DNA of 64,000 nt, from positions 1 to 64,000 of the IMG/VR virus record IMGVR_UViG_3300047560_000348; one strand, written 5' to 3'. The notes below the pieces were generated by a model. That model searched no databases. It saw only the letters and a list, made by a program, of their open reading frames with translations, and was not told where the DNA came from. This DNA comes from a virus. This document shows, in pieces, positions 1 to 64,000 of the stretch; the first letter of the stretch is position 1, and every line of letters begins with the position of its first letter. Both the position numbers and the translations under genes were made by a program.

Positions 1-37
1 ACGTGCACTTGTACACGTATAGGTGATTAACCTATAG
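1..37. repeat. Two adjacent inverted repeats at the window edge
   Basis: Positions 1-5 (ACGTG) pair with 14-18 (CACGT). Positions 18-24 (TATAGGT) pair perfectly with 30-36 over a 5-nt loop. They lie just downstream of tRNA-Gly on the transcribed minus strand. No T-tract follows the second stem, so they could be a processing or termination structure. No tRNA-like fold fits, and nothing is visible beyond the edge. Confidence 0.4.
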
Positions 38-108
38 AGCGAATAGTGAGAATCGAACTCACGCCACCTACTTGGAAGGAAGGAGCACTACCATTATGCA
101 ATATTCGC
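38..108 (-). tRNA. tRNA-Gly (anticodon UCC)
   Basis: The minus strand gives a 7-bp acceptor stem (GCGAATA with TATTCGC), a D arm with GG in the loop, an anticodon loop CTTCCAA with T33 and anticodon TCC, and a T arm GTGAG-TTCGATT-CTCAC. The anticodon stem has one T-T mismatch. The discriminator base is U and CCA is not encoded. It would read GGA and GGG. It is the distal gene of a short tRNA cluster. Confidence 0.88.
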
Positions 109-300
109 AAGGTGAGTAGGTGGATTGTCTATTACCACCAAGGAGAAGTCTAGATACCATTTATAGTACCGCCTTAATCCTACCAAAGCCTTGCTCCGCT
201 AAGAGCAGGGACGCTAATCCCAGCCTTGTGCAATTCTCGCCCCATCTAGACAAGGGACTTCGTTCTGCCATACTCCAGGTTCTGATCAGGAACCTGTTTG
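109..300 (-). ncRNA. Candidate structured RNA between two tRNA genes
   Basis: This 192-nt spacer has no convincing gene, but on the transcribed strand it holds a series of potential hairpins. These are 276-282 with 290-296 (7 bp); 224-229 with 250-255 (6 bp); 208-211 with 218-221; 192-196 with 203-207; and 119-123 with 135-139. The third and fourth abut each other and have the same six-base loop, TTAGCG. An 8-nt stretch (148-155) is also complementary to 244-251. It would be co-transcribed with the tRNAs from the promoter at 415-443. The only ORF reading with transcription is 36 codons (MAERSPLS...) with an SD one base from the ATG, so I favour RNA. Stable RNAs in the phage T4 tRNA cluster (species 1 and 2) are a precedent. 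No known family is recognised. Confidence 0.45.
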
Positions 301-373
301 CTGCCCCACCTGGGATCGAACCAGGGACCTGCCGATTAACAGTCGGACGCTCTTCCAGCTGAGCTATAGGGCA
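301..373 (-). tRNA. tRNA-Asn (anticodon GUU)
   Basis: The minus strand gives an acceptor stem TGCCCTA with TGGGGCA (one G-U), a D arm AGCTCAGCTGGAAGAGC, anticodon loop CTGTTAA with anticodon GTT, and a T arm CCTGG-TTCGATC-CCAGG. The discriminator is G, as usual for Asn tRNAs, and CCA is not encoded. It is the first gene after the promoter at 415-443. Confidence 0.95.
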
Positions 374-414
374 TTGTGTCCGTTAAGGATGGACTTCCTA
401 TTTGGTTGTAATTA

Positions 415-443
415 ATTATAGCATGTACTACGGTAGTTTGCAA
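415..443 (-). promoter_or_regulatory. Promoter of the tRNA cluster
   Basis: Reading the minus strand, -35 TTGCAA (443-438) is followed after 17 nt by -10 TATAAT (420-415), with an extended TGC before the -10. The predicted start near 408 leaves a leader of about 35 nt before tRNA-Asn. The -35 overlaps the end of the metallopeptidase gene. Confidence 0.7.
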
Positions 444-1480
444 GTCAAACTTGGAGAAATTTTCATAAAATCTTTATATTCTTGTTTATAAAAATCTTCT
501 GGGGTAATTCCAAATGATTCTTTAAAAGCAAGTCTCCAGTCACTAGTAGTTCTCATACGTTCATAGAAGTTCAACATTGCTTTATGCCCACCATAGTATG
601 TGATCAATTCTGCCACAGAGACAGCTCCATATCCATACTGCTTTGCCCAGTTGCCATTGCCTGTTTCAATTAACTTCATTTCAGAAACAAACTTATCCTG
701 CGTCTTTAGATCATTATATCCAGGAATCATGCAACCAAATCCAGCTAGATGACCTCCAATATTTTTTTCTACATTCTTATCTTTAACTTGTGCTAGCCAC
801 CAACCATAGTATGTTGCAGCACCTTCATTTAGCCAAGATGGAATATCAAAGGCACGTTGATAGTTTGTTACCTTACCAAGTTTTGTTCCGCCTGTTGTGT
901 ACAATACACTATGAACATATTCATGTGCTAATAGTTGGTTTCTCCACCACTCAGTTTTATTTGACCACATACAAGAAATTGAACTCCACTCGTTACCGCC
1001 GTTACCATTCTCACAGGTTTTACCGTTGATATCAGTAGAGTAACCCTTCCATCTATCGTCTACACGATTGATTTCTGGAGATGCCCCCCAAGCAACGTCA
1101 AGTTCAGATGTGACGATAGAGTAGTAATATGTTGGTGCATAGAATGGAGAAAAGACACTACCTATAAGCTGATAGACTTTTGGAATATTTTTCTTAATTG
1201 CTGGGTCAAGGCTTGGCCCAATCTTTAGGTTTTCAGTTGGAAAAACATATCCGCCATAATTAATATACTTATCTACATCTTTGAATGATGCTACTAACGT
1301 AGAAAAATCTGATCCTAACGCCTTTGGTGTGGCAATAGGAGTAGGTTTTGCTGGCGTTGTAATAGTCTTACAAGAAATTGTCTTTTTTGAAGATGAACAC
1401 TTTACAGTTGCTGCATCTGCACAACCAGCACCAGTAAACAATAATGCAAAAGTTAGGCCAAATACCATAGTCTTTTTCAT
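428..1480 (-). CDS. Secreted HExxH zinc metallopeptidase (peptidase MA-like)
   Basis: This 350-residue protein starts with a Sec signal peptide: a basic N-terminus, a hydrophobic core and an ADA|A cleavage site near residue 23. A lipoprotein reading around Cys20 is weak, because position -3 is Gly. The catalytic signature is HEYVH at 186-190, then NEG with Glu219 as likely third zinc ligand 29 residues on, the gluzincin pattern of peptidase MA-like domains. Paired cysteines in the N-terminal half fit an exported protein. The SD is AAGGAT. It is unlikely to be an endolysin, since peptidoglycan hydrolases of this family are not usual; cleavage of host surface or secreted proteins is my inference. 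Family is fairly sure, role unknown. Confidence 0.75.
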   Translation of the reverse strand: MKKTMVFGLTFALLFTGAGCADAATVKCSSSKKTISCKTITTPAKPTPIATPKALGSDFSTLVASFKDVDKYINYGGYVFPTENLKIGPSLDPAIKKNIPKVYQLIGSVFSPFYAPTYYYSIVTSELDVAWGASPEINRVDDRWKGYSTDINGKTCENGNGGNEWSSISCMWSNKTEWWRNQLLAHEYVHSVLYTTGGTKLGKVTNYQRAFDIPSWLNEGAATYYGWWLAQVKDKNVEKNIGGHLAGFGCMIPGYNDLKTQDKFVSEMKLIETGNGNWAKQYGYGAVSVAELITYYGGHKAMLNFYERMRTTSDWRLAFKESFGITPEDFYKQEYKDFMKISPSLTCKLP

Positions 1481-1491
1481 ATAGACTATCC

Positions 1492-1671
1492 TTACTGTAT
1501 AAGTTTAATTACTGGTGAACATGGATCTCCGCCATCTTCCCATTCTTGCTGTTCTTCTTCTGACATGTATGGGTCGCCATCATGTGTATAGCAAAAAGGC
1601 TCTGTTACCCAGCCTTTTTCGATTCCGTGTTGTAGCCAATCAAATAGCTCATCAAAATTTTTATCTGTCAT
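1492..1671 (-). CDS. Small acidic protein, probably leaderless mRNA
   Basis: The gene encodes 59 residues beginning MTDKNFDELFDW and ending VIKLIQ, with an acidic centre (SEEEQQEWEDGGDPC). There is no SD. Instead a near-perfect promoter, TTGACA-17-TATACT, ends 6 nt before the ATG, which predicts a leaderless transcript and supports both the gene and its start. No domain is recognised with certainty. It lies between the proteasome-like gene and the metallopeptidase gene. Confidence 0.75.
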   Translation of the reverse strand: MTDKNFDELFDWLQHGIEKGWVTEPFCYTHDGDPYMSEEEQQEWEDGGDPCSPVIKLIQ

Positions 1672-1677
1672 AGAAAT

Positions 1678-1706
1678 AGTATAGCATTAGGCAGTGACAA
1701 TGTCAA
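1678..1706 (-). promoter_or_regulatory. Near-consensus promoter giving a leaderless start
   Basis: On the minus strand TTGACA (1706-1701) is followed by a 17-nt spacer and TATACT (1683-1678), with the extended motif TGC immediately before the -10. Only six bases separate the -10 from the ATG at 1671, so transcription should begin at or next to the start codon. It sits across the 3' end of the proteasome-like gene. Confidence 0.8.
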
Positions 1707-2211
1707 CTGGACCTTGGCAACTTGTTGAAAATTTTATAGCAGCAGATACTGCTTTCATGACACGTTTACGAGTATCTTTTAGGTTTTCTGTAGAATACAT
1801 GGACCCATAGGCGTATTCAGATCCAGAACCCATTGCAACATAGTCATGCATGTATTGATTTAAAGACATATCAACAGCATTATGTTCGTATATCTTGCCA
1901 CGTATACCTATGAGCAATCCGAAGTCAGAATCATTGGATACATCTACCCACCAATTTTCATAGAATACACGTAGGGCAATAAGAAAGTCTGTATACATAA
2001 ATTTATCCAGATCGTCTCCCTTTGGAGTTGGTGGCTTGAAGTTATACTTCATTCTATCTCCATCCATAGAGCCACAATATCCAAAAAGATATTCTCCGTG
2101 CTTCCATACCTTTGGGCTAGTCAAAGACATGATTAGGTTATTTTCAGATGCACCACGGTCTCCAGCCATGTGAATTTTATCACCATGACGTGCTGCTACA
2201 ATACATGTCAT
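1687..2211 (-). CDS. Proteasome beta-subunit-like Ntn hydrolase
   Basis: The 174-residue product begins Met-Thr, so removing Met1 would expose an N-terminal threonine nucleophile. In mature numbering the other catalytic residues of 20S beta/HslV subunits are present at the expected places: Asp17 (in AGDRGAS) and Lys33 (in SPKVWK). A GSGSEYAYGSM segment near residues 127-137 matches the conserved GSG motif. The length equals HslV (about 175) rather than a pro-peptide-bearing actinobacterial PrcB. No ATPase partner (HslU, Mpa, ARC) is encoded in this window. It overlaps the upstream oxygenase gene by 4 nt and has an SD GGAGATAGT. It should form a self-compartmentalising peptidase; substrates are unknown. 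Confidence 0.85.
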   Translation of the reverse strand: MTCIVAARHGDKIHMAGDRGASENNLIMSLTSPKVWKHGEYLFGYCGSMDGDRMKYNFKPPTPKGDDLDKFMYTDFLIALRVFYENWWVDVSNDSDFGLLIGIRGKIYEHNAVDMSLNQYMHDYVAMGSGSEYAYGSMYSTENLKDTRKRVMKAVSAAIKFSTSCQGPVDIVTA

Positions 2212-2741
2212 ACTATCTCCATTTTCTCTATAGGATATTTGCCAACTTCTTCATCATAAGTAAAACCAATTGATGCTGCATATCTAGTTCCACTGGTAAC
2301 TGTAGTTACTTGATGTAATAGCATAGCATCAAAGCTAATCATTGTCAAGGATTTGGGAGTGTAGGTATATTTTTCTTCTGGAAAATCCAAAAGACCCCCA
2401 TCAAAATCTTCATTTAAATAAAACATTATCGTGAAGACATCTTGCCCTCTAGTTGGGGATTCATCCCTATGTGGTCTACAGAATGATCCAGGCCCATTCT
2501 TAATTATTAGCAAATCAGTAACGTATGGTACTTTTTCAATATCTCCGCTAGATAGGTGATGCCTTAATGCAATTTCAGAATATTTCCTAATAAAGTTTTT
2601 AGAAATGTCATCTTCTGGATTACACAGGATTTCCCTGCCTTGATCATTTATAAATCTACCATTTCTAGATTCAAGCAAATTAATAAAGTAGTCTGCTTCA
2701 GACTGATCAATTTTTTGATCATAGACTTTGATAAATGACAT
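2208..2741 (-). CDS. 2OG-Fe(II) oxygenase
   Basis: This 177-residue protein shows the iron triad H91-x-D93 and H143, with R153 placed to bind 2-oxoglutarate (GTRYAASIGF). The strand pattern is that of a prolyl-4-hydroxylase-like double-stranded beta-helix. The length is typical of short phage members. Its stop overlaps the start of the proteasome-like gene (TAGTATGA), so the two are translationally coupled. A promoter lies just upstream. The substrate cannot be told from sequence; protein or nucleobase hydroxylation are both possible. Confidence 0.8.
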   Translation of the reverse strand: MSFIKVYDQKIDQSEADYFINLLESRNGRFINDQGREILCNPEDDISKNFIRKYSEIALRHHLSSGDIEKVPYVTDLLIIKNGPGSFCRPHRDESPTRGQDVFTIMFYLNEDFDGGLLDFPEEKYTYTPKSLTMISFDAMLLHQVTTVTSGTRYAASIGFTYDEEVGKYPIEKMEIV

Positions 2742-2780
2742 GAAAAGACCCTTTCAGGATTGGTATATCTATTATACCGC

Positions 2781-2809
2781 ATTATCCCAAAAGGGCCAAA
2801 TCAAGTCAA
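2781..2809 (-). promoter_or_regulatory. Promoter for the oxygenase/proteasome-like pair
   Basis: On the minus strand TTGACT (2809-2804), a 17-nt spacer and GATAAT (2786-2781) form a good sigma70-type promoter in the gap after the holin-like gene. A second TATAAT at 2776-2771 is an alternative -10. A short CCC-TTTT-GGG stem in the spacer may be a weak attenuator. Confidence 0.65.
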
Positions 2810-2815
2810 TAATGA

Positions 2816-3100
2816 CTAATTAGTTTGTTTTTTATCAACCGCAGCGAATGCCTGATTGATTTCTGCAATAGTGAGCTTGCCGTCATCAAGAAATGCTCTT
2901 GCAAGCTTTTCCACGACAGTAGCAACACCAAGCAGACCTGCCAAGCATACAGCCTGTACAGTATCAATGCCAATCACAGCACCAGCACCCAGAACTCCGA
3001 GACCATTTGCTGCAAACACTGCAACAATTCTCGTGAGGACATTAGACAGGGCTTTTGGTCCCTGGGGTTTGGCTGGCACAGTTCCTTGTGTTTTTGCCAT
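2816..3100 (-). CDS. Holin-like membrane protein
   Basis: The chosen start (MAKTQG) gives 94 residues, has SD GAGGA, and overlaps the preceding stop as TAATG; a start 14 codons upstream lacks these supports. A Pro/Lys-rich N-terminus is followed by two hydrophobic helices (about residues 22-46 and 50-70) and a soluble tail DDGKLTIAEINQAF. This matches small actinophage membrane proteins annotated as holins, and it is paired with another small membrane protein. No endolysin adjoins it in this window, so the holin role remains an inference. Confidence 0.6.
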   Translation of the reverse strand: MAKTQGTVPAKPQGPKALSNVLTRIVAVFAANGLGVLGAGAVIGIDTVQAVCLAGLLGVATVVEKLARAFLDDGKLTIAEINQAFAAVDKKQTN

Positions 3101-3270
3101 TAGTCTTCCTCTCTGTTTCTTATCGGATAGGTAACAATCCATGCAAACATGGTTCCTAATATCGCATACCCAACAATTGCTTTGGCACTACCATCAAGGA
3201 CAACCCAAGCAATAAACATGCCTAGAAGTGTCCAAAGTTGGTCTACCATATCTTTAAAGAATTTAACCAT
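3100..3270 (-). CDS. Small membrane protein, holin-partner candidate
   Basis: This 56-residue ORF begins MVKFFKDMVDQLW and ends YPIRNREED. It holds one long or two short transmembrane stretches (about 12-27 and 32-49) and a charged C-terminus. AGGAG precedes the start at a good distance, and its stop shares a base with the start of the holin-like gene. Size, topology and position suit a second holin, antiholin or lysis-module protein. It starts 2 bp after the stop of the PA14 gene. Confidence 0.65.
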   Translation of the reverse strand: MVKFFKDMVDQLWTLLGMFIAWVVLDGSAKAIVGYAILGTMFAWIVTYPIRNREED

Positions 3271-3272
3271 TC

Positions 3273-5534
3273 TTATTGTCTCCTTGTATTGTTAGACCCA
3301 CCTGTAGTACCACCTGATGAAGCAACAGAAACTGCATTCATCGCTGCACCTGCAGCAACGACTGTTGCAACTACCATGTGTTGAGCCTCTTCTCTCTCAG
3401 CAGGGCTCATGTCTGCACCAATAGAACCAAGGGCAGCAAGGGCTGCTCCTGGGTCAGAAAGCAATTCTCCTACGAATGCTCCTGGGTCAGAAATCAATTC
3501 AATATTTGCAGCATCTTGTGCTGTGATCACAACAGCATTTCCACTCTCATCTGTTCTAACATCAACTGGTGTTGAAGGTGGTAGATCAGAATAGGATATT
3601 CCTGCTGCCTGTATTTGTTCGCTAGATAATGCTTCTCCTGGCTTTAGCTCTTCTACTAGAGATAAAACAATTGCTGCTTTTTCTTCTTCTGTAACTACCC
3701 CGTCTGCCTTGGAATCATCTACAATGTTTTCAGTTTTTGCTGCCTCTTCTGCAGCCTTTTGTTCAGCCTCAAGTTTTGCCTTTTCCTCAGCTAGCCTCTC
3801 TGCTTCTGCAAGTTTTTCTGCTTCTAGTCTTTCTGCCTCAAGCTTTGCAGCCTCTTCTGCAGCCAATCTTTCCGCTTCTAGTCTTGCTTCTTCTTCAGCT
3901 TTGGCAAGTGCTTCTGCTTCTGCTTTAGCCTTAGCTTCTGCTTCTGCAGCAAGTCTTGCTTCTTCTTCAAGCCTTAGCCTTTCTTCTTCTGCTGCTTTTG
4001 CTTCAGCTTCTAATCTTAGCTTTTCTTGTTCTGCAGCAATTCGTTCTGCTTCAGCTTTTGCAGCAGCTTCTGCAGCAGCTTTTGCCTCTGCCTCTGCTTT
4101 AAGTCTAGCTGCCTCTTCTGCAGCTGCTTTGGCTTCTGCTTCTAGCCTAAGTCTTTCTGCCTCTGCTCTTGCTGCAGCTTCTGCTGCCAATCTAGCTTGT
4201 TCTGCAGCTATAGCAGCTTGTCTAGCAGCCTCTTCTGCTGCTGATTGCTGTGCAATAACAGTAGACAGATTGCTAACTGATCCACTTGCACTTTGAACTG
4301 CTGAAACTGCAATTGCTGACAAGTTAATAGCTGTTGTTATTGCCTGATTGGCATCTTGGATTGCAATTTCCTGTTCAGCCTGTGCTGACACGACTGCTTC
4401 TTCTGCAATGGCAACTTCCGATGTAGCTAAAGATACCTGATCTAATGATTGATTTTCAATTTGAATTAAGCTATTTAATAATGTATTGCTGGACTGTAGT
4501 TGACTATTTGCATCTGCTAAATTTTGAACTTGTTGCTGTGTAGGGCTTGAGGTAGTTGTAGAAAAAGCTGTTGCAGGAACTATTGACCAACTACCACCCT
4601 GAGTCCACATAAGATTAACATTGGCACCACCGCCATTTTCATAATAGTATAGTGTCATTGGAATTGGCTCACCAGCCTGTACATTATAGGTGATTGCTGT
4701 TCCTCCGCCACCCTTGTCATACCAGTCATTAATAACTGTTTGTCCATTTAGTTTTAGGATAACGCCATCATCTGCTGGAGCATAAAGACCAACTGTTCCA
4801 GTATATTGAGATGTAATATTACCACTAAACTTAACAATAAAGTCTTCTGCTATCAAGTTAAAAGCTGCTCCACTACCCCAGTTAAAGTTAATCTGAGTTA
4901 CAGTAGTTGTATATATTGGTGATCTACCAATCTGTTCTGGAAGTGGTGGGGCATTGTTGTATCCACTCATATTATAAATTTCTGCCTTAAGGCCAGAGGA
5001 TAACCCTATTGTTTGATTAATAGCAGTCTGTACCGATTGAACATTTTGAATATCTGTTGCAACCACAACTTCTTGTGCATCAACGTTGGCAGATGCTTCT
5101 GCTAGGTCTGCTGTAGCATTTACTAGGTTTTCCTGGGCATTATCTAAATTCGATTCTGCCTGAGTTACTGTTGCTGTAGCACCATCTACTACAGAAATCT
5201 TAATGTTGGCTTGCTCTACAGCTGTCTCTGCAGAATCTACTGCATTAGCAGCAACCTCGATTGCCTGTGTCGCTGTAGTAATTGCTGTAGAAATTATTTC
5301 TGTTACTGAGACTGACCCTGAGCTCTGTACCGCTGATTCCATATTTTGAGAAACAACCACTAAGTCAGCATTAGCTGTTTGTAATTGTACAACTACTGTT
5401 GCTAGATCGCCCTCTTGAACAACGGTTACGGTAGCAGAATTTACCACTTCATCAGCTGATGCAGTAGCAAGTGGCCATAGAGTCATGACTCCAGTTAGCG
5501 TAAGTAAGGCAAATATTGCCCAAGACTTCTTCAA
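3273..5534 (-). CDS. Secreted PA14-domain protein with long coiled coil
   Basis: The 753-residue protein has a Sec signal peptide (cleavage near ASA|DE, residue 27) and a helical region (30-175). A PA14 beta-domain follows at about 181-326, including YAPADDGVILKLNG and NDWYDKGG. Next comes an Ala/Glu/Lys/Arg-rich coiled coil (about 430-625) made of AEAE/AEEAARL-type heptads. The acidic C-terminal part ends in a weakly hydrophobic Ala/Val segment and TTGGSNNTRRQ. PA14 domains commonly bind glycans. A signal peptide means export by the host, unusual for a virion fibre, so a surface-displayed or periplasmic role is likely. The neighbours are nrdF upstream and the small membrane-protein pair downstream. 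Confidence 0.7.
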   Translation of the reverse strand: MKKSWAIFALLTLTGVMTLWPLATASADEVVNSATVTVVQEGDLATVVVQLQTANADLVVVSQNMESAVQSSGSVSVTEIISTAITTATQAIEVAANAVDSAETAVEQANIKISVVDGATATVTQAESNLDNAQENLVNATADLAEASANVDAQEVVVATDIQNVQSVQTAINQTIGLSSGLKAEIYNMSGYNNAPPLPEQIGRSPIYTTTVTQINFNWGSGAAFNLIAEDFIVKFSGNITSQYTGTVGLYAPADDGVILKLNGQTVINDWYDKGGGGTAITYNVQAGEPIPMTLYYYENGGGANVNLMWTQGGSWSIVPATAFSTTTSSPTQQQVQNLADANSQLQSSNTLLNSLIQIENQSLDQVSLATSEVAIAEEAVVSAQAEQEIAIQDANQAITTAINLSAIAVSAVQSASGSVSNLSTVIAQQSAAEEAARQAAIAAEQARLAAEAAARAEAERLRLEAEAKAAAEEAARLKAEAEAKAAAEAAAKAEAERIAAEQEKLRLEAEAKAAEEERLRLEEEARLAAEAEAKAKAEAEALAKAEEEARLEAERLAAEEAAKLEAERLEAEKLAEAERLAEEKAKLEAEQKAAEEAAKTENIVDDSKADGVVTEEEKAAIVLSLVEELKPGEALSSEQIQAAGISYSDLPPSTPVDVRTDESGNAVVITAQDAANIELISDPGAFVGELLSDPGAALAALGSIGADMSPAEREEAQHMVVATVVAAGAAMNAVSVASSGGTTGGSNNTRRQ

Positions 5535-5592
5535 AGTAGGGGTCTCCTTTGTAGGGTTAAGAAGCTTAACAATCTAATTATACACCATTTTG

Positions 5593-5623
5593 ACAAAAGA
5601 AAAGGCCCCTCCGAAGAGGGGCC
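5593..5623 (-). terminator. Intrinsic terminator after nrdF
   Basis: On the minus strand an 8-bp stem GGCCCCTC with GAGGGGCC (5604-5623) closes a stable TTCG tetraloop and is followed by TTTTCTTTTG. It lies 14 bp after the nrdF stop. A TATAAT (5577-5582 region) directly downstream may start transcription of the PA14 gene. Confidence 0.9.
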
Positions 5624-5636
5624 AAATCAGATAACT

Positions 5637-8717
<3,081 letters not shown>

Positions 8718-8725
<8 letters not shown>

Positions 8726-9119
8726 TTATCTCATCCAACCTATTCGTTACTCGTTGTACATCTTCTGATGTACCAAAGATTTCTACCTTTGCAATGACTG
8801 GTACTCCAGTCTTTTGAGATATCATTTCTGCTGCTTTACAGAAATGTTCTCCAAAATTTGTGTTACCAAGACCTATTATACCAACTAATTTTGATCTGTT
8901 CTCTGGTATGTTTAAAAATTTTCTAACTGATTTAGGGATTGCTGTCTTATCACTTCCACCACCGTATGTTGGAACAAATAATACATATTTAAAATCAATA
9001 ATCATTGGGTTGTTATCATCCCACATTATGGGAATCCTTGTTGCGTTATCTGTTATCTTTTCTACAAACTTTTTAGTATTTCCAGAATGGTTAGAGAAAT
9101 ACACAATACCCACAGACAT
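8718..9119 (-). CDS. nrdI: NrdI flavodoxin-like activator
   Basis: This 133-residue flavodoxin-fold protein carries the FMN phosphate loop SNHSGNTKK (residues 9-17), a VPTYGGG segment and [11 protein letters not shown]. NrdI supplies the oxidant for assembling the dimanganese-tyrosyl radical cofactor of NrdF. It leads the nrdI-nrdE-nrdF set and has an AGGAG ribosome site. NrdH lies separately near recA. Confidence 0.95.
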
Positions 9120-9149
9120 CTACTTTACTCCTGATTATTAGACAAGTAA

Positions 9150-9173
9150 GGGGAGAGATTTTACTCTCTCCCC
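9150..9173 (-). terminator. Hairpin terminator after the surface-protein gene
   Basis: A perfect 9-bp stem (9150-9158 with 9165-9173, GGGGAGAGA type) with a 6-nt loop lies 20 bp after the stop of the 332-residue surface-protein gene. On the minus strand it is followed by TTACTTGTC, a weak T-tract. It separates that gene from nrdI. Confidence 0.65.
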
Positions 9174-9192
9174 CTACAAGTCATTGCTTTAA

Positions 9193-10191
9193 TTACTTAA
9201 GTGTTGCAACCTTAGCCTTTGGGAACTTCTTGTTCCACTTTGCAGCAAGTGCATTGTACTTTGCCTTTGCAGACGCAGTGTTCTTAGCTTCAGCGATAGC
9301 CTTTGCCTTCTCAAGCTCAAGCTCTGCCTTTACCTTTGCAAGTTCTGCCTTAGTTGCATCGTGTGCAACCTTCTCTGCAGCAAGTTCTGCAGTCTTAGCA
9401 GTTACTTCTGATGCAAGGTCACGAACTGTAACATCAGCAATACGAACCGCAACAGGTGTTGCTAGTCCAGTTACAGCAGATGCTACAGTTGCAGTTGCAA
9501 GCAGACGAACAGTTCCTGAAGCAGGAAGTGTAATGTCCTTGGTCTTTGTGCCAAGAGTTGCAGTTGCAGTGTCTGTAGTTAGAGCGAATGTCTCGTTTGT
9601 AGTTGCTGTAGTAACCTGAAGGTTAATGGTTGCACCACCCTTAGCATTACCAAATACATCCACACCACGAACGGTTGCAGTGTATACAGTACCAGCAGCA
9701 CCAGTTGCAGATCCAGCAAGTTCAATTGCGTTCAATGCACCAGCAGTACCCTGGAAGTAGTAAGTAGTTGTGTTTCCACCAACAGTTACTGCAACAGAAC
9801 CAACTGCTGTAGTAGTAGTGAATACATAAAGGTCAGCAGATGTACCTGTACCAGTTGAAACAGATACAGATGATGTGCCTGCAGCAGCAGTTACTGGAGA
9901 ACCAGAAGCAGCAAGTGCAGTAACGATCTTACCGTTAGTTGCGACAGCAGAAACAGTAGTTCCAGTGTCAAGGCCTGTTAGGGCAATCTTTAGTGCGTCT
10001 GCAGCATCTACAGAGTTATCTGCAGGAACTGGTAGAGCGACTGGTGCTGAAATAGCAGTACCGCCAGTAGCAGCTGAACCGCCAACTGTTAGAGCAGTAG
10101 ATACTGCAGCACTTGCAGGTGTTGCGATTACTGATGTTGCAAGGGCAGTGGCTGCAACCAATGCGAATGCGATCTTCTTAATTGAAGTCAT
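9193..10191 (-). CDS. Secreted Ala/Thr/Val-rich surface protein
   Basis: The 332-residue protein has a signal peptide with cleavage near ASA|AV (residue 28). A long low-complexity beta-rich body of Ala, Thr, Val and Gly suggests Ig-like or S-layer-like strands (about 30-255). A Lys/Ala coiled coil follows (about 260-305), then a short tail KYNALAAKWNKKFPKAKV. From memory, this C-terminus resembles exported proteins of freshwater actinobacteria; I could not check this. It is a single-gene unit between terL and the terminator at 9150, with SD AAGGAAA. It may be host-derived, coating the infected cell or masking receptors. Confidence 0.6.
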   Translation of the reverse strand: MTSIKKIAFALVAATALATSVIATPASAAVSTALTVGGSAATGGTAISAPVALPVPADNSVDAADALKIALTGLDTGTTVSAVATNGKIVTALAASGSPVTAAAGTSSVSVSTGTGTSADLYVFTTTTAVGSVAVTVGGNTTTYYFQGTAGALNAIELAGSATGAAGTVYTATVRGVDVFGNAKGGATINLQVTTATTNETFALTTDTATATLGTKTKDITLPASGTVRLLATATVASAVTGLATPVAVRIADVTVRDLASEVTAKTAELAAEKVAHDATKAELAKVKAELELEKAKAIAEAKNTASAKAKYNALAAKWNKKFPKAKVATLK

Positions 10192-10211
10192 ATATATATT
10201 TCCTTTTCTTG

Positions 10212-11990
10212 TTATATTAGTTTTAATCTATCCAAGTAGTCTTTAACTTCTTTTGGCATAGGTTTATATTGTATCACACTATCTTTTGCCTTGTCAAGTT
10301 CCGACTTGGGTCTATCTCTGAATGTATGGATCTCTACCTCAAGGTTAAGGTCCCTTGGGGTGTGACTTATAGCACCAAAAACAGAACCACACACAGCGTC
10401 AGCCAAGTCCTTTGAGAGTTTACGTGGGTGGTCTACATTCTTTCCATTTTTGGTAATTTTTAGTTCTGTTAGTTCTTCGAACAAAAGTTCGATTGCTGGC
10501 ATTGCGAGTCTATCTTCATAAATAAGCATAGCCATATCTTCGTAGTGTTTCTTACCCACAGAAACGGTGTCGGTTCTCATACCCACTTCTGCAAGCTCTT
10601 TCTGAATATCAAATGACTGCCAGCGGTCAAATGATACCAAACCTATATTAAATCCAAGTCTTCTTAAATTTTGAATCCATTGCTTTACTTCTGACAGGTC
10701 AACAGGGCCTTCTGTCTTTGGTTCCCACCAAGCAACGGCATCAACAATAACTACTGGAGAAATTTGTTGATAATCTTTAATTACCTGAACATTAACCCAT
10801 TTATCAACATGGGCAATTGCGACTGCACACTTGTCATGTCTCTGTGCAAGGTCAGCATGAACATAGTATATCTTATCTGGGTCAGGAGTAAAAGATGGTT
10901 CAAATCTTCTAAACTGATCCAGAGGATTTCTAATGCTCATAGATGACCTTACCTTGTCACGCTGTCTGAAGAATGTATCAGTCATATATGTTGGAATACA
11001 TGCAAAACGCTGCATCGCATCTCCCATATCTGTAAAGAATGCAAGCTTAAAGTCATCAATCTTTCTAGTTGGATTAACTACCCAAGTTGGTCTCTTTAGA
11101 GCAAATACATTAGGATACTTATAGCTAACAATTTCATCTTCATCCCACTCAATTTCTAGACTATTACCCTCTGCATCCTCTGGAATATCTGGGTTAAGAA
11201 TAAACTTATGAGTCTTGTGTATAACTTCTTTTTCAGCAATTACTCCATCATAGTGTGTGGAGATAAAGTCTCCTGGAAAACGTGGGAAGGATAGCAGTGC
11301 TACCTTTCCTAAGTCTGGGAAGCGAGAGTCTACTGATGCACGGAACGCTTTATAGATGTTGTCCGCTGTTTTACCTTGATCATTTCCAGTTGCAATCTCA
11401 GTAGCGAAACCAGAAATCTCGTCAAGCACCGCAAGGATAAGGTTGAGCCCTTCGTGAGATTCTCTTTCTGAATGTCCTGAATATACTGTAATTGATTCAT
11501 CAAACTCAATAGATTCTGCTTTTGCGTTGAACTTGCCAATAAACCAGGGAGATTTTTCAATCTTGGTCTTAAAGCCTTTAAAGAATACGTTCTTCGCCTG
11601 CTGAGCGTTGATCGCAACGTTAATGATATCAATGGCATCCCCAGGAGGTTTACCAAAATAACGAGCAGGCTCTTTAAGGCATAGAAGTTTATACACAATG
11701 TAAGCACATGCAACTGTCGAAGTGAAGTCTTTACCAGACCCCTTACCAAGCTGAAGGATGACTTCATTCTTGGTGTATTTCTTATAGTATCTTGTTCCAT
11801 CTGTTTCTCCCATTAAATCAATGAGGTCCTCTAGTTTATAGATTTGACTCATTGCCTCGACAATGTCATACTGAACATCTGACAGTCTAGGCTGGTTTAG
11901 GTAATCTTCCCCCTCAACAAATGTACGTGCATCTACGGGAGTTTCCCTAAAATTATCAGACTTAAGTGCATCTAAAAAATCATCGAACAT
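10212..11990 (-). CDS. terL: Terminase large subunit
   Basis: The 592-residue DNA-packaging motor has a Walker A motif LGKGSGKD (81-88), Walker B LILAVLDE with D190-E191, and a C-terminal RNase-H-like nuclease. Visible nuclease motifs are HADLAQRHD, a central SFDRWQS and the distal KDLADAVCG acidic residue. Length is normal. It overlaps terS by 11 bp. It lies about 37 kb from the portal gene on this map, which is atypical for compact siphovirus genomes. Confidence 0.95.
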   Translation of the reverse strand: MFDDFLDALKSDNFRETPVDARTFVEGEDYLNQPRLSDVQYDIVEAMSQIYKLEDLIDLMGETDGTRYYKKYTKNEVILQLGKGSGKDFTSTVACAYIVYKLLCLKEPARYFGKPPGDAIDIINVAINAQQAKNVFFKGFKTKIEKSPWFIGKFNAKAESIEFDESITVYSGHSERESHEGLNLILAVLDEISGFATEIATGNDQGKTADNIYKAFRASVDSRFPDLGKVALLSFPRFPGDFISTHYDGVIAEKEVIHKTHKFILNPDIPEDAEGNSLEIEWDEDEIVSYKYPNVFALKRPTWVVNPTRKIDDFKLAFFTDMGDAMQRFACIPTYMTDTFFRQRDKVRSSMSIRNPLDQFRRFEPSFTPDPDKIYYVHADLAQRHDKCAVAIAHVDKWVNVQVIKDYQQISPVVIVDAVAWWEPKTEGPVDLSEVKQWIQNLRRLGFNIGLVSFDRWQSFDIQKELAEVGMRTDTVSVGKKHYEDMAMLIYEDRLAMPAIELLFEELTELKITKNGKNVDHPRKLSKDLADAVCGSVFGAISHTPRDLNLEVEIHTFRDRPKSELDKAKDSVIQYKPMPKEVKDYLDRLKLI

Positions 11991-12516
11991 CGTTATTCAC
12001 TATCGTAATTGTTTCTGACGAATTCTTGCTAATTCTAGAAAGTCTACGCATAATTTCATCACGGATTTCTGGATATTCAGACGCAATGTCTTTTAGGATT
12101 TGGATAAGTGCTTCTTGTCTCTCCTCGATGGCAATCATCTCTTCTGCAAGCTCTTTATTTTCTAATAGTCCTGCTTTTTGTAGCATATCAATACGTGTCT
12201 TCTCAAGGTCCATAACAAGCTTAATACCCTGAGTCTTTGCAGCCAGGTTTGCTGTTGTCGTTGCCTCATCAATTACTTCGTAGGCTTTTGAGATTAGCTT
12301 GCTATAGTGGGTGTCAGCACCAACCAAAGCCTCTTTAGCACGTGCACGGATAGCAGCATTGTCTGCAGCCATCTGTCGCCACTCACTAATGTATGCCACA
12401 ACTGTCTGCCTTGGCATAGCAAGTTCTTTAGAAATCTGTGTTGGATCGCTACCAGCAAGGTATTTTTCTACTACCTTGTTTACACTATCCAAATGCTCAA
12501 TTAGTTTATCTTCCAT
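11980..12516 (-). CDS. terS: Terminase small subunit
   Basis: The start at MEDKLIEH gives 178 residues. A helix-turn-helix lies at about 19-50 (YLAGSDPTQISKELAMPRQT), followed by a long helical oligomerisation region. The reading frame extends 26 codons upstream, but that part overlaps the preceding gene and has no ribosome site. Position directly before terL and the HTH plus coiled architecture indicate TerS, which recognises phage DNA for packaging. Confidence 0.8.
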   Translation of the reverse strand: MEDKLIEHLDSVNKVVEKYLAGSDPTQISKELAMPRQTVVAYISEWRQMAADNAAIRARAKEALVGADTHYSKLISKAYEVIDEATTTANLAAKTQGIKLVMDLEKTRIDMLQKAGLLENKELAEEMIAIEERQEALIQILKDIASEYPEIRDEIMRRLSRISKNSSETITIVNNDVR

Positions 12517-13252
12517 ACTTAAAAGCACTCTCCATTCGCTCTTTAATTTTAGCAATAGCTTCTGGTGATTGCAACTGCTCTTCTGTTGGTGCAAATAATG
12601 CTCTTGTGGTTAATCCAGAAACATTCTCTACTGGTACATAATAAAATAATGCTAGGCTTTCTCTGTTTACCCCAGCTGGAGCATGACATGCATCATCTGC
12701 AGGTAGGCCATGCCAAAAGTTTTGATCTGTCTCAAATACCACAGCACGATTAAATACTGGGTCTACATCAAAAATCTTTTCTTTTGGCTGACCGTTCTCA
12801 TCATCCCAAAACTCTAACTGGCCACCATACTCTGGTTTCCAATCTGGATTAGTATAAACAATAATGTTTAGCTTACGTCTTAGCCCTAGCTTTGGGTGTA
12901 GGTCAGCATCCTTGTGTAGGTTTAGCCTTCCATTGTGTGCGTGTAAATGCATACCACCTGCATGCAAGCCATAATCTGCAATTAGGCCATTGATTCCAGT
13001 CATGCCCTCAAGTTGATCTACGAAGTCTTGAGACGACAGATGAAACATAGCACGATAAATGCTTCCTGGATACCAGTCCCAGTGTGTGGACAATCTTTTT
13101 TGTTCAAACTCAGTGTGGTTACGAGTCAGCCATCTTTCATCATCGAAGTCATAAAAGTCTTCATTGATTGCCGTAATAGTGGCATCATCAAAGAAGTCAT
13201 CAATAATCCAAACATTAGTTGGATACGACTTGTGCTGTATTCTTTCGTACAC
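12506..13252 (-). CDS. 2OG-Fe(II) oxygenase
   Basis: The 248-residue protein has the iron triad H113-K-D115 and H181 and an arginine at R197 (NRESLALFYY) for 2-oxoglutarate. The YGGQLEFWDD strand is typical of the prolyl-4-hydroxylase-like family. It starts with GTG, preceded by AAGGG at a suitable distance, and overlaps the upstream gene by 38 bp. A His-rich stretch MHLHAHNGRLNLHKD may help metal binding. The substrate is unknown. Confidence 0.8.
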   Translation of the reverse strand: MYERIQHKSYPTNVWIIDDFFDDATITAINEDFYDFDDERWLTRNHTEFEQKRLSTHWDWYPGSIYRAMFHLSSQDFVDQLEGMTGINGLIADYGLHAGGMHLHAHNGRLNLHKDADLHPKLGLRRKLNIIVYTNPDWKPEYGGQLEFWDDENGQPKEKIFDVDPVFNRAVVFETDQNFWHGLPADDACHAPAGVNRESLALFYYVPVENVSGLTTRALFAPTEEQLQSPEAIAKIKERMESAFKYGR

Positions 13253-13523
13253 CTCGTTTGCCCTTCTGTGGAATTCTCTTTACCCTGCCCATATCAAATG
13301 ACCTATATGAATGAGACATACCTCGATGGATTTCGAAGCAGTCTACCCATTTTGAGCCAGTCTCCTTGTTGGTAACAATAGCATCAAATTTAAACTTGAG
13401 GCCATATTCTCCACTAATCTTAATTATATCACCACGGTTAATCTCAAACCCATTAACCTCCATTGAGAACTCTCTAGAAAATTTAGTCTCTAGTGGTTCT
13501 ACAAAAGCTTTCTTACGTGCCAA
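13215..13523 (-). CDS. Conserved hypothetical, small beta-rich protein
   Basis: The 102-residue basic protein begins MARKKAFVEPLE. It has alternating strands (INRGDIIKISGEYGLKFKF, then WVDCFEIHRG) suggestive of an SH3-like or OB-like barrel, and ends in a Lys/Arg-rich tail. It sits between the DUF3310 gene and an oxygenase gene in the nucleic-acid-metabolism block. I do not recognise a function; nucleic-acid binding would fit the charge. Confidence 0.65.
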   Translation of the reverse strand: MARKKAFVEPLETKFSREFSMEVNGFEINRGDIIKISGEYGLKFKFDAIVTNKETGSKWVDCFEIHRGMSHSYRSFDMGRVKRIPQKGKRGVRKNTAQVVSN

Positions 13524-13760
13524 CTAAAACTCACCCTTAATACGCTTAATTTCGTCCTGAATGTAGAAGATTGCTTTCTCAAGATCTTCGATGTGCTTCT
13601 CTTCACTCTTAATACCAGCTCGCCAAATATATTTCATGGCATTTCCTAGATTGAAATTCATATGCCTTGTTATTTGTAAGGCTTCGATACCGCTTGGGTG
13701 GCTGGTATAGTGCGTTGGATGATTTACTTGATCTACTGTGATCTTTAACTTATTACTCAT
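13524..13760 (-). CDS. DUF3310 family protein
   Basis: The 78-residue protein carries the DUF3310 (PF11753) signature: VNHPTHYTSHPSGIEALQI, then the helices NAMKYIWRAGIKSEEKHIEDLEKA split across residues 38-61. Members are common in phages and are sometimes labelled SaV-like or nucleotide kinase without proof. It overlaps the preceding HTH gene by an ATGA junction. Confidence 0.85.
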   Translation of the reverse strand: MSNKLKITVDQVNHPTHYTSHPSGIEALQITRHMNFNLGNAMKYIWRAGIKSEEKHIEDLEKAIFYIQDEIKRIKGEF

Positions 13761-13909
13761 CGCTTACTCTTTCTTAGTCCAAATTTAGCTAAATAAACAT
13801 AAATAGTTTCCATACTAACACCGCATTCTTTAGCAATGTCCTCTGGTGATTTTCTGTCTACGAGAAATCTCTTTCTCAACCACGTCTCATTAGTATACAG
13901 CTTTGCCAT
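13757..13909 (-). CDS. Small helix-turn-helix protein
   Basis: The 50-residue ORF begins MAKLYTNETWLRKRF and ends FGLRKSKR. The segment SPEDIAKECGVSMETIYVYL is a clear helix-turn-helix of the resolvase/sigma region 4 type. Start and stop overlap both neighbours (TAATG with the RuvC-like gene, ATGA with DUF3310), which supports a real gene. It probably binds DNA as a small regulator or replication accessory. Confidence 0.8.
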   Translation of the reverse strand: MAKLYTNETWLRKRFLVDRKSPEDIAKECGVSMETIYVYLAKFGLRKSKR

Positions 13910-14487
13910 TAGTTTGTCAACCTGTCCCAGTTATTTATAGCATAATGCCCAATGCCAATAGCGTCAGCAACGTCAGGATCGTTGACCACCCTATCATATT
14001 GAATATTAATATAATTAATAGTCTTTTCTTTTCTGAGATTTCTCTCATGTGTCTTATACCATGACTCAGACTTGCCAGGATATTCTTTACGTACTTCAAG
14101 TTTTTCTTCCTTAGTCAACTTCTTATTGCCAATATAATTCTGCCATGTAATTGGGGCTACCGACTTTATTATAGATACCCCAGAAAGACCTGCAGCACCC
14201 AGCAGTGCACCCTGTACAAGTGCTAGGTCTGCAGCAGTCTTTGGACTATTCATAAATACAGTATGCTCAATGACAATTGCATCTATAGACTGATAGACAT
14301 CTAGGAATCCCTTAGTCTTTTTGCAGGCATCAATGACTTTATCGTAAGTTGTTATTCCTGTGTATTTTATTTTTCCAAAAGAAACTAATTCTTTTGAGTC
14401 AAATAAAGAGAATGCTAAGCTAGATGTACTAGCATCAATTGCCAGGATTCTCTTCGGTTTCCCAATTAATGATGCTAGATTTCCCAT
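13909..14487 (-). CDS. RuvC-like Holliday junction resolvase
   Basis: The 192-residue protein has the RNase-H-fold acidic residues in RuvC order: D18 (LAIDASTSS), E72 (IVIEHTVF) and D170/D173 (DPDVADAIG). RuvC-type phage enzymes resolve branched DNA before packaging. A start at 14487 is supported by AAGGAATAG; it overlaps the zinc-ribbon gene by 53 bp. Length is normal for phage RuvC relatives. Confidence 0.88.
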   Translation of the reverse strand: MGNLASLIGKPKRILAIDASTSSLAFSLFDSKELVSFGKIKYTGITTYDKVIDACKKTKGFLDVYQSIDAIVIEHTVFMNSPKTAADLALVQGALLGAAGLSGVSIIKSVAPITWQNYIGNKKLTKEEKLEVRKEYPGKSESWYKTHERNLRKEKTINYINIQYDRVVNDPDVADAIGIGHYAINNWDRLTN

Positions 14488-14758
14488 TAACTATTCCTTT
14501 TATTTGTCTTAAAACTTTATTAACTTCTTTTGGATCTACGATACAAGATTCACAAACTTTTTCATCATTATATATTGACAATATAGAGTTGCAAATTTTA
14601 CACTTGCGATCTCTATTTTTGCGTCTTTCTCTGCGTGTCTGTTCATACCTAGCTGCAATCTTTTCTTTAGTTGCTGCGTCTCTGCAGGCTACAGAACAAT
14701 ATATCTGATAAGAAGTTTTAGGTTTAAACTGTGTGTCACACCATTGGCAATGTTTCAT
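14435..14758 (-). CDS. Double zinc-ribbon protein
   Basis: Starting at MKHCQWCD, the product has 107 residues. One Cys cluster is CQWC...YCSVAC and a second is CKIC...CESC, separated by a basic helix (about 30-55). The upstream part of the frame lies inside the Cas4-like gene and is unlikely to be translated. Treble-clef or zinc-ribbon proteins of this kind bind nucleic acid or proteins. Its place between a Cas4-like nuclease and a RuvC-like resolvase suggests a role in DNA processing. Confidence 0.7.
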   Translation of the reverse strand: MKHCQWCDTQFKPKTSYQIYCSVACRDAATKEKIAARYEQTRRERRKNRDRKCKICNSILSIYNDEKVCESCIVDPKEVNKVLRQIKGIVNGKSSIINWETEENPGN

Positions 14759-15569
14759 CGATTGGCTCCAAGGACTTAATCTTAATATCTCCCTTGCCAA
14801 CCTCTGCACATGTAGCCTTTAGAGGACATGTCTTACAGATTTTTGAATTAGATCGATAGTTCTTTTCAGGCATTGTTCTATCTGCCCATGCCTTACGAAC
14901 TGTTCGCATCCAATCAAATGCGTTGTTTACCCACGATACATAATAGCTGCCTGGTTTTACTTCAATAGGAAATAGAATCAGGTCATGGTTATTCTTATTC
15001 TCATATATAAGAACTCCCCTAGACTTGCCAAGAATCTTCATATAGATAAGAATCTGTACAAGGTGGCCAGTCTTAGGCTTACCTGCAGTCTTTCTATACT
15101 CAAATCCCTCATTTGGCATTGTCTTAATTTCACCAACAAGTTCTTCATCGTTCCAAAGTACCATCGCATCACCATATCCAAAAATAGGTGGGTCCTGGCT
15201 GGTGATCTTGAACTCAGTTGTCTCATTGCCATTATCGTCTACAAACTTCTTGGCAATACCAGATTTCATCATGGCACTCTGGATTCTATCATGAGATAGA
15301 GTTCCAGCTGTCATGTTTGCTACACCATATGGGTCAGCAAAGTCTTCGAAGTTACCTCCATCAAATGCCAAGTACCAATAGCGTGGACACTCTCCATGAG
15401 AATACGCAATAGTGCTTGGTGCAAAGGTCTTCTTCTTTTGATACTTAGTTTCTCTACCAACAAGATACCCAGAATTTAGCTTCTGAATAAATTGCTCGTG
15501 ATTAATAAAAGTATTGTCTTTGTCAGTTAATTTTCTTTCCATTACCTGACTCAATAAATTTTTAGCCAT
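14736..15569 (-). CDS. Cas4/RecB-like PD-(D/E)XK nuclease with Fe-S cluster cysteines
   Basis: The 277-residue protein shows the nuclease core H93, D134 (GYGDAMVL), E147-x-K149 (GEIKT) and a following Gln172 (LVQILIY). Four cysteines, C61 (GECPR) and C245/C248/C254 (CKTCPLKATC), are positioned as in the Cas4/AddB iron-sulfur domain. There is no CRISPR array or cas gene nearby, so a recombination or end-processing role is most likely. It overlaps the zinc-ribbon gene by 23 bp. Confidence 0.88.
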   Translation of the reverse strand: MAKNLLSQVMERKLTDKDNTFINHEQFIQKLNSGYLVGRETKYQKKKTFAPSTIAYSHGECPRYWYLAFDGGNFEDFADPYGVANMTAGTLSHDRIQSAMMKSGIAKKFVDDNGNETTEFKITSQDPPIFGYGDAMVLWNDEELVGEIKTMPNEGFEYRKTAGKPKTGHLVQILIYMKILGKSRGVLIYENKNNHDLILFPIEVKPGSYYVSWVNNAFDWMRTVRKAWADRTMPEKNYRSNSKICKTCPLKATCAEVGKGDIKIKSLEPIDETLPMV

Positions 15570-15576
15570 AATACCA

Positions 15577-15879
15577 CTAGCGAGTTATGTACTTTAGAGC
15601 AGCAACCAAATTATTGATTGATTCTGCAGCAGTAAAGTACAAGTTTTTCTTCGCTCTATCTCCCTTATCTACGTTAGCCATCCAGGTTGCTTTAAAAGAC
15701 ATTTTAGCAGCAATTGCCTGTAGGCGTACGATCTCAATTGTTGCGACATTCAGAGGAATGTCTGGTTTAACTATTAATTTTGCAATAAATGTAAGTGCTG
15801 TAGTTAGCTCTTCATCTTGCATATAATCAGCAATGTCCGCTAGGCCATTGATCATGTCTAGTGTTGTTTCATTACTCAT
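15577..15879 (-). CDS. Conserved hypothetical, all-helical
   Basis: The 100-residue protein begins MSNETTLDMINGLADIADYM and is predicted helical throughout, with no Cys pairs or membrane segments. It overlaps the upstream oxygenase stop by 8 bp and lies 7 bp before the Cas4-like gene. It is probably part of the replication and recombination operon. No function can be assigned. Confidence 0.65.
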   Translation of the reverse strand: MSNETTLDMINGLADIADYMQDEELTTALTFIAKLIVKPDIPLNVATIEIVRLQAIAAKMSFKATWMANVDKGDRAKKNLYFTAAESINNLVAALKYITR

Positions 15880-16681
15880 TCACAAAGCCTGCAATCTCAT
15901 TTTGTGGAATGCCAGCCTCAAGTCCCATAGCGTTATAGATATCCCATGCTGCAATCATCTTTGGATGTGCAGCGACTTCTTTTCCATAAGCCTCTCTGCC
16001 CTCGAAATTCAGTTGTCCATCAATAGGATTGTCCATGCCAGTCCATCTATAGTTTGTTACTGGACAGTAATCAAAGCTTACAATCTCGCAGAACTCTCCA
16101 TCTTTCCACTTACGCTTTGGTCTCCAGTGAACCTGATTAACAGCACTAAAGATAATGGCATCGCCCTTCTTAAGGTTATACTCTTTATCGTCTACCCACA
16201 AAGTCCAGTCTTCGATGTTCTGGTCAAGGCAGTAGTTAAATGTTACCAGATTCTCGTCTGCATCCAGATGTGGTGGAAGTGATGGTGCATTCTTTCCATC
16301 ACCATACTTCATGTTATAGTCGATATAGTTAAAGTGTGTCAACCTAATTGGGTCCTGGTGCAAAGGCTTTGCATATGTATCCATCGTTTGCTCAATTGAT
16401 GGTGGACATAGGAACTCGATCAGGAGTCTGGACATGTGAATAATCTTTTTTGGATGAAAGCGTGACTGTCCGTAATACTGTTCCTGAGAACCTGGCATTG
16501 CATAGTATGAGTTATCATACATTAGCTGCCTGTTCTTTTCAATTACATTACGTAATTCTGCCACCTGATCATCTGAGAATGGCTTCTCAATATAGATTGG
16601 TAGTGCTTTGTTATATTTATCAAAATCCGTTAGCCATTTATGCATGGGTGCTGGATTGTATGGTCTTTGGTTATTAATCAT
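15872..16681 (-). CDS. 2OG-Fe(II) oxygenase
   Basis: The 269-residue protein has the iron site H138-x-D140 (PPHLDAD) and H185 in VHWRPKR. The segment HxRP...K..DGE is also seen in the adjacent upstream oxygenase, so the two are divergent paralogues. It is joined to that gene by an ATGA overlap. The substrate is unknown; the N-terminal 100 residues are extra relative to minimal members and may bind a partner. Confidence 0.75.
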   Translation of the reverse strand: MINNQRPYNPAPMHKWLTDFDKYNKALPIYIEKPFSDDQVAELRNVIEKNRQLMYDNSYYAMPGSQEQYYGQSRFHPKKIIHMSRLLIEFLCPPSIEQTMDTYAKPLHQDPIRLTHFNYIDYNMKYGDGKNAPSLPPHLDADENLVTFNYCLDQNIEDWTLWVDDKEYNLKKGDAIIFSAVNQVHWRPKRKWKDGEFCEIVSFDYCPVTNYRWTGMDNPIDGQLNFEGREAYGKEVAAHPKMIAAWDIYNAMGLEAGIPQNEIAGFVNE

Positions 16682-17238
16682 AAGTATTTGTACTCCTCTT
16701 TGTTACCATTATACACGAAATAGAAGAATAGCATAGCTACCTTTTCTCCATCATTAAAAGTTTTTGCTGGTCTACCATGTAGTTGATTGTAAGGCTCAAA
16801 CACAAGGGCATCATTATCCCTAAGTATTACCTCTCTGCTATCTTCATCTAAAATTAATGGCCACTCAGTATTCGCCTCTAGCTGATAGTCAACTAAAAGA
16901 TTGTCTGCTTTGTCTTTATGTACATATAGAACTGGTTTGCCGTGTGCTTTAGAATACTCTGTATATGCTAATGATAATGGCTTCCCAATGCCCCAATGTT
17001 CTGGCACCTTAGATTGAATTGTTTTAACTATATTATCTGGTATATCTGAACCAGTAATATCGATAATTATTTTACCAAGAGTTTTATTATTAATCGTATA
17101 CTCAAATGTGTGGTATTGGTTTACCTCAGCATCTTCAAGGGATACCATCTTTCGAGTTGCTTTTTCATTAGCAAAAAAATCCTTTAACTGTGCAATCTCT
17201 TCAGGACTGAACAGGTTACGAATAACTAAATCATTCAT
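16678..17238 (-). CDS. 2OG-Fe(II) oxygenase
   Basis: The start MNDLVIRN (186 residues) is chosen because GGAGG lies six bases before it; an ATG two codons upstream directly abuts the SD. The iron ligands are H107-K-D109 and H154 in LHGRP, followed by KTFNDGE. A Lys or Arg for 2-oxoglutarate is less clear than in the other copies. It is the first of two coupled oxygenase genes downstream of the possible PD-(D/E)XK nuclease. Confidence 0.7.
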   Translation of the reverse strand: MNDLVIRNLFSPEEIAQLKDFFANEKATRKMVSLEDAEVNQYHTFEYTINNKTLGKIIIDITGSDIPDNIVKTIQSKVPEHWGIGKPLSLAYTEYSKAHGKPVLYVHKDKADNLLVDYQLEANTEWPLILDEDSREVILRDNDALVFEPYNQLHGRPAKTFNDGEKVAMLFFYFVYNGNKEEYKYL

Positions 17239-17521
17239 TGCCATCCTCCATTATTTGCTCCAATAAAGATAACTCAATAACTGCTAGGCGTGTTTTTGTG
17301 CCTTCGCTACCCAAGACAATGAAGATGGCAGGATCGTTTCCATTTTTAATGGCATCAGTACTTGCCTTAGCCCAAACATCTTTATTGATTGTGAAAGATT
17401 TTCCAACCTCTTTAAAATCAACAGTAAAGTTTTTCCATGTAGCATCACCTTTGTGGGTATTCCTACCAGAATTCTTGTGCTGCTTGGCACCAATTCGCTT
17501 GCTCTCGCCTCGTTCACTCAT
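17231..17521 (-). CDS. Possible PD-(D/E)XK resolvase-like nuclease
   Basis: The 96-residue basic protein begins MSERGESKRIGAKQHKNSGR. It has a D26 followed by V-D35-F-K37, which resembles the PD-(D/E)XK core of small Hjc/VRR-NUC-type phage endonucleases, and a helix after INKDVW. The leading Glu, Gly and Lys-rich N-terminus also fits that family. The match is by eye only. It lies between the zinc-ribbon gene and an oxygenase gene, near recA. Confidence 0.5.
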   Translation of the reverse strand: MSERGESKRIGAKQHKNSGRNTHKGDATWKNFTVDFKEVGKSFTINKDVWAKASTDAIKNGNDPAIFIVLGSEGTKTRLAVIELSLLEQIMEDGNE

Positions 17522-17684
17522 AGTCTTTTTTCGTTTTCTTCTTGTATATTATAACACGAGTCAGGTGCTTCTGAGAACACATCCAGCTAACTTCATATGT
17601 CTCTGGGTATAACCTCATGCTTTTTACGTTTTCTTTACAGGTATGACACAAGAACTCTCCAGCATAAACAGAATATTTAGCCAT
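17514..17684 (-). CDS. Small zinc-ribbon-like protein
   Basis: The 56-residue ORF begins MAKYSVYAGEF and ends KKTKKDYE. It has FLCHTC and WMCSQKH segments that could hold one zinc (C-x2-C...C-x3-H). Both ends overlap neighbouring genes (recA by 8 bp, the next gene by 8 bp), as is usual in this block, which supports the call. The C-terminus is strongly basic. Confidence 0.65.
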   Translation of the reverse strand: MAKYSVYAGEFLCHTCKENVKSMRLYPETYEVSWMCSQKHLTRVIIYKKKTKKDYE

Positions 17685-18690
17685 TAAGTTTTGCCTTAAG
17701 TGAATCTTGTAGGTCTAGATCTTCCTTTACTCTAGCTACAAAAGCCTCTCTACCCTGGATCTTTGTACCGTCTTCTAGTTGATACCAGGCTCCTGTACGT
17801 GATACAAGGCCTACTGATTCTGCTGTGTCAACAAGATCACCAATACTGTCAACGCCAAGGTCATCACCTCTAAAATAGAAGTCATACTCGCCACCCTGGA
17901 AAGCAGGAGAAGTCTTAGAGAACTGTAGGTCCCAACGAACTTTTCTGCCAATCTTTTCTTCAATGAGTTTATCTCCGACACTAATCTTCCCCTTAATTGC
18001 TTGATTGTCTGATTCAGATGAGAACAGTCTAATAATTGTGGATGAATAGAACTTGACAGACGTTCCACCTGTTGGTTGCTGGCTGGTATACATTGCACTA
18101 ATGTTATTTCTAGACTGACTAATAAAGATAAGCAGTGTTGGCTTTACCTTGTTATTAGCATAGTTAAGCATCTTAACTGCATTGCTAAAGTCACGTGCCT
18201 CTGCACCAATCTGCTTAGTATTTTCTAACTGCTTAAGCTCATCAGAGTCTTTTTCAAAATAGATTGCAGGAAGCAAAGATGTGATAGAGTCAACAACGAT
18301 GATGTCTACTCCTGCTTCCATTAGCTGTACACCAACATCTACCATGTCATTGATTGTACGTGCCTGAGAGACAATTAGCTTAGATGTATCTACACCCAGA
18401 CGCTCTGCCCACGACTTATCGTATGACATCTCAGCATCGATCCACGCACAAATTTTTCCTTCTTTTTGTGCAAGAGCAATAGTCTGTAGACATACTGATG
18501 ACTTGGCTGATGACTTTGATCCCCAAATTAGTACCTGGCGACCATATGGCAATCCACCATTAAGTGCCCTATTCAAGCCAAAGCTTGGTGTTGGTTGAAA
18601 TTCGGTTTCAGGAACTGAGTCACCAACCATAATATTTTTACGTAGTTTTGGATTTAGTTGTGCCAAAACGTCTTCTACAGTTACTGCCAT
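17677..18690 (-). CDS. RecA/UvsX-type recombinase
   Basis: The 337-residue ATPase has an N-terminal oligomerisation helix, Walker A at 57-65 (GSKSSAKSS) and Walker B VDIIVVDSI. A RecA-like mobile loop region follows (NNISAMYTSQQPTGG). The residue before the Walker Lys is Ala rather than Gly; phage T4 UvsX is also non-Gly there. It drives strand exchange and recombination-dependent replication. Start and stop overlap nrdH and the zinc-ribbon gene. Confidence 0.93.
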   Translation of the reverse strand: MAVTVEDVLAQLNPKLRKNIMVGDSVPETEFQPTPSFGLNRALNGGLPYGRQVLIWGSKSSAKSSVCLQTIALAQKEGKICAWIDAEMSYDKSWAERLGVDTSKLIVSQARTINDMVDVGVQLMEAGVDIIVVDSITSLLPAIYFEKDSDELKQLENTKQIGAEARDFSNAVKMLNYANNKVKPTLLIFISQSRNNISAMYTSQQPTGGTSVKFYSSTIIRLFSSESDNQAIKGKISVGDKLIEEKIGRKVRWDLQFSKTSPAFQGGEYDFYFRGDDLGVDSIGDLVDTAESVGLVSRTGAWYQLEDGTKIQGREAFVARVKEDLDLQDSLKAKLNG

Positions 18691-18917
18691 TATTCAGATA
18701 CCTCTAAAGCTTTCAGCTTATCAATCTTAAATCCAGACCATACATCATCATCAGTTTCTACAATTGGTGCTGCCCTGAATCCCTTTTCAACAAACTTTGC
18801 AAGTTCTTCTGGGTAATCAGCAAATGGTCTTACCTCATAATCGATTCCTGCGTTATCCAAAAACTTCTTTGTTTGGTCACACTGAACACAATTTACATTT
18901 GTATATACTTTAATCAT
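18690..18917 (-). CDS. nrdH: NrdH glutaredoxin-like protein
   Basis: The 75-residue redoxin has active site C10-V-Q-C13 and the NrdH hallmark WSGFKIDKLKAL near the C-terminus, followed by an acidic end. NrdH reduces NrdE using thioredoxin reductase, and CVQC is its usual active site. It overlaps recA and the MazG-like gene by one base each and is about 9 kb from nrdIEF. Confidence 0.93.
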   Translation of the reverse strand: MIKVYTNVNCVQCDQTKKFLDNAGIDYEVRPFADYPEELAKFVEKGFRAAPIVETDDDVWSGFKIDKLKALEVSE

Positions 18918-19237
18918 TAGAATTTTACACCGTGTCTTTCTGGTCTGGTTTTATTAAAGTTAGTTTTCTTTTCCATAGCATAATCTAGAGAAGTCTTAGT
19001 ATACCCGTTTTCTACAAGTCCTGCATACAGGTCAAAAGTACGGATGAGGATATCTGCCATTTCGTCAGCGATCTGGTCTTCCCCCTTGTCTTTGCGAATA
19101 GCTTCCATTACCTCTACAGCCTCTGACACAATCATCATCAACTGTTTGGTAATAAAGATATCATCTACATCTTCAGGCCAAAAACCTTTTGCTACGGCAG
19201 TCTTGTGTAGCTCTTCTGCCCAATCATCAAATTGCAT
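18917..19237 (-). CDS. MazG-like nucleotide pyrophosphohydrolase
   Basis: With the start at MQFDDWAEEL (GGAGG six bases upstream) the product has 106 residues. It shows the metal-binding pairs E39-x2-E42 (SEAVEVMEA) and E59-x2-D62 (DEMADIL) of all-alpha NTP pyrophosphatases. It would hydrolyse (d)NTPs or (p)ppGpp-like nucleotides and sits next to DNA polymerase and NrdH. The start overlaps the end of dnaE. Confidence 0.88.
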   Translation of the reverse strand: MQFDDWAEELHKTAVAKGFWPEDVDDIFITKQLMMIVSEAVEVMEAIRKDKGEDQIADEMADILIRTFDLYAGLVENGYTKTSLDYAMEKKTNFNKTRPERHGVKF

Positions 19238-22200
19238 GTACATCCTCCATAATTACTGTTCCATCCTTGGTCTTACCCAAATCAAATTTATATGCAGACC
19301 CTTCTTGAATCTTCATATATGCTTTAGCATATGCTGTAGGGAAAACTGTCACTGGGTGAAGCTCTCTAGCAGCATCTGCCAATGTAAGTGTTGCCATCTT
19401 CTTGCCAGCCTTTGTGATGCGTGACTTGAACGATACAACAAATAGTTCTTCTTCTTTATATGGCAACTGCTTGTAGTTGAGATATTTTACAAGTGCCGAA
19501 TCAACTTTACCAATCTCATCAATCTGGATGGCCTCAGTAATGCGATTATCGCTAGCCAGAATAAGATATGTCTTTCCAGTTTCGATTGTAGATTGTTCAT
19601 CATCGAATATGCCTACGCTTCCTGTTTTGTCTAGTAGTTCAACACGAGACCATCCTTTACCACGCTTGATAGACTTGACCATTCCCATTAGGATAAATGA
19701 CCCCTTCTCTTCAAACTCTTCTACCTCGTTAATAAAGGCATGATAGTGCTGTGGTACTGAAATGTTAAATTCTGGTAGGTTTAGATACTCGTACAGGTTC
19801 TCACGAATCTCATCATCGTTTCTAGGCTGATCTTGGAATGTTGCTGCACCCACTACCCTCATTGCCTGTAGTGCACGACTGTTAACTCCATTGCCCTTGC
19901 CAAATGTAAACTCTTCCAACTCCTTGTATGAGCTAAATGGACGGGCAGCCATATACTTGGATGCAATGTTATCAGATATATACTTGATCCCAGTCAGTCC
20001 AAAACGAATGCCCTTGCCCTCAATCTTGAAGTCAGCATCTGAGTCATTGACGTGTGGCAGCTTGATGGAGATACCCATACGCTTAGTCTCAATCAAATAC
20101 TCTGTACGTGCATCCTTATCCTTTTCATTCTTAAGAATCGAGTACATAAATTCTAGAGGATAGTGATACTTTAGCCATGCTGTCCAATATGAAAGCGTTG
20201 AATAGGCCACAGCGTGAGACTTATTGAAAGAGTATCCAGCATGTGCCTCAAAGTCTGTCCATAGGTCTTCAGCAACGTTTGGCGATAGGAATCGTGATGC
20301 ACCTTTAACGAACTTGTCCTTAAACTGGTCGAACTCCTTGGCATCCTTCTTCTTACCAATGATCTTACGAACCTTGTCAGCCTCAGCCATTGTCATACCG
20401 CCAAGCTCTGTACAGGCCTGCATAACCTGTTCCTGATATAGAATACATCCATAGGTTTCTGCAGTAAATGACTTCATAACTTGGTGCTTATAATCAATGT
20501 TTTGACGACCTTGCTTACGAGCAATGTAGTCTTTACCAATGGTGTTAGCAGCACCTGGGCGAACCAGAGCGTTAGAAGCAGCAAGCTCTGCTAGGTTCTT
20601 TACACCCATTTTAACTAGTAGATTGGTATACGGAGTAGCTTCACACTGGAATACACCCTTAGTATAGCCATCAGAAAGCATGCGATATACATTGGCATCT
20701 TCCATATCAACAGATAGCAAGTCAATCTTTTTGTCGTGACGTTCTTCGATAATATTGAGCGTATCCTTGAGTACAGACAAAGTTTTTAGACCAAGTGCAT
20801 CAATCTTAATTAGACCAATACGCTCTGCCTCTTCCATGTCTACCGCCACAACTGGAATACGCTCCTTGTTTCCTGGAGACGTACGAGTTTCTAGTGGAGC
20901 AAACTTAAAGATAGGTTGCTTAGATGTTACAACACCTGCAGCGTGAATACCAGTACCACGAATTCGTCCACGAAGAAGATCTCCATAGGTTTCAATCTCA
21001 GGATACTTTTCACGGAACCATGCTGACTGCTTTGAAGAGCAGTAGTCATCCCAGTCATCAACAACCTTTAGTACCTTGTTTACATCTGCCAATGGCACAT
21101 TAAGTGTACGTGCAATGTCACGAACCATACCCTTGCCACGGAACTGCAAGAATGTTGCAATAGATGCTACGTGCTTATACTGACGAACAAGATAGTCTTT
21201 TACCTCTTCACGGCGTGAGTCTTGAATATCTGTATCGATATCTGGGAAGTCATTACGCTCTGGGTTAATAAATCGGAAGAACAATAGACCATGTTCAATT
21301 GGATCAATATCGGTAATACCAAGTGCATAACAAAGCAATGAACCAGCAGCAGAACCACGACCTGGCCCCACCATGATGCCTTCTTTCTTTGCCCATGCAA
21401 TCATAGAACGTACTACAAGGAAGTATGGGCCAAAGTTCTTTGCTTCGATTACTTCTAGCTCTTCATCTAGACGTGACAGATACTCTTCTGTCTCAATGCC
21501 ACGATCTTTTAGGCCAGCAAGAGCAAGCTCACGCAACTCCTGATTTGGATTCTGATACTGTACAGGAAGAAGGTCTTGGTGGTCTTTAATCTTATAGTCT
21601 TCTACCTTGTTAACAATCTCACGAGTAGCCTCGTACATATCTTCACGGTCAATGCCCTGTGCCTTCATAGCATTATGCATTTCTTCATCAGATAACAGAT
21701 GAATCTCAAACTTGTTAAATGACATCTGACGGTCAGCACCATACAGGTAGTCAAGACGGTCCATTAGGTTGTCATACTTCTTAGAACCATCATAGGTTGC
21801 ACCCTTCTCAACCTTATTAGAGTAAGAGTTAAGAATCAGCTTTAGTTCTTGAATCTCTTTCTGTGATGGGTCAGAGTGGTGGCAGTCTGGAGTTACAACT
21901 GGCTTTACGCCAAACTCATCTGCCAGATCTAGGAGAGCCTTATTAATCTCTGGTGGGTTGTGTGGCATTACCTCGATGTAGTAGTCATCTCCAAAGATTT
22001 TCTTACATTTCTGAATGTGCTCTTTTGCATACGCAAACTCATTGGCTTCTATGGCCTTTGCAAGTACTCCAGACAAACATCCAGATGTAATAATTAGTCC
22101 ATCTTTATACTGTTCTAGGATATCCCAGTCAATACGTGGCTTCTTATAAAAACCCTCTGTCCAAGCAATCTCATTTAGCTTATTAAGGTTCTGCAAACCC

Positions 22201-22502
22201 TTAGAGTTCTTGGCAATAATAATTAGGTGATTGTAGTTAAGATCAAGAGGGTCATTCTTTTCCTTCTTATCTGTGTGATCAAAGCGGTCCTTTGTGATGT
22301 ACCCCTCGATACCCAAGATTGGCTTGATTCCTGCTTCTTTAGCAGCACGATACATTTCACGGTGTCCAGATAGACTTCCGTGGTCAGTGATTGCAATTGC
22401 TGGCATTCCCAGCTCTACGGCACGGTCCACATATTCCTGTGGTGTTGCAATTCCGTCAAATAGTGAGTAGTGTGTGTGGACGTGTAGACCAGCGTAACTC
22501 AT
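19227..22502 (-). CDS. dnaE: DNA polymerase III alpha subunit (DnaE type)
   Basis: The 1,091-residue replicative polymerase has an N-terminal PHP domain (HVHTHYSLFDG at 8-18, TDHGSLSG at 39-46), the GPGRGSAAGS loop (379-388) and the catalytic PDIDTD (420-425). A third Asp is in KIDALGL. Helix-hairpin-helix/tau-binding regions and a C-terminal OB domain (FILMGMVKSIKRGKGW) follow. It is slightly shorter than the usual bacterial DnaE (about 1,160), mostly at the C-terminus. No separate proofreading exonuclease is visible here; the PHP site may serve. Confidence 0.96.
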   Translation of the reverse strand: MSYAGLHVHTHYSLFDGIATPQEYVDRAVELGMPAIAITDHGSLSGHREMYRAAKEAGIKPILGIEGYITKDRFDHTDKKEKNDPLDLNYNHLIIIAKNSKGLQNLNKLNEIAWTEGFYKKPRIDWDILEQYKDGLIITSGCLSGVLAKAIEANEFAYAKEHIQKCKKIFGDDYYIEVMPHNPPEINKALLDLADEFGVKPVVTPDCHHSDPSQKEIQELKLILNSYSNKVEKGATYDGSKKYDNLMDRLDYLYGADRQMSFNKFEIHLLSDEEMHNAMKAQGIDREDMYEATREIVNKVEDYKIKDHQDLLPVQYQNPNQELRELALAGLKDRGIETEEYLSRLDEELEVIEAKNFGPYFLVVRSMIAWAKKEGIMVGPGRGSAAGSLLCYALGITDIDPIEHGLLFFRFINPERNDFPDIDTDIQDSRREEVKDYLVRQYKHVASIATFLQFRGKGMVRDIARTLNVPLADVNKVLKVVDDWDDYCSSKQSAWFREKYPEIETYGDLLRGRIRGTGIHAAGVVTSKQPIFKFAPLETRTSPGNKERIPVVAVDMEEAERIGLIKIDALGLKTLSVLKDTLNIIEERHDKKIDLLSVDMEDANVYRMLSDGYTKGVFQCEATPYTNLLVKMGVKNLAELAASNALVRPGAANTIGKDYIARKQGRQNIDYKHQVMKSFTAETYGCILYQEQVMQACTELGGMTMAEADKVRKIIGKKKDAKEFDQFKDKFVKGASRFLSPNVAEDLWTDFEAHAGYSFNKSHAVAYSTLSYWTAWLKYHYPLEFMYSILKNEKDKDARTEYLIETKRMGISIKLPHVNDSDADFKIEGKGIRFGLTGIKYISDNIASKYMAARPFSSYKELEEFTFGKGNGVNSRALQAMRVVGAATFQDQPRNDDEIRENLYEYLNLPEFNISVPQHYHAFINEVEEFEEKGSFILMGMVKSIKRGKGWSRVELLDKTGSVGIFDDEQSTIETGKTYLILASDNRITEAIQIDEIGKVDSALVKYLNYKQLPYKEEELFVVSFKSRITKAGKKMATLTLADAARELHPVTVFPTAYAKAYMKIQEGSAYKFDLGKTKDGTVIMEDVHAI

Positions 22503-22549
22503 TTAATTCCTTTTCTGTATATAGTATTGTTTTTAAAGTAGGATGAAAT

Positions 22550-22571
22550 GGGGGCAGCCGAAGCCACCCCC
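22550..22571 (-). terminator. Hairpin with UUCG loop between SSB and DnaE genes
   Basis: On the minus strand GGGGGTGGC-TTCG-GCTGCCCCC forms a 9-bp stem with two G-U pairs. It lies 13 bp after the SSB stop and is followed by ATTTCATCC, not a true T-tract. It may attenuate transcription into dnaE or protect the SSB mRNA 3' end rather than fully terminate. Confidence 0.55.
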
Positions 22572-22584
22572 AAATCAAACTTAA

Positions 22585-23238
22585 TTACCAATCGATGTTG
22601 GTTGATGTTACAGACGGAGTGTCAAAACCAAAGTAGAAAGCTTCCTGCTCTGGGTAAGGCACTTCACGTACAACCTTCTCAAGGTTGTGGAATTCAAATT
22701 CGCCCCACTTGAATGGCTCTGAATCTGGCTTGGTAGGAAGAAGTGTATAGTTGGTCTCAGTTCCCTGACCATTACGCTTTAGCTTCCACTCAAGATTTGA
22801 TACTGAACCAGTCTCTAGTGCGTACTCACGAATTGTGTTGAATGCTGACTGCTTGGTAACGCCCTGTGACCAAACTGCAATGTATGGTGCCTCTAGGCCA
22901 TCGTCAACAAGTACGTTGCAATAGAAGCGAAGCTTTGAACGCCATCCAGCCTTTGGCTCCTTACGAGCCATTTCACATGCAAAGCAGCGACCTTCAGTTT
23001 CCATGGTACAAGCAGCCATACGCTTGTAGTCCTTTGGATTGGTGTGCTGTGCAATAACTACTGAAAGGCCACGTGCCTCATCGTAGTGTGCTGAATCAGA
23101 GTCTAGCTCCTCAACGAAACGGATCTTAGCAGCCTGACCATCTGCAAGCTTGACCCAACGAACCTTTGTTCCTGTACCTTCGAATTTTGGCTTATCAAGG
23201 ATTGCATTGATATCCTTTAGCCCTTTAATTACACCCAT
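22585..23238 (-). CDS. gp32-like single-stranded DNA-binding protein
   Basis: The 217-residue protein has a zinc-ligand set H65, C77, C85, C88 (CTMETEGRCFAC). Its order and spacing closely follow T4 gp32 (H64, C77, C87, C90). Aromatic strands around KLRFYCNVLV and APYIAVWSQG suit an OB fold. The usual acidic C-terminal tail is short here (STNIDW). It sits between primase and polymerase, has SD AAGGAG, and has its own promoter, as expected for an abundant protein. Confidence 0.75.
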   Translation of the reverse strand: MGVIKGLKDINAILDKPKFEGTGTKVRWVKLADGQAAKIRFVEELDSDSAHYDEARGLSVVIAQHTNPKDYKRMAACTMETEGRCFACEMARKEPKAGWRSKLRFYCNVLVDDGLEAPYIAVWSQGVTKQSAFNTIREYALETGSVSNLEWKLKRNGQGTETNYTLLPTKPDSEPFKWGEFEFHNLEKVVREVPYPEQEAFYFGFDTPSVTSTNIDW

Positions 23239-23266
23239 GGTGTTCTCCTTATTGTTGTTTGTTGTA

Positions 23267-24178
23267 TTATTGTAGCATGGCCATTATTGATTTGTCAAAT
23301 GACATATCTAGCCTTTTTATGTCTTCATCGTTCATATCTCCAATGTCCTTGTACTTGCTATCTAGCTTGATTACAGTGACCATAGATTTAAGATTTTCAA
23401 CAATCTTATTTTTCATATTGCCACCTGCCTCATCGTTATCAGCAATTACAAATACTGAATTGAAGTATTTGCGAAGAAGTTCTATTTGTTTAGTTGACAC
23501 ATTAGCACCAAGAGTAGCAACTGCAGGAAGACCAACCTGATCTAAACGAATTGCATCAAATGATGACTCGACAACATATACCCTATTAGATGTTTTTACT
23601 CTGTGTAGGTTAAACAAAACTTTTGATTTTGGAAGTCCAGGCGTATTTTTAAAATCCTTGCCCTCAATAGATCTGCCAACAAATCCAACTTCCATTCCAT
23701 CTGGTGCAGAGACTGGGATCGTTACCATGTCTTGCTTCTCTGAGAATCCAAGCATAAACTTTTTTACTGAAGATTCAGTTATTGAACGACCTGCAAAATA
23801 CTGCATTGCTCTATGTGAATCCAAAGCTTGTATGTTTAGTCTCTTAATTAGCACCTGATCATATTGAATATAATCTGGAACCATAATCAACTTTTTCTCG
23901 ATGTCTGTAGTGATTGATGATAGACCTTCTCTTGACTTAATAAAACGAGCAGATTCAAAGTAGGTTCTTCCAGTAGTGTGCATAACAAGTTCTACCAAGT
24001 CAGCAATGTGGTGGCAAGAAAAACAGAAAAACTTTCCTGTATTCTTATCAACTTCTCCTGCTGGAGTTCTATTATTAGCATGGAATGGACAGAAAATAAT
24101 ATAGTCTGTGTCAACCTCTTTTTCGATGGTTAGCCCAGAACCAATTAAAACCTTCTTAATCTGATCAGTAGTGTACAT
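23267..24178 (-). CDS. DnaG-type primase
   Basis: The 303-residue protein has an N-terminal CHC2-like zinc finger (C30-P-F-H33, C52-F-S-C55). A TOPRIM domain includes VVESSFDAIRL (acidic motif) and FVIADNDEAGG (DxD-type motif). It is shorter than cellular DnaG and lacks the C-terminal helicase-binding domain. It overlaps the helicase gene by one base, so helicase and primase are likely made together. Confidence 0.93.
   Translation of the reverse strand: MYTTDQIKKVLIGSGLTIEKEVDTDYIIFCPFHANNRTPAGEVDKNTGKFFCFSCHHIADLVELVMHTTGRTYFESARFIKSREGLSSITTDIEKKLIMVPDYIQYDQVLIKRLNIQALDSHRAMQYFAGRSITESSVKKFMLGFSEKQDMVTIPVSAPDGMEVGFVGRSIEGKDFKNTPGLPKSKVLFNLHRVKTSNRVYVVESSFDAIRLDQVGLPAVATLGANVSTKQIELLRKYFNSVFVIADNDEAGGNMKNKIVENLKSMVTVIKLDSKYKDIGDMNDEDIKRLDMSFDKSIMAMLQ
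23269..23298 (-). promoter_or_regulatory. Promoter for the SSB gene
   Basis: On the minus strand TTGACA (23298-23293) is followed after 18 nt by TACAAT (23274-23269), with an extended TGC before the -10. It is embedded in the last codons of the primase gene. Transcription would start about 23262, giving a leader of roughly 24 nt with an AAGGAG site. Confidence 0.7.
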
Positions 24179-25398
24179 TACTTATCCTCAAAGTCCTTGT
24201 ACTTGTAGTATCCCTTGTCAAAATCAGCCTGTACCAAAAACTCACCCATAAATCCATTACGGTTCTTGCGGAATACGCACTCAATAATATCAGAGTTTGT
24301 TCCACGGCCAAGAGCAAGCACCCAGTCAGCATCGTATGCAATCTGACGAGACCAAGCAGTTTGACCAAGAGTAGGAACAGTATCAAGCTTTGTAACATCA
24401 TCAGGAGTAGCAGATGAAATTGCAATGATTGGGACCTCTTCAGCAATAGCCATCAGCTTTAGTTCACGAGAAAGGTTCTTCATGCGTACTGTTTCATTAT
24501 CTGACTTCTGATTTGGACTCATCAACTGTAGGTAGTCAACGACAACGAAGTCTGGCTTATACTGATCAATCTTTCCACGAAGAACAGATGGTGTAACTTC
24601 TCCACCTGAGTCATTAGAAATAATGTGGAATTCTGGCTTGCCTTGAAGTGCCTTCTTATGCCACATCTTCAAGTCTTCAATCTCAATCTGTCCAGATGAA
24701 AGCTTTCTATGTGACCACAGGCCATCTCCCATAATAGCGAATACACGGTTACGAACTTCTGTCTCACTCATTTCAAGTGATACGATCATTGGGGACTTAC
24801 CCTGCTTCCATGCCTGTACCGCAAAATATAGCGATAGCCATGACTTACCAATACCTGGGTATGCAAGCATTACCCCAAGCTGTCCTGGCATAATTCCAGC
24901 AGGAAGATAGTTGTCAAATCCTGGTAGACCAGTCTTGATTCCAGATAGACCTAGCTCTGCTTGCTTCTTTACATTTTCATAGTAAGCAATGGCTGACTCT
25001 AAATCTGTTGCATCAATGTCACGGATAGCAGCTGTATTCTTGCGTAGCTCTGATGTCTTAGAGATAATGGCCTCTAGTGCCTCTACACCTTTATCTGCCT
25101 GCACATCTGCTGCAGCAGTACGAAGAATATCCTTTAGGCTATCAGTCATATACTCTGACTGTAATTCTTCTAGGTGGTGCTTTGTTGCACCAACACCTTC
25201 TACTGGAGAGAAGTCTCTAAACTTTTCTACAACCAAAGATACTGGTGGGACTGAAGCATTCTGCTCAAAATATAGACGAAGAAAGTTCCAGATATCCTTA
25301 TGTGTCTTTAGAATGTTTTCTACGTTTGCCTGTAGAAGAACATGCATCTGCTTATCTGCAAGTACGGCTGATATTACTTTTGCTTCTGTATTATTCAC
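24178..25398 (-). CDS. DnaB-type replicative helicase
   Basis: The 406-residue protein has a short helical N-terminal domain (about 1-125), then a RecA-fold ATPase with Walker A AYPGIGKSW (about 179-187), Walker B FVVVDYLQLM and a C-terminal arginine region (LALGRGTNS, CVFRKNRNG). VSLEMSETEVRNR is the typical DnaB SLEM motif. It unwinds DNA 5' to 3' ahead of the DnaE polymerase. It overlaps the gene upstream by 8 bp. Confidence 0.94.
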   Translation of the reverse strand: MNNTEAKVISAVLADKQMHVLLQANVENILKTHKDIWNFLRLYFEQNASVPPVSLVVEKFRDFSPVEGVGATKHHLEELQSEYMTDSLKDILRTAAADVQADKGVEALEAIISKTSELRKNTAAIRDIDATDLESAIAYYENVKKQAELGLSGIKTGLPGFDNYLPAGIMPGQLGVMLAYPGIGKSWLSLYFAVQAWKQGKSPMIVSLEMSETEVRNRVFAIMGDGLWSHRKLSSGQIEIEDLKMWHKKALQGKPEFHIISNDSGGEVTPSVLRGKIDQYKPDFVVVDYLQLMSPNQKSDNETVRMKNLSRELKLMAIAEEVPIIAISSATPDDVTKLDTVPTLGQTAWSRQIAYDADWVLALGRGTNSDIIECVFRKNRNGFMGEFLVQADFDKGYYKYKDFEDK

Positions 25399-25699
25399 TT
25401 AGCCACTTCCTTGCCATTTCTCTTCGTTGTTTTCTTTCTTGTGCGTCTATTTTATGTTGCTCTTGTTTGTCAATTATATCATGTGCATAATTTGCAAAAT
25501 ATTTCCATGTTGGGTTTTGTGCAACAGAAAAATAATATTCTAGTAAATCATAACATGCTGGCATGCCGTACGACTCAATGAGTGCATCAGCAGCCCATTG
25601 CTCTACATTCAGATTCAGTGTAGGCTTTTGCTCAAATCGCTGTGTGTGCAATTTTGAGTAACGACTGAGCAAAGCCATTCGGTCTTTGCGTTCAGCCAT
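25391..25699 (-). CDS. Hypothetical protein before helicase, loader candidate
   Basis: The 102-residue basic, helical protein begins MAERKDRMALLSRY and ends REMARKWLSE. It has aromatic helices (LLEYYFSVAQNPTWKYFANY). It immediately precedes and overlaps the helicase gene, the place where helicase loaders or helicase-associated proteins are often found. No loader motif is visible, so this is inference from position. Confidence 0.6.
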   Translation of the reverse strand: MAERKDRMALLSRYSKLHTQRFEQKPTLNLNVEQWAADALIESYGMPACYDLLEYYFSVAQNPTWKYFANYAHDIIDKQEQHKIDAQERKQRREMARKWLSE

Positions 25700-25902
25700 T
25701 ATTCGACTTCAGACTTTGCTTCTGTAACTTTTTCAGCAAGCTTCGTCTCTACAAAAGAGTAGACACGATCAAAAGCCTCGTTAATAGTTTCGCTCTCACG
25801 CTTGTTATCAATAACGTTAAGGTCAATCCTTAGCGACTGGAAGTTTCCCAGATTTAGGGTGTAACCAAGAGTTACACCAACTTTAGTGTTTTCGTTTTCC
25901 AT
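25699..25902 (-). CDS. Small conserved hypothetical
   Basis: The 67-residue acidic protein begins MENENTKVGVTLGYT. Its pattern is two strands then a long helix (FDRVYSFVETKLAEKV). It is one base from overlapping the next gene, in the early replication operon. Function is unknown. Confidence 0.65.
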   Translation of the reverse strand: MENENTKVGVTLGYTLNLGNFQSLRIDLNVIDNKRESETINEAFDRVYSFVETKLAEKVTEAKSEVE

Positions 25903-25916
25903 ACCCGTTTTCCTTA

Positions 25917-26468
25917 CTAGATTGATTCAGACCAGACTGGAATGAATCTGCCATCTTCTGTTTTTGTATATGTAAGTATACCATCTCCCATACGCCTTGT
26001 CAACTCTTGGCGTGTTGGTGTGATGTTATTCGTTACAAGCTTATCTTTCCTTGGTTGCCCAATATGATATGAAGCCAGTATATCACGAAGTGCAAAAACT
26101 TGCGACTCCGAATAGTAAGACCTGACTTGCCAACCAGTCTCTCCGCCCTTCTGAGAGCCCATAGCAGGCGGAACGATGCCTCTTCTAACCAATGATGGCA
26201 TATACTTTTTATGACGATTAACTAAACTAGCAGTCTCGCCAACAGTAAATGCTCTTTCTCTTTTGGTTTTAAAATCACTAATTAAACAACTTTCAATCTG
26301 ATCTTTTGTAATGTTATAAACAGACATAATGCCATCAGATCTATTTAGGTGGTGTGCTCTAACTAAATCTCCATTTAAAAAGAATACTTTTTTACTTCCA
26401 GGAATAACAGGAGCATTGTTATATTCTTCTCTTGTTAAAGCCCCATACCTCTTTTTGGGCCTATCCAT
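25917..26468 (-). CDS. MerR-like helix-turn-helix protein
   Basis: The start MDRPKKRYGAL gives 183 residues; a TTG seven codons upstream has no SD. The central part (AFTVGETASLVNRHKKYM, then VRRGIVPPA and SYYSESQVFALRDIL) follows the MerR/excisionase winged-helix plan: HTH helix, wing with Gly-Ile-Pro-Pro, then Tyr-Tyr-Ser-x-x-Gln-Val. It leads the replication block right after the last tail gene, so it may regulate early genes. Confidence 0.65.
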   Translation of the reverse strand: MDRPKKRYGALTREEYNNAPVIPGSKKVFFLNGDLVRAHHLNRSDGIMSVYNITKDQIESCLISDFKTKRERAFTVGETASLVNRHKKYMPSLVRRGIVPPAMGSQKGGETGWQVRSYYSESQVFALRDILASYHIGQPRKDKLVTNNITPTRQELTRRMGDGILTYTKTEDGRFIPVWSESI

Positions 26469-26469
26469 T

Positions 26470-26916
26470 TTAGTTTGGAATTCCGACAATAATAACGTTT
26501 ACACCAATGGCAAAATTACCACCAGTGGAAAAGCTGACAACACCAGTTACCTTGCTTTTTGAAATAGTCTTGATAACAACGCTAACACCAGTTCCAGAAG
26601 AGCTACCAGTAATGGCTACTGGAGTTGCTGTAATTATTGGTGGATACTTAAAGTCTGGCGGAAAGTCAATGGTCCATTCTTTTTCTTGGTTAGCAGTAAC
26701 AGTGCCACTGAATACATCGGTATATGCACCAATGATTCTAGCCTCTGATGTCTTGATTGACTGCTTACCTACTGACTTTGTGTCTACTGTCAAGTATTGC
26801 ATGGTAGACGTTGCAGCAATTCTATCTGACAGGTCATTGACAGCCTTAGCAATCTCTAGCAAATAGGTTGCATCAATTGGCTGGCCTGCACTTGGTGTTC
26901 TTAATATATTTGCCAT
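26470..26916 (-). CDS. Tail-associated protein, possible H-type-lectin-like C-terminus
   Basis: The 148-residue protein has a helical N-terminus (ATYLLEIAKAVNDLSDRI), then a beta domain with DFPPDFKYPPIITATPV, a pattern like H-type lectin strands that bind sugars. It has SD AAGGAG and its own consensus promoter. It is the last gene of the tail block, so it may be a small receptor-binding or decorating protein. Confidence 0.5.
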   Translation of the reverse strand: MANILRTPSAGQPIDATYLLEIAKAVNDLSDRIAATSTMQYLTVDTKSVGKQSIKTSEARIIGAYTDVFSGTVTANQEKEWTIDFPPDFKYPPIITATPVAITGSSSGTGVSVVIKTISKSKVTGVVSFSTGGNFAIGVNVIIVGIPN

Positions 26917-26933
26917 GTTTTTCTCCTTATAAG

Positions 26934-26961
26934 ATTATACCAGATTAATGGTAGATGTCAA
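26934..26961 (-). promoter_or_regulatory. Consensus promoter after the Fn3-like gene
   Basis: On the minus strand TTGACA (26961-26956), a 16-nt spacer and TATAAT (26939-26934) both match the consensus exactly, with TGG before the -10. It lies in the last codons of the upstream gene and should drive the 148-residue gene and possibly the MerR-like gene and replication block beyond. Confidence 0.85.
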
Positions 26962-27360
26962 GGCTACCAGCAAACTATTGGAAATTTCGTGAGAGGAAGT
27001 GTTTGACTGTACCCTGACGACTGCCGTAGATGACCAATTGGCTTCTGGCACAATAATTGAATAGTTTGTGGCCATTGTCGATCCAGCATAAGTAAATGTT
27101 TCGCTTGACCCATATTTAACAAAAACATCGTATAGGTTTGCGTTTGATGGTTGCCAAACAACAGACAAAATCTTAGTAGTAGAGCTGTAGGATGGAACAA
27201 TCGCAGACGAGGCAACTGACACATTTTTAACTACTTCAGTAGTAGACCAATCAGATGCTTTAGTTCTATCAGCAATGAGTCTATATTTAATTAAAAATGA
27301 GTTATCTGAAGTTGGACTAGGAAGCTGACCTTTTGGTATAACTATTTTCTTATTAGCCAT
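26935..27360 (-). CDS. Minor tail protein with fibronectin-III-like domain
   Basis: The 141-residue protein is beta-rich (FLIKYRLIADRTKASDWS; LSVVWQPSNANLYDVFV; AVVRVQSNT), with the spacing of a single Fn3 or Ig-like domain, a common add-on of phage tail tips. It overlaps the 468-residue tail gene by one base. Confidence 0.55.
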   Translation of the reverse strand: MANKKIVIPKGQLPSPTSDNSFLIKYRLIADRTKASDWSTTEVVKNVSVASSAIVPSYSSTTKILSVVWQPSNANLYDVFVKYGSSETFTYAGSTMATNYSIIVPEANWSSTAVVRVQSNTSSHEISNSLLVALTSTINLV

Positions 27361-28766
27361 TATGTATCAAATCCAAATCTAAATTCAATAGAGTTGGTTG
27401 TGTTGGCAAGCTTTTTGATTGTAACTCCATTGACAGTCTTCACAACAGCATATCCAGTAAGTCCATATATAGCACTATCAGAAGAAACATTTTCAAGTCT
27501 TAGTGCATCTAGGGCAACATAGAAATCTTCTGTCTTTTCTCCTGCCTGATTTATAACGTTTATGTATACAGATACAGAGCTTACCTTATTCCATGCAAAT
27601 CTTGAGTCATTCTTCTTCAATTCACTCAATGATTTTTTCAAAACAATATATCTATTTGATTGAAGATTTAGCATTGGATCGTCTACTGTATTTTCTGCAA
27701 CATAGTCTAATGTTCCAATGTATCCATCTGATGTAATAAAATCCATAGAAATCAGAATACGAGCAGGTGGTGTAGATGATGTTCCAAGTCTGCTCAAAAC
27801 TGAGAATGCTAATCTTAGTTCATCGGATGGTGAGTTTTTATCAAAACCAAGAGATAGGCCATTAAGCTTTATATGAGGGCTTGATGCATTCTTAGTAAGA
27901 ACTTTTGTCCCAGTGTTGTATGTAATTGTAGATGTATTTCCACGAACTGCAATAATGTTATTTAAAAATCTGCAAGTCTCGTGTCTATTAACTCTTGCGA
28001 TATTGCTAAAAATGTGATTGTCTGAATTTGTGTGAAGCACGTAGCAGTCTTTGCCATTATAAGTGCCATCAATATTTCCAGCTTCATTACTTGCATCTAA
28101 CTTTGAATATACTACTGGAATTGATTCTGAACCTGTTGTAGATTCATATACCCAGTTTTCAGACTGAGAGAATGCAAATATATTTTTGCTATCTTGAGAA
28201 CCTGCATCAGGGTTAGATACTGCTGGATAAAGACCAATCTCTGTTATCTCATATCTTTCTTCTGTTGGAAGATCAGCAGATAGAACAATGCTAGTATAGT
28301 AAGATGTCACCGTGCCTGGTAACGGTAGCTGTGGACCTGAGTATCCAGTATTTTTCTTAATAGTAAATGATGTGCTACTTTTGGAGACAATAATTGCATC
28401 CACGACATTAAATCTTGTATCTGCAACCCCAGTTACGTTAACTCTATCTCCTACCTCAAATGGTAGTGACTGTGGGGTTCCACCAGAGATATACTCGTAT
28501 GTAATGCTGCTTCCATTTACGGATATCATATTGATTGGCGATGTAGCGTTGACATCTGTTAGGAATCCTCTAGACTTAATCGGAAGTCTGAGCATCTCAA
28601 ACTCTAAAGACTTAGCTGCTCTTTGCTCAGCAATGTTGGCGTATGTAATATCGTCTGTGGTTGAGTATGGTCTTTGTCCACAGCCAATAGCAATATGCGA
28701 AGCATATGAGTTTGTTTGTCCTATCAAGTATTTTGATAGAATAGTTTGTCCTTTATTTGTAAGCAT
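27360..28766 (-). CDS. Minor tail protein
   Basis: The 468-residue protein begins MLTNKGQTILSKYLIGQ, followed by ASHIAIGCGQRP. In my recollection this N-terminus is typical of actinophage and cyanophage tail-tip or baseplate proteins. The rest is beta-rich and includes a predicted jelly-roll-like region (about 215-420). It lies between the Lys/Pro-rich tail protein and the Fn3-like protein, with SD GAGG. Confidence 0.65.
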   Translation of the reverse strand: MLTNKGQTILSKYLIGQTNSYASHIAIGCGQRPYSTTDDITYANIAEQRAAKSLEFEMLRLPIKSRGFLTDVNATSPINMISVNGSSITYEYISGGTPQSLPFEVGDRVNVTGVADTRFNVVDAIIVSKSSTSFTIKKNTGYSGPQLPLPGTVTSYYTSIVLSADLPTEERYEITEIGLYPAVSNPDAGSQDSKNIFAFSQSENWVYESTTGSESIPVVYSKLDASNEAGNIDGTYNGKDCYVLHTNSDNHIFSNIARVNRHETCRFLNNIIAVRGNTSTITYNTGTKVLTKNASSPHIKLNGLSLGFDKNSPSDELRLAFSVLSRLGTSSTPPARILISMDFITSDGYIGTLDYVAENTVDDPMLNLQSNRYIVLKKSLSELKKNDSRFAWNKVSSVSVYINVINQAGEKTEDFYVALDALRLENVSSDSAIYGLTGYAVVKTVNGVTIKKLANTTNSIEFRFGFDT

Positions 28767-28775
28767 AATTTTCCT

Positions 28776-29858
28776 CTAGTATATTATATCACTAACAGCA
28801 CCAACCTGGAAAGATACCTCTAGCTGATATGAGCTATCTACTCCAGATAATTCTACCACCAAATCGCCATTACTATTTAAATAAACATTTCTATTCATAC
28901 CGCTTGGATCGTCTGTAGATTCTGGGACATACTGGTACCTCTTTAATGGAAACTGGCTAAATACGTCTTCTGATGTTTGGGTAAGTGATTGAAGATTTGC
29001 ACCGCCAGAAATAGTGGTAACTCTTGACATATTAGATATTTGCTGATATGATAGCTCAGCACCATCGACCAAGTCATGTCTAGCTATATTCAAAATTTCA
29101 GTTCCACCAATATCCTCAAACAGCAAGTCTGTCATAAGTTCTACTGGAAATGCCTCATCACTTATCATTAGCAAGTCTGGAGTTGCAGGTTTTGTGTCTG
29201 GCTTTGGAGATCCCGAACCAGCAGATGGTGGAGTATATGGAACTGCATCAATTACTGGAATTTCAACTTCTGGGATTTCTACTACTGGTGGTGGTGTTAC
29301 TACTGGTTTTTTGGTAGTTGTTTTCTTGGGAGCTGTCTTTTTGGTAGTTGTTTTTTTAGTAGTTGCTTTTGGTTTAGTAGGAGGCTTCATCCTTTCCACT
29401 CTATCTGGGGATGGCTTTTGCTTTATTGGCTTTTTGTCAGCCTTTGCATTTTTTTGAGCCTGAGATAGATTAAGCTGAGACTGATACACATAATTCTCTA
29501 ATGTTGATGGAATCTTGCCACCATTTTTCTTTGCAGCATTAGCAGCAATTTTTTTAGCGTTTGACAAATCCATTTGCTTTTGATATACAAAGTTATCTAG
29601 AGTTGAGGATTTTCCAGAGGTTGCTACTGGTTTCTTTTTTACAACAGGTGCTTTTGCAGCACCAGCAGTAGACATATTATTTGGCAAAAAGTTGCCCACT
29701 GGTCTAAATGTTGGAGCTAGAAATGGTGAAGCAATAGACTGTGTAACTTTTGGTGCCACAACCTTTGTCGCTACTGGTGCCTTTGCAGCAATTGGCTTTG
29801 CAGCAGGTGCTGGAGATGGCTTTGGAGTAGGTGTTGATTTGGGAGCTGGTTTAGCCAT
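28776..29858 (-). CDS. Minor tail protein with Pro/Ala/Lys-rich stalk
   Basis: The 360-residue protein has a Pro/Ala/Lys low-complexity N-terminus (about 1-75). Two copies of a motif STL(D/E)N(F/Y)VYQ(K/S)Q follow at about 83 and 117, then another Lys/Thr/Pro stalk (about 145-215) and a globular beta-rich C-terminal domain (about 235-360). The layout suggests a flexible tether carrying the end domain at the tail tip. It starts one base inside the end of the 1,432-residue gene. Confidence 0.6.
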   Translation of the reverse strand: MAKPAPKSTPTPKPSPAPAAKPIAAKAPVATKVVAPKVTQSIASPFLAPTFRPVGNFLPNNMSTAGAAKAPVVKKKPVATSGKSSTLDNFVYQKQMDLSNAKKIAANAAKKNGGKIPSTLENYVYQSQLNLSQAQKNAKADKKPIKQKPSPDRVERMKPPTKPKATTKKTTTKKTAPKKTTTKKPVVTPPPVVEIPEVEIPVIDAVPYTPPSAGSGSPKPDTKPATPDLLMISDEAFPVELMTDLLFEDIGGTEILNIARHDLVDGAELSYQQISNMSRVTTISGGANLQSLTQTSEDVFSQFPLKRYQYVPESTDDPSGMNRNVYLNSNGDLVVELSGVDSSYQLEVSFQVGAVSDIIY

Positions 29859-32800
29859 TATTCTGTAACCTCACTAAGATAAATAATTGATGATGGTCCA
29901 TCTACGCCTCTTTGGTACTCACATGAATAAACAACGAATCTCTTATTTCTATCAACAATCTGATCTATATTATTTTCTGTCCAGAGAATCTGTACGATAT
30001 CACCCAACTGCAATACTCCACCACCAAATACACTGACACCAACAGACTTTCTTGGCTTCATCACCTTATTGATCATCCATTCCATCAGACTATTTGCAGA
30101 AGCAGCATTCTGGATATACTTGGCATTAATCGAAAATTCTAAATTACCATATGATTTTCTGCTTGCTTTAATTGAGTAAGATGTTTTGCTAGCCTTTACT
30201 GGTGACTTTAGTGGATTCTTATTTAGTTGGTCAACGTTAGATAGGTCTGAGTTAAGATTAAAGAAGTCATCAACTGTTAGTTTTCTGTCTGAATTTTGAG
30301 TAAAGGTTACACCCTGGATTCTCAAGTAATTACCAGTAGTTTCGTCCAGGCTGATTACAGTATCTGTGTTGTTAAATACTATGAAGTCTGCACCATATGC
30401 TGTTGGGGTAAATCCAGAAACTGTGTACCCCTTTTGTCTAGTGAATGTTGGTGCAATCTTAGCATTGAGTGCTGGCCATGCCTTATCATATTTAATATTA
30501 AAATATGCAGCCTCACGCATGATAGTTCCAAATTCATCAAAGTATATGTCATGTCCTGCACCAGATCCACTGCTTATGTCAGACAGGTATGTTTGTTGGA
30601 TTGCACCACTAAGAGAATATTTTCTAAGTGCATCATCAGCTGATACATTATTAATTCCAAAAATTGATGACTGTACTGGTGTTGAAAGCGATGCAGTTGA
30701 ATCATCGATTGTACGCTTTTTGAGTGCATATACGTTTTCAAACATCGCCTTACTAGTTCCTCTAATGAAAGGTGCAAAAGATGTATATTCTGGAAGTGGA
30801 TTCTCGTCATCTACCACAGCAACTGATCTATTATTGATGTAAAGGTAAAAACGCTTTGACCCATTACCAAGTGTTTCGTGTTCTATAGATAGGTCGTATA
30901 TTGTTGGGTTATCTTCTCCATATACCCTGCTTTGACCAACAAACATTCCAGTGTCTACAAGAATATTTGCAATACCGCCCCATAGCTTAATGGGTACAGC
31001 ATTGCCACTGCCATCAGACTTAATCTTATAGAAGATAACATCGTTAAACACAACATTTGTTGATGTCACCTCTCCAGTATCTGGGTCAGTTGTTGTGTTC
31101 GTCACACTGTCATTTGTTAGTGCACATAACTCAAAGTAATATCCATTGTTAGTTTCTTTATTCAAAAGGACAGCGATACCTGCTGAAGCTCCACCAGTTT
31201 TTCCATTATCGTAGTATCCCATAGACCCTGTTGGAGACTGCTTCTTTTGTTTTCCATCTTCATACTGACCAACAATTCTTAGTCTAGTACCATAGTGAGC
31301 GTATACTTGAGAAAGTGTTTTTGGAACGTAGGATAGATAATCTTGAGCCATAATATCTGATGCAAATGATGGACCAGTCATTACTAATGCTGATGACTGA
31401 ACTGTTCCAATTTCTGTATTTTGTAGAGCAGCTACCTGAGCATCAGTTTTGTCTGTACCACCCATAGAGTTCTTTATAATTCCAGCCCTTAGTGCACTTG
31501 ATACAGTTGAGTTTGCAACTCCTGCATTTCCAACTTGTGCAGCAACAGAAGCTGTTTTTGCATTTTTAGGATCAAAGTTAAGGGTAGTGTTTAGTGATAC
31601 CTTACATCCTCTTGTTGGATTTACAGACTGACTTGACCATTCTAGTGCAAGTCCAGCATTGTGTGTAACTGGCTCTAATACCCCAGCTGAATTACGTTGA
31701 CCTGTATTAAATTGCATTCTTCCATGCTTGTTAACTGGACCGTTCTTGAATACTGTCACTCCATTTACTTCTTCATAGAATGGCTCACAGTAGATTCTCA
31801 CTAGCCCTGTTGGAAACATTGACTTTGCAAACTTGACATCTTGGAAATAGTCGGAGTATTCCTGTGCACTCTGAATCCAAACATTGCCTGGACCATTTGG
31901 TATTGAGTATTGTACTGCATCATATCTTATAACTTCACCGTTTGCATAAAAATATCCATTATATCTAGATAGGAAGTAAACTCCCTCTCCTAAGTCCATC
32001 GTGTTATTTTTGATTTCTCCACCAATAACTTCTGGAAGTTGAGAAGATAGTGCAGAGTTTAGTGGTACTGCAGATAGAGTGTAGTTTGATGCATTGCTAA
32101 CTTGACCAGTTTGTGTCTTTGTATTTTGATCTCCAGCAGCTTCCCAAAGCAAAACTGGCTTATATATCCAGGTTTTGTTACGATCTAAAAGCATTGCTTG
32201 TTTCAATGAACCATATGATCTTTGAATATATTTTTCTTGATAACTAATAGATCCATTATTGAATACTTTACTATCTTGTGTAGAAATGCTTTCAATATTT
32301 GCTGAAATAGCATCTGTCTTTTCTCCACTCAAAATAAAATCTGTAGGTCTTTGGGCGGTTGTTGGCATCATGTAGTTTTTACTCATGATAATAAAATCAT
32401 TTTCTTCATTAAAGAACATTGCTGCCTGTGCAGAAATTGCTAAATCTTGTAATGTCTGTAGGACAGATGATTCTGGATTTGTATAAAAGTATGGAATGGT
32501 GATCTCTGTTTCACCAGATGTTCTGTAGAATTTATAGTTTGTAAAGCCAATTGAATCTAGCAAAGTCGTGACTGCAACACTAAAGCTAACATCTACCATC
32601 ATTAATTCTGGACATGATGTTTGTTCCATTAGGTGTGTTAGGTCTCTTAACTCAATAGATACGTCTCTGTTACCGCCAGATATTGCTGGTCGTGTAGATG
32701 AGTACAAAGTTTTAATTGGAATCATATATTGATTTCCATCGCTATCTGACATCTGCTCATAGAACATAAATTTTATGTTTTGTGCAATAAAGTTTTTAAT

Positions 32801-34156
32801 AACGCTTTTTGGATTATTTTCATTAAATGTTTGACTATAGTCAAAAAGTTTAACAGAGCCAGTACCTGCTAGCAGTTGTCCAACTGGCATTCCAGATGCT
32901 CCCAAATCAGATAACGATTTGGTAACGCTATAGTCTGTAACCATATCTGTCATTTCTGCAACAAGTCTTGGCGACATTTCAATTAGGTCAAACGATGACC
33001 CATCAGTATTCATTGTTTCAACAACAACCCTGAGACCAGAAATATTTACAAATTTTTCATACTGCTTTAGTCCAGTAAGTGTGTTTATAAAATAATCTGG
33101 ATTTGATAGCTTATCGAGTACATTTCTGTAATCAACTACACCGTCTAGTAGTGACCATTCGTACTGTGCATCATATCCTATGAAAGCTGATCCATTAAAT
33201 ATATATAAAGTACCCTTAGAGGTTTCTGTTGGCTTAAGTAGGTATGCTGAACCAACAACATCATTGTTAGGAAGCATTTCAACTGTCTTAATTATTCTTT
33301 TAAAATTGAATGTATTCTTAAAGTTATTTGGAACTTTTAGGCCATATGCAATTTCTACATTTCCATCTGGACCAATGATTGGACGATTTCCAGATCTAAC
33401 ATCTGTTGATGAAAATGATATAGCGTCTTTCCATACAGAATCTTCTAGATATTGAATCCTCCATGTTGCTGGAGTTTGTGAATTTTGATATCCAAAAAAT
33501 GGGTCAGAAAATTGTGAACCAGTAGATGAGTAGAATGGACCGTTGTTTTTAGAACCAACGTGTGTCTGCATCTTTACAACAATTCTGTTGGTTGGAACAG
33601 CATCCTTGTATACAATAAATGGGCAGGCATCATCAATACCGTAGCCACCTGCTGGCAAACTATAAGATATACCCTTAGCTAGTCCAGACTCATATCTGTA
33701 TGATGTCCAATACTTAAACTTGTCTTTTCTTGTTGCAACATAGTACCTAGGTCTACTTGCAACATCTTTAGATGAGTACCCCCAGAATTTTGTTAGTCTG
33801 GCTTTATTTATTCCTGAACGTGGTCTATACTTGCCAAAACATTCCTCTAGAGAAAATAGATTTTTCATGTTTTCATCTACTGATGTAAATTGTTGTGGCT
33901 GGTTGGAATCATCATATCCATTGTCTAAAGTTACATCTGACTGTGTTGCCCCTGTATAATAGTTGCCTTGGTCATATCTGTCATAGGTTGATGGTAAAGT
34001 TGAATAGATTGAGTTTAATGCTTTTCTATATCTGTAATTACCAATTGCATCAAAGTTTTCTGCAATATTCATATTCCATTCAGCAAGGATTATTGGCTTA
34101 ACGTCAATAGAAGAAGCTGTCTGTAGGTAATTTACTAATGTCTGATTGCCAAACAT
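29858..34156 (-). CDS. Large minor tail protein (tail tip/hub)
   Basis: The 1,432-residue protein follows the distal tail gene and is the expected tail-tip hub by position. It is beta-rich. A LamG/ConA-like jelly roll is likely at about 960-1165 (RIVGQYEDGK, GYYFELCAL, RFYLYINNRSVAVV). The C-terminal 100 residues (LQLGDIVQILWTEN, FVVYSCEYQRG) resemble hub OB-like elements. No peptidase or lysozyme motif is seen. It starts directly after the 212-residue gene. Confidence 0.75.
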   Translation of the reverse strand: MFGNQTLVNYLQTASSIDVKPIILAEWNMNIAENFDAIGNYRYRKALNSIYSTLPSTYDRYDQGNYYTGATQSDVTLDNGYDDSNQPQQFTSVDENMKNLFSLEECFGKYRPRSGINKARLTKFWGYSSKDVASRPRYYVATRKDKFKYWTSYRYESGLAKGISYSLPAGGYGIDDACPFIVYKDAVPTNRIVVKMQTHVGSKNNGPFYSSTGSQFSDPFFGYQNSQTPATWRIQYLEDSVWKDAISFSSTDVRSGNRPIIGPDGNVEIAYGLKVPNNFKNTFNFKRIIKTVEMLPNNDVVGSAYLLKPTETSKGTLYIFNGSAFIGYDAQYEWSLLDGVVDYRNVLDKLSNPDYFINTLTGLKQYEKFVNISGLRVVVETMNTDGSSFDLIEMSPRLVAEMTDMVTDYSVTKSLSDLGASGMPVGQLLAGTGSVKLFDYSQTFNENNPKSVIKNFIAQNIKFMFYEQMSDSDGNQYMIPIKTLYSSTRPAISGGNRDVSIELRDLTHLMEQTSCPELMMVDVSFSVAVTTLLDSIGFTNYKFYRTSGETEITIPYFYTNPESSVLQTLQDLAISAQAAMFFNEENDFIIMSKNYMMPTTAQRPTDFILSGEKTDAISANIESISTQDSKVFNNGSISYQEKYIQRSYGSLKQAMLLDRNKTWIYKPVLLWEAAGDQNTKTQTGQVSNASNYTLSAVPLNSALSSQLPEVIGGEIKNNTMDLGEGVYFLSRYNGYFYANGEVIRYDAVQYSIPNGPGNVWIQSAQEYSDYFQDVKFAKSMFPTGLVRIYCEPFYEEVNGVTVFKNGPVNKHGRMQFNTGQRNSAGVLEPVTHNAGLALEWSSQSVNPTRGCKVSLNTTLNFDPKNAKTASVAAQVGNAGVANSTVSSALRAGIIKNSMGGTDKTDAQVAALQNTEIGTVQSSALVMTGPSFASDIMAQDYLSYVPKTLSQVYAHYGTRLRIVGQYEDGKQKKQSPTGSMGYYDNGKTGGASAGIAVLLNKETNNGYYFELCALTNDSVTNTTTDPDTGEVTSTNVVFNDVIFYKIKSDGSGNAVPIKLWGGIANILVDTGMFVGQSRVYGEDNPTIYDLSIEHETLGNGSKRFYLYINNRSVAVVDDENPLPEYTSFAPFIRGTSKAMFENVYALKKRTIDDSTASLSTPVQSSIFGINNVSADDALRKYSLSGAIQQTYLSDISSGSGAGHDIYFDEFGTIMREAAYFNIKYDKAWPALNAKIAPTFTRQKGYTVSGFTPTAYGADFIVFNNTDTVISLDETTGNYLRIQGVTFTQNSDRKLTVDDFFNLNSDLSNVDQLNKNPLKSPVKASKTSYSIKASRKSYGNLEFSINAKYIQNAASANSLMEWMINKVMKPRKSVGVSVFGGGVLQLGDIVQILWTENNIDQIVDRNKRFVVYSCEYQRGVDGPSSIIYLSEVTE

Positions 34157-34795
34157 TTAAACCTCTTCCAGCGTTATGCTTACATTCCATAGATCGTGTG
34201 TTGATCCACCACGTTTCACAACATCGTAGTCAAAGGATGATATGAACATTTCCATGGCTTGAGGATATTCTCCTAAGCGTTGGAACCTAAACTGATCCTT
34301 TGCAAATTCATTATATTTATCATAGGACAGGTATACCCAGAAAGATCCAGTGTGGTTCTGATACCAGTCAAGCATATCTACTCCACCTGCACCTCCATCA
34401 GTTGTATACTGTGATGATGGATCTGTCAATGTTGTTTTACCAGTAGTGGCATTAAACTGTGGATAAGTCGCAAACCCTCTAGATGGCACTAAATCCCAAG
34501 AAGTAGATATTGTGAACTTGTCTGCAGTATGATATGAACGCATCTGTCCATTAATCATTCTTTTACGTGTTTCAATTCTTTGTGGCTTAAACTGCAATGG
34601 CTTTCTATTATCATCAGTAAGAATTAGAAATTGATTCTGCAACTCTGTAGCTGTCAACGCTGGCACTGAGTCATTCATTTCTAGACCGTATGGAACATAT
34701 TGGCCATTAACAATGGTTGGTGCTTGTTCTGACCACATCATTGCGTGTGGTCTAGTATACGTTCTTCTACCCTGCAGGTATGCTTGCGTTGCCAT
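34157..34795 (-). CDS. Distal tail protein candidate
   Basis: The 212-residue protein lies between tape measure and tail-tip hub, the Dit position in siphoviruses. It has strand-rich segments (KFTISTSWDLVPS, FWVYLSYDKYNEF) and ends VSITLEEV. Size is near that of short Dit proteins. Function is inferred from order. Confidence 0.65.
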   Translation of the reverse strand: MATQAYLQGRRTYTRPHAMMWSEQAPTIVNGQYVPYGLEMNDSVPALTATELQNQFLILTDDNRKPLQFKPQRIETRKRMINGQMRSYHTADKFTISTSWDLVPSRGFATYPQFNATTGKTTLTDPSSQYTTDGGAGGVDMLDWYQNHTGSFWVYLSYDKYNEFAKDQFRFQRLGEYPQAMEMFISSFDYDVVKRGGSTHDLWNVSITLEEV

Positions 34796-37700
34796 TAAAT
34801 TCTAACTCCTCTTACCCTCTGTGACTCTACTGTTCTTAGCTTATCCATAACAACCTTAGCAATTTCATTTGGATTAGCATCAGACTTAACATTTACACTT
34901 AGCGTATAATTATTATACACTGAAGACGAGCCTGATTCAGTAGTTTGTCCAGAAGGACCAATGTTTACATTTGGCTTAGGAAGAACCTTGAATGATGGAG
35001 AGCCAACATTTGGACTAAAGCTTCCATCGTTAATTGCAGACAGTAGTCCTGAGCCATACTTGCTTACAGCATCCTTATTTACAACATACTCTCCTGGAGT
35101 TAACATTGAAGGAACTGTGTCTGTATTTCCAGCACCAGGAACTCTACCACCAGAGTTAAGCTTCATTGCTGACACTACTCGGCTACCCAAACCAGAAACT
35201 AGTGCAGATGCTGGAACACCTGCAGGAAGTTGTGGGCTTACGGGTTGAACAAGCTTATCAACACTTGTTCCAGAAGCAGCAGCGATACCAGCAATTGTTG
35301 TTGTATTTACTGTAGTTGGAATACCTCTCCAGTCAACTGCGGTTGGAGTTGGTGTTGTTGTGGTAGTAGTTGGCTTGGTTGTTGTGGTACTTGTGCTAGG
35401 TGCTGGAGCAACTGCAGTAACATTTCCTGGCTTTGAGCCAAGTTTTGCATAAGCAGCAAGCAATTTAGTAACAGATCCAAATGCATTATCAATTGCAGTC
35501 TTAAAGTTGTTTGTATTTACTCTAGCAAGGTCAATTTCGCTCTTAATTGCAGCCCATTGTGCTGCAGTCTTTCCAAGCACAGTGATTCTATCAATTTCTC
35601 CCTGCTTTTCAAGATCAAGAAGTCTTAATCTTTCATTTGCTGGAGCAAGCTGTTCTTGTTCAATAGTAAATATTTGTTTCTTCAGGTCAAGGATAGAAGC
35701 TTCTAGGGTTTCTCTAGTTCTTCCCTGGCTGTCTGTAACAGATCCAAGCTCTTGCTCCTTAGCAGTATCTAGAGCATCTCTTTGCGACTGCATTGCAGCA
35801 GCAGCAGAGCCTGCCTGTGACTCTTGAATAGCTCTAGCTGCAGCAGCAATATCACCTTGAGTTAGAGCATCTGCAATTGTAAGCTGAGACTTTTGCTGCC
35901 TAATAATTTCTTCATTAACTTTTTGAATCTTATCAAGAGCTTTAGTTCCTCATATCTCTTGTTGATTTCATCTTCTTTCCAAGAAATTTCTTGTAGGCCA
36001 GCTTCGTAACCTTGAATTTGATAATTAATCTTAGCAATGTCTTCTTCTGCCTGCTTGACAATATCCTTGTCATTCTTCATCTTGGCATCGTACTTGATTT
36101 CAATTGCTTCTTTTTGTGCAGTAAATGCTTCTTGTACCTTACCGTAAGCTTCATCAATCTTAGCCTGCATGCCTTCTGGGGTAGACATTTCAATTTCAAG
36201 CTTGATCTTTGCTTGTTCACGAACCTTTGCTAGTGCTGCAGCAAACTGTTCTGCACCAATCTTGCCACTTGCAAATGCAAACATAAAATCTTCATTACCA
36301 AGCAATGCCTGAATCTCTTCTAGGCTTGCTCCCATTGCTGTCAGCTTTGATGTAACTGTTAGCTGATCCTTCATTGCCTTAGTAGCATCATCCATGTTTC
36401 TGCTGAATGTTGTCCAAGAGTTAGCCTTTAGTTGCTTTTCAAGCTCTTTAATCTTGTCAACGATCTGCTTGATCTGTCCCTTGGTTTTTGCTGCTGCAAG
36501 CCCAGCTGCAATAGTTGCATCATTAGCATACTTCCAAGATGTTGCAATACTTAGCCCAGCAGTCTTTAGTTTGCTGTAAGCTGTCATCAAATTCTTTGAT
36601 TCTTTAATCTGACTCTTTAGTGAGTCAATAGCGTCCTTAAAAGGATTCTCTTTGCTTCCACCAGATGATGCATTAATTTTTGCTAATGTTGCCAGCTGAT
36701 TCTTTAATTGAGCTACCTGATCTGCTGCAAGTCCTGCTGCAACTGCAGCTTGAACAGAGGCATCACCCATTAGTGATACTGCATCTGCTGCAGCAAAACC
36801 AGCCTTAACAAGACCATAGTATGTATCAATTTGTGCCTGGTTATTTGCAATAAGGTCCTGCATTCCAGCCTTAGCTTCTGCTGATGCATCAGATTTATTC
36901 TTGGCATCTTGTGCAGCCTGTGCTGCATAGAGAGCATCTGTTAATTCTTTTGTAGTAACCGTTTGGCTGTTAATTTTCTTTTCTAGTTCAGGAGAGATGT
37001 TTCCAGATAGGGCTAGCTTGAGTAGCAAGATTTGCTTACCTGCATCGCTAGTCTTCTTAATCATGTCTGGAAGTTTTCCTCCAACTTCCTTTGCAATTGC
37101 ACTAATTGCATTACCCTTGGCAGCACCCTTAAGCTTGTTCAAAGGATTGATAAGACCTTCAATACCCTTCTTATATGTTGCTAAAGCATTCTTGTCTTTG
37201 CTTGTGTCAAACTGGTTCTTTAGTGCTTGAGCACCACCCTTTACCTGACCAGCAAGCAGTGCCTCTGATCTTCTAGTCTCTGTGCTTCTAAGATCCATAC
37301 CAGCCATGCTGCCACCACGACCATAGTACATGTACCCAGAAGACATACCAGAAGAAGCACCAAGTTGTCCACCACCATACAAAGATGCTCCCTGTCCAGA
37401 TACAGTCTTATCTTTTGCTGCTGTCTTTCCATATGCATCTACTGTTTTAGAAATACCATCACCAAGTGCTTGTACGTTATCCGCATTTGGCTTAAACATA
37501 TTTCCAATAATTTCTTTACCAACATTAATCTTTTTTAACTTTGGATCGTCTGCTGCATCAATTAGGGTCTGAATAAAAGCAGTTGTCATTTCTTCTGTAG
37601 AGCCACTGAGGGCTTGCTTCCTTGCCTCAGACTGAAGGGCTGCCATTGCCTGCTGCTTACTTCCACCCTTAAGACCATTAATTTCTGCCTCATAGTCTGA

Positions 37701-40700
37701 AGCAAATGACTTTAGCTTGTCAGCACGTGTGTCGCCTTCGTATTGACTTAATCCCTTATCCTGTGCCTTTTGTTGCTGAGCACTTTGATATCCTCCACCA
37801 ATCATTCCGCCAAAATCAGTGTCAGCTGCAAAAGCTATACCAAAGTCAGAAGCAAATTTATTTAGCTTTTCTGAAGCAATATTAGCTGCATCACCAAGAC
37901 CAGTAATCTTTTGTTCTTGCTCTTTTGCAAGATTCATTAGCCATGAAATACCTTCAAATGCTGCTATTGCAACACCAATCCATCCTGCTAACTTGAAGAA
38001 CTTAGGGGCTAGCTCAAAGATTCCCTTTCCAAGCTGGCCAATACCTTTAAAGATTCCATTGTTCTTAAACATTCCTGCAACATCTAGTCCACCTAGTCCA
38101 CCCATAAAGTTTTGAATGCCCTTGAGTTGTGACAGCTGACTCCAAGCAGCAGAAAGACCAAATGCAATATTTGAAAGATTTGTTAGGGCAGCTCCAGTTG
38201 ATCCAAGATCTACACCAAACATCTGCATGCCAAGGCTAACTGTGCTTATGATTCCAGAGAAGCCCATGATCTTTCCGTTAAGACCACTAAAAGTTTTTGC
38301 TAGTCTAGAACTTTCTTGAGATGCTTCCTTTGTTCCCACTCCAAGCTTAGCCTGTACACCAGAAGGAATGTTTTCAACACTGCCAAACTTTCTTCTAGCT
38401 GCTTTAAGTGCTGGAGTAATCTCTGCATTTCCATATAGGGATGCTCTTGAAGCAGCACCTCTAGCAAGTGCATCTCCAGCCTGTTCACCAACAGCTTGTG
38501 CATCATCAATTTTAGATTTGGCTCCGTCAAGATATCCTTGTCCAGAGTTTTCTCCAAGCACATGTGCTTCTCTTGATGGTGATGCTTGGTCTGTTACCTT
38601 TACAACACCATCGTGGAATCCTTGCATAATGCTTTCTGGAATGTCAATGCCAAGCTTTCTAGCTTCTTGTTCAAGCATTGCAAGACGCTTAACAGCATCT
38701 CCTTCTTGAATAATCGCATCTGAAATGCTTGCATCAATCTTTCTGATTTCATCGAATACCTTGACTTGAGCATCAGAGAAGTATCTTCTTGAAACATCTG
38801 ACCATGGAGACTTTTCTGGTGTTTCAGAGTATGCAACTCCAGCACTATAGTTCTTTGTTCTCTGGGTTGAGCCCTTATAGAATGGTGATGCAGACGATCT
38901 ATCTGTAATTCCTAGTCGAGTAATCTCTCCATTCTTACCCCTCTTTTCTGATGCAAATCCAGAAATTTGAGATAGCTCATCATAGGCCTTCTTGAGATTC
39001 TTGTTGCCGTTAGAAACTGTTTCGTATGCTTTTTGTATTACTGAGTCTAGGTCTTCTCCAGTCATCAGGACTTCGTCACCAAACTCTGAAAGTCCCTTGT
39101 CTACTTCATCTGCCAATTCTTTAAGTAGAGACTTAATCTCTTCATCAGCTACACCGTTTTTCTTTAGCTGAGCAGCCATTGCACCATGTGCAGCACCTCT
39201 AGATTTGCCGAACTCATCCTTAACAGCTTTGGCTTCTATGCCTCCACCCTTGCCAGATTGTCCAAAAAGGTTATTTAGCTTGCTAGACATATTTACAACA
39301 CGGTTGTCGTAAGCCTGGAATACGTGATCAAGAACTTGATCGAATGTCATTCCTAGATGTCTTGCCTGTTCTTCAAGCTTTGCGGTTATTGTTTCAAATA
39401 GCTTGCTGCCCTGTTGTGCAGTAGATAATAACTCTGCACCAGTTCTTTGCTGGAAGCCAGAGAAGTGTGCCTGCTGATATCCAGATGATGCTGTTCTTTG
39501 GTGTCTTCCACCATCGCCTGCAACACCCTGATTAGCATATCCAGGAACTTGAATCTTTTGTCCAGTCAACAATGCATCAACAACTGCTGGGTTGTCCTTA
39601 ACAGTTTCTACTGAAAGAACTACCTCACCATTAGATAGGTTTGCAGGAATAGCATCATCTTTTGGACCACCAGGACCCTTAACTACAATTCCACCATCTG
39701 CAAAGTTTTGGGCTTTTCTATTGCCTGCAGCCCTAACTCCACCCATACGTGATTGTGCAACTACAGCTCTTTCTGTAGCAATTCTTAGCTGGTCAATTGC
39801 TGCAGCTTCTGAGGTAAAGGTTTGAATAAGCTTTGAGTGAACTTGATCAAGAGAAGCAGCAACTGTTGCAGCCTCAAGCTGCTCAGTTGACATATACTGG
39901 GTTTGCTCTCCAAGATCGTTAGTGTCTGACTTAAGTCCTAGAATGCGTTGTCTTAAGAATAGGAAACCCTTCATAGCATTTGCGAGGGCGTTAGCAATCA
40001 AACCGAATGTCATAATAAATACTGGTGCTAGACCACCTACCACACCAACAAGAATAGTAACAAATCTCTTAGAACCATCTGACATATTATTAAACAAGTC
40101 AAGAATCTTTGTTCCAAAATCGATTAGTGGAGTTACCATCTTCATGAACTCTTCACCGACAGGTGCCATAGAGGCTTTAAACTTTTCGATTGATTGCTGG
40201 AACTTATATAGAGGTGAATTCTCTACTTGTTGTAATTCTTTTCTAGACATAGCTGCAAGCTGAGCAGCTGACATCTGACTTAACTCAAGTGCTCTAGATG
40301 CTTGAGTTCCATCTTTAGAAATATTTTGAAGCAGTGTAGAGATACGAGCAAACTGGAATTTACCAAACATCTTCTCAATTGCTTGGGCTCTTGTTGTAGG
40401 GTCTAGGGTATCTAATGCTTTAGAGAAGTCTCTTACAAGTCCAGAAACATTACCCTGATTTTTTGAAATTAAATCTTTTAGATTAATTCCATAATTCATA
40501 AGCATGGCAGAAGATGCTTTAGTTGGGTTAATAAGAGATGCAATACCAGACTTTAGAGCGTTTGCACCTTCAGATGCATTGATTCCACCCTCTTTCATGG
40601 CAGTCATAAATACTGCAAGGTCTTCAACATCTCCACCAAGTTGCTTAATTACTGGACCAGCTTTAGGGATAGCAACTGTTAGGTCTTCAATAGATAGTAC

Positions 40701-41690
40701 AGTTTGGTTTTCAACAGCGTTAAGGTAGTCAACTTTTCTAGCAAGATTTTCTGTGCTGTATCCAAATGTATTGGTAAGTGTAATAGTTGTTTCTAATGCC
40801 TGCTGTTGGTCTACCCCACCAAGTACTGACAAGGTGCTTGCTTGAGATATCTGACCAAGAAGGTCTGCACCAGTCTTACCCATAGCAGCAGCTTTACCAG
40901 CAAGCTCCATGGTATCTTTGAGTGCAACTCCATACTTTGTAAACTCTAGACCAAGTCTTTGAATCTGCTTGATCATGCCCTCTGTTTCGGCATTTGAAGT
41001 TGTTGCATCTCCATAAACACGTCTAAACTTAATGGCTGCTTCTTCCATCTCTTTGTACATCTGAGCAGCCTTGCTTCCAAAGATTGAGAGTGGAATTGTA
41101 AAACCAACCATAAGCTGACGACCAGCCCACTGTGTATTCTTACCAAAGTTAAGAAGTTGTGTAGAACCTTGCTTTAGAATCTGGTTAAATATTTGTGTAC
41201 GCTGGGCAGCAATTTGAGTTTTTGTTCCAAGATTCTCCATGTCAAGAGCGAGTGGTCTAATAGCAATTGCTTTAAGAGCACCCTGAGCATCACGACCAAG
41301 GGATACGTATTGTGTCTGTAGGTCTTTTACACGTTCACGTGCAACCTTGTTTATTGTTTCAAACTCAGACTGGAAGTACTTTGAAAATGACTTGCTGGCA
41401 CCCATTCCGTAACGGAAATATTCGCCAAGAGAAAGTTTATTCTTTTCTAGTGATCTAGTAAAGTAATCAGCTGTTGATGAGATTTCTTTAATGCTTGCAG
41501 AAAACTTTCCTGTAGCATTGATGTCATCAATAAATGCTTTTTGTAAATTTTTGGCAGCTAAAACGTTTGCTCTAGAAGATGCTGCCATCTCCTTTTGAAA
41601 AGCTGATATCTGTGACTGCAGTGCCTTAATAGACGCTACAGCACTAGCGGTATCAATATTAACATTTATATTTGATTGGATATCAGCCAT
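34795..41690 (-). CDS. Tape measure protein, interrupted by a frameshift near 35942
   Basis: The first frame runs 1,942 codons from 41690 but its last 18 or so residues are out of frame. Reading the -1 frame from about 35942 (codons CTA AAG then GCT CTT GAT) restores a helical sequence ALDKIQKVNEEIIRQQKS that joins without a break to the 332-codon ORF ending at 34795. The whole protein is about 2,300 residues. Features are a tape-measure core (GAQRT-like helices near 170-260), many Ala/Gln/Lys helices, a hydrophobic stretch near 540-560, and two GG...GEYV/GEVV-type repeats (FADGGIVVKGPGG and GGRVPGAGNTDTVP). An assembly indel in the AAA run, or -1 slippage, are the options. Confidence 0.85.
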
Positions 41691-41708
41691 TCAAACGAAG
41701 CTCCTCTA

Positions 41709-42011
41709 TTACTGAAGCCCTGTAAAGCCCTGTTCTGCCAGGTTTGATCCAGAAGCCTCTTCGATAATTCTGTAGACTGTAGGCAAGTCAATGTTATCTT
41801 CAAGCTTTGCCTTGTCATCTGCAATCTCTGGTGCATACTGTTGCATTGCAATCTGTACGCATTCCATTAGCAAATCCATAGACTTACCGTTGTCGTCTGC
41901 CACCTTTGGCAGTCCTTCAAACTTTTTCATGAACTGTCTAAGTAGCGAAACCTTTAGTGGTCTAATGGCTACTTCAGTTCCATCGATGAGTGTGATTTTG
42001 TTATCTGACAC
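41709..42011 (-). CDS. Tail assembly chaperone, short paralogue
   Basis: The 100-residue protein starts with GTG after a strong AGGAGG. It aligns by eye with the N-terminal half of the preceding 231-residue protein: G-x-x-V-x-(V/I)-x-PLK, (L)LR(E/Q)FM, ECV(R/Q)IAM, (C/A)PE, then E(D)N. It precedes the tape measure, the place of G/GT-type chaperones that coat it during tail assembly. An extended -10 TGATATAAT (42042-42050) lies upstream. Confidence 0.75.
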   Translation of the reverse strand: MSDNKITLIDGTEVAIRPLKVSLLRQFMKKFEGLPKVADDNGKSMDLLMECVQIAMQQYAPEIADDKAKLEDNIDLPTVYRIIEEASGSNLAEQGFTGLQ

Positions 42012-42041
42012 TGTTCCTCCTAAGAACTTTTTGATTATTTT

Positions 42042-42050
42042 ATTATATCA
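42042..42050 (-). promoter_or_regulatory. Extended -10 promoter before the short chaperone
   Basis: The minus strand reads TGATATAAT, a perfect extended -10, with no good -35. It is 30 nt before the GTG start, leaving room for a leader that contains AGGAGG. Confidence 0.5.
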
Positions 42051-42060
42051 TACAAAGGCA

Positions 42061-42756
42061 TTAATTTTGGCGTAAATCTTCATAGTCAAGACCCATACCA
42101 ATGCCAAATCCAGCCTTGTTTGCATTTACTCCTTGATATGCAAGTATATCATTTTCATTGGTAGCTTGTCCACCACTAAATACCCTTGCCTTCATGGCTT
42201 CCCAAGGATCTTGCTCTTTTCTGCCAGTTTGTTCGTCCAAGTCAACACCCTGCAACGCAGCCAAGAATTTTTGCTCGTCATACTCTTTGTTTCTCTTGGC
42301 ATCAAGAATTGCTATTAGTTCTGGCATAGAGATGGAGGATTCTAGTTCTTCATAGTCGGTCCAAATTCCAAGCATAAATGCCTCTGATTCTAAGGAAACC
42401 AAATCAAGCGAATCCCACTTGTTTCCTTCTTCGTCATTACTTGCTTGCTCACTAACTTCTACATCATTATCTTCAATGTTAATATTGGCAGCAAACCTAA
42501 GTGCACCATACAGATTTTCCATGTCGAAGTTATCTTCAATATCTTGTATTGACACCAGTTCTGGACAAAATTCCTTCATGGCTATTCTGACACATTCACA
42601 AACAAAAGATAGGGCTTGGTCATCGTCCTGAGACGATTTGATAAATTGGAATGCATCCATAAATTCTCTAAGGTATTTAAGCTTTAATGGTTTAACATTA
42701 ATAATCTTACCATTGATAGTTTCTACATACCCTGTTTTATACACCTGAGTTGCCAT
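42061..42756 (-). CDS. Tail assembly chaperone, long paralogue
   Basis: The 231-residue acidic protein has an N-terminal domain shared with the next gene (VKPLKLKYLREFMDAF, ECVRIAMKEFCPEL). A longer C-terminal part (about 125-231) includes EQKFLAALQG and NKAGFGIGMGLDYEDL. It resembles a GT-like product encoded continuously rather than by frameshift. There is no SD; TGCTATAAT ends 7 nt before the ATG, so the transcript is probably leaderless. A strong terminator precedes it. Confidence 0.75.
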   Translation of the reverse strand: MATQVYKTGYVETINGKIINVKPLKLKYLREFMDAFQFIKSSQDDDQALSFVCECVRIAMKEFCPELVSIQDIEDNFDMENLYGALRFAANINIEDNDVEVSEQASNDEEGNKWDSLDLVSLESEAFMLGIWTDYEELESSISMPELIAILDAKRNKEYDEQKFLAALQGVDLDEQTGRKEQDPWEAMKARVFSGGQATNENDILAYQGVNANKAGFGIGMGLDYEDLRQN

Positions 42757-42772
42757 ATCTAATATTATAGCA
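42757..42772 (-). promoter_or_regulatory. Extended -10 giving a leaderless chaperone mRNA
   Basis: The minus strand reads TGCTATAAT with the hexamer at 42769-42764 and seven bases to the ATG at 42756. There is no SD. It directly follows the T-tract of the terminator at 42783-42809, so the chaperone gene restarts transcription after the tail-tube unit. Confidence 0.6.
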
Positions 42773-42809
42773 AAAAAAGCAAAACCGCCCAGAGGTTTTC
42801 TGAGCGGTT
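42770..42809 (-). terminator. Strong intrinsic terminator after the tail-tube gene
   Basis: On the minus strand AACCGCTCAG pairs with CTGGGCGGTT (42783-42809; 10 bp, one G-T) around a 7-nt loop, followed by TTTTGCTTTTTTT. It lies 26 bp after the stop of the major tail protein gene. Confidence 0.92.
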
Positions 42810-42835
42810 AGCTTTTTACTGTATTAAGTTATATT

Positions 42836-43465
42836 TTAGTATGTACGATCAACGATCTTACCGTATGATCCGCTGTTGTTTGGAAGCAAGCGGAATGATA
42901 CTTGGAATTCAGTTGCTGCGTCACGCTTGGCTGCTACTGTAACGCTATCGATTGATAGTGCACGGTATGCAACGTATACTCTTTCCTCATTTGCAGCACA
43001 GTCTCCTGTACCAGGACCAACAGCGATGAGACCACGCTCTACTGGACATTCACCGATGTCACCAGCAGATAGGTTCAAAGTCTGTGTTCCAGTACCAGAA
43101 GTAAGGTTTGTACCCTTGCTTGCAAGCGAGAACAAGAGATTCTCAAGTGTGGCCTCAGCAAATGTGGTGTTAAGGTTGACCTTCATGCCTTGCTTAAATA
43201 GCTTGGCAGCGTCAAGAACCTGGTCCACTGAAACTTCTGCGAAGTCAGGCTGGAACTGGAGTTCAAGACCGTTTGTTGTGTAACCTACGTTACGGAAGCC
43301 TTCACCGTCTCCACCTACGCCATTGTCAGAAAGGGTATCCTTGAAGGATGTTCCTGAGCTAGGGAATGTAGGAGTTAGAGAGTCTGTAAGCTCGCCGTCC
43401 TCGTAAGTCCAAAGTGCAGCTGCACCAACGATGATGTTAGCACTTGTACCACGTGTGTATGCCAT
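42836..43465 (-). CDS. Major tail tube protein
   Basis: The 209-residue protein begins MAYTRGTSANIIVGAAALWTYEDG. It has the alternating strand pattern of tail-tube subunits (FQPDFAEVSVDQVLDAAKLFK; ATEFQVSFRLLPNN). Its position before the assembly chaperones and the tape measure, its strong GAGGTG site, and the following terminator suit a highly expressed tube protein. Confidence 0.8.
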   Translation of the reverse strand: MAYTRGTSANIIVGAAALWTYEDGELTDSLTPTFPSSGTSFKDTLSDNGVGGDGEGFRNVGYTTNGLELQFQPDFAEVSVDQVLDAAKLFKQGMKVNLNTTFAEATLENLLFSLASKGTNLTSGTGTQTLNLSAGDIGECPVERGLIAVGPGTGDCAANEERVYVAYRALSIDSVTVAAKRDAATEFQVSFRLLPNNSGSYGKIVDRTY

Positions 43466-43542
43466 ATTTTTTCACCTCTTTTGTATTGAATCAATAGGCG
43501 GTTTGTTTCCTCGTTATAAGTATACCGCCCTTTTAAACTAAA

Positions 43543-44091
43543 CTAACATTTGTGCCAGTCGTAGTCTATTACTATCTTATTTCCAGCATAGGTTCTTGCT
43601 GTACCAAAGTCGATAATGTCTCTGGTTTCTTGGATCTGATATACCCTCATTCTGTGGAAAAATACTGGTTCCAGGGGTGTGCCAGCTGCATCTACTAGTG
43701 GCTGTTGGCTAGACTGTTTTGCCCTAATCCACTCATTTAGCTCTTGTGCTGATTCGTCTTCTCTATCCAGGAAATCTTGTATCTTTTGAGTTGCCTCAAT
43801 AATAAATACCACTGGTTCTGATCCAGTAGCATAGAAGTAGTAAAGTAATTGTTCTGATTTGATATGAGGAAATGGAGATCTTCTCATCTTTAGCATTCTG
43901 TCATATACAGCAAATTTGCCTTCGTTGGCTGGGAACTGCTCAGTTAGGTCATCGATAGCAGTTGGGCTTGTTGGGAAAAATGGAAATGTGTAGTCTCCAG
44001 AAAATCCATCTAGTGGATTATCTTTAAAATAACTAGTTACCTTTTCCTGTAGGTATGCATTAATAAATGCTGGTGGATACTCTATTGCCAT
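43543..44091 (-). CDS. Tail terminator/completion protein candidate
   Basis: The 182-residue protein begins MAIEYPPAFINAYLQEKV and includes LYYFYATGSEPVVFIIEAT and an acidic helix. It sits between the neck genes and the tail tube, where tail terminator proteins are found. It overlaps the preceding gene by one base. The 77 bp after its stop hold a TATACT and a GGCGGT...ACCGCC inverted repeat ahead of the tube gene. Confidence 0.6.
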   Translation of the reverse strand: MAIEYPPAFINAYLQEKVTSYFKDNPLDGFSGDYTFPFFPTSPTAIDDLTEQFPANEGKFAVYDRMLKMRRSPFPHIKSEQLLYYFYATGSEPVVFIIEATQKIQDFLDREDESAQELNEWIRAKQSSQQPLVDAAGTPLEPVFFHRMRVYQIQETRDIIDFGTARTYAGNKIVIDYDWHKC

Positions 44092-44762
44092 TATTCAAAT
44101 ACACCTGCCTTAACTATCCATTGGTATCCTGTTGAATACCCTGCTGATCTACCTCTTGCTGCTCCTGCTGCTAGATTTTGCTTATAAGCAACTGGAGAGG
44201 ATAGGTATGCTGATAGACCACTACGGTCCAAATATGATTGTGAAAAATATTGCATAAAAGAATCTACTGCACGTGCAAAGCCACCCTGAACTTCTTGACC
44301 ACCAGGGTTGTTAATGGTAACTGGCTTTTGTGTAAAAACTGTTTCTCCATTTTGCTCAAAAACAAGAACTTTTTTCTTTGGTCTAATTGTTACAGGAGAT
44401 CCATCTTCCATGATCTTAGCTTTGTTGTAGAATGGTGTTCTGGAGCCATTCTTGACTGATACAGACTGTCTAAATGTGCTACCTAAAGATATTCCATTAC
44501 CAGCAACAAAATATTCTAAATCAAACAATCTAGCATCTGGGCTACCAGTCTGATTCCATTCATATACATGGTGAAGCATTTCATGGTCAACTCTAGCCAT
44601 ACTGTCAATATATTGCTTCATTACATCAATAACAGACTTGCCAAAGTTCTTATAGAATTCTGTTTTGCCAGATTCGATGCCCTGCAGATATCCCAAAGAG
44701 TATTGGATTACATTGTCCATTTCTTTTTGAAACTGCTTCTGATCAAAGGATATAGATATCAT
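44091..44762 (-). CDS. Neck/head-tail joining protein candidate
   Basis: The 223-residue protein begins MISISFDQKQFQKEMDNVI. A helical N-terminus with HEMLHHVYEW is followed by a basic beta region. Order suggests an HK97 gp10-like or minor-neck protein. It overlaps both neighbours by 1-4 bp. Confidence 0.6.
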   Translation of the reverse strand: MISISFDQKQFQKEMDNVIQYSLGYLQGIESGKTEFYKNFGKSVIDVMKQYIDSMARVDHEMLHHVYEWNQTGSPDARLFDLEYFVAGNGISLGSTFRQSVSVKNGSRTPFYNKAKIMEDGSPVTIRPKKKVLVFEQNGETVFTQKPVTINNPGGQEVQGGFARAVDSFMQYFSQSYLDRSGLSAYLSSPVAYKQNLAAGAARGRSAGYSTGYQWIVKAGVFE

Positions 44763-45208
44763 ACATCAACGCCCTGGTTCTCTGATCTTCTAAGAACAAC
44801 CTTGAAAAATTCCACCTTGCCAAATGGCCCCATTACTGGTTCGTGAGATGCTACTTCAAATATTGTAGCTTTGCCATTCCTAACTCCAGATGTTTCCATA
44901 TAGATCTGATTACAGCTAGCATCCTTAACGTTGCTGACAACAATGTTTGTTATTGCAGTTCCTGACTCTTGTAAAGAAATTCTTAAATCTGTCTTAACTC
45001 TACCTACCAAGATTATATCTTTGTTAATATTAACATTTGGAATTACTTCTTCTTTGGCAGATGCTCCTGCTGGACCCAAAAAGCAAGCAATAGTCTTATT
45101 GTGAATCCAGTGCTTTTTGACTTGACCATAGGCACCTTGTTCGACATTGGGATAAAATATATCCGCTGTCATTGGATACATGAAGTCTGTTGATTCACAT
45201 GTAGGCAT
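44759..45208 (-). CDS. Head closure protein candidate
   Basis: The 149-residue protein begins MPTCESTDFMYPMTADIFYPN and is beta-rich (KDIILVGRVKTDLRI; GKATIFEVASHEPVMGP). This fits the small-barrel head-closure family by size and order (after the connector, before the neck protein). It overlaps the next gene by an ATGA junction. Confidence 0.6.
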   Translation of the reverse strand: MPTCESTDFMYPMTADIFYPNVEQGAYGQVKKHWIHNKTIACFLGPAGASAKEEVIPNVNINKDIILVGRVKTDLRISLQESGTAITNIVVSNVKDASCNQIYMETSGVRNGKATIFEVASHEPVMGPFGKVEFFKVVLRRSENQGVDV

Positions 45209-46116
45209 TACAGGACTCCGACTTTGATGATAGGTTTCTTATACTTATCAAGTATCTTGTCTACCACCATGTTTCCAGTGCCCTCCAACATAGATTTATC
45301 AAACTGAATCTTAAACTGTGTGGAATCATATGATGCAACATACTTTTCATAGTAATCTAACTTGCCACACTTAATATCTTCTATAAGCATCTTTGTAGCT
45401 GCTTCAACGTCTGGTGGGATAGCTCTATAGCCTTCATCTAGAACAAATAGATAATCTGCTCCCTTTGCAAATGTTCCATAATTTCTTGCATCATAAACAT
45501 AATCTCCTTGTGCCATAGGCAAAGATATAGCTTGTGAAGTAATTAGGTTTGCATTACCAGTCCATTCTTTTACAATAGCAGAGTTGTCTAATGTAACTTT
45601 AAATGTGTAAGCATTTGTTTCTGGTGTATCAATATCAAAAATTAAAACATTGTTTTCGTATACCTTTAGTACACGGTTTGCATCTTTCCATACTGGCATG
45701 TAATCAAGGCCATTTCCAACTACCTGATAAATTGACTTGTGATTATAAAAACCATCGCCCATGTATGTGTCAATGAGTGAACGTGCAATTAGTTCATAGG
45801 TCTTGTACTGTGACTTTTCTGATGCTGTCTCACCTAGCTTTGATGGATCAGTATATGGCCTGACGATGTCCAGGTTTTCTTCATAAATAATGTGTTCATG
45901 TTCTGCATCATAAAATCTTACCAAGAAGATTCTATCGAACTGTACCTTGCTTAATGGCAGTGTATAGCTTACAACGCCATTGGCATCTGAAGTAATTGTG
46001 GTTTCTTCTATCGAGTGGTCCACCAAATCCTCAACATAAAGAATGTACGAGTAATTAGCGTCTGGCAAATTCCATGTTGTGGTTAGTGGATATGGTGGAA
46101 CCCTCAATATTTCCAT
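45208..46116 (-). CDS. Head-tail connector protein candidate
   Basis: The 302-residue protein has an Ig-like N-terminal domain (TTWNLPDANYSYILYVED) and a helical C-terminal part (DVEAATKMLIEDIKCG) of the kind found in adaptor proteins that bind below the portal. It lies after the capsid-region gene and before head closure. Confidence 0.6.
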   Translation of the reverse strand: MEILRVPPYPLTTTWNLPDANYSYILYVEDLVDHSIEETTITSDANGVVSYTLPLSKVQFDRIFLVRFYDAEHEHIIYEENLDIVRPYTDPSKLGETASEKSQYKTYELIARSLIDTYMGDGFYNHKSIYQVVGNGLDYMPVWKDANRVLKVYENNVLIFDIDTPETNAYTFKVTLDNSAIVKEWTGNANLITSQAISLPMAQGDYVYDARNYGTFAKGADYLFVLDEGYRAIPPDVEAATKMLIEDIKCGKLDYYEKYVASYDSTQFKIQFDKSMLEGTGNMVVDKILDKYKKPIIKVGVL

Positions 46117-46117
46117 G

Positions 46118-46591
46118 TTACTTTAGGAACTCCCTAGCAACTTCATCAGCACTTGCTTCTCTGACGTGGCTGCGAGTTAGCCACTTTGCAGCAGCTTCCT
46201 TTGATACGATATTGTATCCAAGTGAAACTCTACCTACACCGTCCCAGAAAACGTTACGTGATGAATAGATTGCAACGTCATCATTCTTAATTTCTGATGA
46301 TGACTTCTTTGGTTCTTTCTTAACCTTTGGAGCAGCCTTAGTGGTGGTTGCACCAATAACGCCATTAGCAACTTCGCCCATGATCTGTGCTTCTGCTTTT
46401 GACTTACCTTGGTCGTTAGTAATTGTATTTGAATCCTCTTTAACTGGCTCTGCTTCTACAGGCTTGACCTCTTCAAGGAGTGGGGCTGCAATTTCTTCAG
46501 CCTTGTCTTCTGCAACAATTTCTTCAGCAGGTGTTTCCTTGACAATGTCTTCAGCTTCAGGGATCACATCATTTGTAGTTTCTTCAGACAT
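46118..46591 (-). CDS. Acidic head-associated protein
   Basis: The 157-residue protein has a very acidic Glu/Ala/Pro N-terminus (about 1-60), a Lys-rich linker (about 85-100) and a small folded C-terminus (VAIYSSRNVFWDGVGRVSLGYN; KWLTRSHVREAS). It has an AAGGAGG site and lies right after the capsid gene. It may be a head decoration or head-completion protein; the C-terminus resembles small capsid-associated domains in actinophages. Confidence 0.55.
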   Translation of the reverse strand: MSEETTNDVIPEAEDIVKETPAEEIVAEDKAEEIAAPLLEEVKPVEAEPVKEDSNTITNDQGKSKAEAQIMGEVANGVIGATTTKAAPKVKKEPKKSSSEIKNDDVAIYSSRNVFWDGVGRVSLGYNIVSKEAAAKWLTRSHVREASADEVAREFLK

Positions 46592-46640
46592 AATTCCTCC
46601 TTAGTTGTCTAGTTATATTATAACATTATATATAAGATAA

Positions 46641-46668
46641 GGGGCAGGAGCTTGGATGCCCCTGCCCC
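46641..46668 (-). terminator. Hairpin terminator after the major capsid gene
   Basis: GGGGCAGG (46641-46648) pairs with CCTGCCCC (46661-46668) over a 12-nt loop. On the minus strand TTATCTTATATATAA follows, an AT-rich but imperfect T-tract. It is 21 bp after the capsid stop and likely limits read-through into the connector genes. A TGTTATAAT follows at about 46618-46626. Confidence 0.7.
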
Positions 46669-46689
46669 CTAAAAGGTACTGTTTACAGA

Positions 46690-47820
46690 TTATGCATCTG
46701 CAGCAGCGTCTGCGAACGCAATAGCGTCCTGCTCTTCCCACTGAATACCAAAGCGAACGAATACGGTGTATTCAATTGTGTCCTTCTTTGGCTTGTATTC
46801 ACGGTTAACAGTGATGTCTCTCTGGAAACCCCAAACACGGTTAGATGGGAATGTAAGGTCAACGTAACCTTCTGGGTAGTAAGGAACTTCCTGTACGTCA
46901 ATTCCTAGAACACGAGTTGTACGTGCTCCACCGAAAGTCTGACCATTACCATCAAGGTATGCCTGACGGTTTGCAGGTGTACCAGCAGGTGTACCAGCAA
47001 ATGCTTCAGCAATAGCGTCAGCAAGGGTACCATTGTGCTTTACGATACCAGCAAATGCGTCTGTACCAGCGTAGAACTTAAGGTTGTTCTTAAGTGCACG
47101 GTACTTACGTGGCATAGCAAGGATGATCTTCTGCATAACTTCTGGAGTCCATGCATTGTCAGCTACTGTAACAACTGCTTCGTGAGCATCGCCATCAGTC
47201 TTAACCTTGTTAACAAAACCGTTCATGATCGACAGGAAGTTACCTGTGTCACCGTCACCGTTAATAGCAAGATCTTCGATGTCATTTGCAAAAGCATTTG
47301 TCATAAGACGTACTAGGTGATCCTCAAGAGCACCACCTTCAATACCGTCTTCGAGAGCTTCAGCAGATACTTCCCAGTCAAGACGAATCTTCTTGGTTGT
47401 AAGTTCTACCTTTGAGAATGTAGCACCAGCGTTGGTGTAGTCACCGTTAGCCTGTGAAGCAGCACGAATAACACGCTCACCCACGTTAACCTTTTCAAGT
47501 TCCATGGTGTTAGCTTTCATTGTTACTCTGCGACCATCCTTAGCAAGAACAGTTGCGTCCCAGACATAATCAATAAATCTGCGAGCTTGTTCAGGACGAA
47601 GAATACCACTGCCTGCATCACCTGAAGGATTTACGGCATTTGGTCCAGTTGTTAGACCATAGTTAGCTGTTGGGATATTTCCAACTGCACCACCAGTAGC
47701 GTAGTTACCAGGGATAGCAGCACCAGCTGTTGAACCTGAAGCGAAAGCACCTTCTCCGTTAAAAAGACCAGAGTCATTGCCTGCAGCATCAGGGTTGTTT
47801 TTCTTAATTTCTTCCGACAT
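46690..47820 (-). CDS. Major capsid protein (HK97 fold)
   Basis: The 376-residue protein has a Gly/Ala-rich N-terminus, then the typical core: ERVIRAASQANGDYT, KKIRLDWEVSAEALED, a central helix DHLVRLMTNAFANDIEDLAI and a C-terminal YPEGYVDLTFPSNRVWGF. It follows the protease/scaffold gene and has a strong GGAGGTGA site. Length fits HK97-fold capsid proteins. Confidence 0.88.
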   Translation of the reverse strand: MSEEIKKNNPDAAGNDSGLFNGEGAFASGSTAGAAIPGNYATGGAVGNIPTANYGLTTGPNAVNPSGDAGSGILRPEQARRFIDYVWDATVLAKDGRRVTMKANTMELEKVNVGERVIRAASQANGDYTNAGATFSKVELTTKKIRLDWEVSAEALEDGIEGGALEDHLVRLMTNAFANDIEDLAINGDGDTGNFLSIMNGFVNKVKTDGDAHEAVVTVADNAWTPEVMQKIILAMPRKYRALKNNLKFYAGTDAFAGIVKHNGTLADAIAEAFAGTPAGTPANRQAYLDGNGQTFGGARTTRVLGIDVQEVPYYPEGYVDLTFPSNRVWGFQRDITVNREYKPKKDTIEYTVFVRFGIQWEEQDAIAFADAAADA

Positions 47821-47841
47821 ATTGTCACCTCCTAAGTGATA

Positions 47842-49140
47842 TTACTTAAATAGATCGGCAGTTTTGAGGAAACGTCCGCCCCATATGGATTTTTCAACCT
47901 GTGTCTCAGGCTGTTCCTGAACAATCTCTCCGAGATCGCCAGACTTGCGGAAAGCGGTGTCTGCTTCTACTGCATCTACTCTCTTTCCAAACTCATCAAA
48001 TGTACCTTTGGCAGAAGCAACTTCGTGCTTAACTGTCTCAAGTGATTTGTTCAATGAAGAAATTTCATCCTGCATTGACTTTACTGTTGATACTAGATCG
48101 CTAAAGGCTGATGTCACTGTATCCTTCATGTCAGCAATTGACTTTGAAAGATCTTCGGCATCGTCTGATTTCTTAGCCTTGTCTTCTGCTTCTTCGTCAG
48201 CTGGTGTTTCGCCAGCATCCTCAGCAGGTGTCTCCTCATCTGCATGTGGCTTCATAGCCTTTTCTGCATTTTCCTCATCGGGAGTAGACTCAGCTTTTGC
48301 CTCTGGAGCGACCTCAGCTTCAACAACTACAGCTGCAGTTTCTTCAACTACATCTGCTTTTTCCATGTTGTCTTCAGTCATAGGACTTGCCTCCTTTGTC
48401 ATCTTAGCAGTATTAATGCCTTTAGCACTATCAACTAAGAACTTTATCATTTCTGTTTTTTCGTCATCATTCTTTTCAACGAAACCTATATTTTTCATTG
48501 GCTTTCCATCGACAGGGCTAACCTCTGATTCTTCAGTTGAAATTTTAACGATTCCAGATTGTTCATCATAGAAAACGTTTTCAACTGAAACTTCTGATAG
48601 GGGTCCAGACACGACTGTCTTGCCATCAACTTTCTGAACAGATAAAATGTTAGCAAATTGATTAGCAGGATTGTCAACGAGTGAAAGTTCTACTAGGTCG
48701 TAGTCCTTAATAATTCTAATTGGGCGATCAGCCTTTGTATCATAGCCATCGTCCCACTTGTTCATTCTACCGCCAATTGAAAAACCTGAAAGGGTGCCAT
48801 CAAGGACCTTTTCCCAAGTGTCCTGAGCACCCTTTGATACATATACAGAAACGTAGATTCCAGAATAAACCTTCTTGGTATCTGGATCAAAATACTTATC
48901 CTCTTTGAAAGCGACCATCTTGCCAACTGCAAGAGGTTCATGCATTTCACGGATGTTGCCACGGAATCGTGAGAAGGCACTAAGAGATGCTTCTGGAGTA
49001 ACGATGTCATCTTGCTTATCAACATTGTCTAATGTTGCAAAACCAGATACAATACGCTTTTCTTGATCCACTTTTGAAAGTGGCATCGATAGCCGAATGT
49101 CTTCACCTTCGGTAGACCAGTGTGCCTTTGATATACTCAT
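47842..49140 (-). CDS. XkdF-like prohead protease fused to scaffold-like region
   Basis: The 432-residue protein has an N-terminal protease domain (about 20-165; KRIVSGFATLDNVDKQDD). His67 (REMHEP) and Ser118 or Ser121 (GTLSGFSIGG) are the likely catalytic residues. It continues into an acidic Glu/Ala linker (about 255-320) and a coiled coil (about 325-395) like capsid scaffolds. Fusion lets the scaffold be degraded after assembly. There is no SD; TATAAT repeats end 5 or 10 bases before the ATG. Confidence 0.82.
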   Translation of the reverse strand: MSISKAHWSTEGEDIRLSMPLSKVDQEKRIVSGFATLDNVDKQDDIVTPEASLSAFSRFRGNIREMHEPLAVGKMVAFKEDKYFDPDTKKVYSGIYVSVYVSKGAQDTWEKVLDGTLSGFSIGGRMNKWDDGYDTKADRPIRIIKDYDLVELSLVDNPANQFANILSVQKVDGKTVVSGPLSEVSVENVFYDEQSGIVKISTEESEVSPVDGKPMKNIGFVEKNDDEKTEMIKFLVDSAKGINTAKMTKEASPMTEDNMEKADVVEETAAVVVEAEVAPEAKAESTPDEENAEKAMKPHADEETPAEDAGETPADEEAEDKAKKSDDAEDLSKSIADMKDTVTSAFSDLVSTVKSMQDEISSLNKSLETVKHEVASAKGTFDEFGKRVDAVEADTAFRKSGDLGEIVQEQPETQVEKSIWGGRFLKTADLFK

Positions 49141-49213
49141 ACTATATTATATTATAGAGCCCTTTTTATACATTTTGATATATTTTAAGCTATGTAGCTA
49201 ATTATATCATAAT

Positions 49214-50854
49214 TTATGCTGTTGCTCTTCCTTCACCTTTTGGATTTCTTCCAGATACGGTACTCGTACTATCAGAGTTATTATTTGTTCTTTCTGCATC
49301 TCTCTGTCTATCAGCAGTTGAATTTGCAGCATCTTGTGGCTTTATCTGCATTGGCTTATTACCTTCTCCGTCAGGTCTAGGTGGCATTCCAAGCATTTCT
49401 CTTGCCTCATCTGGAGTAATGACCTGATTCTTTACATATCTTTCAATAATCTGAGACTGTGCAATTTCGTCAGTTAGGGTAAGCTCATTAAACTTAAAAT
49501 CAACGATGTCTGTTTTTTCGTGAATAATTCTATTGATCATTTTTGCAAGGTTAGACTGAGCAGGTCTAGACACTTGCTCCTTAAATGTTCTATCTTGTGC
49601 AAGGGCAGCAGCGACAGCTGATGAATCCCCACCACCAAGCTTTGATAGCGGAACTTGATGTGCTACAAGAATATCGTCACGGTTACGAATACGATATTCA
49701 TTAAATGATGCTTCCTGAGTTCCATTCTCCACAGCTTCCATCTTGAACTCAACCTTATTGGTATCTGAATCTCCAGGAAGTGGGATGTATAGGGTTCTGT
49801 GGTTTGACCCCTTTAGGCTGGTCTGTAAGAATCTAAACATCTTATCTTCTGCGTCTTCTGAAAGCTTTGCACCCTTCAGCGTAACGACATAGCGTGGAAC
49901 GCCCTTGTTTCCAAAGTAGTCAATGTTGTACTGAGATGCTAGCTGATCTCCATAAAGAGATGAAATTGCAGACATAATATCTGGTACACCATAGAATGAA
50001 TTTAGTGGAGAATATTCCTTATAGTGCAAAATCTCGTTAGGTCTTGGGTCAGCAGTGATTGGGTTTGGATTCTTTGCACCAAAGTTTCTAAAGTAAACAA
50101 CACGATTACCAATAATCTGAAGGTAGCCATCTTTCATTCTGCGTACACGAATAGTTGTAGCAGGAATATGGCCTACATAACCAATCTCACCCTTAACAGT
50201 TCTACCAATTTCAAGATATCCATTTCCAGTTGCCTGGACATCTGTATAAAACTTTTCTAGGACATGTGTAAATGACTCATCTGAATTTAAAGATTCTAGC
50301 CAATCTCTTAGCTCAACCTTTGTTCTTTCAATTCTCTTTTTTGCCTTCTCTATTGCACTCTCATTAGTAGCAGCATCCAAAGAAAGCATTGTACGCTTTG
50401 ACATCTCAAAGTCGTAGCCTAGTCCAACAATATTTTCTACCTTAGCGTCAATTGCTGCGTGGTTGGCAAATGATGTATCGTAGTAGTTTGCAAGTTCATA
50501 AAGGTTCCATGGAGGAGTAATGACATCAAACATGCCATATCCATTTCTATATACTCTACCTGGATTGATTTCTTTAGAACGTGCTTCATCTCTACCAGTT
50601 CTTACTGCAAGTGCACTGTCTTGATACCCTGGATCTGTCAGGTCATAGTTTGGTGACACAACTCGTGTCTCAAGTAGGTCATCTGCTTTGTTGATACGCT
50701 CTGTTCTGCGTTTAAAGTTTTTGTCTAAACCTTGATATAGCTTAAGGGTGGACCAATCATTTAGGAATGGGTCTTGTGCTTTAAAAAGATCTTCTTTAAC
50801 CTCATTCTCAGAGATATTTGCATTGATGTAGATTGGTCCATTGTCTTCTGACAT
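49214..50854 (-). CDS. Portal protein
   Basis: The 546-residue protein has the PBSX/XkdE-type portal pattern: AIDAKVENIVGLGYDFEM, TGNGYLEIGR, YKEYSPLNSFYGVPDI and SAISSLYGDQLASQYN. The C-terminus is a low-complexity Asn/Asp/Ser region. It forms the dodecameric DNA channel at the capsid vertex. It overlaps the preceding gene by one base. The 73 bp after its stop are AT-rich, without a clear terminator. Confidence 0.9.
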   Translation of the reverse strand: MSEDNGPIYINANISENEVKEDLFKAQDPFLNDWSTLKLYQGLDKNFKRRTERINKADDLLETRVVSPNYDLTDPGYQDSALAVRTGRDEARSKEINPGRVYRNGYGMFDVITPPWNLYELANYYDTSFANHAAIDAKVENIVGLGYDFEMSKRTMLSLDAATNESAIEKAKKRIERTKVELRDWLESLNSDESFTHVLEKFYTDVQATGNGYLEIGRTVKGEIGYVGHIPATTIRVRRMKDGYLQIIGNRVVYFRNFGAKNPNPITADPRPNEILHYKEYSPLNSFYGVPDIMSAISSLYGDQLASQYNIDYFGNKGVPRYVVTLKGAKLSEDAEDKMFRFLQTSLKGSNHRTLYIPLPGDSDTNKVEFKMEAVENGTQEASFNEYRIRNRDDILVAHQVPLSKLGGGDSSAVAAALAQDRTFKEQVSRPAQSNLAKMINRIIHEKTDIVDFKFNELTLTDEIAQSQIIERYVKNQVITPDEAREMLGMPPRPDGEGNKPMQIKPQDAANSTADRQRDAERTNNNSDSTSTVSGRNPKGEGRATA

Positions 50855-51240
50855 TATTCTTCGTCTCCATAAAGTTCTAGGGTTTTCTTAGCTGCCTGAA
50901 CTGCACCCAGGTCATTTAAGTTAGGAATTAGGCCCTGGTTCATTCTCTCTACCTGTTCAGCATAGACTTCATCAGATACTCTTTCTAGTCCTGGAACAAA
51001 AACACATTCGCCTTCTCCATCATCGCCATAGTGTACTGCAGCATCTCTAAGTTTTTTAATCTGTGCTAGGTCACCTTTATTTGACGGTATGTTCAGGACG
51101 TTGCCCTCTCCGTCAGTAAACCATTTCCCATCAGACTTTTTGTAGACATACAGACCCCAGTCATACATCTTATCGATGACTTGACGGCGAACGTTATTTA
51201 CAAGGGGCTTTCCAGTTTTTTGACTAATTAAAGAATCCAT
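50854..51240 (-). CDS. Conserved hypothetical upstream of portal
   Basis: With the start MDSLISQKTG the protein has 128 residues. The ATG two codons earlier lies one base after a TATACT -10, whereas the chosen ATG is seven bases away, as in other probable leaderless genes here. The protein has KWFTDGEGNV, DDGEGECVFVPG and a helical acidic C-terminus. It is coupled to portal and could be a head-vertex or portal-associated protein. Confidence 0.65.
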   Translation of the reverse strand: MDSLISQKTGKPLVNNVRRQVIDKMYDWGLYVYKKSDGKWFTDGEGNVLNIPSNKGDLAQIKKLRDAAVHYGDDGEGECVFVPGLERVSDEVYAEQVERMNQGLIPNLNDLGAVQAAKKTLELYGDEE

Positions 51241-51247
51241 AACCATT

Positions 51248-51256
51248 AGTATACCA
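51248..51256 (-). promoter_or_regulatory. Extended -10 promoter, probable leaderless start
   Basis: The minus strand reads TGGTATACT (hexamer 51253-51248), seven bases before the ATG at 51240. No good -35 is seen and there is no SD. Confidence 0.5.
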
Positions 51257-51258
51257 TA

Positions 51259-54200
51259 TTATGCAATATTAACAGTCGTATTTACCACGTTGTCGTTATT
51301 GACAACCCTAAATCTGTACCTATTTGCCCTAATGGTTGATTTGTCATCTATGACAAGCTTTGTGGATCCAACGTAAGAGTTATAAATATCTGCTGGATCA
51401 ACTCCATAGAAGCTTTGGGTAGCTAGGACTAGAGCTTCAAACCACTTAAAGTTGCCCTCCCAATATCTCCAGTCATATTCCAATCTTCCAGATTCCTTGA
51501 CACCTAGCCAGCTTCTTGTAGCGATTTCTAGGACTTCTGCCAATCTGCTTGATGTATAAAAAGATATATTATTAAACATCATTGGACCATTAATTCTTAA
51601 TGCTGCCGTATTCAGTGAGGAATCAATCTGATTGCTAAAGTAGATGCCAAGGGCTGACCACTGTTTTAGCGAGATAACTGGCTCTCTAACAATTTTTCCG
51701 TTAAGGTAGAAGGCAATTCCAGATTCAAGCTGTCCAGTTTTCATATTAATACAGAAAATCTTTCCTCGCTTTCCATCCTTATGAACTGCCTGAACAAAGA
51801 ATCTTAGATGCGTAGTATCACTTTCAATCTCAAAGATCTCTGTTGGAGAGTATGGGAAGTATTGCAAATCATACTTCATGAAACCCTGCAAGGCAATAAC
51901 TCGATATAAGTCAACCTTATTAACATTGATTGGAATCTCAATTCCTCTGTTGACTTCTCTATCCATTGTCCCAAACACACGAATACCACTATTTTGATTC
52001 AAATATAGGTGCGGTGTGCTGCCCTTGTAAATTGAAAAAGGATTTTTCTTTTTGAAATCATAATAATATCTATTCTTTGCATATGGGTATATGTCTACAG
52101 CATTTCTTGTCCCAATTGGTGTTTCTGAAGTTTCATTTAATGACATAGATGAAATGGCTAGGTTTGCAATAGATACTGGTCGATCAACTACATTATCATT
52201 AATTATTTTAATCTCAACAAACATTGAGAGTGAATTAAAGTCTACATTGGCTGGTGGATAAATAATTGAGTTGTCTACAATTTCATATTTTGTGTTTATC
52301 CACTCTGCCCCTGGCTCAATAATAGATTCGTCATCTAGTTTTGAGTAGTTTGTATAGTATGAGTCAGAGTTTGAGTATCCACTGTTATTTTCTTTAAAGT
52401 ATATGTATGTCTTTGCTAGGTATCCATCAGTGTCTAGCTTATAAGAATTCTTAGTATTTTCTGCAAGATCAGCATAGTCGTTGTATCCAGTAAATAGTGG
52501 ATTGTCTAGATCAGCATAAGTCCTTGATGCTGGTACTGAGAATTCATTTTTTAGCTGATTATATGTCCATCCATCTCCGTTAGTTATGACTTTTACTAGC
52601 TTGTTTGGTGCTGGAATATCTACATTTATTTGAAGAAAGTCTAGGTCATATTTCTGATAACCATCTTGGTCTGTAATGTTTTTTGCAAAATACGACAAAG
52701 GCAAACCTGATGTCCATGAACCTGATGATGAAACCACTAGATCAATAGCGTTGTTAATTTCTAAGAATTTAACACTATAGCTTGCTGTACCAGATAGAAC
52801 CTGTGTAGTTGCAAAATTGGCAACATTTCCACCATCCCATATAAATTGCCAAAATGTAGTATTGTAGTACTCAGCATCAGCATATCCTTCAGCGTCAGAA
52901 ATATCATCAGTTCCAAAAATCAGACCTCTGCTATTAAATGATGATGCGAACTCTTCTATGGAATATTCATTGAATAGGCCAAATGCATAGATATTTCCTG
53001 TATATGTGTCAGAGTTTCCAGATCCACCAATCTTAACAGAAAGGGATGATGCTTTAGCAAAAAATCTTTCTACCTGATAGCCATAGCCTTTTGATAGCTT
53101 GTTGAAGTTTATACCAACAGTATAGATTTCTCCACCTATAAATGGTGATGAGGTTGTTACTGATGTATATACCCCACTAATTGTCAATCCATAATTGATG
53201 TATCCATCTTTTTTAAAGATGTCAAAACTATCTCCAGTATTTTTATCAGAAAGTGTAATCAGCATTTCTTTTTCTGTGCTATTGTCAAGATCTTTAAAGG
53301 TTGCATAGACACCACTAAATGTTCCAGATATATTTTTTGATGCATCTGAAATGTTTATGAAAGAGTTTTCTGGAAGTCTTATATATGAGTCATCCTCGTT
53401 CTGATAAGCAATTGCAGATGATAAAATTTCTTGCTCTGAAACATTACCAACTATTGATGGCTTTTCTGGAACTATATTCTTGAGTGACTTATTATCAAAT
53501 GTCAAATTGTTTATTTTTCCAGCTGACCACTGTGAATGTTTTGGATAAGAGTAATTGTTTGCATATTTTGCAAATGAATAGTCAATATTAACGCTTGAGC
53601 CTCCATACTGAAGATTCAACGATTCTGGATTTTGAATTGCTTGGCCATATACCCAGTGTTTTTTAGCTATTGTGTTATTAAACAAATAGCCATACAAAGA
53701 TATACAATCCATCTCAAATGGATGTATCTCCTGACTTCCATATATGGCCACCCAGTCTGTACTCTTTTGATCAACTGTCATATCTGGGTAAATAATTGTA
53801 GACTGATCTATTGTAAGGTCAATAACTGATTCACCATTTAAAAATAGAACTGCTCTTGATGCAGAAACTGATAGATTGACAAGCATTGGTCTAAACCATT
53901 CACCAACGTAATAAGTTTTAGAATATTTTCCAATCTTTAATGTTATAAATTCTTGATCAATATATATTCCCGAATTATTTCCAACTGGACCAATAATCTT
54001 GTATGGTGCTGAATTTGTTGGCAATGCTCTGAGCCAAAATTCTAATGTATAGTCTCTATATTGTCCAGATTTATTTAAAAATCCATTAGCTGGTAGCAAA
54101 GCTTTTACTGATTGAGTATCTGAAACTGTTACTGAGCTTTGTGATCCGAAAACCAAAGGAATAGAATCTGAAGAAAGACCTAGACGATTGCTATCTACTA

Positions 54201-54909
54201 ATACATAACCATTTCCATCTATAGCACATGAATTTGAAAGAATTAAACATCTTTGCTCATTTACTACCCCATAAATATTTTCTGGAATAGCGAATGGAGT
54301 TAATCCCGTAGTTGATGAGTTAAATGATTCTGACCATTGTCCAGTTGACACACCATTAATAAAGAAAGACGAAGAGTTGTCTGGATCTTCAATATATTCA
54401 AAAGCAATATCTATTGAATAGTCAGTATCCATACCTTCTGGTAAATCAAATGTTTCAGATATAAACATCCACTTACCAGGAATAACTCCAGAAAATCTTT
54501 TATTTACATAGTTTGACCCAAATGATGGATCTTCATAGGCATATCCAATCGATATAGCAATAGATGATTTTGGAGCACAGTTGACAAAAGCACCAATTGT
54601 AATAGTTGAAAGGTCTTGATTGATGTGTGAAAACTTACCAACTGCTGGGCTAATGATGTGAACCTTTTGTACGTTCTGGTTATTAAATCTACCAACAGTT
54701 AAAACATAACAATCCTCATTAGCTAGAGGACTATCTATGTTATTATTTTTGACCAATGTAAATGATTCTGCACCAACACCCCAAGTATTAAGATCTCTTA
54801 ATGTTGGTCCAACAAGATCTACATACGACAAATCGTCATCTAGCGACCATAGTGAAATGGGGTTATCGGCTAATATTTTAGACGCATACTGATTTAATGA
54901 ACTAGGCAT
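51259..54909 (-). CDS. Large LamG/ConA-like virion adhesin
   Basis: The 1,216-residue beta-rich protein begins MPSSLNQYASKILADNPISLWSLDDD, a motif seen at the start of laminin-G-like virion modules. Jelly-roll repeats can be traced at about 285-405 (DYTLEFWLRAL, AVLFLNGESV), about 490-680 and about 1010-1170 (GIAFYLNGKIV). Such domains bind glycans or proteins. It lies upstream of the portal, outside the tail-tip block, so a head or tail-fibre adhesin role is possible. It has SD AGGAG and a TTTACA-17-TATACT promoter. Confidence 0.65.
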   Translation of the reverse strand: MPSSLNQYASKILADNPISLWSLDDDLSYVDLVGPTLRDLNTWGVGAESFTLVKNNNIDSPLANEDCYVLTVGRFNNQNVQKVHIISPAVGKFSHINQDLSTITIGAFVNCAPKSSIAISIGYAYEDPSFGSNYVNKRFSGVIPGKWMFISETFDLPEGMDTDYSIDIAFEYIEDPDNSSSFFINGVSTGQWSESFNSSTTGLTPFAIPENIYGVVNEQRCLILSNSCAIDGNGYVLVDSNRLGLSSDSIPLVFGSQSSVTVSDTQSVKALLPANGFLNKSGQYRDYTLEFWLRALPTNSAPYKIIGPVGNNSGIYIDQEFITLKIGKYSKTYYVGEWFRPMLVNLSVSASRAVLFLNGESVIDLTIDQSTIIYPDMTVDQKSTDWVAIYGSQEIHPFEMDCISLYGYLFNNTIAKKHWVYGQAIQNPESLNLQYGGSSVNIDYSFAKYANNYSYPKHSQWSAGKINNLTFDNKSLKNIVPEKPSIVGNVSEQEILSSAIAYQNEDDSYIRLPENSFINISDASKNISGTFSGVYATFKDLDNSTEKEMLITLSDKNTGDSFDIFKKDGYINYGLTISGVYTSVTTSSPFIGGEIYTVGINFNKLSKGYGYQVERFFAKASSLSVKIGGSGNSDTYTGNIYAFGLFNEYSIEEFASSFNSRGLIFGTDDISDAEGYADAEYYNTTFWQFIWDGGNVANFATTQVLSGTASYSVKFLEINNAIDLVVSSSGSWTSGLPLSYFAKNITDQDGYQKYDLDFLQINVDIPAPNKLVKVITNGDGWTYNQLKNEFSVPASRTYADLDNPLFTGYNDYADLAENTKNSYKLDTDGYLAKTYIYFKENNSGYSNSDSYYTNYSKLDDESIIEPGAEWINTKYEIVDNSIIYPPANVDFNSLSMFVEIKIINDNVVDRPVSIANLAISSMSLNETSETPIGTRNAVDIYPYAKNRYYYDFKKKNPFSIYKGSTPHLYLNQNSGIRVFGTMDREVNRGIEIPINVNKVDLYRVIALQGFMKYDLQYFPYSPTEIFEIESDTTHLRFFVQAVHKDGKRGKIFCINMKTGQLESGIAFYLNGKIVREPVISLKQWSALGIYFSNQIDSSLNTAALRINGPMMFNNISFYTSSRLAEVLEIATRSWLGVKESGRLEYDWRYWEGNFKWFEALVLATQSFYGVDPADIYNSYVGSTKLVIDDKSTIRANRYRFRVVNNDNVVNTTVNIA

Positions 54910-54920
54910 AAGTTTCTCCT

Positions 54921-54949
54921 AGTATATTTTATCATACTATACGTGTAAA
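54921..54949 (-). promoter_or_regulatory. Promoter for the LamG-like adhesin gene
   Basis: On the minus strand TTTACA (54949-54944), 17 nt and TATACT (54926-54921) match well. It lies at the 3' end of the oxygenase gene. The leader is short but includes AGGAGAAACTT. Confidence 0.7.
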
Positions 54950-55471
54950 CCAGCGTGGAGTTGTATATCTGATACCTTCTGCAATTGGCTTGACTCCATG
55001 GATATATCTTGGATTATCTGGAAAGGTTAGCAGATCTCCAGGTTGTGGTTTATGAGAAATATCATATTCTGGGAAATAGATATCTCCACCAGTATAGTCG
55101 TTATTTATATAGATAAGTGTAGCAATATCATTTGGCTTACTTGCATCATAGTGCTCATGCATACCCCACCCAGACTCAAACCTAGCTATGTGTGACATTG
55201 CTGGCTCAAATGGCTTGAATTCGCCTCCATAATGCTCTACGACAAAGTCATAGACTTTCTTGCCCCATTCTGTCACCAGTGCCCTTACAGCCTGTGTGTC
55301 AACGTCATCCTTCTTGAATACATTGACGGTAAACTCTTTTTCTCCATTACCATACTCATCAAATTCGCCATCATTCTTTCTTGAGTATGCATCAATAATT
55401 TCTATGACATCTGCTGGCATAAAACCTGGAATGTAATGAATCTGAGACTTCAATTCTTCTTTTGTCATCAT
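54932..55471 (-). CDS. 2OG-Fe(II) oxygenase
   Basis: The 179-residue protein has H107-Y-D109 (MHEHYDAS), H158 (YIHGVKP) and R168 (GIRYTTPRW), the full 2OG-Fe(II) set, with TGGDIYFPEYD as the conserved strand. It overlaps the small zinc-ribbon gene by ATGA. It belongs to the prolyl-4-hydroxylase-like group and is distinct from the three tandem paralogues upstream. Confidence 0.85.
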   Translation of the reverse strand: MMTKEELKSQIHYIPGFMPADVIEIIDAYSRKNDGEFDEYGNGEKEFTVNVFKKDDVDTQAVRALVTEWGKKVYDFVVEHYGGEFKPFEPAMSHIARFESGWGMHEHYDASKPNDIATLIYINNDYTGGDIYFPEYDISHKPQPGDLLTFPDNPRYIHGVKPIAEGIRYTTPRWFTRIV

Positions 55472-55629
55472 CTAAACCTATCTTCTGGTGAGTGTTTTGG
55501 CATGTTGTCAGCACCGCATTTTGTACAAGTAAGCTTTATAATTCCAGTAACTGGACATTCATTACCACGAACTACCTCATGACCTAGTATTTGACACTTT
55601 TTAGCTATTAGCCATTTATAGAATCCCAT
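55468..55629 (-). CDS. Small zinc-ribbon protein
   Basis: The 53-residue ORF begins MGFYKWLIAKKCQILGHE and ends HSPEDRFR. It has C-x2-C (LTCTKCGAD) and two further Cys (C12, C25) that could complete a zinc site. GAGG precedes the start and the stop overlaps the oxygenase start by ATGA. Confidence 0.65.
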   Translation of the reverse strand: MGFYKWLIAKKCQILGHEVVRGNECPVTGIIKLTCTKCGADNMPKHSPEDRFR

Positions 55630-55642
55630 TAGTTGTGCCTCA

Positions 55643-56308
55643 TCATATTAGTGGTACCCAATGTTGAGACACTCCTCCGCCATCTTGAATTGATTCTACA
55701 ACTCTTGTATCATATGCCAGAGTTATTCTCTTTTTGTTTGAATCGCCCCAGTGACCACGAGCATGCTTATGGCCAGTTTCCGACAAAATGGCTCTATTGT
55801 TTTTATTTTCATTTCTAAATGGTGTTACACCATTGATTCTATAATGTGTTGTTGATGGCTCTGCATTGATGCAATAATATCCGTGAATATCTGGCATTCC
55901 CATACCACCAGAGTGTTCGTGTAGGTTTGGCTCAATGTGGTATGTTTCATACTCTTCTAAAGAACAATCATCTGCGTCTTCAACGTTAATCCAACCTTGA
56001 ACATAGTATTCCATTTCATCAAAATCTTTACCATAATGGTCACATGCCTCTTTAGCCATATCTCTTACTGCTGCATAAAGCTTTCTAATTACCTTATGCT
56101 GCATTTGAAAAATATTATAGTTGCTTAAAAGTCTAGTGGTGAGGCATCCATGATTTTCTGCCTTAATGCTTTGTGCATACTCTTTTGTAATACCTGGCAA
56201 TTCGCCATCTAACATCTTCTGTTCTACGACAATACAGAAATCATAAAAATCTTCCAAGTCATTGTCAGATATATCTAGGTATCTTTCAAAGAATTTGTGC
56301 TCTGCCAT
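55643..56308 (-). CDS. Oxygenase-like paralogue 3 of a tandem triplet
   Basis: The 221-residue protein shares with its two upstream neighbours the N-terminal HKFFERYLD, GW(F/I)N(I/V)N-like strand, HEHSG..G(x)PDIHGYYC(I/V)NAEPS and NRA(I/V)LSETGHKHA. The HxH and later GHxHA histidines resemble the metal sites of HxH-type 2OG-Fe(II) oxygenases such as the PF13759-like fold. SD is AGGAAATTAAT. Substrate unknown. Confidence 0.6.
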   Translation of the reverse strand: MAEHKFFERYLDISDNDLEDFYDFCIVVEQKMLDGELPGITKEYAQSIKAENHGCLTTRLLSNYNIFQMQHKVIRKLYAAVRDMAKEACDHYGKDFDEMEYYVQGWINVEDADDCSLEEYETYHIEPNLHEHSGGMGMPDIHGYYCINAEPSTTHYRINGVTPFRNENKNNRAILSETGHKHARGHWGDSNKKRITLAYDTRVVESIQDGGGVSQHWVPLI

Positions 56309-56309
56309 A

Positions 56310-56972
56310 TTAATTTCCTAACTTGATCCAGTGATCCCCAACAAATGCTGTCTTAACCATTGATGGGTTTTTTGGACTTATGTCATAGGCAATGGTGATT
56401 CTATTGCCATCCCAGTTCCAGTTTTCAATCGCATGTGGGTGACCAGTTTCCGATAAAACTAGTCTATTGTTTTTATTTACATTTTCAAACAACTTATTAA
56501 CATCTCTATTGATGTGATAGAACGTTGATGATGGTTCTGCATTCACACAGTAGTAACCATGGAATACTGGTGCCCCAGTTCCATGCATGTGATCGTGGAA
56601 CCACTCTGGATGACCTAGAGGAGACTCTCCACCATAAACAGATTTTTCATTAATATTAAACCATCCACAAATATAGTAATCAGCAGCATCAAAATCAATG
56701 CCATAGTACTCACATGCTTCTTTAGTTGTCTCTAGTAGTCCTAAATATAGCTTTTTAATTGCTGGATGATCCCAGGTGAATATGTTGTAATAATCACCAA
56801 GCATGGTTGTCAGTGCGTCTCCACGCTGGTGCTTTTCATCAAATACGTCTTTTGGTGCATTGATGCCATTCGCATAAATAAAATCTCTTTTATCGACAAG
56901 GTATGCCGTTAACTCTGATAAATCATTGTCTAGGTATCTATCAAAAAACTTATGCGATGGCTTCTCAATCAT
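56310..56972 (-). CDS. Oxygenase-like paralogue 2 of a tandem triplet
   Basis: Starting at MIEKPSHKFFDRYLD (ATGA overlap with the preceding stop) the product has 220 residues. The frame extends 35 codons upstream, but that part overlaps the previous gene and is not conserved in the paralogues. Candidate metal site is FHDHMHGTG with downstream GHPHAIENW; DGNRITIAYD matches the distal strand of the family. Confidence 0.6.
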   Translation of the reverse strand: MIEKPSHKFFDRYLDNDLSELTAYLVDKRDFIYANGINAPKDVFDEKHQRGDALTTMLGDYYNIFTWDHPAIKKLYLGLLETTKEACEYYGIDFDAADYYICGWFNINEKSVYGGESPLGHPEWFHDHMHGTGAPVFHGYYCVNAEPSSTFYHINRDVNKLFENVNKNNRLVLSETGHPHAIENWNWDGNRITIAYDISPKNPSMVKTAFVGDHWIKLGN

Positions 56973-57646
56973 GCTAGTGGGATCCAGTGCTGTTCTGCAT
57001 TGTGTCCACCACGCTGTAGGTATCTGAATGGTGTTACATCGTAAGCAACAGTAATTCTGTCGCCTTCCCAGTCCCATTCGCCCTGTGAGTGTGGGTGGCC
57101 CATTTCTGAAAGAACCAATCTGTTGTTCTTATTAATGTTTTCTTTTTCTTCGTCAAAACACATGTAGTATGTTGAAGATGGCTCTGCGTTTACACAGTAG
57201 TAACCATGGAAATCTGGTGCCCCTGGACCACCGTGTTCATGCCAGCCAAGTTTACCTTGGCCTGCGTGGTTAATATTAAACCATCCTTGAATCATGAACT
57301 GCTCTTTTTCAAAGTCAAGCTCATAATATTCACATGCTTCACGAACCAGCTGACCGATTCCCTTGTACAACTTATAGATTCCGTCAATGTGGAACTGGAA
57401 TACATTGTATTGTCTCCACTTCATAGTGGAAATACTGCCAGACTCTTTCCATACTTCAAATGGACTGACTGGCGTTACCCCAGCAAGTTTGGCATTTTCA
57501 ATTAGTTCGTATCTAATTTTTAGCTCTTTTGCCAGCTCATCTAGATCGTTATCTAGGAATGCCTCAAAGAATTTATGAGGCTTTGTGCTTGCACTTGTAC
57601 TTCTAAGTGTCGTTTGGTCTTTATACGACATACCCATATTGGACAT
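56969..57646 (-). CDS. Oxygenase-like paralogue 1 of a tandem triplet
   Basis: The 225-residue protein has GWHEHGGPGAPDFHGYY with H136/H138, and GHPHSQGEW with H184/H186, followed by DRITVAYD with R197. The pattern resembles a cupin/double-stranded beta-helix oxygenase with an HxH metal pair. GGAG sits seven bases before the ATG. A promoter-like TTCAGA-17-TATACT is upstream. The three paralogues probably arose by duplication. Confidence 0.6.
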   Translation of the reverse strand: MSNMGMSYKDQTTLRSTSASTKPHKFFEAFLDNDLDELAKELKIRYELIENAKLAGVTPVSPFEVWKESGSISTMKWRQYNVFQFHIDGIYKLYKGIGQLVREACEYYELDFEKEQFMIQGWFNINHAGQGKLGWHEHGGPGAPDFHGYYCVNAEPSSTYYMCFDEEKENINKNNRLVLSEMGHPHSQGEWDWEGDRITVAYDVTPFRYLQRGGHNAEQHWIPLA

Positions 57647-57700
57647 TTGTGAACTCCATTCTATGTCTCTTTTATAGATTAGTATACCATAAGTGGCAGA

Positions 57701-58552
57701 CTATCTGAATGAGAATACTTTGAATGGAGAGAAGGTAAATACTCCAAATGGGGCAAAACCAAATACGCTAAAGAATCCAAAGGCTGGAGCAAAGCTAAAT
57801 ACGCTGAAGAATCCGAATACTGCAAAGAATCCGAATACTGAAAAGAATCCGAATACTGAGAAGAAGTTGAATACTGAGAAGAAGTCAAAAACAGAGAAGA
57901 ATCCGAATACTGAGAAGAAGTTGAATACTGAGAAGAATCCAAAAACGCTAAATGTTGTAATTGACGCAGATGTTCCAATAGCAGAGTTACCATTGCCATT
58001 GGTAGCATAAACATCATATGTCTGTGCAGTTCCAGCTTCTTGGTTTACGTTAACTGGGGAGGTAGAAGAATCTCCAGACTTACCATCACTAGATGTCCAG
58101 TGATAGTTAGTAATAGCTTTTCCACCATTATTAGTTGGTGCAGTCCAAGAAAGCTGGTCATATGCTTGACCAGTGCCAGAGTCTGGAGATAATACAGATA
58201 CAGATGTTGGTGCATCTGGAACTGTTGTAATCAGCACAGATGCTGAGGCAGCAGATGATCCAGATGTTCCAGAAGCATTTGTAGCAGTAACAGTAAATGT
58301 CACATTTGTATTAGATGGAATTCCAGTAACTGTAATTGGAGATGAAGACCCAGTTGCAGTCTGCCCAGTTGAAGCAGTTACAGTATACGATGTTGCAACT
58401 GGAGAGTTAGCAGGTAGAGAAAAGCTAACTGATGCTGCACCATCGTTAAATGCTCTGCCAGTACCAATGTCTGTTGCTGAAACGCTTGTAGGTTCCATTG
58501 GTTGCAAAAAGTCATTGGCTTGCTGTGAGTGTCTACCTGCTCTTTTGCTCAT
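57701..58552 (-). CDS. Fibronectin-III protein with Phe-rich hexapeptide tail
   Basis: The 283-residue protein has two Fn3-like domains (about 20-109 and 113-200, the second with QLSWTAPTNNGGKAITNYHW). A very hydrophobic C-terminal region follows, built of hexads (F/G)FFSVF(G/N/D) from residue 201 to the end. No signal peptide is present. It lies among tail-fibre genes, so it is probably a host-binding tip. The repeat recalls glycine- or phenylalanine-rich adhesin tips of phages, but I know no close match. Confidence 0.7.
   Translation of the reverse strand: MSKRAGRHSQQANDFLQPMEPTSVSATDIGTGRAFNDGAASVSFSLPANSPVATSYTVTASTGQTATGSSSPITVTGIPSNTNVTFTVTATNASGTSGSSAASASVLITTVPDAPTSVSVLSPDSGTGQAYDQLSWTAPTNNGGKAITNYHWTSSDGKSGDSSTSPVNVNQEAGTAQTYDVYATNGNGNSAIGTSASITTFSVFGFFSVFNFFSVFGFFSVFDFFSVFNFFSVFGFFSVFGFFAVFGFFSVFSFAPAFGFFSVFGFAPFGVFTFSPFKVFSFR
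57704..57952 (-). repeat. 18-bp tandem repeats encoding FFSVF(G/N/D) hexads
   Basis: About 13 degenerate 18-bp units lie head to tail. Early units are nearly pure; later ones change to SFAPAF, GFAPFG and FSPFKV. On the opposite strand the same DNA reads as Asn/Thr/Lys-rich, but no gene is expected there. Such repeats could change copy number by slippage. Confidence 0.85.
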
Positions 58553-58577
58553 CTATTTTATCCTTATCTGTAAGTTC

Positions 58578-60329
58578 TTAGGCTGACAAGTCTCCGTAGA
58601 CAACCCATGTGTTTGCTGCTCTCTTCATAAGAGTTGCAGAAGACCACTGAGTTCTCAACTTTAGACCTGGTGTTGCGTTTACAGTAACTCCACCTGCACC
58701 TGCAATTGTAACCTGTCCAGTAGAAGTCTGGAGGATATCAAGAGTGGTTCCGATTGGGTAGTCTACTGATGAATCTGCTGGGATTGTTAGAGTTGTTGCT
58801 GAAGAGCTTCCAACTTCAATAAGTGTATCTCTTTCATTAAGATTTGACAGTGTGTATGATGCTGTCTTTTGAGAGATTGTAGTGATAGATGGAACACCCT
58901 GCTTTGTCTGGATTCCGTCTGCAAATTCGACTCCACCTAGCTTTAGGGTATCAAATGTTGCTGTTCCAAAGTCAACGTGGCTATCTGTTGGCTCAGCTGC
59001 ACCAGAAACAAGCTTCCACTTTCCATCTGTTGCATCACGAACAATACCTGTGTGGAAGTGTCCTGAGTTTGAGTCGCCATACGCACCAAAGATACCAATA
59101 TCAAGAGTGTCTGTATCGTACTGCTCTGCAGCAAGGTAAATTAGTGAGTCTGTAACCTCAAGGTTGGTTGCATCTACTGTTGTGGTTGTTCCCTGTACTG
59201 TAAGGTTTCCTGTAATTGTCAAATTCTCAGCAGTTGCGTTACCAGTGATAGCTGGAGCAACCTTTGGAGCATATGTAGCTGCTGCTGAAGATTCTGCTGC
59301 TGTCTGTGCATTATCTGCCTTGGCCTGGGCACCTGTCTGTGTCTCTAGCTCTGCAGTATCTGCAATTCCGTGTACAGATGTTGTGTCTGAGTTGTGTGTT
59401 CCAACTGCATCATCTGCATATGTCTTTGTTGCCAAAGCTGCGGTATCTGAAATACCATGTACGTTTGTAGTGTCTGCATTGTGATCAGAAATTGCTCCTG
59501 ATGCTGCATTGTCTGCATAAAGCTCAGTTGCTACTGTACCGTCAATTGCTACTGTAATCTTGTTAGTAGAGTCGTCATATGTGGCTGTAATGCCTGTACC
59601 GCCCTCTACTGCGTTACCAAGGGCATCTTGAGCACGTTCAGTAGTGAAATATAGGTTTGCACCCTCTGCAACGTTATCTGTTGTAAGACCTGCAATATCT
59701 GATTCAATTCCAGACACAGTGGTGTTCAATGTATCAATTGCTGTTCCCTGTGTGCTATTTGTTGTCTCAATTGCTGCAACAGAATCAGACAAATCTGAAA
59801 TATTTCCAGTGTGTGTTGCTAGGGTTGTCTGAATAGTTTGAACTGCAGAATCATTATTTGTCTGATATGTCTCTCTTGCAGATGTTTCTGTTGCAAGGTT
59901 TGTTGTGAGTGCTGTAATATCTGTATTAATATCTACAATAGTCGCTGCTGTAGATGTTGACAAATCGCCAATATCAGCAGTTAGATCTGAAATAGCTGTA
60001 GTTAGTCCAGAAGCAAGCTCAGAAAGAGTGTCTAGCTCTGCAGGAGCTGACTGAATAATATTGCTTAGCTGAGAGATTGGAACCTGAGCGTTACCATCTA
60101 GTGTAGCAACACCATTAGCAGATGCCTTCTCTGCGTCCTTGACATATCCGCTAATGTCAAGATCATCAAAATTCTTAAAGTATGTTAGGCTGGTCCAAGC
60201 TGTTGTACCATCACCAATCTTAAATTGTCCAGAATCGGACTCAAAGCCGATTTCACCAGCAGAGAGAATAGGGTTTGCAGCAGTCCATTGTGCTGCAGTA
60301 CCTCTGCGTTGCTGCATTCTTGTTGCCAT
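58578..60329 (-). CDS. Tail fibre with tropism-determinant-like N-terminus
   Basis: The 583-residue protein begins MATRMQQRRGTAAQWTAANP and continues with GEIGFESD and FKIGDGTTAW, the N-terminal motif found in major-tropism-determinant-like and phage hyaluronidase-like fibres. A long repeated region of Asn/Thr/Ala (LYFTTERAQDAL; TKTYADDAVGTHNSDTTSVHG) and a C-terminal beta domain follow. It has SD GAGGAG. Part of the fibre cluster. Confidence 0.75.
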   Translation of the reverse strand: MATRMQQRRGTAAQWTAANPILSAGEIGFESDSGQFKIGDGTTAWTSLTYFKNFDDLDISGYVKDAEKASANGVATLDGNAQVPISQLSNIIQSAPAELDTLSELASGLTTAISDLTADIGDLSTSTAATIVDINTDITALTTNLATETSARETYQTNNDSAVQTIQTTLATHTGNISDLSDSVAAIETTNSTQGTAIDTLNTTVSGIESDIAGLTTDNVAEGANLYFTTERAQDALGNAVEGGTGITATYDDSTNKITVAIDGTVATELYADNAASGAISDHNADTTNVHGISDTAALATKTYADDAVGTHNSDTTSVHGIADTAELETQTGAQAKADNAQTAAESSAAATYAPKVAPAITGNATAENLTITGNLTVQGTTTTVDATNLEVTDSLIYLAAEQYDTDTLDIGIFGAYGDSNSGHFHTGIVRDATDGKWKLVSGAAEPTDSHVDFGTATFDTLKLGGVEFADGIQTKQGVPSITTISQKTASYTLSNLNERDTLIEVGSSSATTLTIPADSSVDYPIGTTLDILQTSTGQVTIAGAGGVTVNATPGLKLRTQWSSATLMKRAANTWVVYGDLSA

Positions 60330-60383
60330 GTATTTTCTCCTCTTTCAGGAATTTAATCCCTGATTTATATTATATCCTATGTT

Positions 60384-60845
60384 TTAGTTAAAATTATCAG
60401 ATACTGATCCACCATCAAAGATTAGAGTGAACTCAGTTGATCCTGGGCTTCCGCCATCAATTCCACTTGACATAGGTGCTTGTGGTACTGAACCACCTTC
60501 ACGGAAGGTAGTTGTAATTAATCCAGTACCGCCAACAGAGGTATCGTGGATGTGTTGAGCCAAAGTTAATGTATCGTCAATAGTTGCAATAGTTGTCCAA
60601 CCAGTATCTTCGTGGTAAATATTTACTCTCTTTGTTACTGTGTCATACCAGAATGCACCATTTGAAGGTGATGAAGGAGCAGTAGAGGCAACAGCAGCTC
60701 CGCCAGAATTAGCGTCAACGTATGCCTTAGTAGCTACGTGAGTTGCATCTGTTGGATCGCTAGCAACGATGGGGCCACCAAAGACTCCACCTTCTGCTAC
60801 CTGGATTCCGTTTTTTACCTTGAAATCCTTGTTTACTGTTGCCAT
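60384..60845 (-). CDS. Short fibre-like protein
   Basis: The 153-residue protein begins MATVNKDFKVKNGIQVAEGG, paralogous to the start of the next upstream fibre (MATVTKDFKVKSGLVVEG). HVATKAYVDANSG is a common fibre motif. The middle has a GAFWYDTVTKRVNIYHE strand pair, and the end is Gly/Ser rich. It is probably a short fibre that shares a docking module. SD is AGAGGAG. Confidence 0.65.
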   Translation of the reverse strand: MATVNKDFKVKNGIQVAEGGVFGGPIVASDPTDATHVATKAYVDANSGGAAVASTAPSSPSNGAFWYDTVTKRVNIYHEDTGWTTIATIDDTLTLAQHIHDTSVGGTGLITTTFREGGSVPQAPMSSGIDGGSPGSTEFTLIFDGGSVSDNFN

Positions 60846-60861
60846 CTACTTACTCCTCTAA

Positions 60862-62493
60862 TTACTTAATGATTGTTCCAAATACAGTCACGACAGAGTT
60901 GTTGTTGGCTGTAGTGACACGAAGTCTTACATTACCAGCATTAACATCTGCTGTGATAGTTGATGCAGAGCCATTCGTTCCAACAACAGCATATTCTGTA
61001 ATTGCAATGTTGTCTGCAGAGTCAAGGGTAATCATTACCTTTGATAGCTCTGTGTGTGAGCCATAGGCAACCTTTACTGTGTATTCTGCTGAACGGTATA
61101 CAGCTGAGTCGAACTCGTGTGCTGTTACCTGGCTAGCTGTAGCAACTGTAGCCTGAGTAGCGACATTAGTAACAATGTTATTAAGGTCAATCTCAGTAAA
61201 GTTAGGAACTACTGCTTCAAGTGCTGTTACTGCACGTTCGTTTGTGAAGTATAGGTTTGATCCCTCAGCAAGGTCAGATGTTGTAGAATCTGCTACACCA
61301 TTTTCTGCTGCAATTGTAATACCATTGCCATCACCAGTAATAGTGATATTTGTTAGGTTGGCACTAGTTAGCAAGTCAGCAGCTGCTGTCTTTGCACGTG
61401 CATCTGTGAAGTATCTATTTACAGGAGCAAGAGTCTCTTCTGGGATATCATCAGTTGTAAGTGCATTGATTGCGTTATCTGTGTATGTGTTTGCGTTAGT
61501 TTCAGCTGTTGATGCTGAACCTGCTGCATCATAATTTGTTGCAAGTCCGTCCGCATAGTCCTTTGCATTTTGCTCTGCAGTGTTTGCATATGTCTGTGCA
61601 GTTCCAGCTGCAGTAACGATTGCATCATTGTATGCTCCTGACGCTACTGAGTCTGCGTACTGCTTTGTTGCTGCTGCTAGAGCCTGTGTTGGGTCTGCTG
61701 CAAGAACAAGTTCTCCAGTCATTGTGTCGCCAGATTTAGCTACTTTTTCACCAATTGATGTTCCAATTGTTGATGCAAAATTTGCGTCATCATTAATAGC
61801 TGCTGCAAGCTCATTTAGTGTATCTAGAAGAGCTGGAGCTGAGTCTACAAGATTTGCAACTGCTGTATCAGTATATCCATTTGCAGAAGCAATAGCATTG
61901 CTTTCAGCTGTTGCAGCTGCACCAGCAGCATCGTAGTTAACTGCAAGTCCATCTGCATATGCCTTAGCATTATTTTCTGCTGTTGTAGCAGATCCTGCTG
62001 CATCATAGTTGGTAGCTAGGCTATCTGCGTAACCTTGAGCTGCAGTCTGTGCTGCATTTGCCTTAGTTGTTGCATCATCAGAAGCTGTTGAAATTGCTTC
62101 TGACTTTGCTGTTGCAATATCAGTAGCTACTGCTGACTGTGCACGTGAATTTGTAAAGTAAAGGTTTGTACCTTCTGCAAGATCATCAGTGTCATGGTTA
62201 GACAATGTTGAAACTGTACCAGTTACGTCACCAGTAAGGTTTCCTACTACGTTACCAGTTACATCGCCAATTAGATCTGCTGTAATTTCATTTGCTACAA
62301 AGTTACCATTACCGTCACGTTTTACGACAGTATTTGGTGTGTTCTCAGGGGTTGCTGTACCACCAATGAGATCAACGATGTAGTTTTGGTCTTCTTGCTT
62401 CTTAGTTAGAACGTCATAGTTATTGACGGTAGCTGTAGCACCTTCAACAACAAGACCACTCTTAACCTTAAAGTCTTTAGTGACTGTTGCCAT
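60862..62493 (-). CDS. Tail fibre with internal repeats
   Basis: The 543-residue protein starts with the DFKVKSG module (1-25). Repeats follow: NYDAAG(S/A)A units with AYADGLA (four copies), EG(T/S)NLYFT(N)xRA units near 107 and 410, and a variant RYFTDARAKTAA. The C-terminal 80 residues (KVAYGSHTELSKVMITLD...AITEYAVVGTNG) resemble the C-terminus of the 148-residue protein at 62512. Phage fibres often share such pieces. Confidence 0.7.
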   Translation of the reverse strand: MATVTKDFKVKSGLVVEGATATVNNYDVLTKKQEDQNYIVDLIGGTATPENTPNTVVKRDGNGNFVANEITADLIGDVTGNVVGNLTGDVTGTVSTLSNHDTDDLAEGTNLYFTNSRAQSAVATDIATAKSEAISTASDDATTKANAAQTAAQGYADSLATNYDAAGSATTAENNAKAYADGLAVNYDAAGAAATAESNAIASANGYTDTAVANLVDSAPALLDTLNELAAAINDDANFASTIGTSIGEKVAKSGDTMTGELVLAADPTQALAAATKQYADSVASGAYNDAIVTAAGTAQTYANTAEQNAKDYADGLATNYDAAGSASTAETNANTYTDNAINALTTDDIPEETLAPVNRYFTDARAKTAAADLLTSANLTNITITGDGNGITIAAENGVADSTTSDLAEGSNLYFTNERAVTALEAVVPNFTEIDLNNIVTNVATQATVATASQVTAHEFDSAVYRSAEYTVKVAYGSHTELSKVMITLDSADNIAITEYAVVGTNGSASTITADVNAGNVRLRVTTANNNSVVTVFGTIIK

Positions 62494-62511
62494 GTTGTTA
62501 TCTCCTTGTTA

Positions 62512-62958
62512 TTACGCCTTAAGTCCCATACGTGCAAAACGTACGGTGACAGGTCGAATTATTGCGTCTGGTGTAACAATCAAACTGACTGTATCTCCAG
62601 AGCGAGAGACGCTAACGGTGCCCATATTCCCATCATTGTCAATTGTTCCGTATTCTGTTACGCTAATATTATCTGCGTCACAAAGAACGGTCAACTCTGT
62701 TGCATAGAACTTGTTGTCTCCTTCAGAAATTTTTGAAATTGAGACAATGTACTTAATCATTCTCCATTGCGTAGCATCAAAGCTATCTACAATGGTTGAA
62801 CTTTCAATTCCTGTAATCGTGTTCTCATTATTACCAAATGTACCAAGATCAGTTGCCTGAGCAGAGGTAGTGTCAATAAGAGAGTTATAGTCACTTTGAG
62901 TAGGACGATCTCCAGTCTCGAAAAGTGTCTTAACATTAGGGATTGTAGTTCTAGCCAT
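62512..62958 (-). CDS. Virion structural protein with fibre-type C-terminal domain
   Basis: The 148-residue protein has an N-terminal helix (ETGDRPTQSDYNSLID) and a C-terminal beta domain (about 60-148; MIKYIVSIS, ATELTVLCDADNISVTEYGT, GTVSVSRSGDTV) shared with the fibre at 60862. No SD is seen; TATAAT ends six bases before the ATG, so it is a probable leaderless gene. Confidence 0.6.
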   Translation of the reverse strand: MARTTIPNVKTLFETGDRPTQSDYNSLIDTTSAQATDLGTFGNNENTITGIESSTIVDSFDATQWRMIKYIVSISKISEGDNKFYATELTVLCDADNISVTEYGTIDNDGNMGTVSVSRSGDTVSLIVTPDAIIRPVTVRFARMGLKA

Positions 62959-62972
62959 GTTTATATTATACA
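62959..62972 (-). promoter_or_regulatory. -10 giving a leaderless structural-gene mRNA
   Basis: The minus strand TGTATAAT has its hexamer at 62970-62965, six bases before the ATG at 62958. The TG is one base closer than in a classic extended -10. A weak TTTAAA is 17 nt upstream. Confidence 0.5.
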
Positions 62973-62987
62973 GGATATTTACACATT

Positions 62988-63254
62988 TTAAAGAATGTAG
63001 TTGCTGTAGCCAATAACAGCCACACCAACAGAAGCAGGATTTGACCTATCATATCCTTTATTTCCAATAGCCGTTATTCTAACTTTAAAAGGAAGCTGTT
63101 CTACTATATCAATACGTGATATAAAGTTAACAGCATTAGCATTAAAAAAGTTTTTTTGAGGGAATAGTGTTTGTACTTCAGCTATTGGGTTTAATGTTGA
63201 CATACCCCAAAGATTAGGGGTCTTCAACTCATCTTTAATTAATACAAAAGCCAT
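62988..63254 (-). CDS. Small virion-associated hypothetical
   Basis: The 88-residue protein begins MAFVLIKDELKTPNLWG and is strand-rich (NFISRIDIVEQLPFKVRITAIG). It overlaps the upstream gene by one base, in the structural cluster, and is probably a small virion or assembly protein. No family is recognised. Confidence 0.6.
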   Translation of the reverse strand: MAFVLIKDELKTPNLWGMSTLNPIAEVQTLFPQKNFFNANAVNFISRIDIVEQLPFKVRITAIGNKGYDRSNPASVGVAVIGYSNYIL

Positions 63255-63655
63255 TATCGATCAGTTACCTCTGATATTACAGTCATGATTCCACGGCATA
63301 CCGTCCAAACCACAACAGCATCAGAGAGCTGAACATCGAAAACATCGTTTGATTGCAAAAGCTTACACTGAGCTGGAGTTATAGAAACTGTAAACTCGCC
63401 AGCGTTATCAAACTCTGACTGGCTTGGTGTAACTGAAAAAATTCTTTCTGTTCCACGTCTAAAATCTGCTTTGATTTCATAATCATTTGGAACAATTGGG
63501 TTTCCAGAATCATCTTCTACATAGCATCTAAATGCAGCGTAGTCTCCCTTAACTACCGTCCACCTAACAATTGGTGGGGTAGCTCCAACCTCAATCTCAC
63601 CTGCAGTATTTACTGCCTGAGTGGAGGTAGTGGTAGTTGTACGTAGAACTGTCAT
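63254..63655 (-). CDS. Ig/BppU-like virion protein
   Basis: The 133-residue protein has an Ig-like sequence pattern: VVKGDYAAFRCYVEDDSGNP, YEIKADFRRG and DVFDVQLSDAVVVWTV. This recalls the N-terminal domain of baseplate/upper-fibre BppU-like proteins. No SD; TGATATAAT ends six bases before the ATG, which suggests a leaderless mRNA. Confidence 0.55.
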   Translation of the reverse strand: MTVLRTTTTTSTQAVNTAGEIEVGATPPIVRWTVVKGDYAAFRCYVEDDSGNPIVPNDYEIKADFRRGTERIFSVTPSQSEFDNAGEFTVSITPAQCKLLQSNDVFDVQLSDAVVVWTVCRGIMTVISEVTDR

Positions 63656-63670
63656 AGTTTTATTATATCA
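63656..63670 (-). promoter_or_regulatory. Extended -10 giving a leaderless mRNA
   Basis: The minus strand reads TGATATAAT with the hexamer at 63667-63662, six bases before the ATG at 63655; there is no SD and no good -35. Confidence 0.6.
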
Positions 63671-63674
63671 TTAA

Positions 63675-64000
63675 TTATGAGAGACCAAGCTTAACTGATC
63701 CCCAGGTGCCATCACCCTTTGCACCAACAACAATTATTCCATTGGTTGCGTGTTTATAAATTACCATTGCCACTGCTGAGCCTGCATCCTCATTCCATTC
63801 ATCTGTAAGACCTCCAGATGATGCAACAAATAATGGACTGCCATTATCGAATGAGGCTGTATTTACTGATGACACAACTCCAGCAACAACAGCAATTCCA
63901 ACCGAATTATTTGCCATTGTAGCTTTTGCTAAGCCAATTACTGGACTTGTAGTAGAGCCGTTAGCATATGAAACTGTAACATTAGTTCCATCATGTCCAG
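63675..64000 (-). CDS. Structural protein, C-terminal part (cut by window edge)
   Basis: The frame is open to the right edge (GHDGTNVTVSYANGS... before the first internal Met), so this is the C-terminal 107 residues of a longer protein, not an 80-residue gene. It is Gly/Ser/Val-rich and beta-like (GIAVVAGVVSSVNTASF; GTWGSVKLGLS), as in capsid-decorating or fibre end domains. The N-terminal part lies outside the window. Confidence 0.7.
   Translation of the reverse strand, partial: GHDGTNVTVSYANGSTTSPVIGLAKATMANNSVGIAVVAGVVSSVNTASFDNGSPLFVASSGGLTDEWNEDAGSAVAMVIYKHATNGIIVVGAKGDGTWGSVKLGLS

Follow-up and report, generated by a model that had tools for sequence, protein, structure and literature searches.

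A structured RNA between two phage tRNA genes

The window analyzed here is a stretch of 64,000 bases, which corresponds to bases 1-64000 of the 68,135-base viral record IMGVR_UViG_3300047560_000348. Its genome is that of a tailed phage encoding a portal, a head protease, a DnaB helicase, and a ribonucleotide reductase, and the nearest relatives of its DNA polymerase III alpha subunit are found in Streptomyces phages (55% identity). The minus strand also encodes a proteasome-subunit-like protein (1687-2211; Pfam PF00227, barely above the cut-off) and a ferrochelatase-like protein (15872-16681). ARAGORN found two tRNAs in the window, both on the minus strand, and an earlier note on this DNA had described a hairpin-rich non-coding RNA in the spacer between them. 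The spacer is present, although it spans 191 nt (109-299) rather than the 192 nt (109-300) first given, since tRNA-Asn occupies 300-373. The features of the locus, all on the minus strand, are as follows.

415-443, minus strand: candidate sigma-70-type promoter upstream of tRNA-Asn, TTGCAA-17 nt-TATAAT with TG before the -10 element (10/12 matches)
300-373, minus strand: tRNA-Asn (gtt), 5' neighbor of manA (ARAGORN and Rfam)
109-295, minus strand: manA RNA, RF01745 (Infernal and Rfam, 62.0 bits)
37-108, minus strand: tRNA-Gly (tcc), 3' neighbor, beginning 1 base after the end of the manA match (ARAGORN and Rfam)
1-36, minus strand: first 36 nt of element X, truncated by the contig end; a neighbor and not part of manA (sequence match to relatives)

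No Rfam family had been recognized in the spacer by the earlier note. Running Infernal against Rfam, the check it had proposed, contradicted this: the spacer RNA matches the manA RNA family (RF01745) over the full length of the model (positions 1-192; 295-109, minus strand) with 62.0 bits against a curated cut-off of 55.2 and an E-value of 2e-13 for the whole window (Rfam 15). The match begins 4 nt past tRNA-Asn and runs up to tRNA-Gly with no gap; tRNA and manA are the sole families matched in the window. manA was described by Weinberg et al. in 2010 (PMC2864571), and the family was revised in Rfam 14 (PMC7779021).

We found relatives with a sequence pattern from the manA 3' end, which matched over 119 viral stretches, and with a clade-specific pattern, which matched 58; chance matches (loci L002-L121) were left out. 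Infernal identified manA in 48 of the 50 records tested. The clade of the window comprises 49 distinct sequences, which are metagenomic and in part near-duplicates and so do not represent 49 independent events; one lies in a cultured phage, Rhodococcus phage Francesca, where an unannotated manA (72.9 bits) sits exactly between tRNA-Met and tRNA-Lys. The phages Gaia, Pumpernickel, Mollymur, A3Wally, T4, Wakanda, BillNye, Daubenski, and Jay2Jay gave no manA match. A scan of bacterial genomes returned seven pattern matches, approximately the number expected by chance, and the single real manA among them is on a contig filed under Nonlabens xiamenensis (NZ_RMVE01000006.1). This 188-kb contig, which also carries PhotoRC-II, is identical to cyanophage P-TIM40 across the manA region and probably represents a cyanophage that was assembled along with bacterial DNA. 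Since the only real bacterial match is cyanophage-like, manA appears phage-borne with the pattern used.

Our data indicate that the spacer RNA almost certainly belongs to the manA family. The window copy exceeds the gathering score, while several clade members score 45-55 bits. Both the P1 hairpin and the long-range closing helix are paired with changes on both sides, and the 3' hairpin with GGUA...AAUCC is present. Hairpins A and B and phage carriage are shared with RF01745 as well. An Rfam hairpin with an ACCA loop (model positions 100-115), which is in the manA consensus and is not demanded by the model, is deleted in the window copy and in Francesca. Because it is absent, the window RNA is a manA variant and not the typical form; the clade RNA is a shortened version of manA. 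Clade copies score 45-73 bits, whereas most marine copies score 120-186 bits, and the GGUGGU and GAAA loops of the Rfam form are replaced in the clade by UUAGCG twice. Together with the ACCA-loop hairpin, the clade has lost the GGUGGU loop of hairpin A. Such a joint loss would be expected of two loops in contact, and we infer that they touch in the marine form.

Covariation and the pseudoknot

We aligned 47 clade sequences and scored covariation with a test of our own rather than R-scape: a G-statistic, corrected by average product, was compared with its values in 200 alignments that had been simulated along the inferred tree. Pairs were tested all against all and, separately, within the proposed helices only. 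The fold, read on the minus strand, consists of the following elements.

276-296, minus strand: P1 hairpin, 296-290 with 282-276 (covariation and fold)
271-275, minus strand: 5' arm of the closing helix, GAGUA, pairing with 118-114 (98-100% paired in the 47 sequences; three pairs doubly changed)
240-258, minus strand: P3 hairpin, GUCCC/GGGGC, whose loop holds a pseudoknot strand (alignment; 68-94% paired at individual columns only, weaker than the other elements)
244-251, minus strand: pseudoknot strand 1, GUCUAGAU (251-248 pair with 148-151 in 100% of the 47)
185-227, minus strand: stem 227-222 with 190-185 around hairpins A and B (227:185 with five pair types, E 1.6e-5; remainder poorly aligned)
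208-221, minus strand: hairpin A, GGGA-UUAGCG-UCCC (219:210 and 218:211, E 0; 220:209, E 0.0007)
192-207, minus strand: hairpin B, UGCUC-UUAGCG-GAGCA (204:195, E 0.004)
141-181, minus strand: helix 181-178 with 144-141 (100% paired; three pairs with E 0 to 0.0002)
148-155, minus strand: pseudoknot strand 2, AUCUAGAC (same evidence as for 244-251)
119-139, minus strand: 3' hairpin, GGUGG/CCACC, with near-invariant GGUAA...CAAUCC (alignment)
114-118, minus strand: 3' arm of the closing helix, UACUC (covariation)

Only nine pairs reached E < 0.1 when all pairs of the 47 sequences were compared. Four pairs (219:210 and 218:211 in hairpin A, 294:278 and 293:279 in P1) exceeded every value in the 200 simulated alignments. 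The two abutting hairpins with identical TTAGCG loops that had been noticed at 208-221 and 192-207 are exact on the minus strand; among the 47 sequences the UUAGCG loop occurs in hairpin A of 35 and in hairpin B of 36, and both loops are identical in 33.

The complementarity of 148-155 to 244-251 pointed out before is perfect (GUCUAGAU at 251-244 with AUCUAGAC at 155-148). Its core, 251-248 with 148-151, is paired in all 47 sequences and each of the four pairs has changed on both sides, which makes it one of only three among 10,155 possible 4-bp placements with these properties. The significance of the pseudoknot comes from this placement count and from the helix-restricted test, in which three of its pairs had E-values of 0.0056, 0.019, and 0.057. 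The strands differ in relatives: GUCAGCAA/UUGUUGAC in L177, GCCAGCAA/UUGCUGGC in L314, GGGAGCAA/UUGUUCCC in L312, and GCUAU/AUAGC in L304. Thus, the pairing is a genuine pseudoknot, joining the loop of the P3 hairpin to a downstream strand. The earlier note had offered an alternative or a pseudoknotted fold; a covarying pseudoknot is what the alignment supports, and not two mutually exclusive conflicting folds. The pairing is missing from the nested structure line of Rfam, and the 2010 drawing of manA marks a "pseudoknot?" (PMC2864571) that may be the one found in this clade. At the corresponding position the marine consensus reads GGCAU/AUGCC, and the marine sequences by themselves give no covariation there since the strands are too invariant.

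By folding energy the spacer RNA is not set apart from random sequence (z -1.45, with 15 of 200 shuffled sequences just as stable), and the whole tRNA-manA-tRNA transcript gave a z of 0.22. An unremarkable energy is what one would expect if the spacer were unconstrained and its hairpins accidental, or if it encoded a small protein. The Rfam match, the covariation, and the conserved placement contradict both ideas, indels in the alignment that are not multiples of three break every reading frame, and no conserved frame was found among the short ORFs. The chance-hairpin reading is already refuted by covariation, and we give this pair of explanations next to no credence. The two results named beforehand as able to overturn a structured RNA, a lack of covariation and a conserved protein frame, therefore both came out in favor of the non-coding RNA, which lies on the same strand as the tRNAs.

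Placement of manA and its neighbors in tRNA arrays

We found that 27 of the 49 clade members lie directly after a tRNA (within a few nt), that in 18 the 3' end falls within -1 to +1 nt of the following tRNA, and that 16 are flanked in this manner on both sides. The flanking genes form seven pairs (Asn/Asp, Asn/Gly, Gly/Asp, Thr/Asn, Glu/Trp, Trp/Gly, and Met/Lys) and share the strand of manA in every case, so that the association is with tRNAs in general rather than with any particular gene. This same-strand, flush placement recurs in many related phages and sets the clade apart from manA copies that precede protein genes. Clade copies without a 3' tRNA are mostly followed by an intrinsic terminator that begins a few nt after manA, neither reusing its 3' strand nor overlapping the closing helix. 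Three loci (L192, L212, and L220) have the order tRNA-Trp, manA, terminator, convergent gene, which leaves no downstream target to regulate. These neighbors indicate that clade manA cannot generally serve protein-coding genes as a 5' leader, and the window copy does not, its next element being a tRNA at 0 nt.

The tRNA-Asn-manA block of the window (109-412) is 99% identical to L203:1730-2033, in the nearest relative, while the flanking genes are 77-84% identical. The identity ends exactly at the manA 3' end, and the next tRNA is Gly in the window and Asp in L203. A promoter at 415-443 had been proposed to transcribe the spacer. The site is present on the minus strand; however, it is weak evidence, since the 700 bases scanned contain 3 promoter-like sites where shuffled sequence would give 1.2, and the upstream sequence of L203 differs at this position.

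Copies in marine cyanophages (96 distinct) are placed more variously: a tRNA directly abuts 14 of them and a degenerate tRNA another 4, 9 have a terminator, 16 a late-promoter motif, and 44 a same-strand open-frame start within 60 nt downstream. Counted over the 60 nt after manA, a T4-type late-promoter motif occurs in 19 of the 96, against approximately 3.7 expected from the motif density in the same marine loci (L122-L240). In P-TIM40 a transaldolase lies downstream of manA in a leader-like arrangement. Based on position, roughly half of the marine copies may be leaders, whereas those of the window clade are not so placed. Just after marine manA in L170, L196, L204, and L215 there are degenerate or cryptic tRNAs missed by ARAGORN that resemble tRNA-Gly(tcc) by eye. 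In S-SSM7, the annotated hypothetical protein SSSM7_180 (L355:1261-1392) falls inside a manA RNA (123.6 bits) abutting tRNA-Gly and is probably not a gene.

The element truncated at the window's end, element X, is a structured RNA of about 173 nt present in 16 viral contigs, with full copies in L313 (344-516), L322, L327, L330, L143, and L368-L377. In the contigs read, it begins directly behind a tRNA-Gly, -Asn, or -Asp and extends as far as the following tRNA, which is sometimes degenerate; L313 has the order tRNA-Asn, manA, tRNA-Gly, X, tRNA-Asp. Its 14 distinct copies share a common fold in which 13 pairs have changed on both sides. Rfam gave no match up to an E-value of 10, a search of cultured phages did not find it, and we consider it a candidate new RNA family. 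Two more inserts of approximately 170-190 nt directly after tRNA-Asn or tRNA-Asp (L309:5332-5500, L318:8505-8697, L336, and L342) are unlike X in sequence save for short motifs and may be divergent X or other RNAs. ARAGORN also missed degenerate or cryptic tRNAs at L327:846-913 and L309:5263-5331, which the Rfam tRNA model scores at 43-44 bits.

Similar arrangements exist elsewhere. The Bifidobacterium breve megaplasmid pMP7017 (NZ_KM406416) carries manA (41.5 bits, below the cut-off) between tRNA-Phe and tRNA-Arg, likewise inside an actinobacterial array of about 20 tRNAs; unlike the window, it is a plasmid, and 17 and about 135 nt separate its manA from the neighboring tRNAs. The study of pMP7017 listed manA among ncRNAs from the plasmid transcriptome in a highly transcribed tRNA array, and its authors noted that manA can adjoin tRNAs (PMC10832533). 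The precedent of phage T4 raised in the earlier note applies to position only: the species 1 and 2 RNAs (rnaC and rnaD) are small stable non-tRNA RNAs in its tRNA cluster, but the T4 genome (NC_000866) has no manA match and homology does not follow. GOLLD and ROOL are structured phage RNAs near tRNA islands with no function assigned (PMC12286853); they differ from manA in their folds and in their length of several hundred nt, and their Rfam models gave no match in the window.

Possible function of manA in tRNA-rich phages

We reasoned that manA in this clade is probably a stand-alone structured RNA that is co-processed with tRNAs. That manA abuts its neighbors, occurs with exchangeable tRNA partners, and can stand at the 3' terminus all argues for an RNA that rides in the tRNA transcript. 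Transcription would start at a promoter upstream of tRNA-Asn, and maturation of the tRNA-Asn 3' end and the tRNA-Gly 5' end (RNase P, cutting at 109/108) would free an RNA of approximately 190 nt. The closing helix 275-271/118-114 would join its ends and the P3-loop pseudoknot would compact it, yielding a stable RNA. Freed manA might then act in trans on a need of phages with many tRNAs; translation or tRNA metabolism during infection is the likeliest setting.

manA was originally proposed as a cis-regulatory element or riboswitch (PMC2864571), and Rfam labels it likewise; it would sense a metabolite and control a downstream gene or tRNA. Marine copies close to open frames, such as the P-TIM40 transaldolase, agree with this, as does a terminator right after the aptamer, a usual riboswitch layout. 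Yet copies precede five kinds of tRNA, terminators, a convergent gene, or a late-promoter motif, which would begin the downstream transcript past manA; the terminators leave the closing helix free, and in the window a tRNA follows immediately. We therefore regard a riboswitch as unlikely. Nearly the same low probability attaches to a structural role of manA in cis, within the tRNA transcript and with no trans function, whether as a guard of the 3' end against exonucleases, a spacer or ordering device in processing, or a mark of the operon end. Flush junctions on both sides, the indifference to whether terminators, late promoters, or tRNAs are neighbors, and a closed pseudoknotted fold suited to a roadblock would all fit such a role. 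However, most tRNA junctions in the same arrays have no manA (L203 has 17 tRNAs and one manA), and near-invariant loops (GGUAA..CAAUCC and the twin UUAGCG) suggest recognition over mere bulk.

manA has been on file since 2010 as a candidate riboswitch with no ligand assigned. The label of a regulatory leader of protein genes does not fit the position of the clade copies between tRNA genes, and with copies that directly adjoin tRNAs on both sides, or that come last ahead of a terminator and a convergent gene, the riboswitch reading becomes unlikely for this clade. Through plasmid pMP7017 and the cultured phage Francesca, manA is open to experiment. More tentatively, and with somewhat less than even confidence, we propose that manA, rather than being a riboswitch, is a phage RNA that tRNA processing sets free to act in trans, and that actinophage-type tRNA arrays hold at least two such RNAs, manA and element X, which would form a class with a shared role in infection.

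Follow-up and report, generated by a model that had tools for sequence, protein, structure and literature searches.

The gene at positions 1687-2211 (minus strand) of the window, by which we mean the whole 64,000-nucleotide stretch of viral DNA analyzed here, taken from a virus record of 68,135 bases, encodes a 174-residue proteasome-like Thr peptidase. On the basis of sequence comparisons and a predicted structure we consider it probable that the protein is a group-I (HslV/BPH-like) proteasome homolog that acts as a stand-alone Thr-peptidase ring or chamber. The gene is real and intact, and its family is widespread and already has a name (PHROG 1040); what is added here is a large clade of actinophages carrying it, a likely host that lacks the proteasome and HslU, a private promoter that is conserved, and findings that speak against a link to the adjacent oxygenase gene. 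Viral proteasome homologs have been catalogued, and the literature that we found reports no function for them. Because no proteasome, HslV or HslU was detected in the likely host, the system provides a clean case for establishing whether the viral enzymes work alone, and the corrected view of the oxygenase removes a misleading functional clue.

Sequence, Conservation and Fold of the Peptidase

The gene is supported by its open reading frame, by Pfam, PHROG and PDB profile matches, and by an AlphaFold model compared using Foldseek and VIA-align. It starts with ATG, 6 nt downstream of a ribosome-binding site reading GGAG, and the protein begins MTCIVAARHGDKIHMAGDRGAS and ends ...PKVW. In mature numbering, counted from the Thr that follows the start Met, the predicted nucleophile Thr1 (Thr2 of the reading frame) is encoded at 2206-2208, Asp17 at 2158-2160, Lys33 at 2110-2112 and a GSG motif, residues 127-129, at 1822-1830, all on the minus strand. 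A sequence-only reading of this DNA had claimed precisely this arrangement, along with an HslV-like length lacking a pro-peptide, and both hold: the protein has 174 residues, Thr directly follows Met and the model aligns along the length of HslV. Agreement at the catalytic and GSG positions goes well past what chance would give.

Conservation was gauged from 80 IMG/VR loci kept as relatives (57-97% identical); in addition, 155 public phage records match the peptidase at a limit of 0.01. Thr1 and Lys33 are invariant among 67 distinct sequences, with Lys33 found in 66/66 relatives, and position 17 is Asp in 62 of 66 and Glu in the other four. An apparent loss of Thr1 in three rows was traced to mis-set start codons (MTVLAVV) and is not real. 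Both Gly residues of the GSG motif are invariant, the motif reading GCG in three reference phages (T5-like, Aeromonas and Vibrio henriette). In comparison with its closest relatives (85-97% identical) the gene shows a dN of 0.02-0.09 and a dS above 1, for a dN/dS of ∼0.02-0.06 by simple counting with dS near saturation; judged from these sequences, the peptidase is under strong purifying selection and is kept as an enzyme-like protein. A first genome scan returned no close bacterial relatives.

Searches with the single sequence left some doubt as to the assignment, since the Pfam PF00227 match was just over the cut-off and only weak matches to 20S β, HslV and BPH were obtained from the PDB. 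This doubt is removed by a 19-row profile of phage homologs that matches HslV (1m4y, 7e-14), BPH (5ovu, 6e-13) and 20S β (from 5e-9). With the predicted N-terminal Thr, Asp17 and Lys33 present and conserved and with this profile match, the sequence places the peptidase in the PF00227 superfamily, and a significant whole-protein match in a profile search (residues 1-173, E 2.2e-21) places it in PHROG 1040, 'peptidase HslV family'. The AlphaFold model (mean pLDDT 91.3, pTM 0.87) has BPH as its top Foldseek match, followed by HslV, and VIA-align gives a Z score of 18.9 both for BPH and for S. aureus HslV (6kr1) and one of 18.0 for HslV 1e94, the alignment at 18.9 spanning 165 residues and the identity to BPH being ∼20-21%. 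Residues 2-174 of the model align with 1-186 of BPH and with 9-181 (6kr1) or 1-171 (1e94) of HslV, such that model residue 2 sits on residue 1 of both BPH and E. coli HslV. Two helix pairs flank the sheets, helices H50-57 and H68-87 are both present, no insertion lies over the active site and extra C-terminal elements are absent. The predicted fold is thus the four-layer Ntn sandwich of the proteasome/HslV type. The earlier identification of a phage-encoded peptidase of this type is borne out by the homolog profile, the model and PHROG 1040, and of the structures that had been named for comparison, HslV, 20S β and BPH were matched, BPH ranking first in the structure search.

Likely Host and the Search for a Partner ATPase

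Identity to Streptomyces phages is 54% for the terminase of the window and 44% for its capsid protein. A WhiB gene, from a family that among control genomes was matched only in the actinobacterium, scores over the cut-off in 7 of 10 related records, the window's own record not being among them. The flavodoxin/NrdI-NrdE-NrdF genes (5637-9119, minus strand) lie in the same order as in the operon that Aquiluna, Rhodoluna and other Luna-type Microbacteriaceae carry, to which the NrdB of the window is 82-87% identical; they were not found in most sister phage records and were apparently captured from the host lineage. From nrdI-nrdE-nrdF, WhiB and the terminase similarity we infer that the host is a freshwater actinobacterium of the Luna-type Microbacteriaceae kind.

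The suggestion, made from the letters alone, that no ATPase partner is encoded stands up well. The 10 related phage records give no match to AAA_2 (the HslU/ClpX type) and none over the cut-off to AAA. The window's own record, at 68 kb, is a fragment, but such an ATPase is likewise missing from related records that reach 105-111 kb. In the candidate host lineage, where some of the genomes searched are incomplete draft assemblies, HslU is over the cut-off in 0 of 12 genomes (best ∼97 bits vs a cut-off of 362); only shorter matches are seen, in frames of ∼427-438 residues, which from their lengths and scores we read as ClpX-like. PF00227 is matched in none of 11 non-mycobacterial candidate host genomes, the lone Mycobacterium genome being positive as a control, and in none of 150 Microbacteriaceae genomes, for which positive controls were matched. 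Borrowing of a host HslU, which had also been proposed, is therefore unlikely, with no HslU over the cut-off in likely hosts and no HslU/ClpX-type ATPase in the phages, and blocking of a host proteasome is equally so because the likely host lineage is without a PF00227 gene.

Oxygenase, Promoters and Neighboring Genes

The gene immediately upstream, at 2208-2741 (minus strand), encodes a 2OG-Fe(II) oxygenase (PF13640, 4e-10) and shares a 4-bp ATGA overlap with the start of the peptidase. This overlap had been noted before and is real; the clue to substrates and function that was drawn from it is not, since in none of the 80 relatives, even those that are 85-97% identical, does the oxygenase precede the peptidase, and a second oxygenase is found elsewhere. 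Related oxygenases in the relatives sit at scattered offsets downstream. The second 2OG-Fe(II) oxygenase of the window (12506-13252, minus strand) is near the terminase gene and suggests that oxygenase genes of this type travel as mobile cargo in the phage.

A promoter-like TTGACT-17-GATAAT with TG (2781-2809, minus strand) precedes the oxygenase here and in relatives is found directly before the peptidase, where alignments reveal a conserved sigma-70-type TTGACA-17-TG-TATACT between the lysis gene and the peptidase. In the 110 nt before the peptidase 64 of 82 loci, many of which are related and so do not amount to 82 independent cases, have a promoter score of at least 11, vs 2% of random windows from the same loci. 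Within the 64-kb window there are 10 extended promoters, 4 of them in the first 2.8 kb, where 2.2 are expected and 0 of 100 shuffles reach ten. The simplest history suggested by these patterns is that the oxygenase, a lineage-specific insertion, entered between an ancestral promoter and the peptidase, so that the ATGA coupling is local. A further promoter-like site, TTGACA-17-TATGCT with TG (2320-2348, minus strand), inside the oxygenase gene and ∼109 nt before the peptidase start, is possibly a separate promoter for the peptidase. Judged from this layout the peptidase is one of several cargo genes in a row that each have a promoter of their own, and we infer that it may be expressed early.

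Further upstream lies a gene for a holin-like small membrane protein (2816-3142, minus strand; phrog_443 holin, 4e-4), the conserved upstream neighbor in the closest clade. Among the relatives the upstream neighbor is a holin-like gene in 22 loci and an endolysin (PHROG endolysin, 7e-25) in 43. Read-through from a lysis operon was considered and rejected because the conserved promoter intervenes after these genes, and for the same reason the link to lysis is probably positional. Downstream neighbors vary among relatives; the usual one is a conserved gene for a 59-residue acidic protein that matches no known family (1492-1671, minus strand), found within 300 bp of the peptidase in 51/80, and its perfect TTGACA-17-TATACT promoter-like site (1678-1706) lies partly within the 3′ end of the peptidase gene. 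Two predicted secreted proteins are also encoded on the minus strand nearby: a 753-residue protein with a PA14 domain and a long Ala/Glu-rich coiled coil (3273-5534), conserved beside the lysis genes, and a metallopeptidase-like protein (428-1480) with HEYVH...NEGAA, gluzincin-like and with a weak M61 match, relatives of which occur in several sister phages.

Proposed Mode of Action and Alternatives

In the explanation that we favor the host deformylase and methionine aminopeptidase would expose Thr1, which is possible without a pro-peptide because Thr directly follows the start Met. The subunits would then assemble unaided into a chamber, which would probably be a double ring like those of BPH and HslV, and there Thr1 would attack the peptide bonds of small proteins or unfolded ones with no ATPase dedicated to the task. 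Host RNA polymerase would transcribe the gene from its own sigma-70-type promoter, and since the peptidase is a separately promoted cargo gene after the lysis block, a role in host takeover or proteome clearance would seem more likely than one in virion assembly. The oxygenase gene would simply have entered between promoter and peptidase. Points that count against this explanation include the Asp17Glu replacement in four homologs, the fragmentary record, beyond which an ATPase may lie, a host assigned from gene similarities and not from an isolate, and a shared fold that would also fit a specific amidase or a ligase (as for connectase).

An alternative is an HslV-like chamber that can degrade folded proteins only when docked on an AAA+ unfoldase of the host, be it HslU or a substitute such as ClpX, ClpC or Mpa. 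This would account for HslV being among the closest solved folds and for an HslV-like length free of insertions, and HslU may be present where relatives infect Vibrio, Salmonella or Geobacillus. Such docking is nevertheless quite unlikely for the present protein, given a likely host lineage in which HslU stays below its cut-off and proteasome genes were not detected, phage records that lack an HslU/ClpX-type ATPase and a score of 21.8 against the 157.75 bits required for the HslV equivalog. Also unlikely, if less so, is that the protein is an Ntn-type enzyme dedicated to one specific reaction instead of bulk proteolysis, for example site-specific processing, amide hydrolysis or peptide ligation, and possibly forms no ring; the superfamily does span a range from a monomeric ligase (connectase) to the proteasome (PMC8665760) and some phage homologs carry long C-terminal extensions, but the active site of the model is uncovered by insertions, the helix pairs that mediate ring contacts in relatives are present and the closest folds are those of ring formers.

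The remaining two readings appear highly improbable. In one, the oxygenase would mark or damage proteins for removal by the peptidase, the two genes working together; it has in its favor the ATGA overlap in this genome, yet it is close to refuted by the 80 relatives, in which the oxygenase is never upstream and its kin are scattered downstream, and by a promoter layout that indicates insertion. In the other, the protein would have lost catalysis and serve as a structural subunit or a decoy to block a protease of the host. This would be in keeping with Asp17Glu in a few relatives, but Thr1 and Lys33 never vary and the likely host offers neither a proteasome nor an HslV as a target.

Comparison with Known Systems

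The question left by the sequence-only reading, whether this family has been described in phages, can be answered in the affirmative. The family is not new to phages: homologs are annotated in Demerecviridae, in Vibrio, Aeromonas and Geobacillus phages and in actinobacterial phages, and Fuchs, Alva and Lupas (2021) described two kinds of phage proteasome homolog, PPH ('the first true viral member') and AAH (PMC8665760). Neither a genomic context pointing to function nor an AAA+ partner was reported for them, and AAH, a group-I type with both helices found in many phages, was reported from none that infect actinobacteria (PMC8665760). This gap is now partly filled, as 'protease' genes of the present kind are annotated in Arthrobacter and Microbacterium phages.

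In several unrelated phages (L084, L087, L085, L188, L189, L190) genes for RNR, thymidylate synthase, DHFR or ThyX, often together with PhoH, are found a few genes away from the peptidase, either because a block of genes is shared or, the genomes being large, by chance; as a clue to function this neighborhood was dropped, there being no nrdB in the records of 13 of 17 relatives, some of which are short fragments. In Vibrio phages (L090:633-1130 and L193:3498-3995) a peptide deformylase gene is located three genes upstream of the peptidase; deformylation must precede the Met removal that exposes Thr1.

Members of PHROG 1040 from T5-like, Vibrio, Aeromonas, Geobacillus and other phages share with the peptidase the MT start, D17, K33 and G(S/C)G and, in T5-like (192 residues), Vibrio (176) and Psychrobacter (174) representatives, the same length class. 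The distant phage members, however, are only ∼22-38% identical, and the PHROG profile fits the short type better, skipping ∼30 residues of the peptidase. Aeromonas phage 4L372XY (L194:2501-3897) encodes a long type (183 residues) followed by an adjacent PPH/RPC-like short type (275 residues, with a C-terminal extension), both carrying Thr1, Asp17 and Lys33. Such tandem copies establish the two as separate types, and a mixed particle of both is conceivable. No second, short PPH-type copy was found in the window or in its relatives. More tentatively, a clade of actinophages may install a complete ATPase-free proteolytic chamber, under its own host-type promoter, in bacteria that lack the proteasome and HslVU, with some other phages (the Aeromonas plateaulakeviruses) encoding two types in tandem that might form a mixed particle; we regard this as possible but doubtful.

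Of the cellular enzymes, HslV resembles the peptidase in fold (Z of 18.0-18.9), length and catalytic triad but differs in its partner, HslU being found in neither phage nor likely host, and the peptidase falls well below the cut-off of the NCBIfam HslV equivalog, TIGR03692. BPH, the top structural match (5OVS/5OVT/5OVU), also has no known unfoldase, and binds epoxomicin covalently (PMC5777263); it is bacterial, and the two published studies report for it an elongated acidic pore loop and a demonstrated tetradecameric ring. With the phage-borne PPH/RPC the peptidase shares group I and the lack of a pro-peptide, but PPH has ∼140 residues and no helix H2 (PMC8665760), as compared with 174 residues and both helices here. 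By its published description AAH (reference WP_035979212), in group I, with both helices and in many phages, is a plausible type for the peptidase, which can be described as a long type and perhaps an AAH.

Follow-up and report, generated by a model that had tools for sequence, protein, structure and literature searches.

What is the role of a protein end in which nearly every second residue is phenylalanine? The gene that raises this question lies at 57701-58552 on the minus strand of the window, the 64,000-base stretch analyzed here, which corresponds to bases 1-64000 of a 68,135-base record (GC 40%) of an uncultured virus of bacteria. It encodes 283 amino acids followed by a stop codon, and its aromatic repeat tail, residues 201-283, is encoded by 57704-57952, exactly where the original prediction had placed a Phe-rich hexapeptide tail (codons 201-283 of the minus-strand ORF 58552-57701). 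We favor the possibility, to which we give about an even chance, that the product is a structural accessory of the tail fibre, most likely situated at or near its distal end, where the aromatic tail would adhere to the surface of the host, to similar tails, or to both.

The tail runs from FSVFGFFSVFNFFSVFGFFSVFDFF... to ...FSPFKVFSFR and includes 38 Phe among 83 residues (46%), in keeping with the earlier estimate of about half; it holds no Leu, Ile or Met. Self-identity is 0.62 at a lag of six residues and 0.66 at a lag of 12, whereas the remaining lags between 2 and 11 give 0.11-0.30, and Tandem Repeats Finder reported an 18-bp period at 57806-57940 (7.5 copies, score 172). The six-residue period is therefore as predicted, but the associated count of about 13 units was reached by including a drifted part: strict FF(S/A)VFx hexamers number only nine (eight FFSVF and one FFAVF), and the last ~30 residues consist of octamer-like FAPF/FSPF units of the form F(A/S)PFxVFxF, ending in VFSFR. 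When the tail codons were compared with those of the closest distinct relative (L010), we found 24 synonymous and 7 non-synonymous differences and no indels, where random single-base changes would be expected to be ~21% synonymous; by this comparison the window's tail is under purifying selection. We also considered an antisense or other-frame gene, as a plus-strand ORF (57693-58010) and a second minus frame are open here. This was rejected because the relatives keep only the Phe frame (aromatic residues make up a fraction of 0.38 in the coding frame over 60 relatives, and no other frame averages more than 0.20) and because the substitutions are mostly synonymous.

The portion of the protein preceding the tail (57953-58552, minus strand) is made up, according to AlphaFold2, Pfam and alignment, of a conserved basic motif, KRAGRHSQQANDFLQP, and two Fn3-like domains. 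AlphaFold2 predicts a short helix in the motif (residues 5-13) and two beta-sandwich Fn3-like domains with a pLDDT of 93-98 over most residues. The Pfam fn3 profile scored 22.8 bits, just under the cut-off of 25 that is passed by relatives L019, L028 and L050, and we assign the protein to Fn3 on the basis of its modelled fold and, via these relatives, of the profile. The tail has no secondary structure in the monomer model (pLDDT mostly 38-54), a prediction that neither shows nor excludes an assembled form, such as the beta-structured tip suggested in the original prediction.

A profile search of IMG/VR returned 470 related stretches, from which the best 80 loci by tblastn were kept, and an aromatic low-complexity tail was present at the end of all 60 distinct relatives examined. 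Given that selection by tblastn could have biased the 80 loci towards the query, a second scan was seeded with a distant member (L107); it provided 13 further distinct proteins, and all 13 have aromatic (PFFP-type) tails. Conservation of the repeat among relatives is thus borne out at the level of an aromatic tail. Over the 60 relatives the tails are 37% Phe, 23% Pro, 7.9% Gly, 3% charged residues and 1.4% Leu, Ile and Met combined, and Phe, Tyr and Trp together average 38% of tail residues. The motifs themselves vary widely and include FFSVFG hexamers, FGVFGFSP octamers, YSFTP and FGFTP pentamers, PFFPPFFP, FFSPPG, and FGA and NFY triplets. On a tree built from the Fn3 part alone, many inner branches of which are weakly supported, we counted a minimum of 15 changes of motif class and 22 of the C-terminal module; across this rewriting an aromatic, uncharged, Leu/Ile/Met-poor make-up persists.

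Relatives of the protein are already in databases, named only 'Fibronectin type III'. The closest structural-library matches (up to 48% identity) were entries named 'Fibronectin type III [uncultured Caudovirales phage]', such as A0A6J5NYB8, which give the domain name only; function or tail is absent from the entries seen. What would be new is the aromatic tail on a fibre-associated protein, as the open literature that we searched yielded no description of phenylalanine-rich phage tails. No cultured-phage member was detected by tblastn against 50,697 phage records, a search that, with low-complexity sequence filtered out, relies mainly on the Fn3 part. A cellular origin was rejected: the contig scan gave a single hit, in a Chitinophagaceae MAG, on a contig of 3.2 kb that is probably stray phage DNA.

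It had also been proposed that unit number could vary. Whole-unit differences do separate some close relatives, with L046 and L051 differing by 5 amino acids (one FGFTP), L025 and L054 by 6 (two FGA), and L069 and L071 by 23 with identical Fn3 DNA; the tails of the window and L010, on the other hand, are equal in length, and to this pair the proposal does not extend. Differences of this kind between near-identical relatives could be indicative of a repeat linker under little constraint, drifting by slippage and having no specific role, and TP, VTP or GSPV repeats occupy the same place in divergent members of the PASTA-domain proteins discussed below. We nevertheless consider such a linker very unlikely, as the window's tail is under purifying selection, composition is fixed across all motif classes, and the tail is C-terminal, with no domain after it, in the window and in many relatives.

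A second scenario, put forward in the original prediction, is that the tail is a hydrophobic anchor inserting into a membrane or a mycolate layer. The window's own tail is hydrophobic enough to suggest this, with a GRAVY of 1.53 and 65% of its 19-residue windows passing 1.6. However, most other classes are not hydrophobic: the class averages for YSFTP (FTP5) and FFSPPG (FFxPP) tails are 0.45 and 0.27, the NFY tail scores -0.88, and hydropathy across tails spans 1.66 to -0.88, such that only the window's class would suit a membrane span. Leu, Ile and Met are nearly absent over all tails and prolines are many, and neither tail composition nor hydropathy revealed a hydrophobic, aliphatic-rich span as a kept feature of the relatives. 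The conserved property is aromaticity, not hydrophobicity, and it is mainly for this reason that a membrane or mycolate anchor is unsupported; we regard it as highly improbable.

Gene order is more informative as to where the protein may act. Directly upstream, across a 25-bp gap, is a tail-fibre gene (58578-60329, minus strand) with an Mtd_N-like N terminus (PF18454) and matches to PHROG tail families. Its last ~110 residues form a C-terminal domain ending in VYGDLSA that is common to the record's second fibre and to minor tail proteins of Gordonia phages. Using a profile of this domain, we found that: (i) 68 of 71 Fn3-tail genes come directly after a fibre gene that carries it, at a median gap of 25 bp, and (ii) the same is true of 36 of 37 genes for a second type of aromatic-tailed protein, in which the tail is joined to a PASTA domain (median gap 4 bp). 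Furthermore, (iii) all 13 Fn3-tail genes of the L107-seeded sample follow a fibre ending in GDLTA or GDLSA and (iv) a 623-aa ORF in L146 (829-2697, minus strand) is a natural fusion of the fibre C-terminal domain, a YSFTP tail, a PASTA domain and a further tail. Gene order therefore upholds the assignment of the Fn3 protein to a tail-fibre module.

Among cultured phages, the fibre C-terminal domain was detected in 258 records, most often annotated 'minor tail protein'; Gordonia phages account for 223 of these records. In the two Gordonia phages that were read, Ali17 (gp36-gp37) and Tayonia (30-31), the fibre with this domain is likewise followed at once by a gene whose product, of ~198 aa, has a basic N terminus in which RKYQANN resembles, by eye, SQQANDF; unlike the window's protein, this one gave no Fn3 or PASTA match in our hands and has no aromatic tail. 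Because the fibre domain occurs mostly in Gordonia phages and the terminase is closest to those of Streptomyces phages (~54%), the host is probably an actinobacterium; that it might be an aquatic low-GC actinobacterium is a guess from the 40% GC.

A position directly behind a fibre gene is also typical of fibre-assembly chaperones such as T4 gp38 or Tfa, and there is precedent for release of such a protein, T4 gp38 leaving once the fibre is assembled (PMC12892980). By analogy, the tail might hold the nascent fibre end until folding is complete, with the Hint domain that some relatives carry cutting it free. Several observations make a chaperone quite unlikely, namely that Pfam and PHROGs gave no chaperone-family match, that Fn3 and PASTA modules serve in display or in wall binding, and that turnover of the tail on a conserved stalk looks host-facing.

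The PASTA-domain proteins provide a further view of the tails. The one in this record (64211-64756 of the record, minus strand; L008 14212-14757) lies just past the window edge, has 181 amino acids and a Phe tail of the same kind as that of the window's Fn3 protein (FFNVFNFF...VFSFR), and is preceded by a gene ending in the same domain as the first fibre. We found 31 IMG/VR loci encoding PASTA proteins that begin with a conserved WASSKGM motif; all 22 aligned members matched the PASTA profile PF03793, and the match to PknB PASTA structures had an E-value of 2.4e-10. The 25 genomes in which both tails were readable showed a 3-mer cosine between Fn3 and PASTA tails of 0.59 within a genome versus 0.25 between genomes, a value not reached in any of 20000 permutations (p<1e-4), and the result held after collapse to 10-14 genomes. 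The end-module class of the two tails matched in 19 of the 25, and in L107 and L062 even a Cys-rich end is common to both proteins. The tails were unlike in at least 4 of the 25 genomes (L099/L128, L054, L108/L132 and L078), where FGA was paired with TP, FGFSP with VTP, or FxVF with polyproline, and for this reason we describe the matching as a tendency. Part of it is due to common descent, for which we have only partly controlled. In the window's genome, a recent gene conversion event between the Fn3 and PASTA tails was ruled out by a nucleotide identity of ~74% and the lack of a long identical stretch, the longest perfect match listed being at most 21 bp. As a separate observation, divergent PASTA proteins in the L099-L119 range have tails of VTP, TP, GSPV or Thr repeats with Cys-rich inserts in place of aromatic ones.

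One scenario that would explain this matching is that tails bind one another, either bundling the fibres or forming a self-associating coat around the particle, while other domains bind the host. Consistent with such co-assembly, the Fn3 and PASTA tails of one genome are alike in motif type and often in end module (L062/L142, L107, L039/L143), a likeness that in the window's genome does not stem from recent gene conversion. The mismatched genomes, the inflation of the match by shared descent and the lack of predicted structure in the tail all count against it, and we judge it unlikely as the principal role.

Immediately downstream of the Fn3-tail gene are three paralogues, all on the minus strand, at 56969-57646, 56310-57077 and 55643-56308. 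Their listed ORFs overlap, and annotated starts in this region need care; the true start of the second is probably further in. Searches of Pfam, NCBIfam and PDB gave no sequence match for the paralogues. An AlphaFold model of the first (pTM 0.81) gave 3bvc and 2rg4 as best fold matches and also matched several prolyl hydroxylases, at a moderate TM of about 0.5-0.6, and we take the family, to which the second and third belong by membership, to have the predicted double-stranded beta-helix fold of 2OG-Fe(II) oxygenases and to be putative enzymes. They are followed by a 2OG-Fe(II) oxygenase of a second family (54932-55471, minus strand; PF13640). Of 62 Fn3-tail genes, 46 are followed within 3 kb by at least one oxygenase-like gene (34 of them within 200 bp) and 16 have no such gene; none of 27 PASTA-tail genes has one within 200 bp. 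One oxygenase-like family has 132 of its 134 members downstream of Fn3-tail genes, a count made on fetched DNA from loci centred on the gene, duplicates included. In addition, 15 of 15 PFFP/FFxPP tails occur with the PF13640 family and none with the other, non-PF13640 family, which accompanies 15 of 15 FxVF/NFY tails. We rejected this pairing as a tree-backed association, as the tree provides too few independent changes and the association does not reach significance there. By eye, ORFs resembling 2OG-type oxygenases are also found away from the tail genes (2208-2741, 12506-13252, 15872-16681 and 16678-17244, minus strand), the first of which belongs to the family of the PF13640 oxygenase at 54932.

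These neighbours raise the possibility, as an addition to the fibre-accessory model, that the tail is a substrate in which Phe, Pro, Asn/Asp or Ser residues are hydroxylated, tuning stickiness. The location of the genes next to Fn3-tail but not PASTA-tail genes, the near restriction of one family to that place, the agreement of family with motif class and the resemblance in fold to 2OG enzymes, prolyl hydroxylases among them, all point this way. Hydroxylation of the tail is still, in our estimation, rather unlikely, given that 16 Fn3-tail genes have no such neighbour, that the family-motif pairing reflects few independent changes, that 2OG oxygenases are common in aquatic phages and that the fold match is moderate, with none at the sequence level.

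Many relatives carry, after the tail, a domain of ~150 residues that by profile matches inteins (4e2u, E 8.2e-7) and the bacterial intein-like (BIL) domain (2lwy, E 8.9e-6). This Hint domain is absent from the window's protein. Cys1, the block-B His and the terminal HN are complete in some relatives (L063, L060) and partial in others, and a third set has Ser in place of Cys1 and no HN. The open literature searched held nothing relevant on Hint-bearing fibre proteins. In L034, L047, L049, L056, L070 and L081, VPVP/TPVP and Cys-rich segments break the aromatic tail, which picks up again as FGAFGA ahead of a Ser-type Hint domain. A fuller picture, that of a novel type of fibre-tip system in which interchangeable aromatic tails match between the two fibres of one phage, neighbouring 2OG-Fe(II) oxygenases are dedicated to tuning them chemically and an intein-like domain trims them in certain lineages, is one that we would not expect to hold in its entirety. 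Were it to hold, it would provide a role for one group of phage 2OG oxygenases, many of which are unexplained.

Returning to the fibre-accessory model, our working mechanism is that the short N-terminal motif mounts the Fn3-tail protein on the fibre, that the two Fn3 domains serve as a stalk and that the low-complexity C-terminal tail is exposed. The tail would act as a 'sticker and small spacer' sequence, with Phe and Tyr spaced by Gly, Ser, Pro, Thr, Val and Asn, using aromatic contacts to adhere to the host surface, to the like tails of the PASTA-bearing fibre protein, or to both; its motif would often be rewritten between phages, as host-range parts are, and tend to match within one phage. 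Aromatic stickers with small polar spacers also characterize FG-nucleoporin and prion-like low-complexity regions; Phe density is several times higher here and we claim no relationship. Presence in the virion, position at the tip, exposure of the tail and adhesion are all things we infer. In favor of the model are the fibre linkage in all three samples, the L146 fusion, the aromatic tails kept by all relatives examined through repeated changes of motif, the 24:7 ratio of synonymous to non-synonymous differences and the within-genome matching; against it are the unstructured tail of the monomer model, the genomes with unlike tails, the Gordonia counterpart without an aromatic tail and the failure to detect a cultured-phage member.

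There is precedent for a small protein of this type. In T2-type phages the adhesin gp38, with low-complexity, glycine-rich motifs and hypervariable loops, caps the fibre protein gp37 (PMC6851490, PMC12892980). The T-even gp38 proteins (T2, PP01, S16; PDB 6F45) are alike in being small fibre-capping proteins that combine low-complexity repeats with variable host-range segments (PMC6851490, PMC12892980), and the Fn3-tail gene likewise comes directly after a fibre gene, whose product would be the distal fibre. Unlike the present protein, gp38 has a helical attachment domain, a beta-helix and a polyglycine-II sandwich (>50% Gly), in place of which we see Fn3/PASTA stalks and aromatic tails with 8% Gly and no glycine-rich polyglycine-II domain. 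A phmmer search of PDB with the window's protein gave only eukaryotic Fn3 and chance matches and no gp38 homology. Because sequence and glycine content both fail, we place the protein outside the gp38 family; the likeness is one of position and of a conserved mount paired with variable low-complexity repeats, and the best reading is that it would work like T-even gp38 adhesins yet be unrelated to them.

If this reading is correct, it would define a class of fibre-tip protein in which an aromatic repeat with almost no charged residues takes the place that glycine-rich or folded adhesins occupy in other phages; the phages concerned are uncultured and probably actinobacterial. As the tail classes are directly comparable, the role of aromatic low-complexity sequence on a particle becomes testable.

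Elsewhere in the window, a 332-aa protein encoded at 9193-10191 (minus strand) has a signal-peptide-like start and by eye resembles an actinobacterial surface protein, making it a possible mimic of a host surface protein. Two further proteins with signal-peptide-like starts are encoded at 3273-5534 and 428-1480 (minus strand); one of the pair has a long Ala/Glu-rich repeat (tandem repeats at 3870-4175) and one a metallopeptidase-like HEYVH motif.
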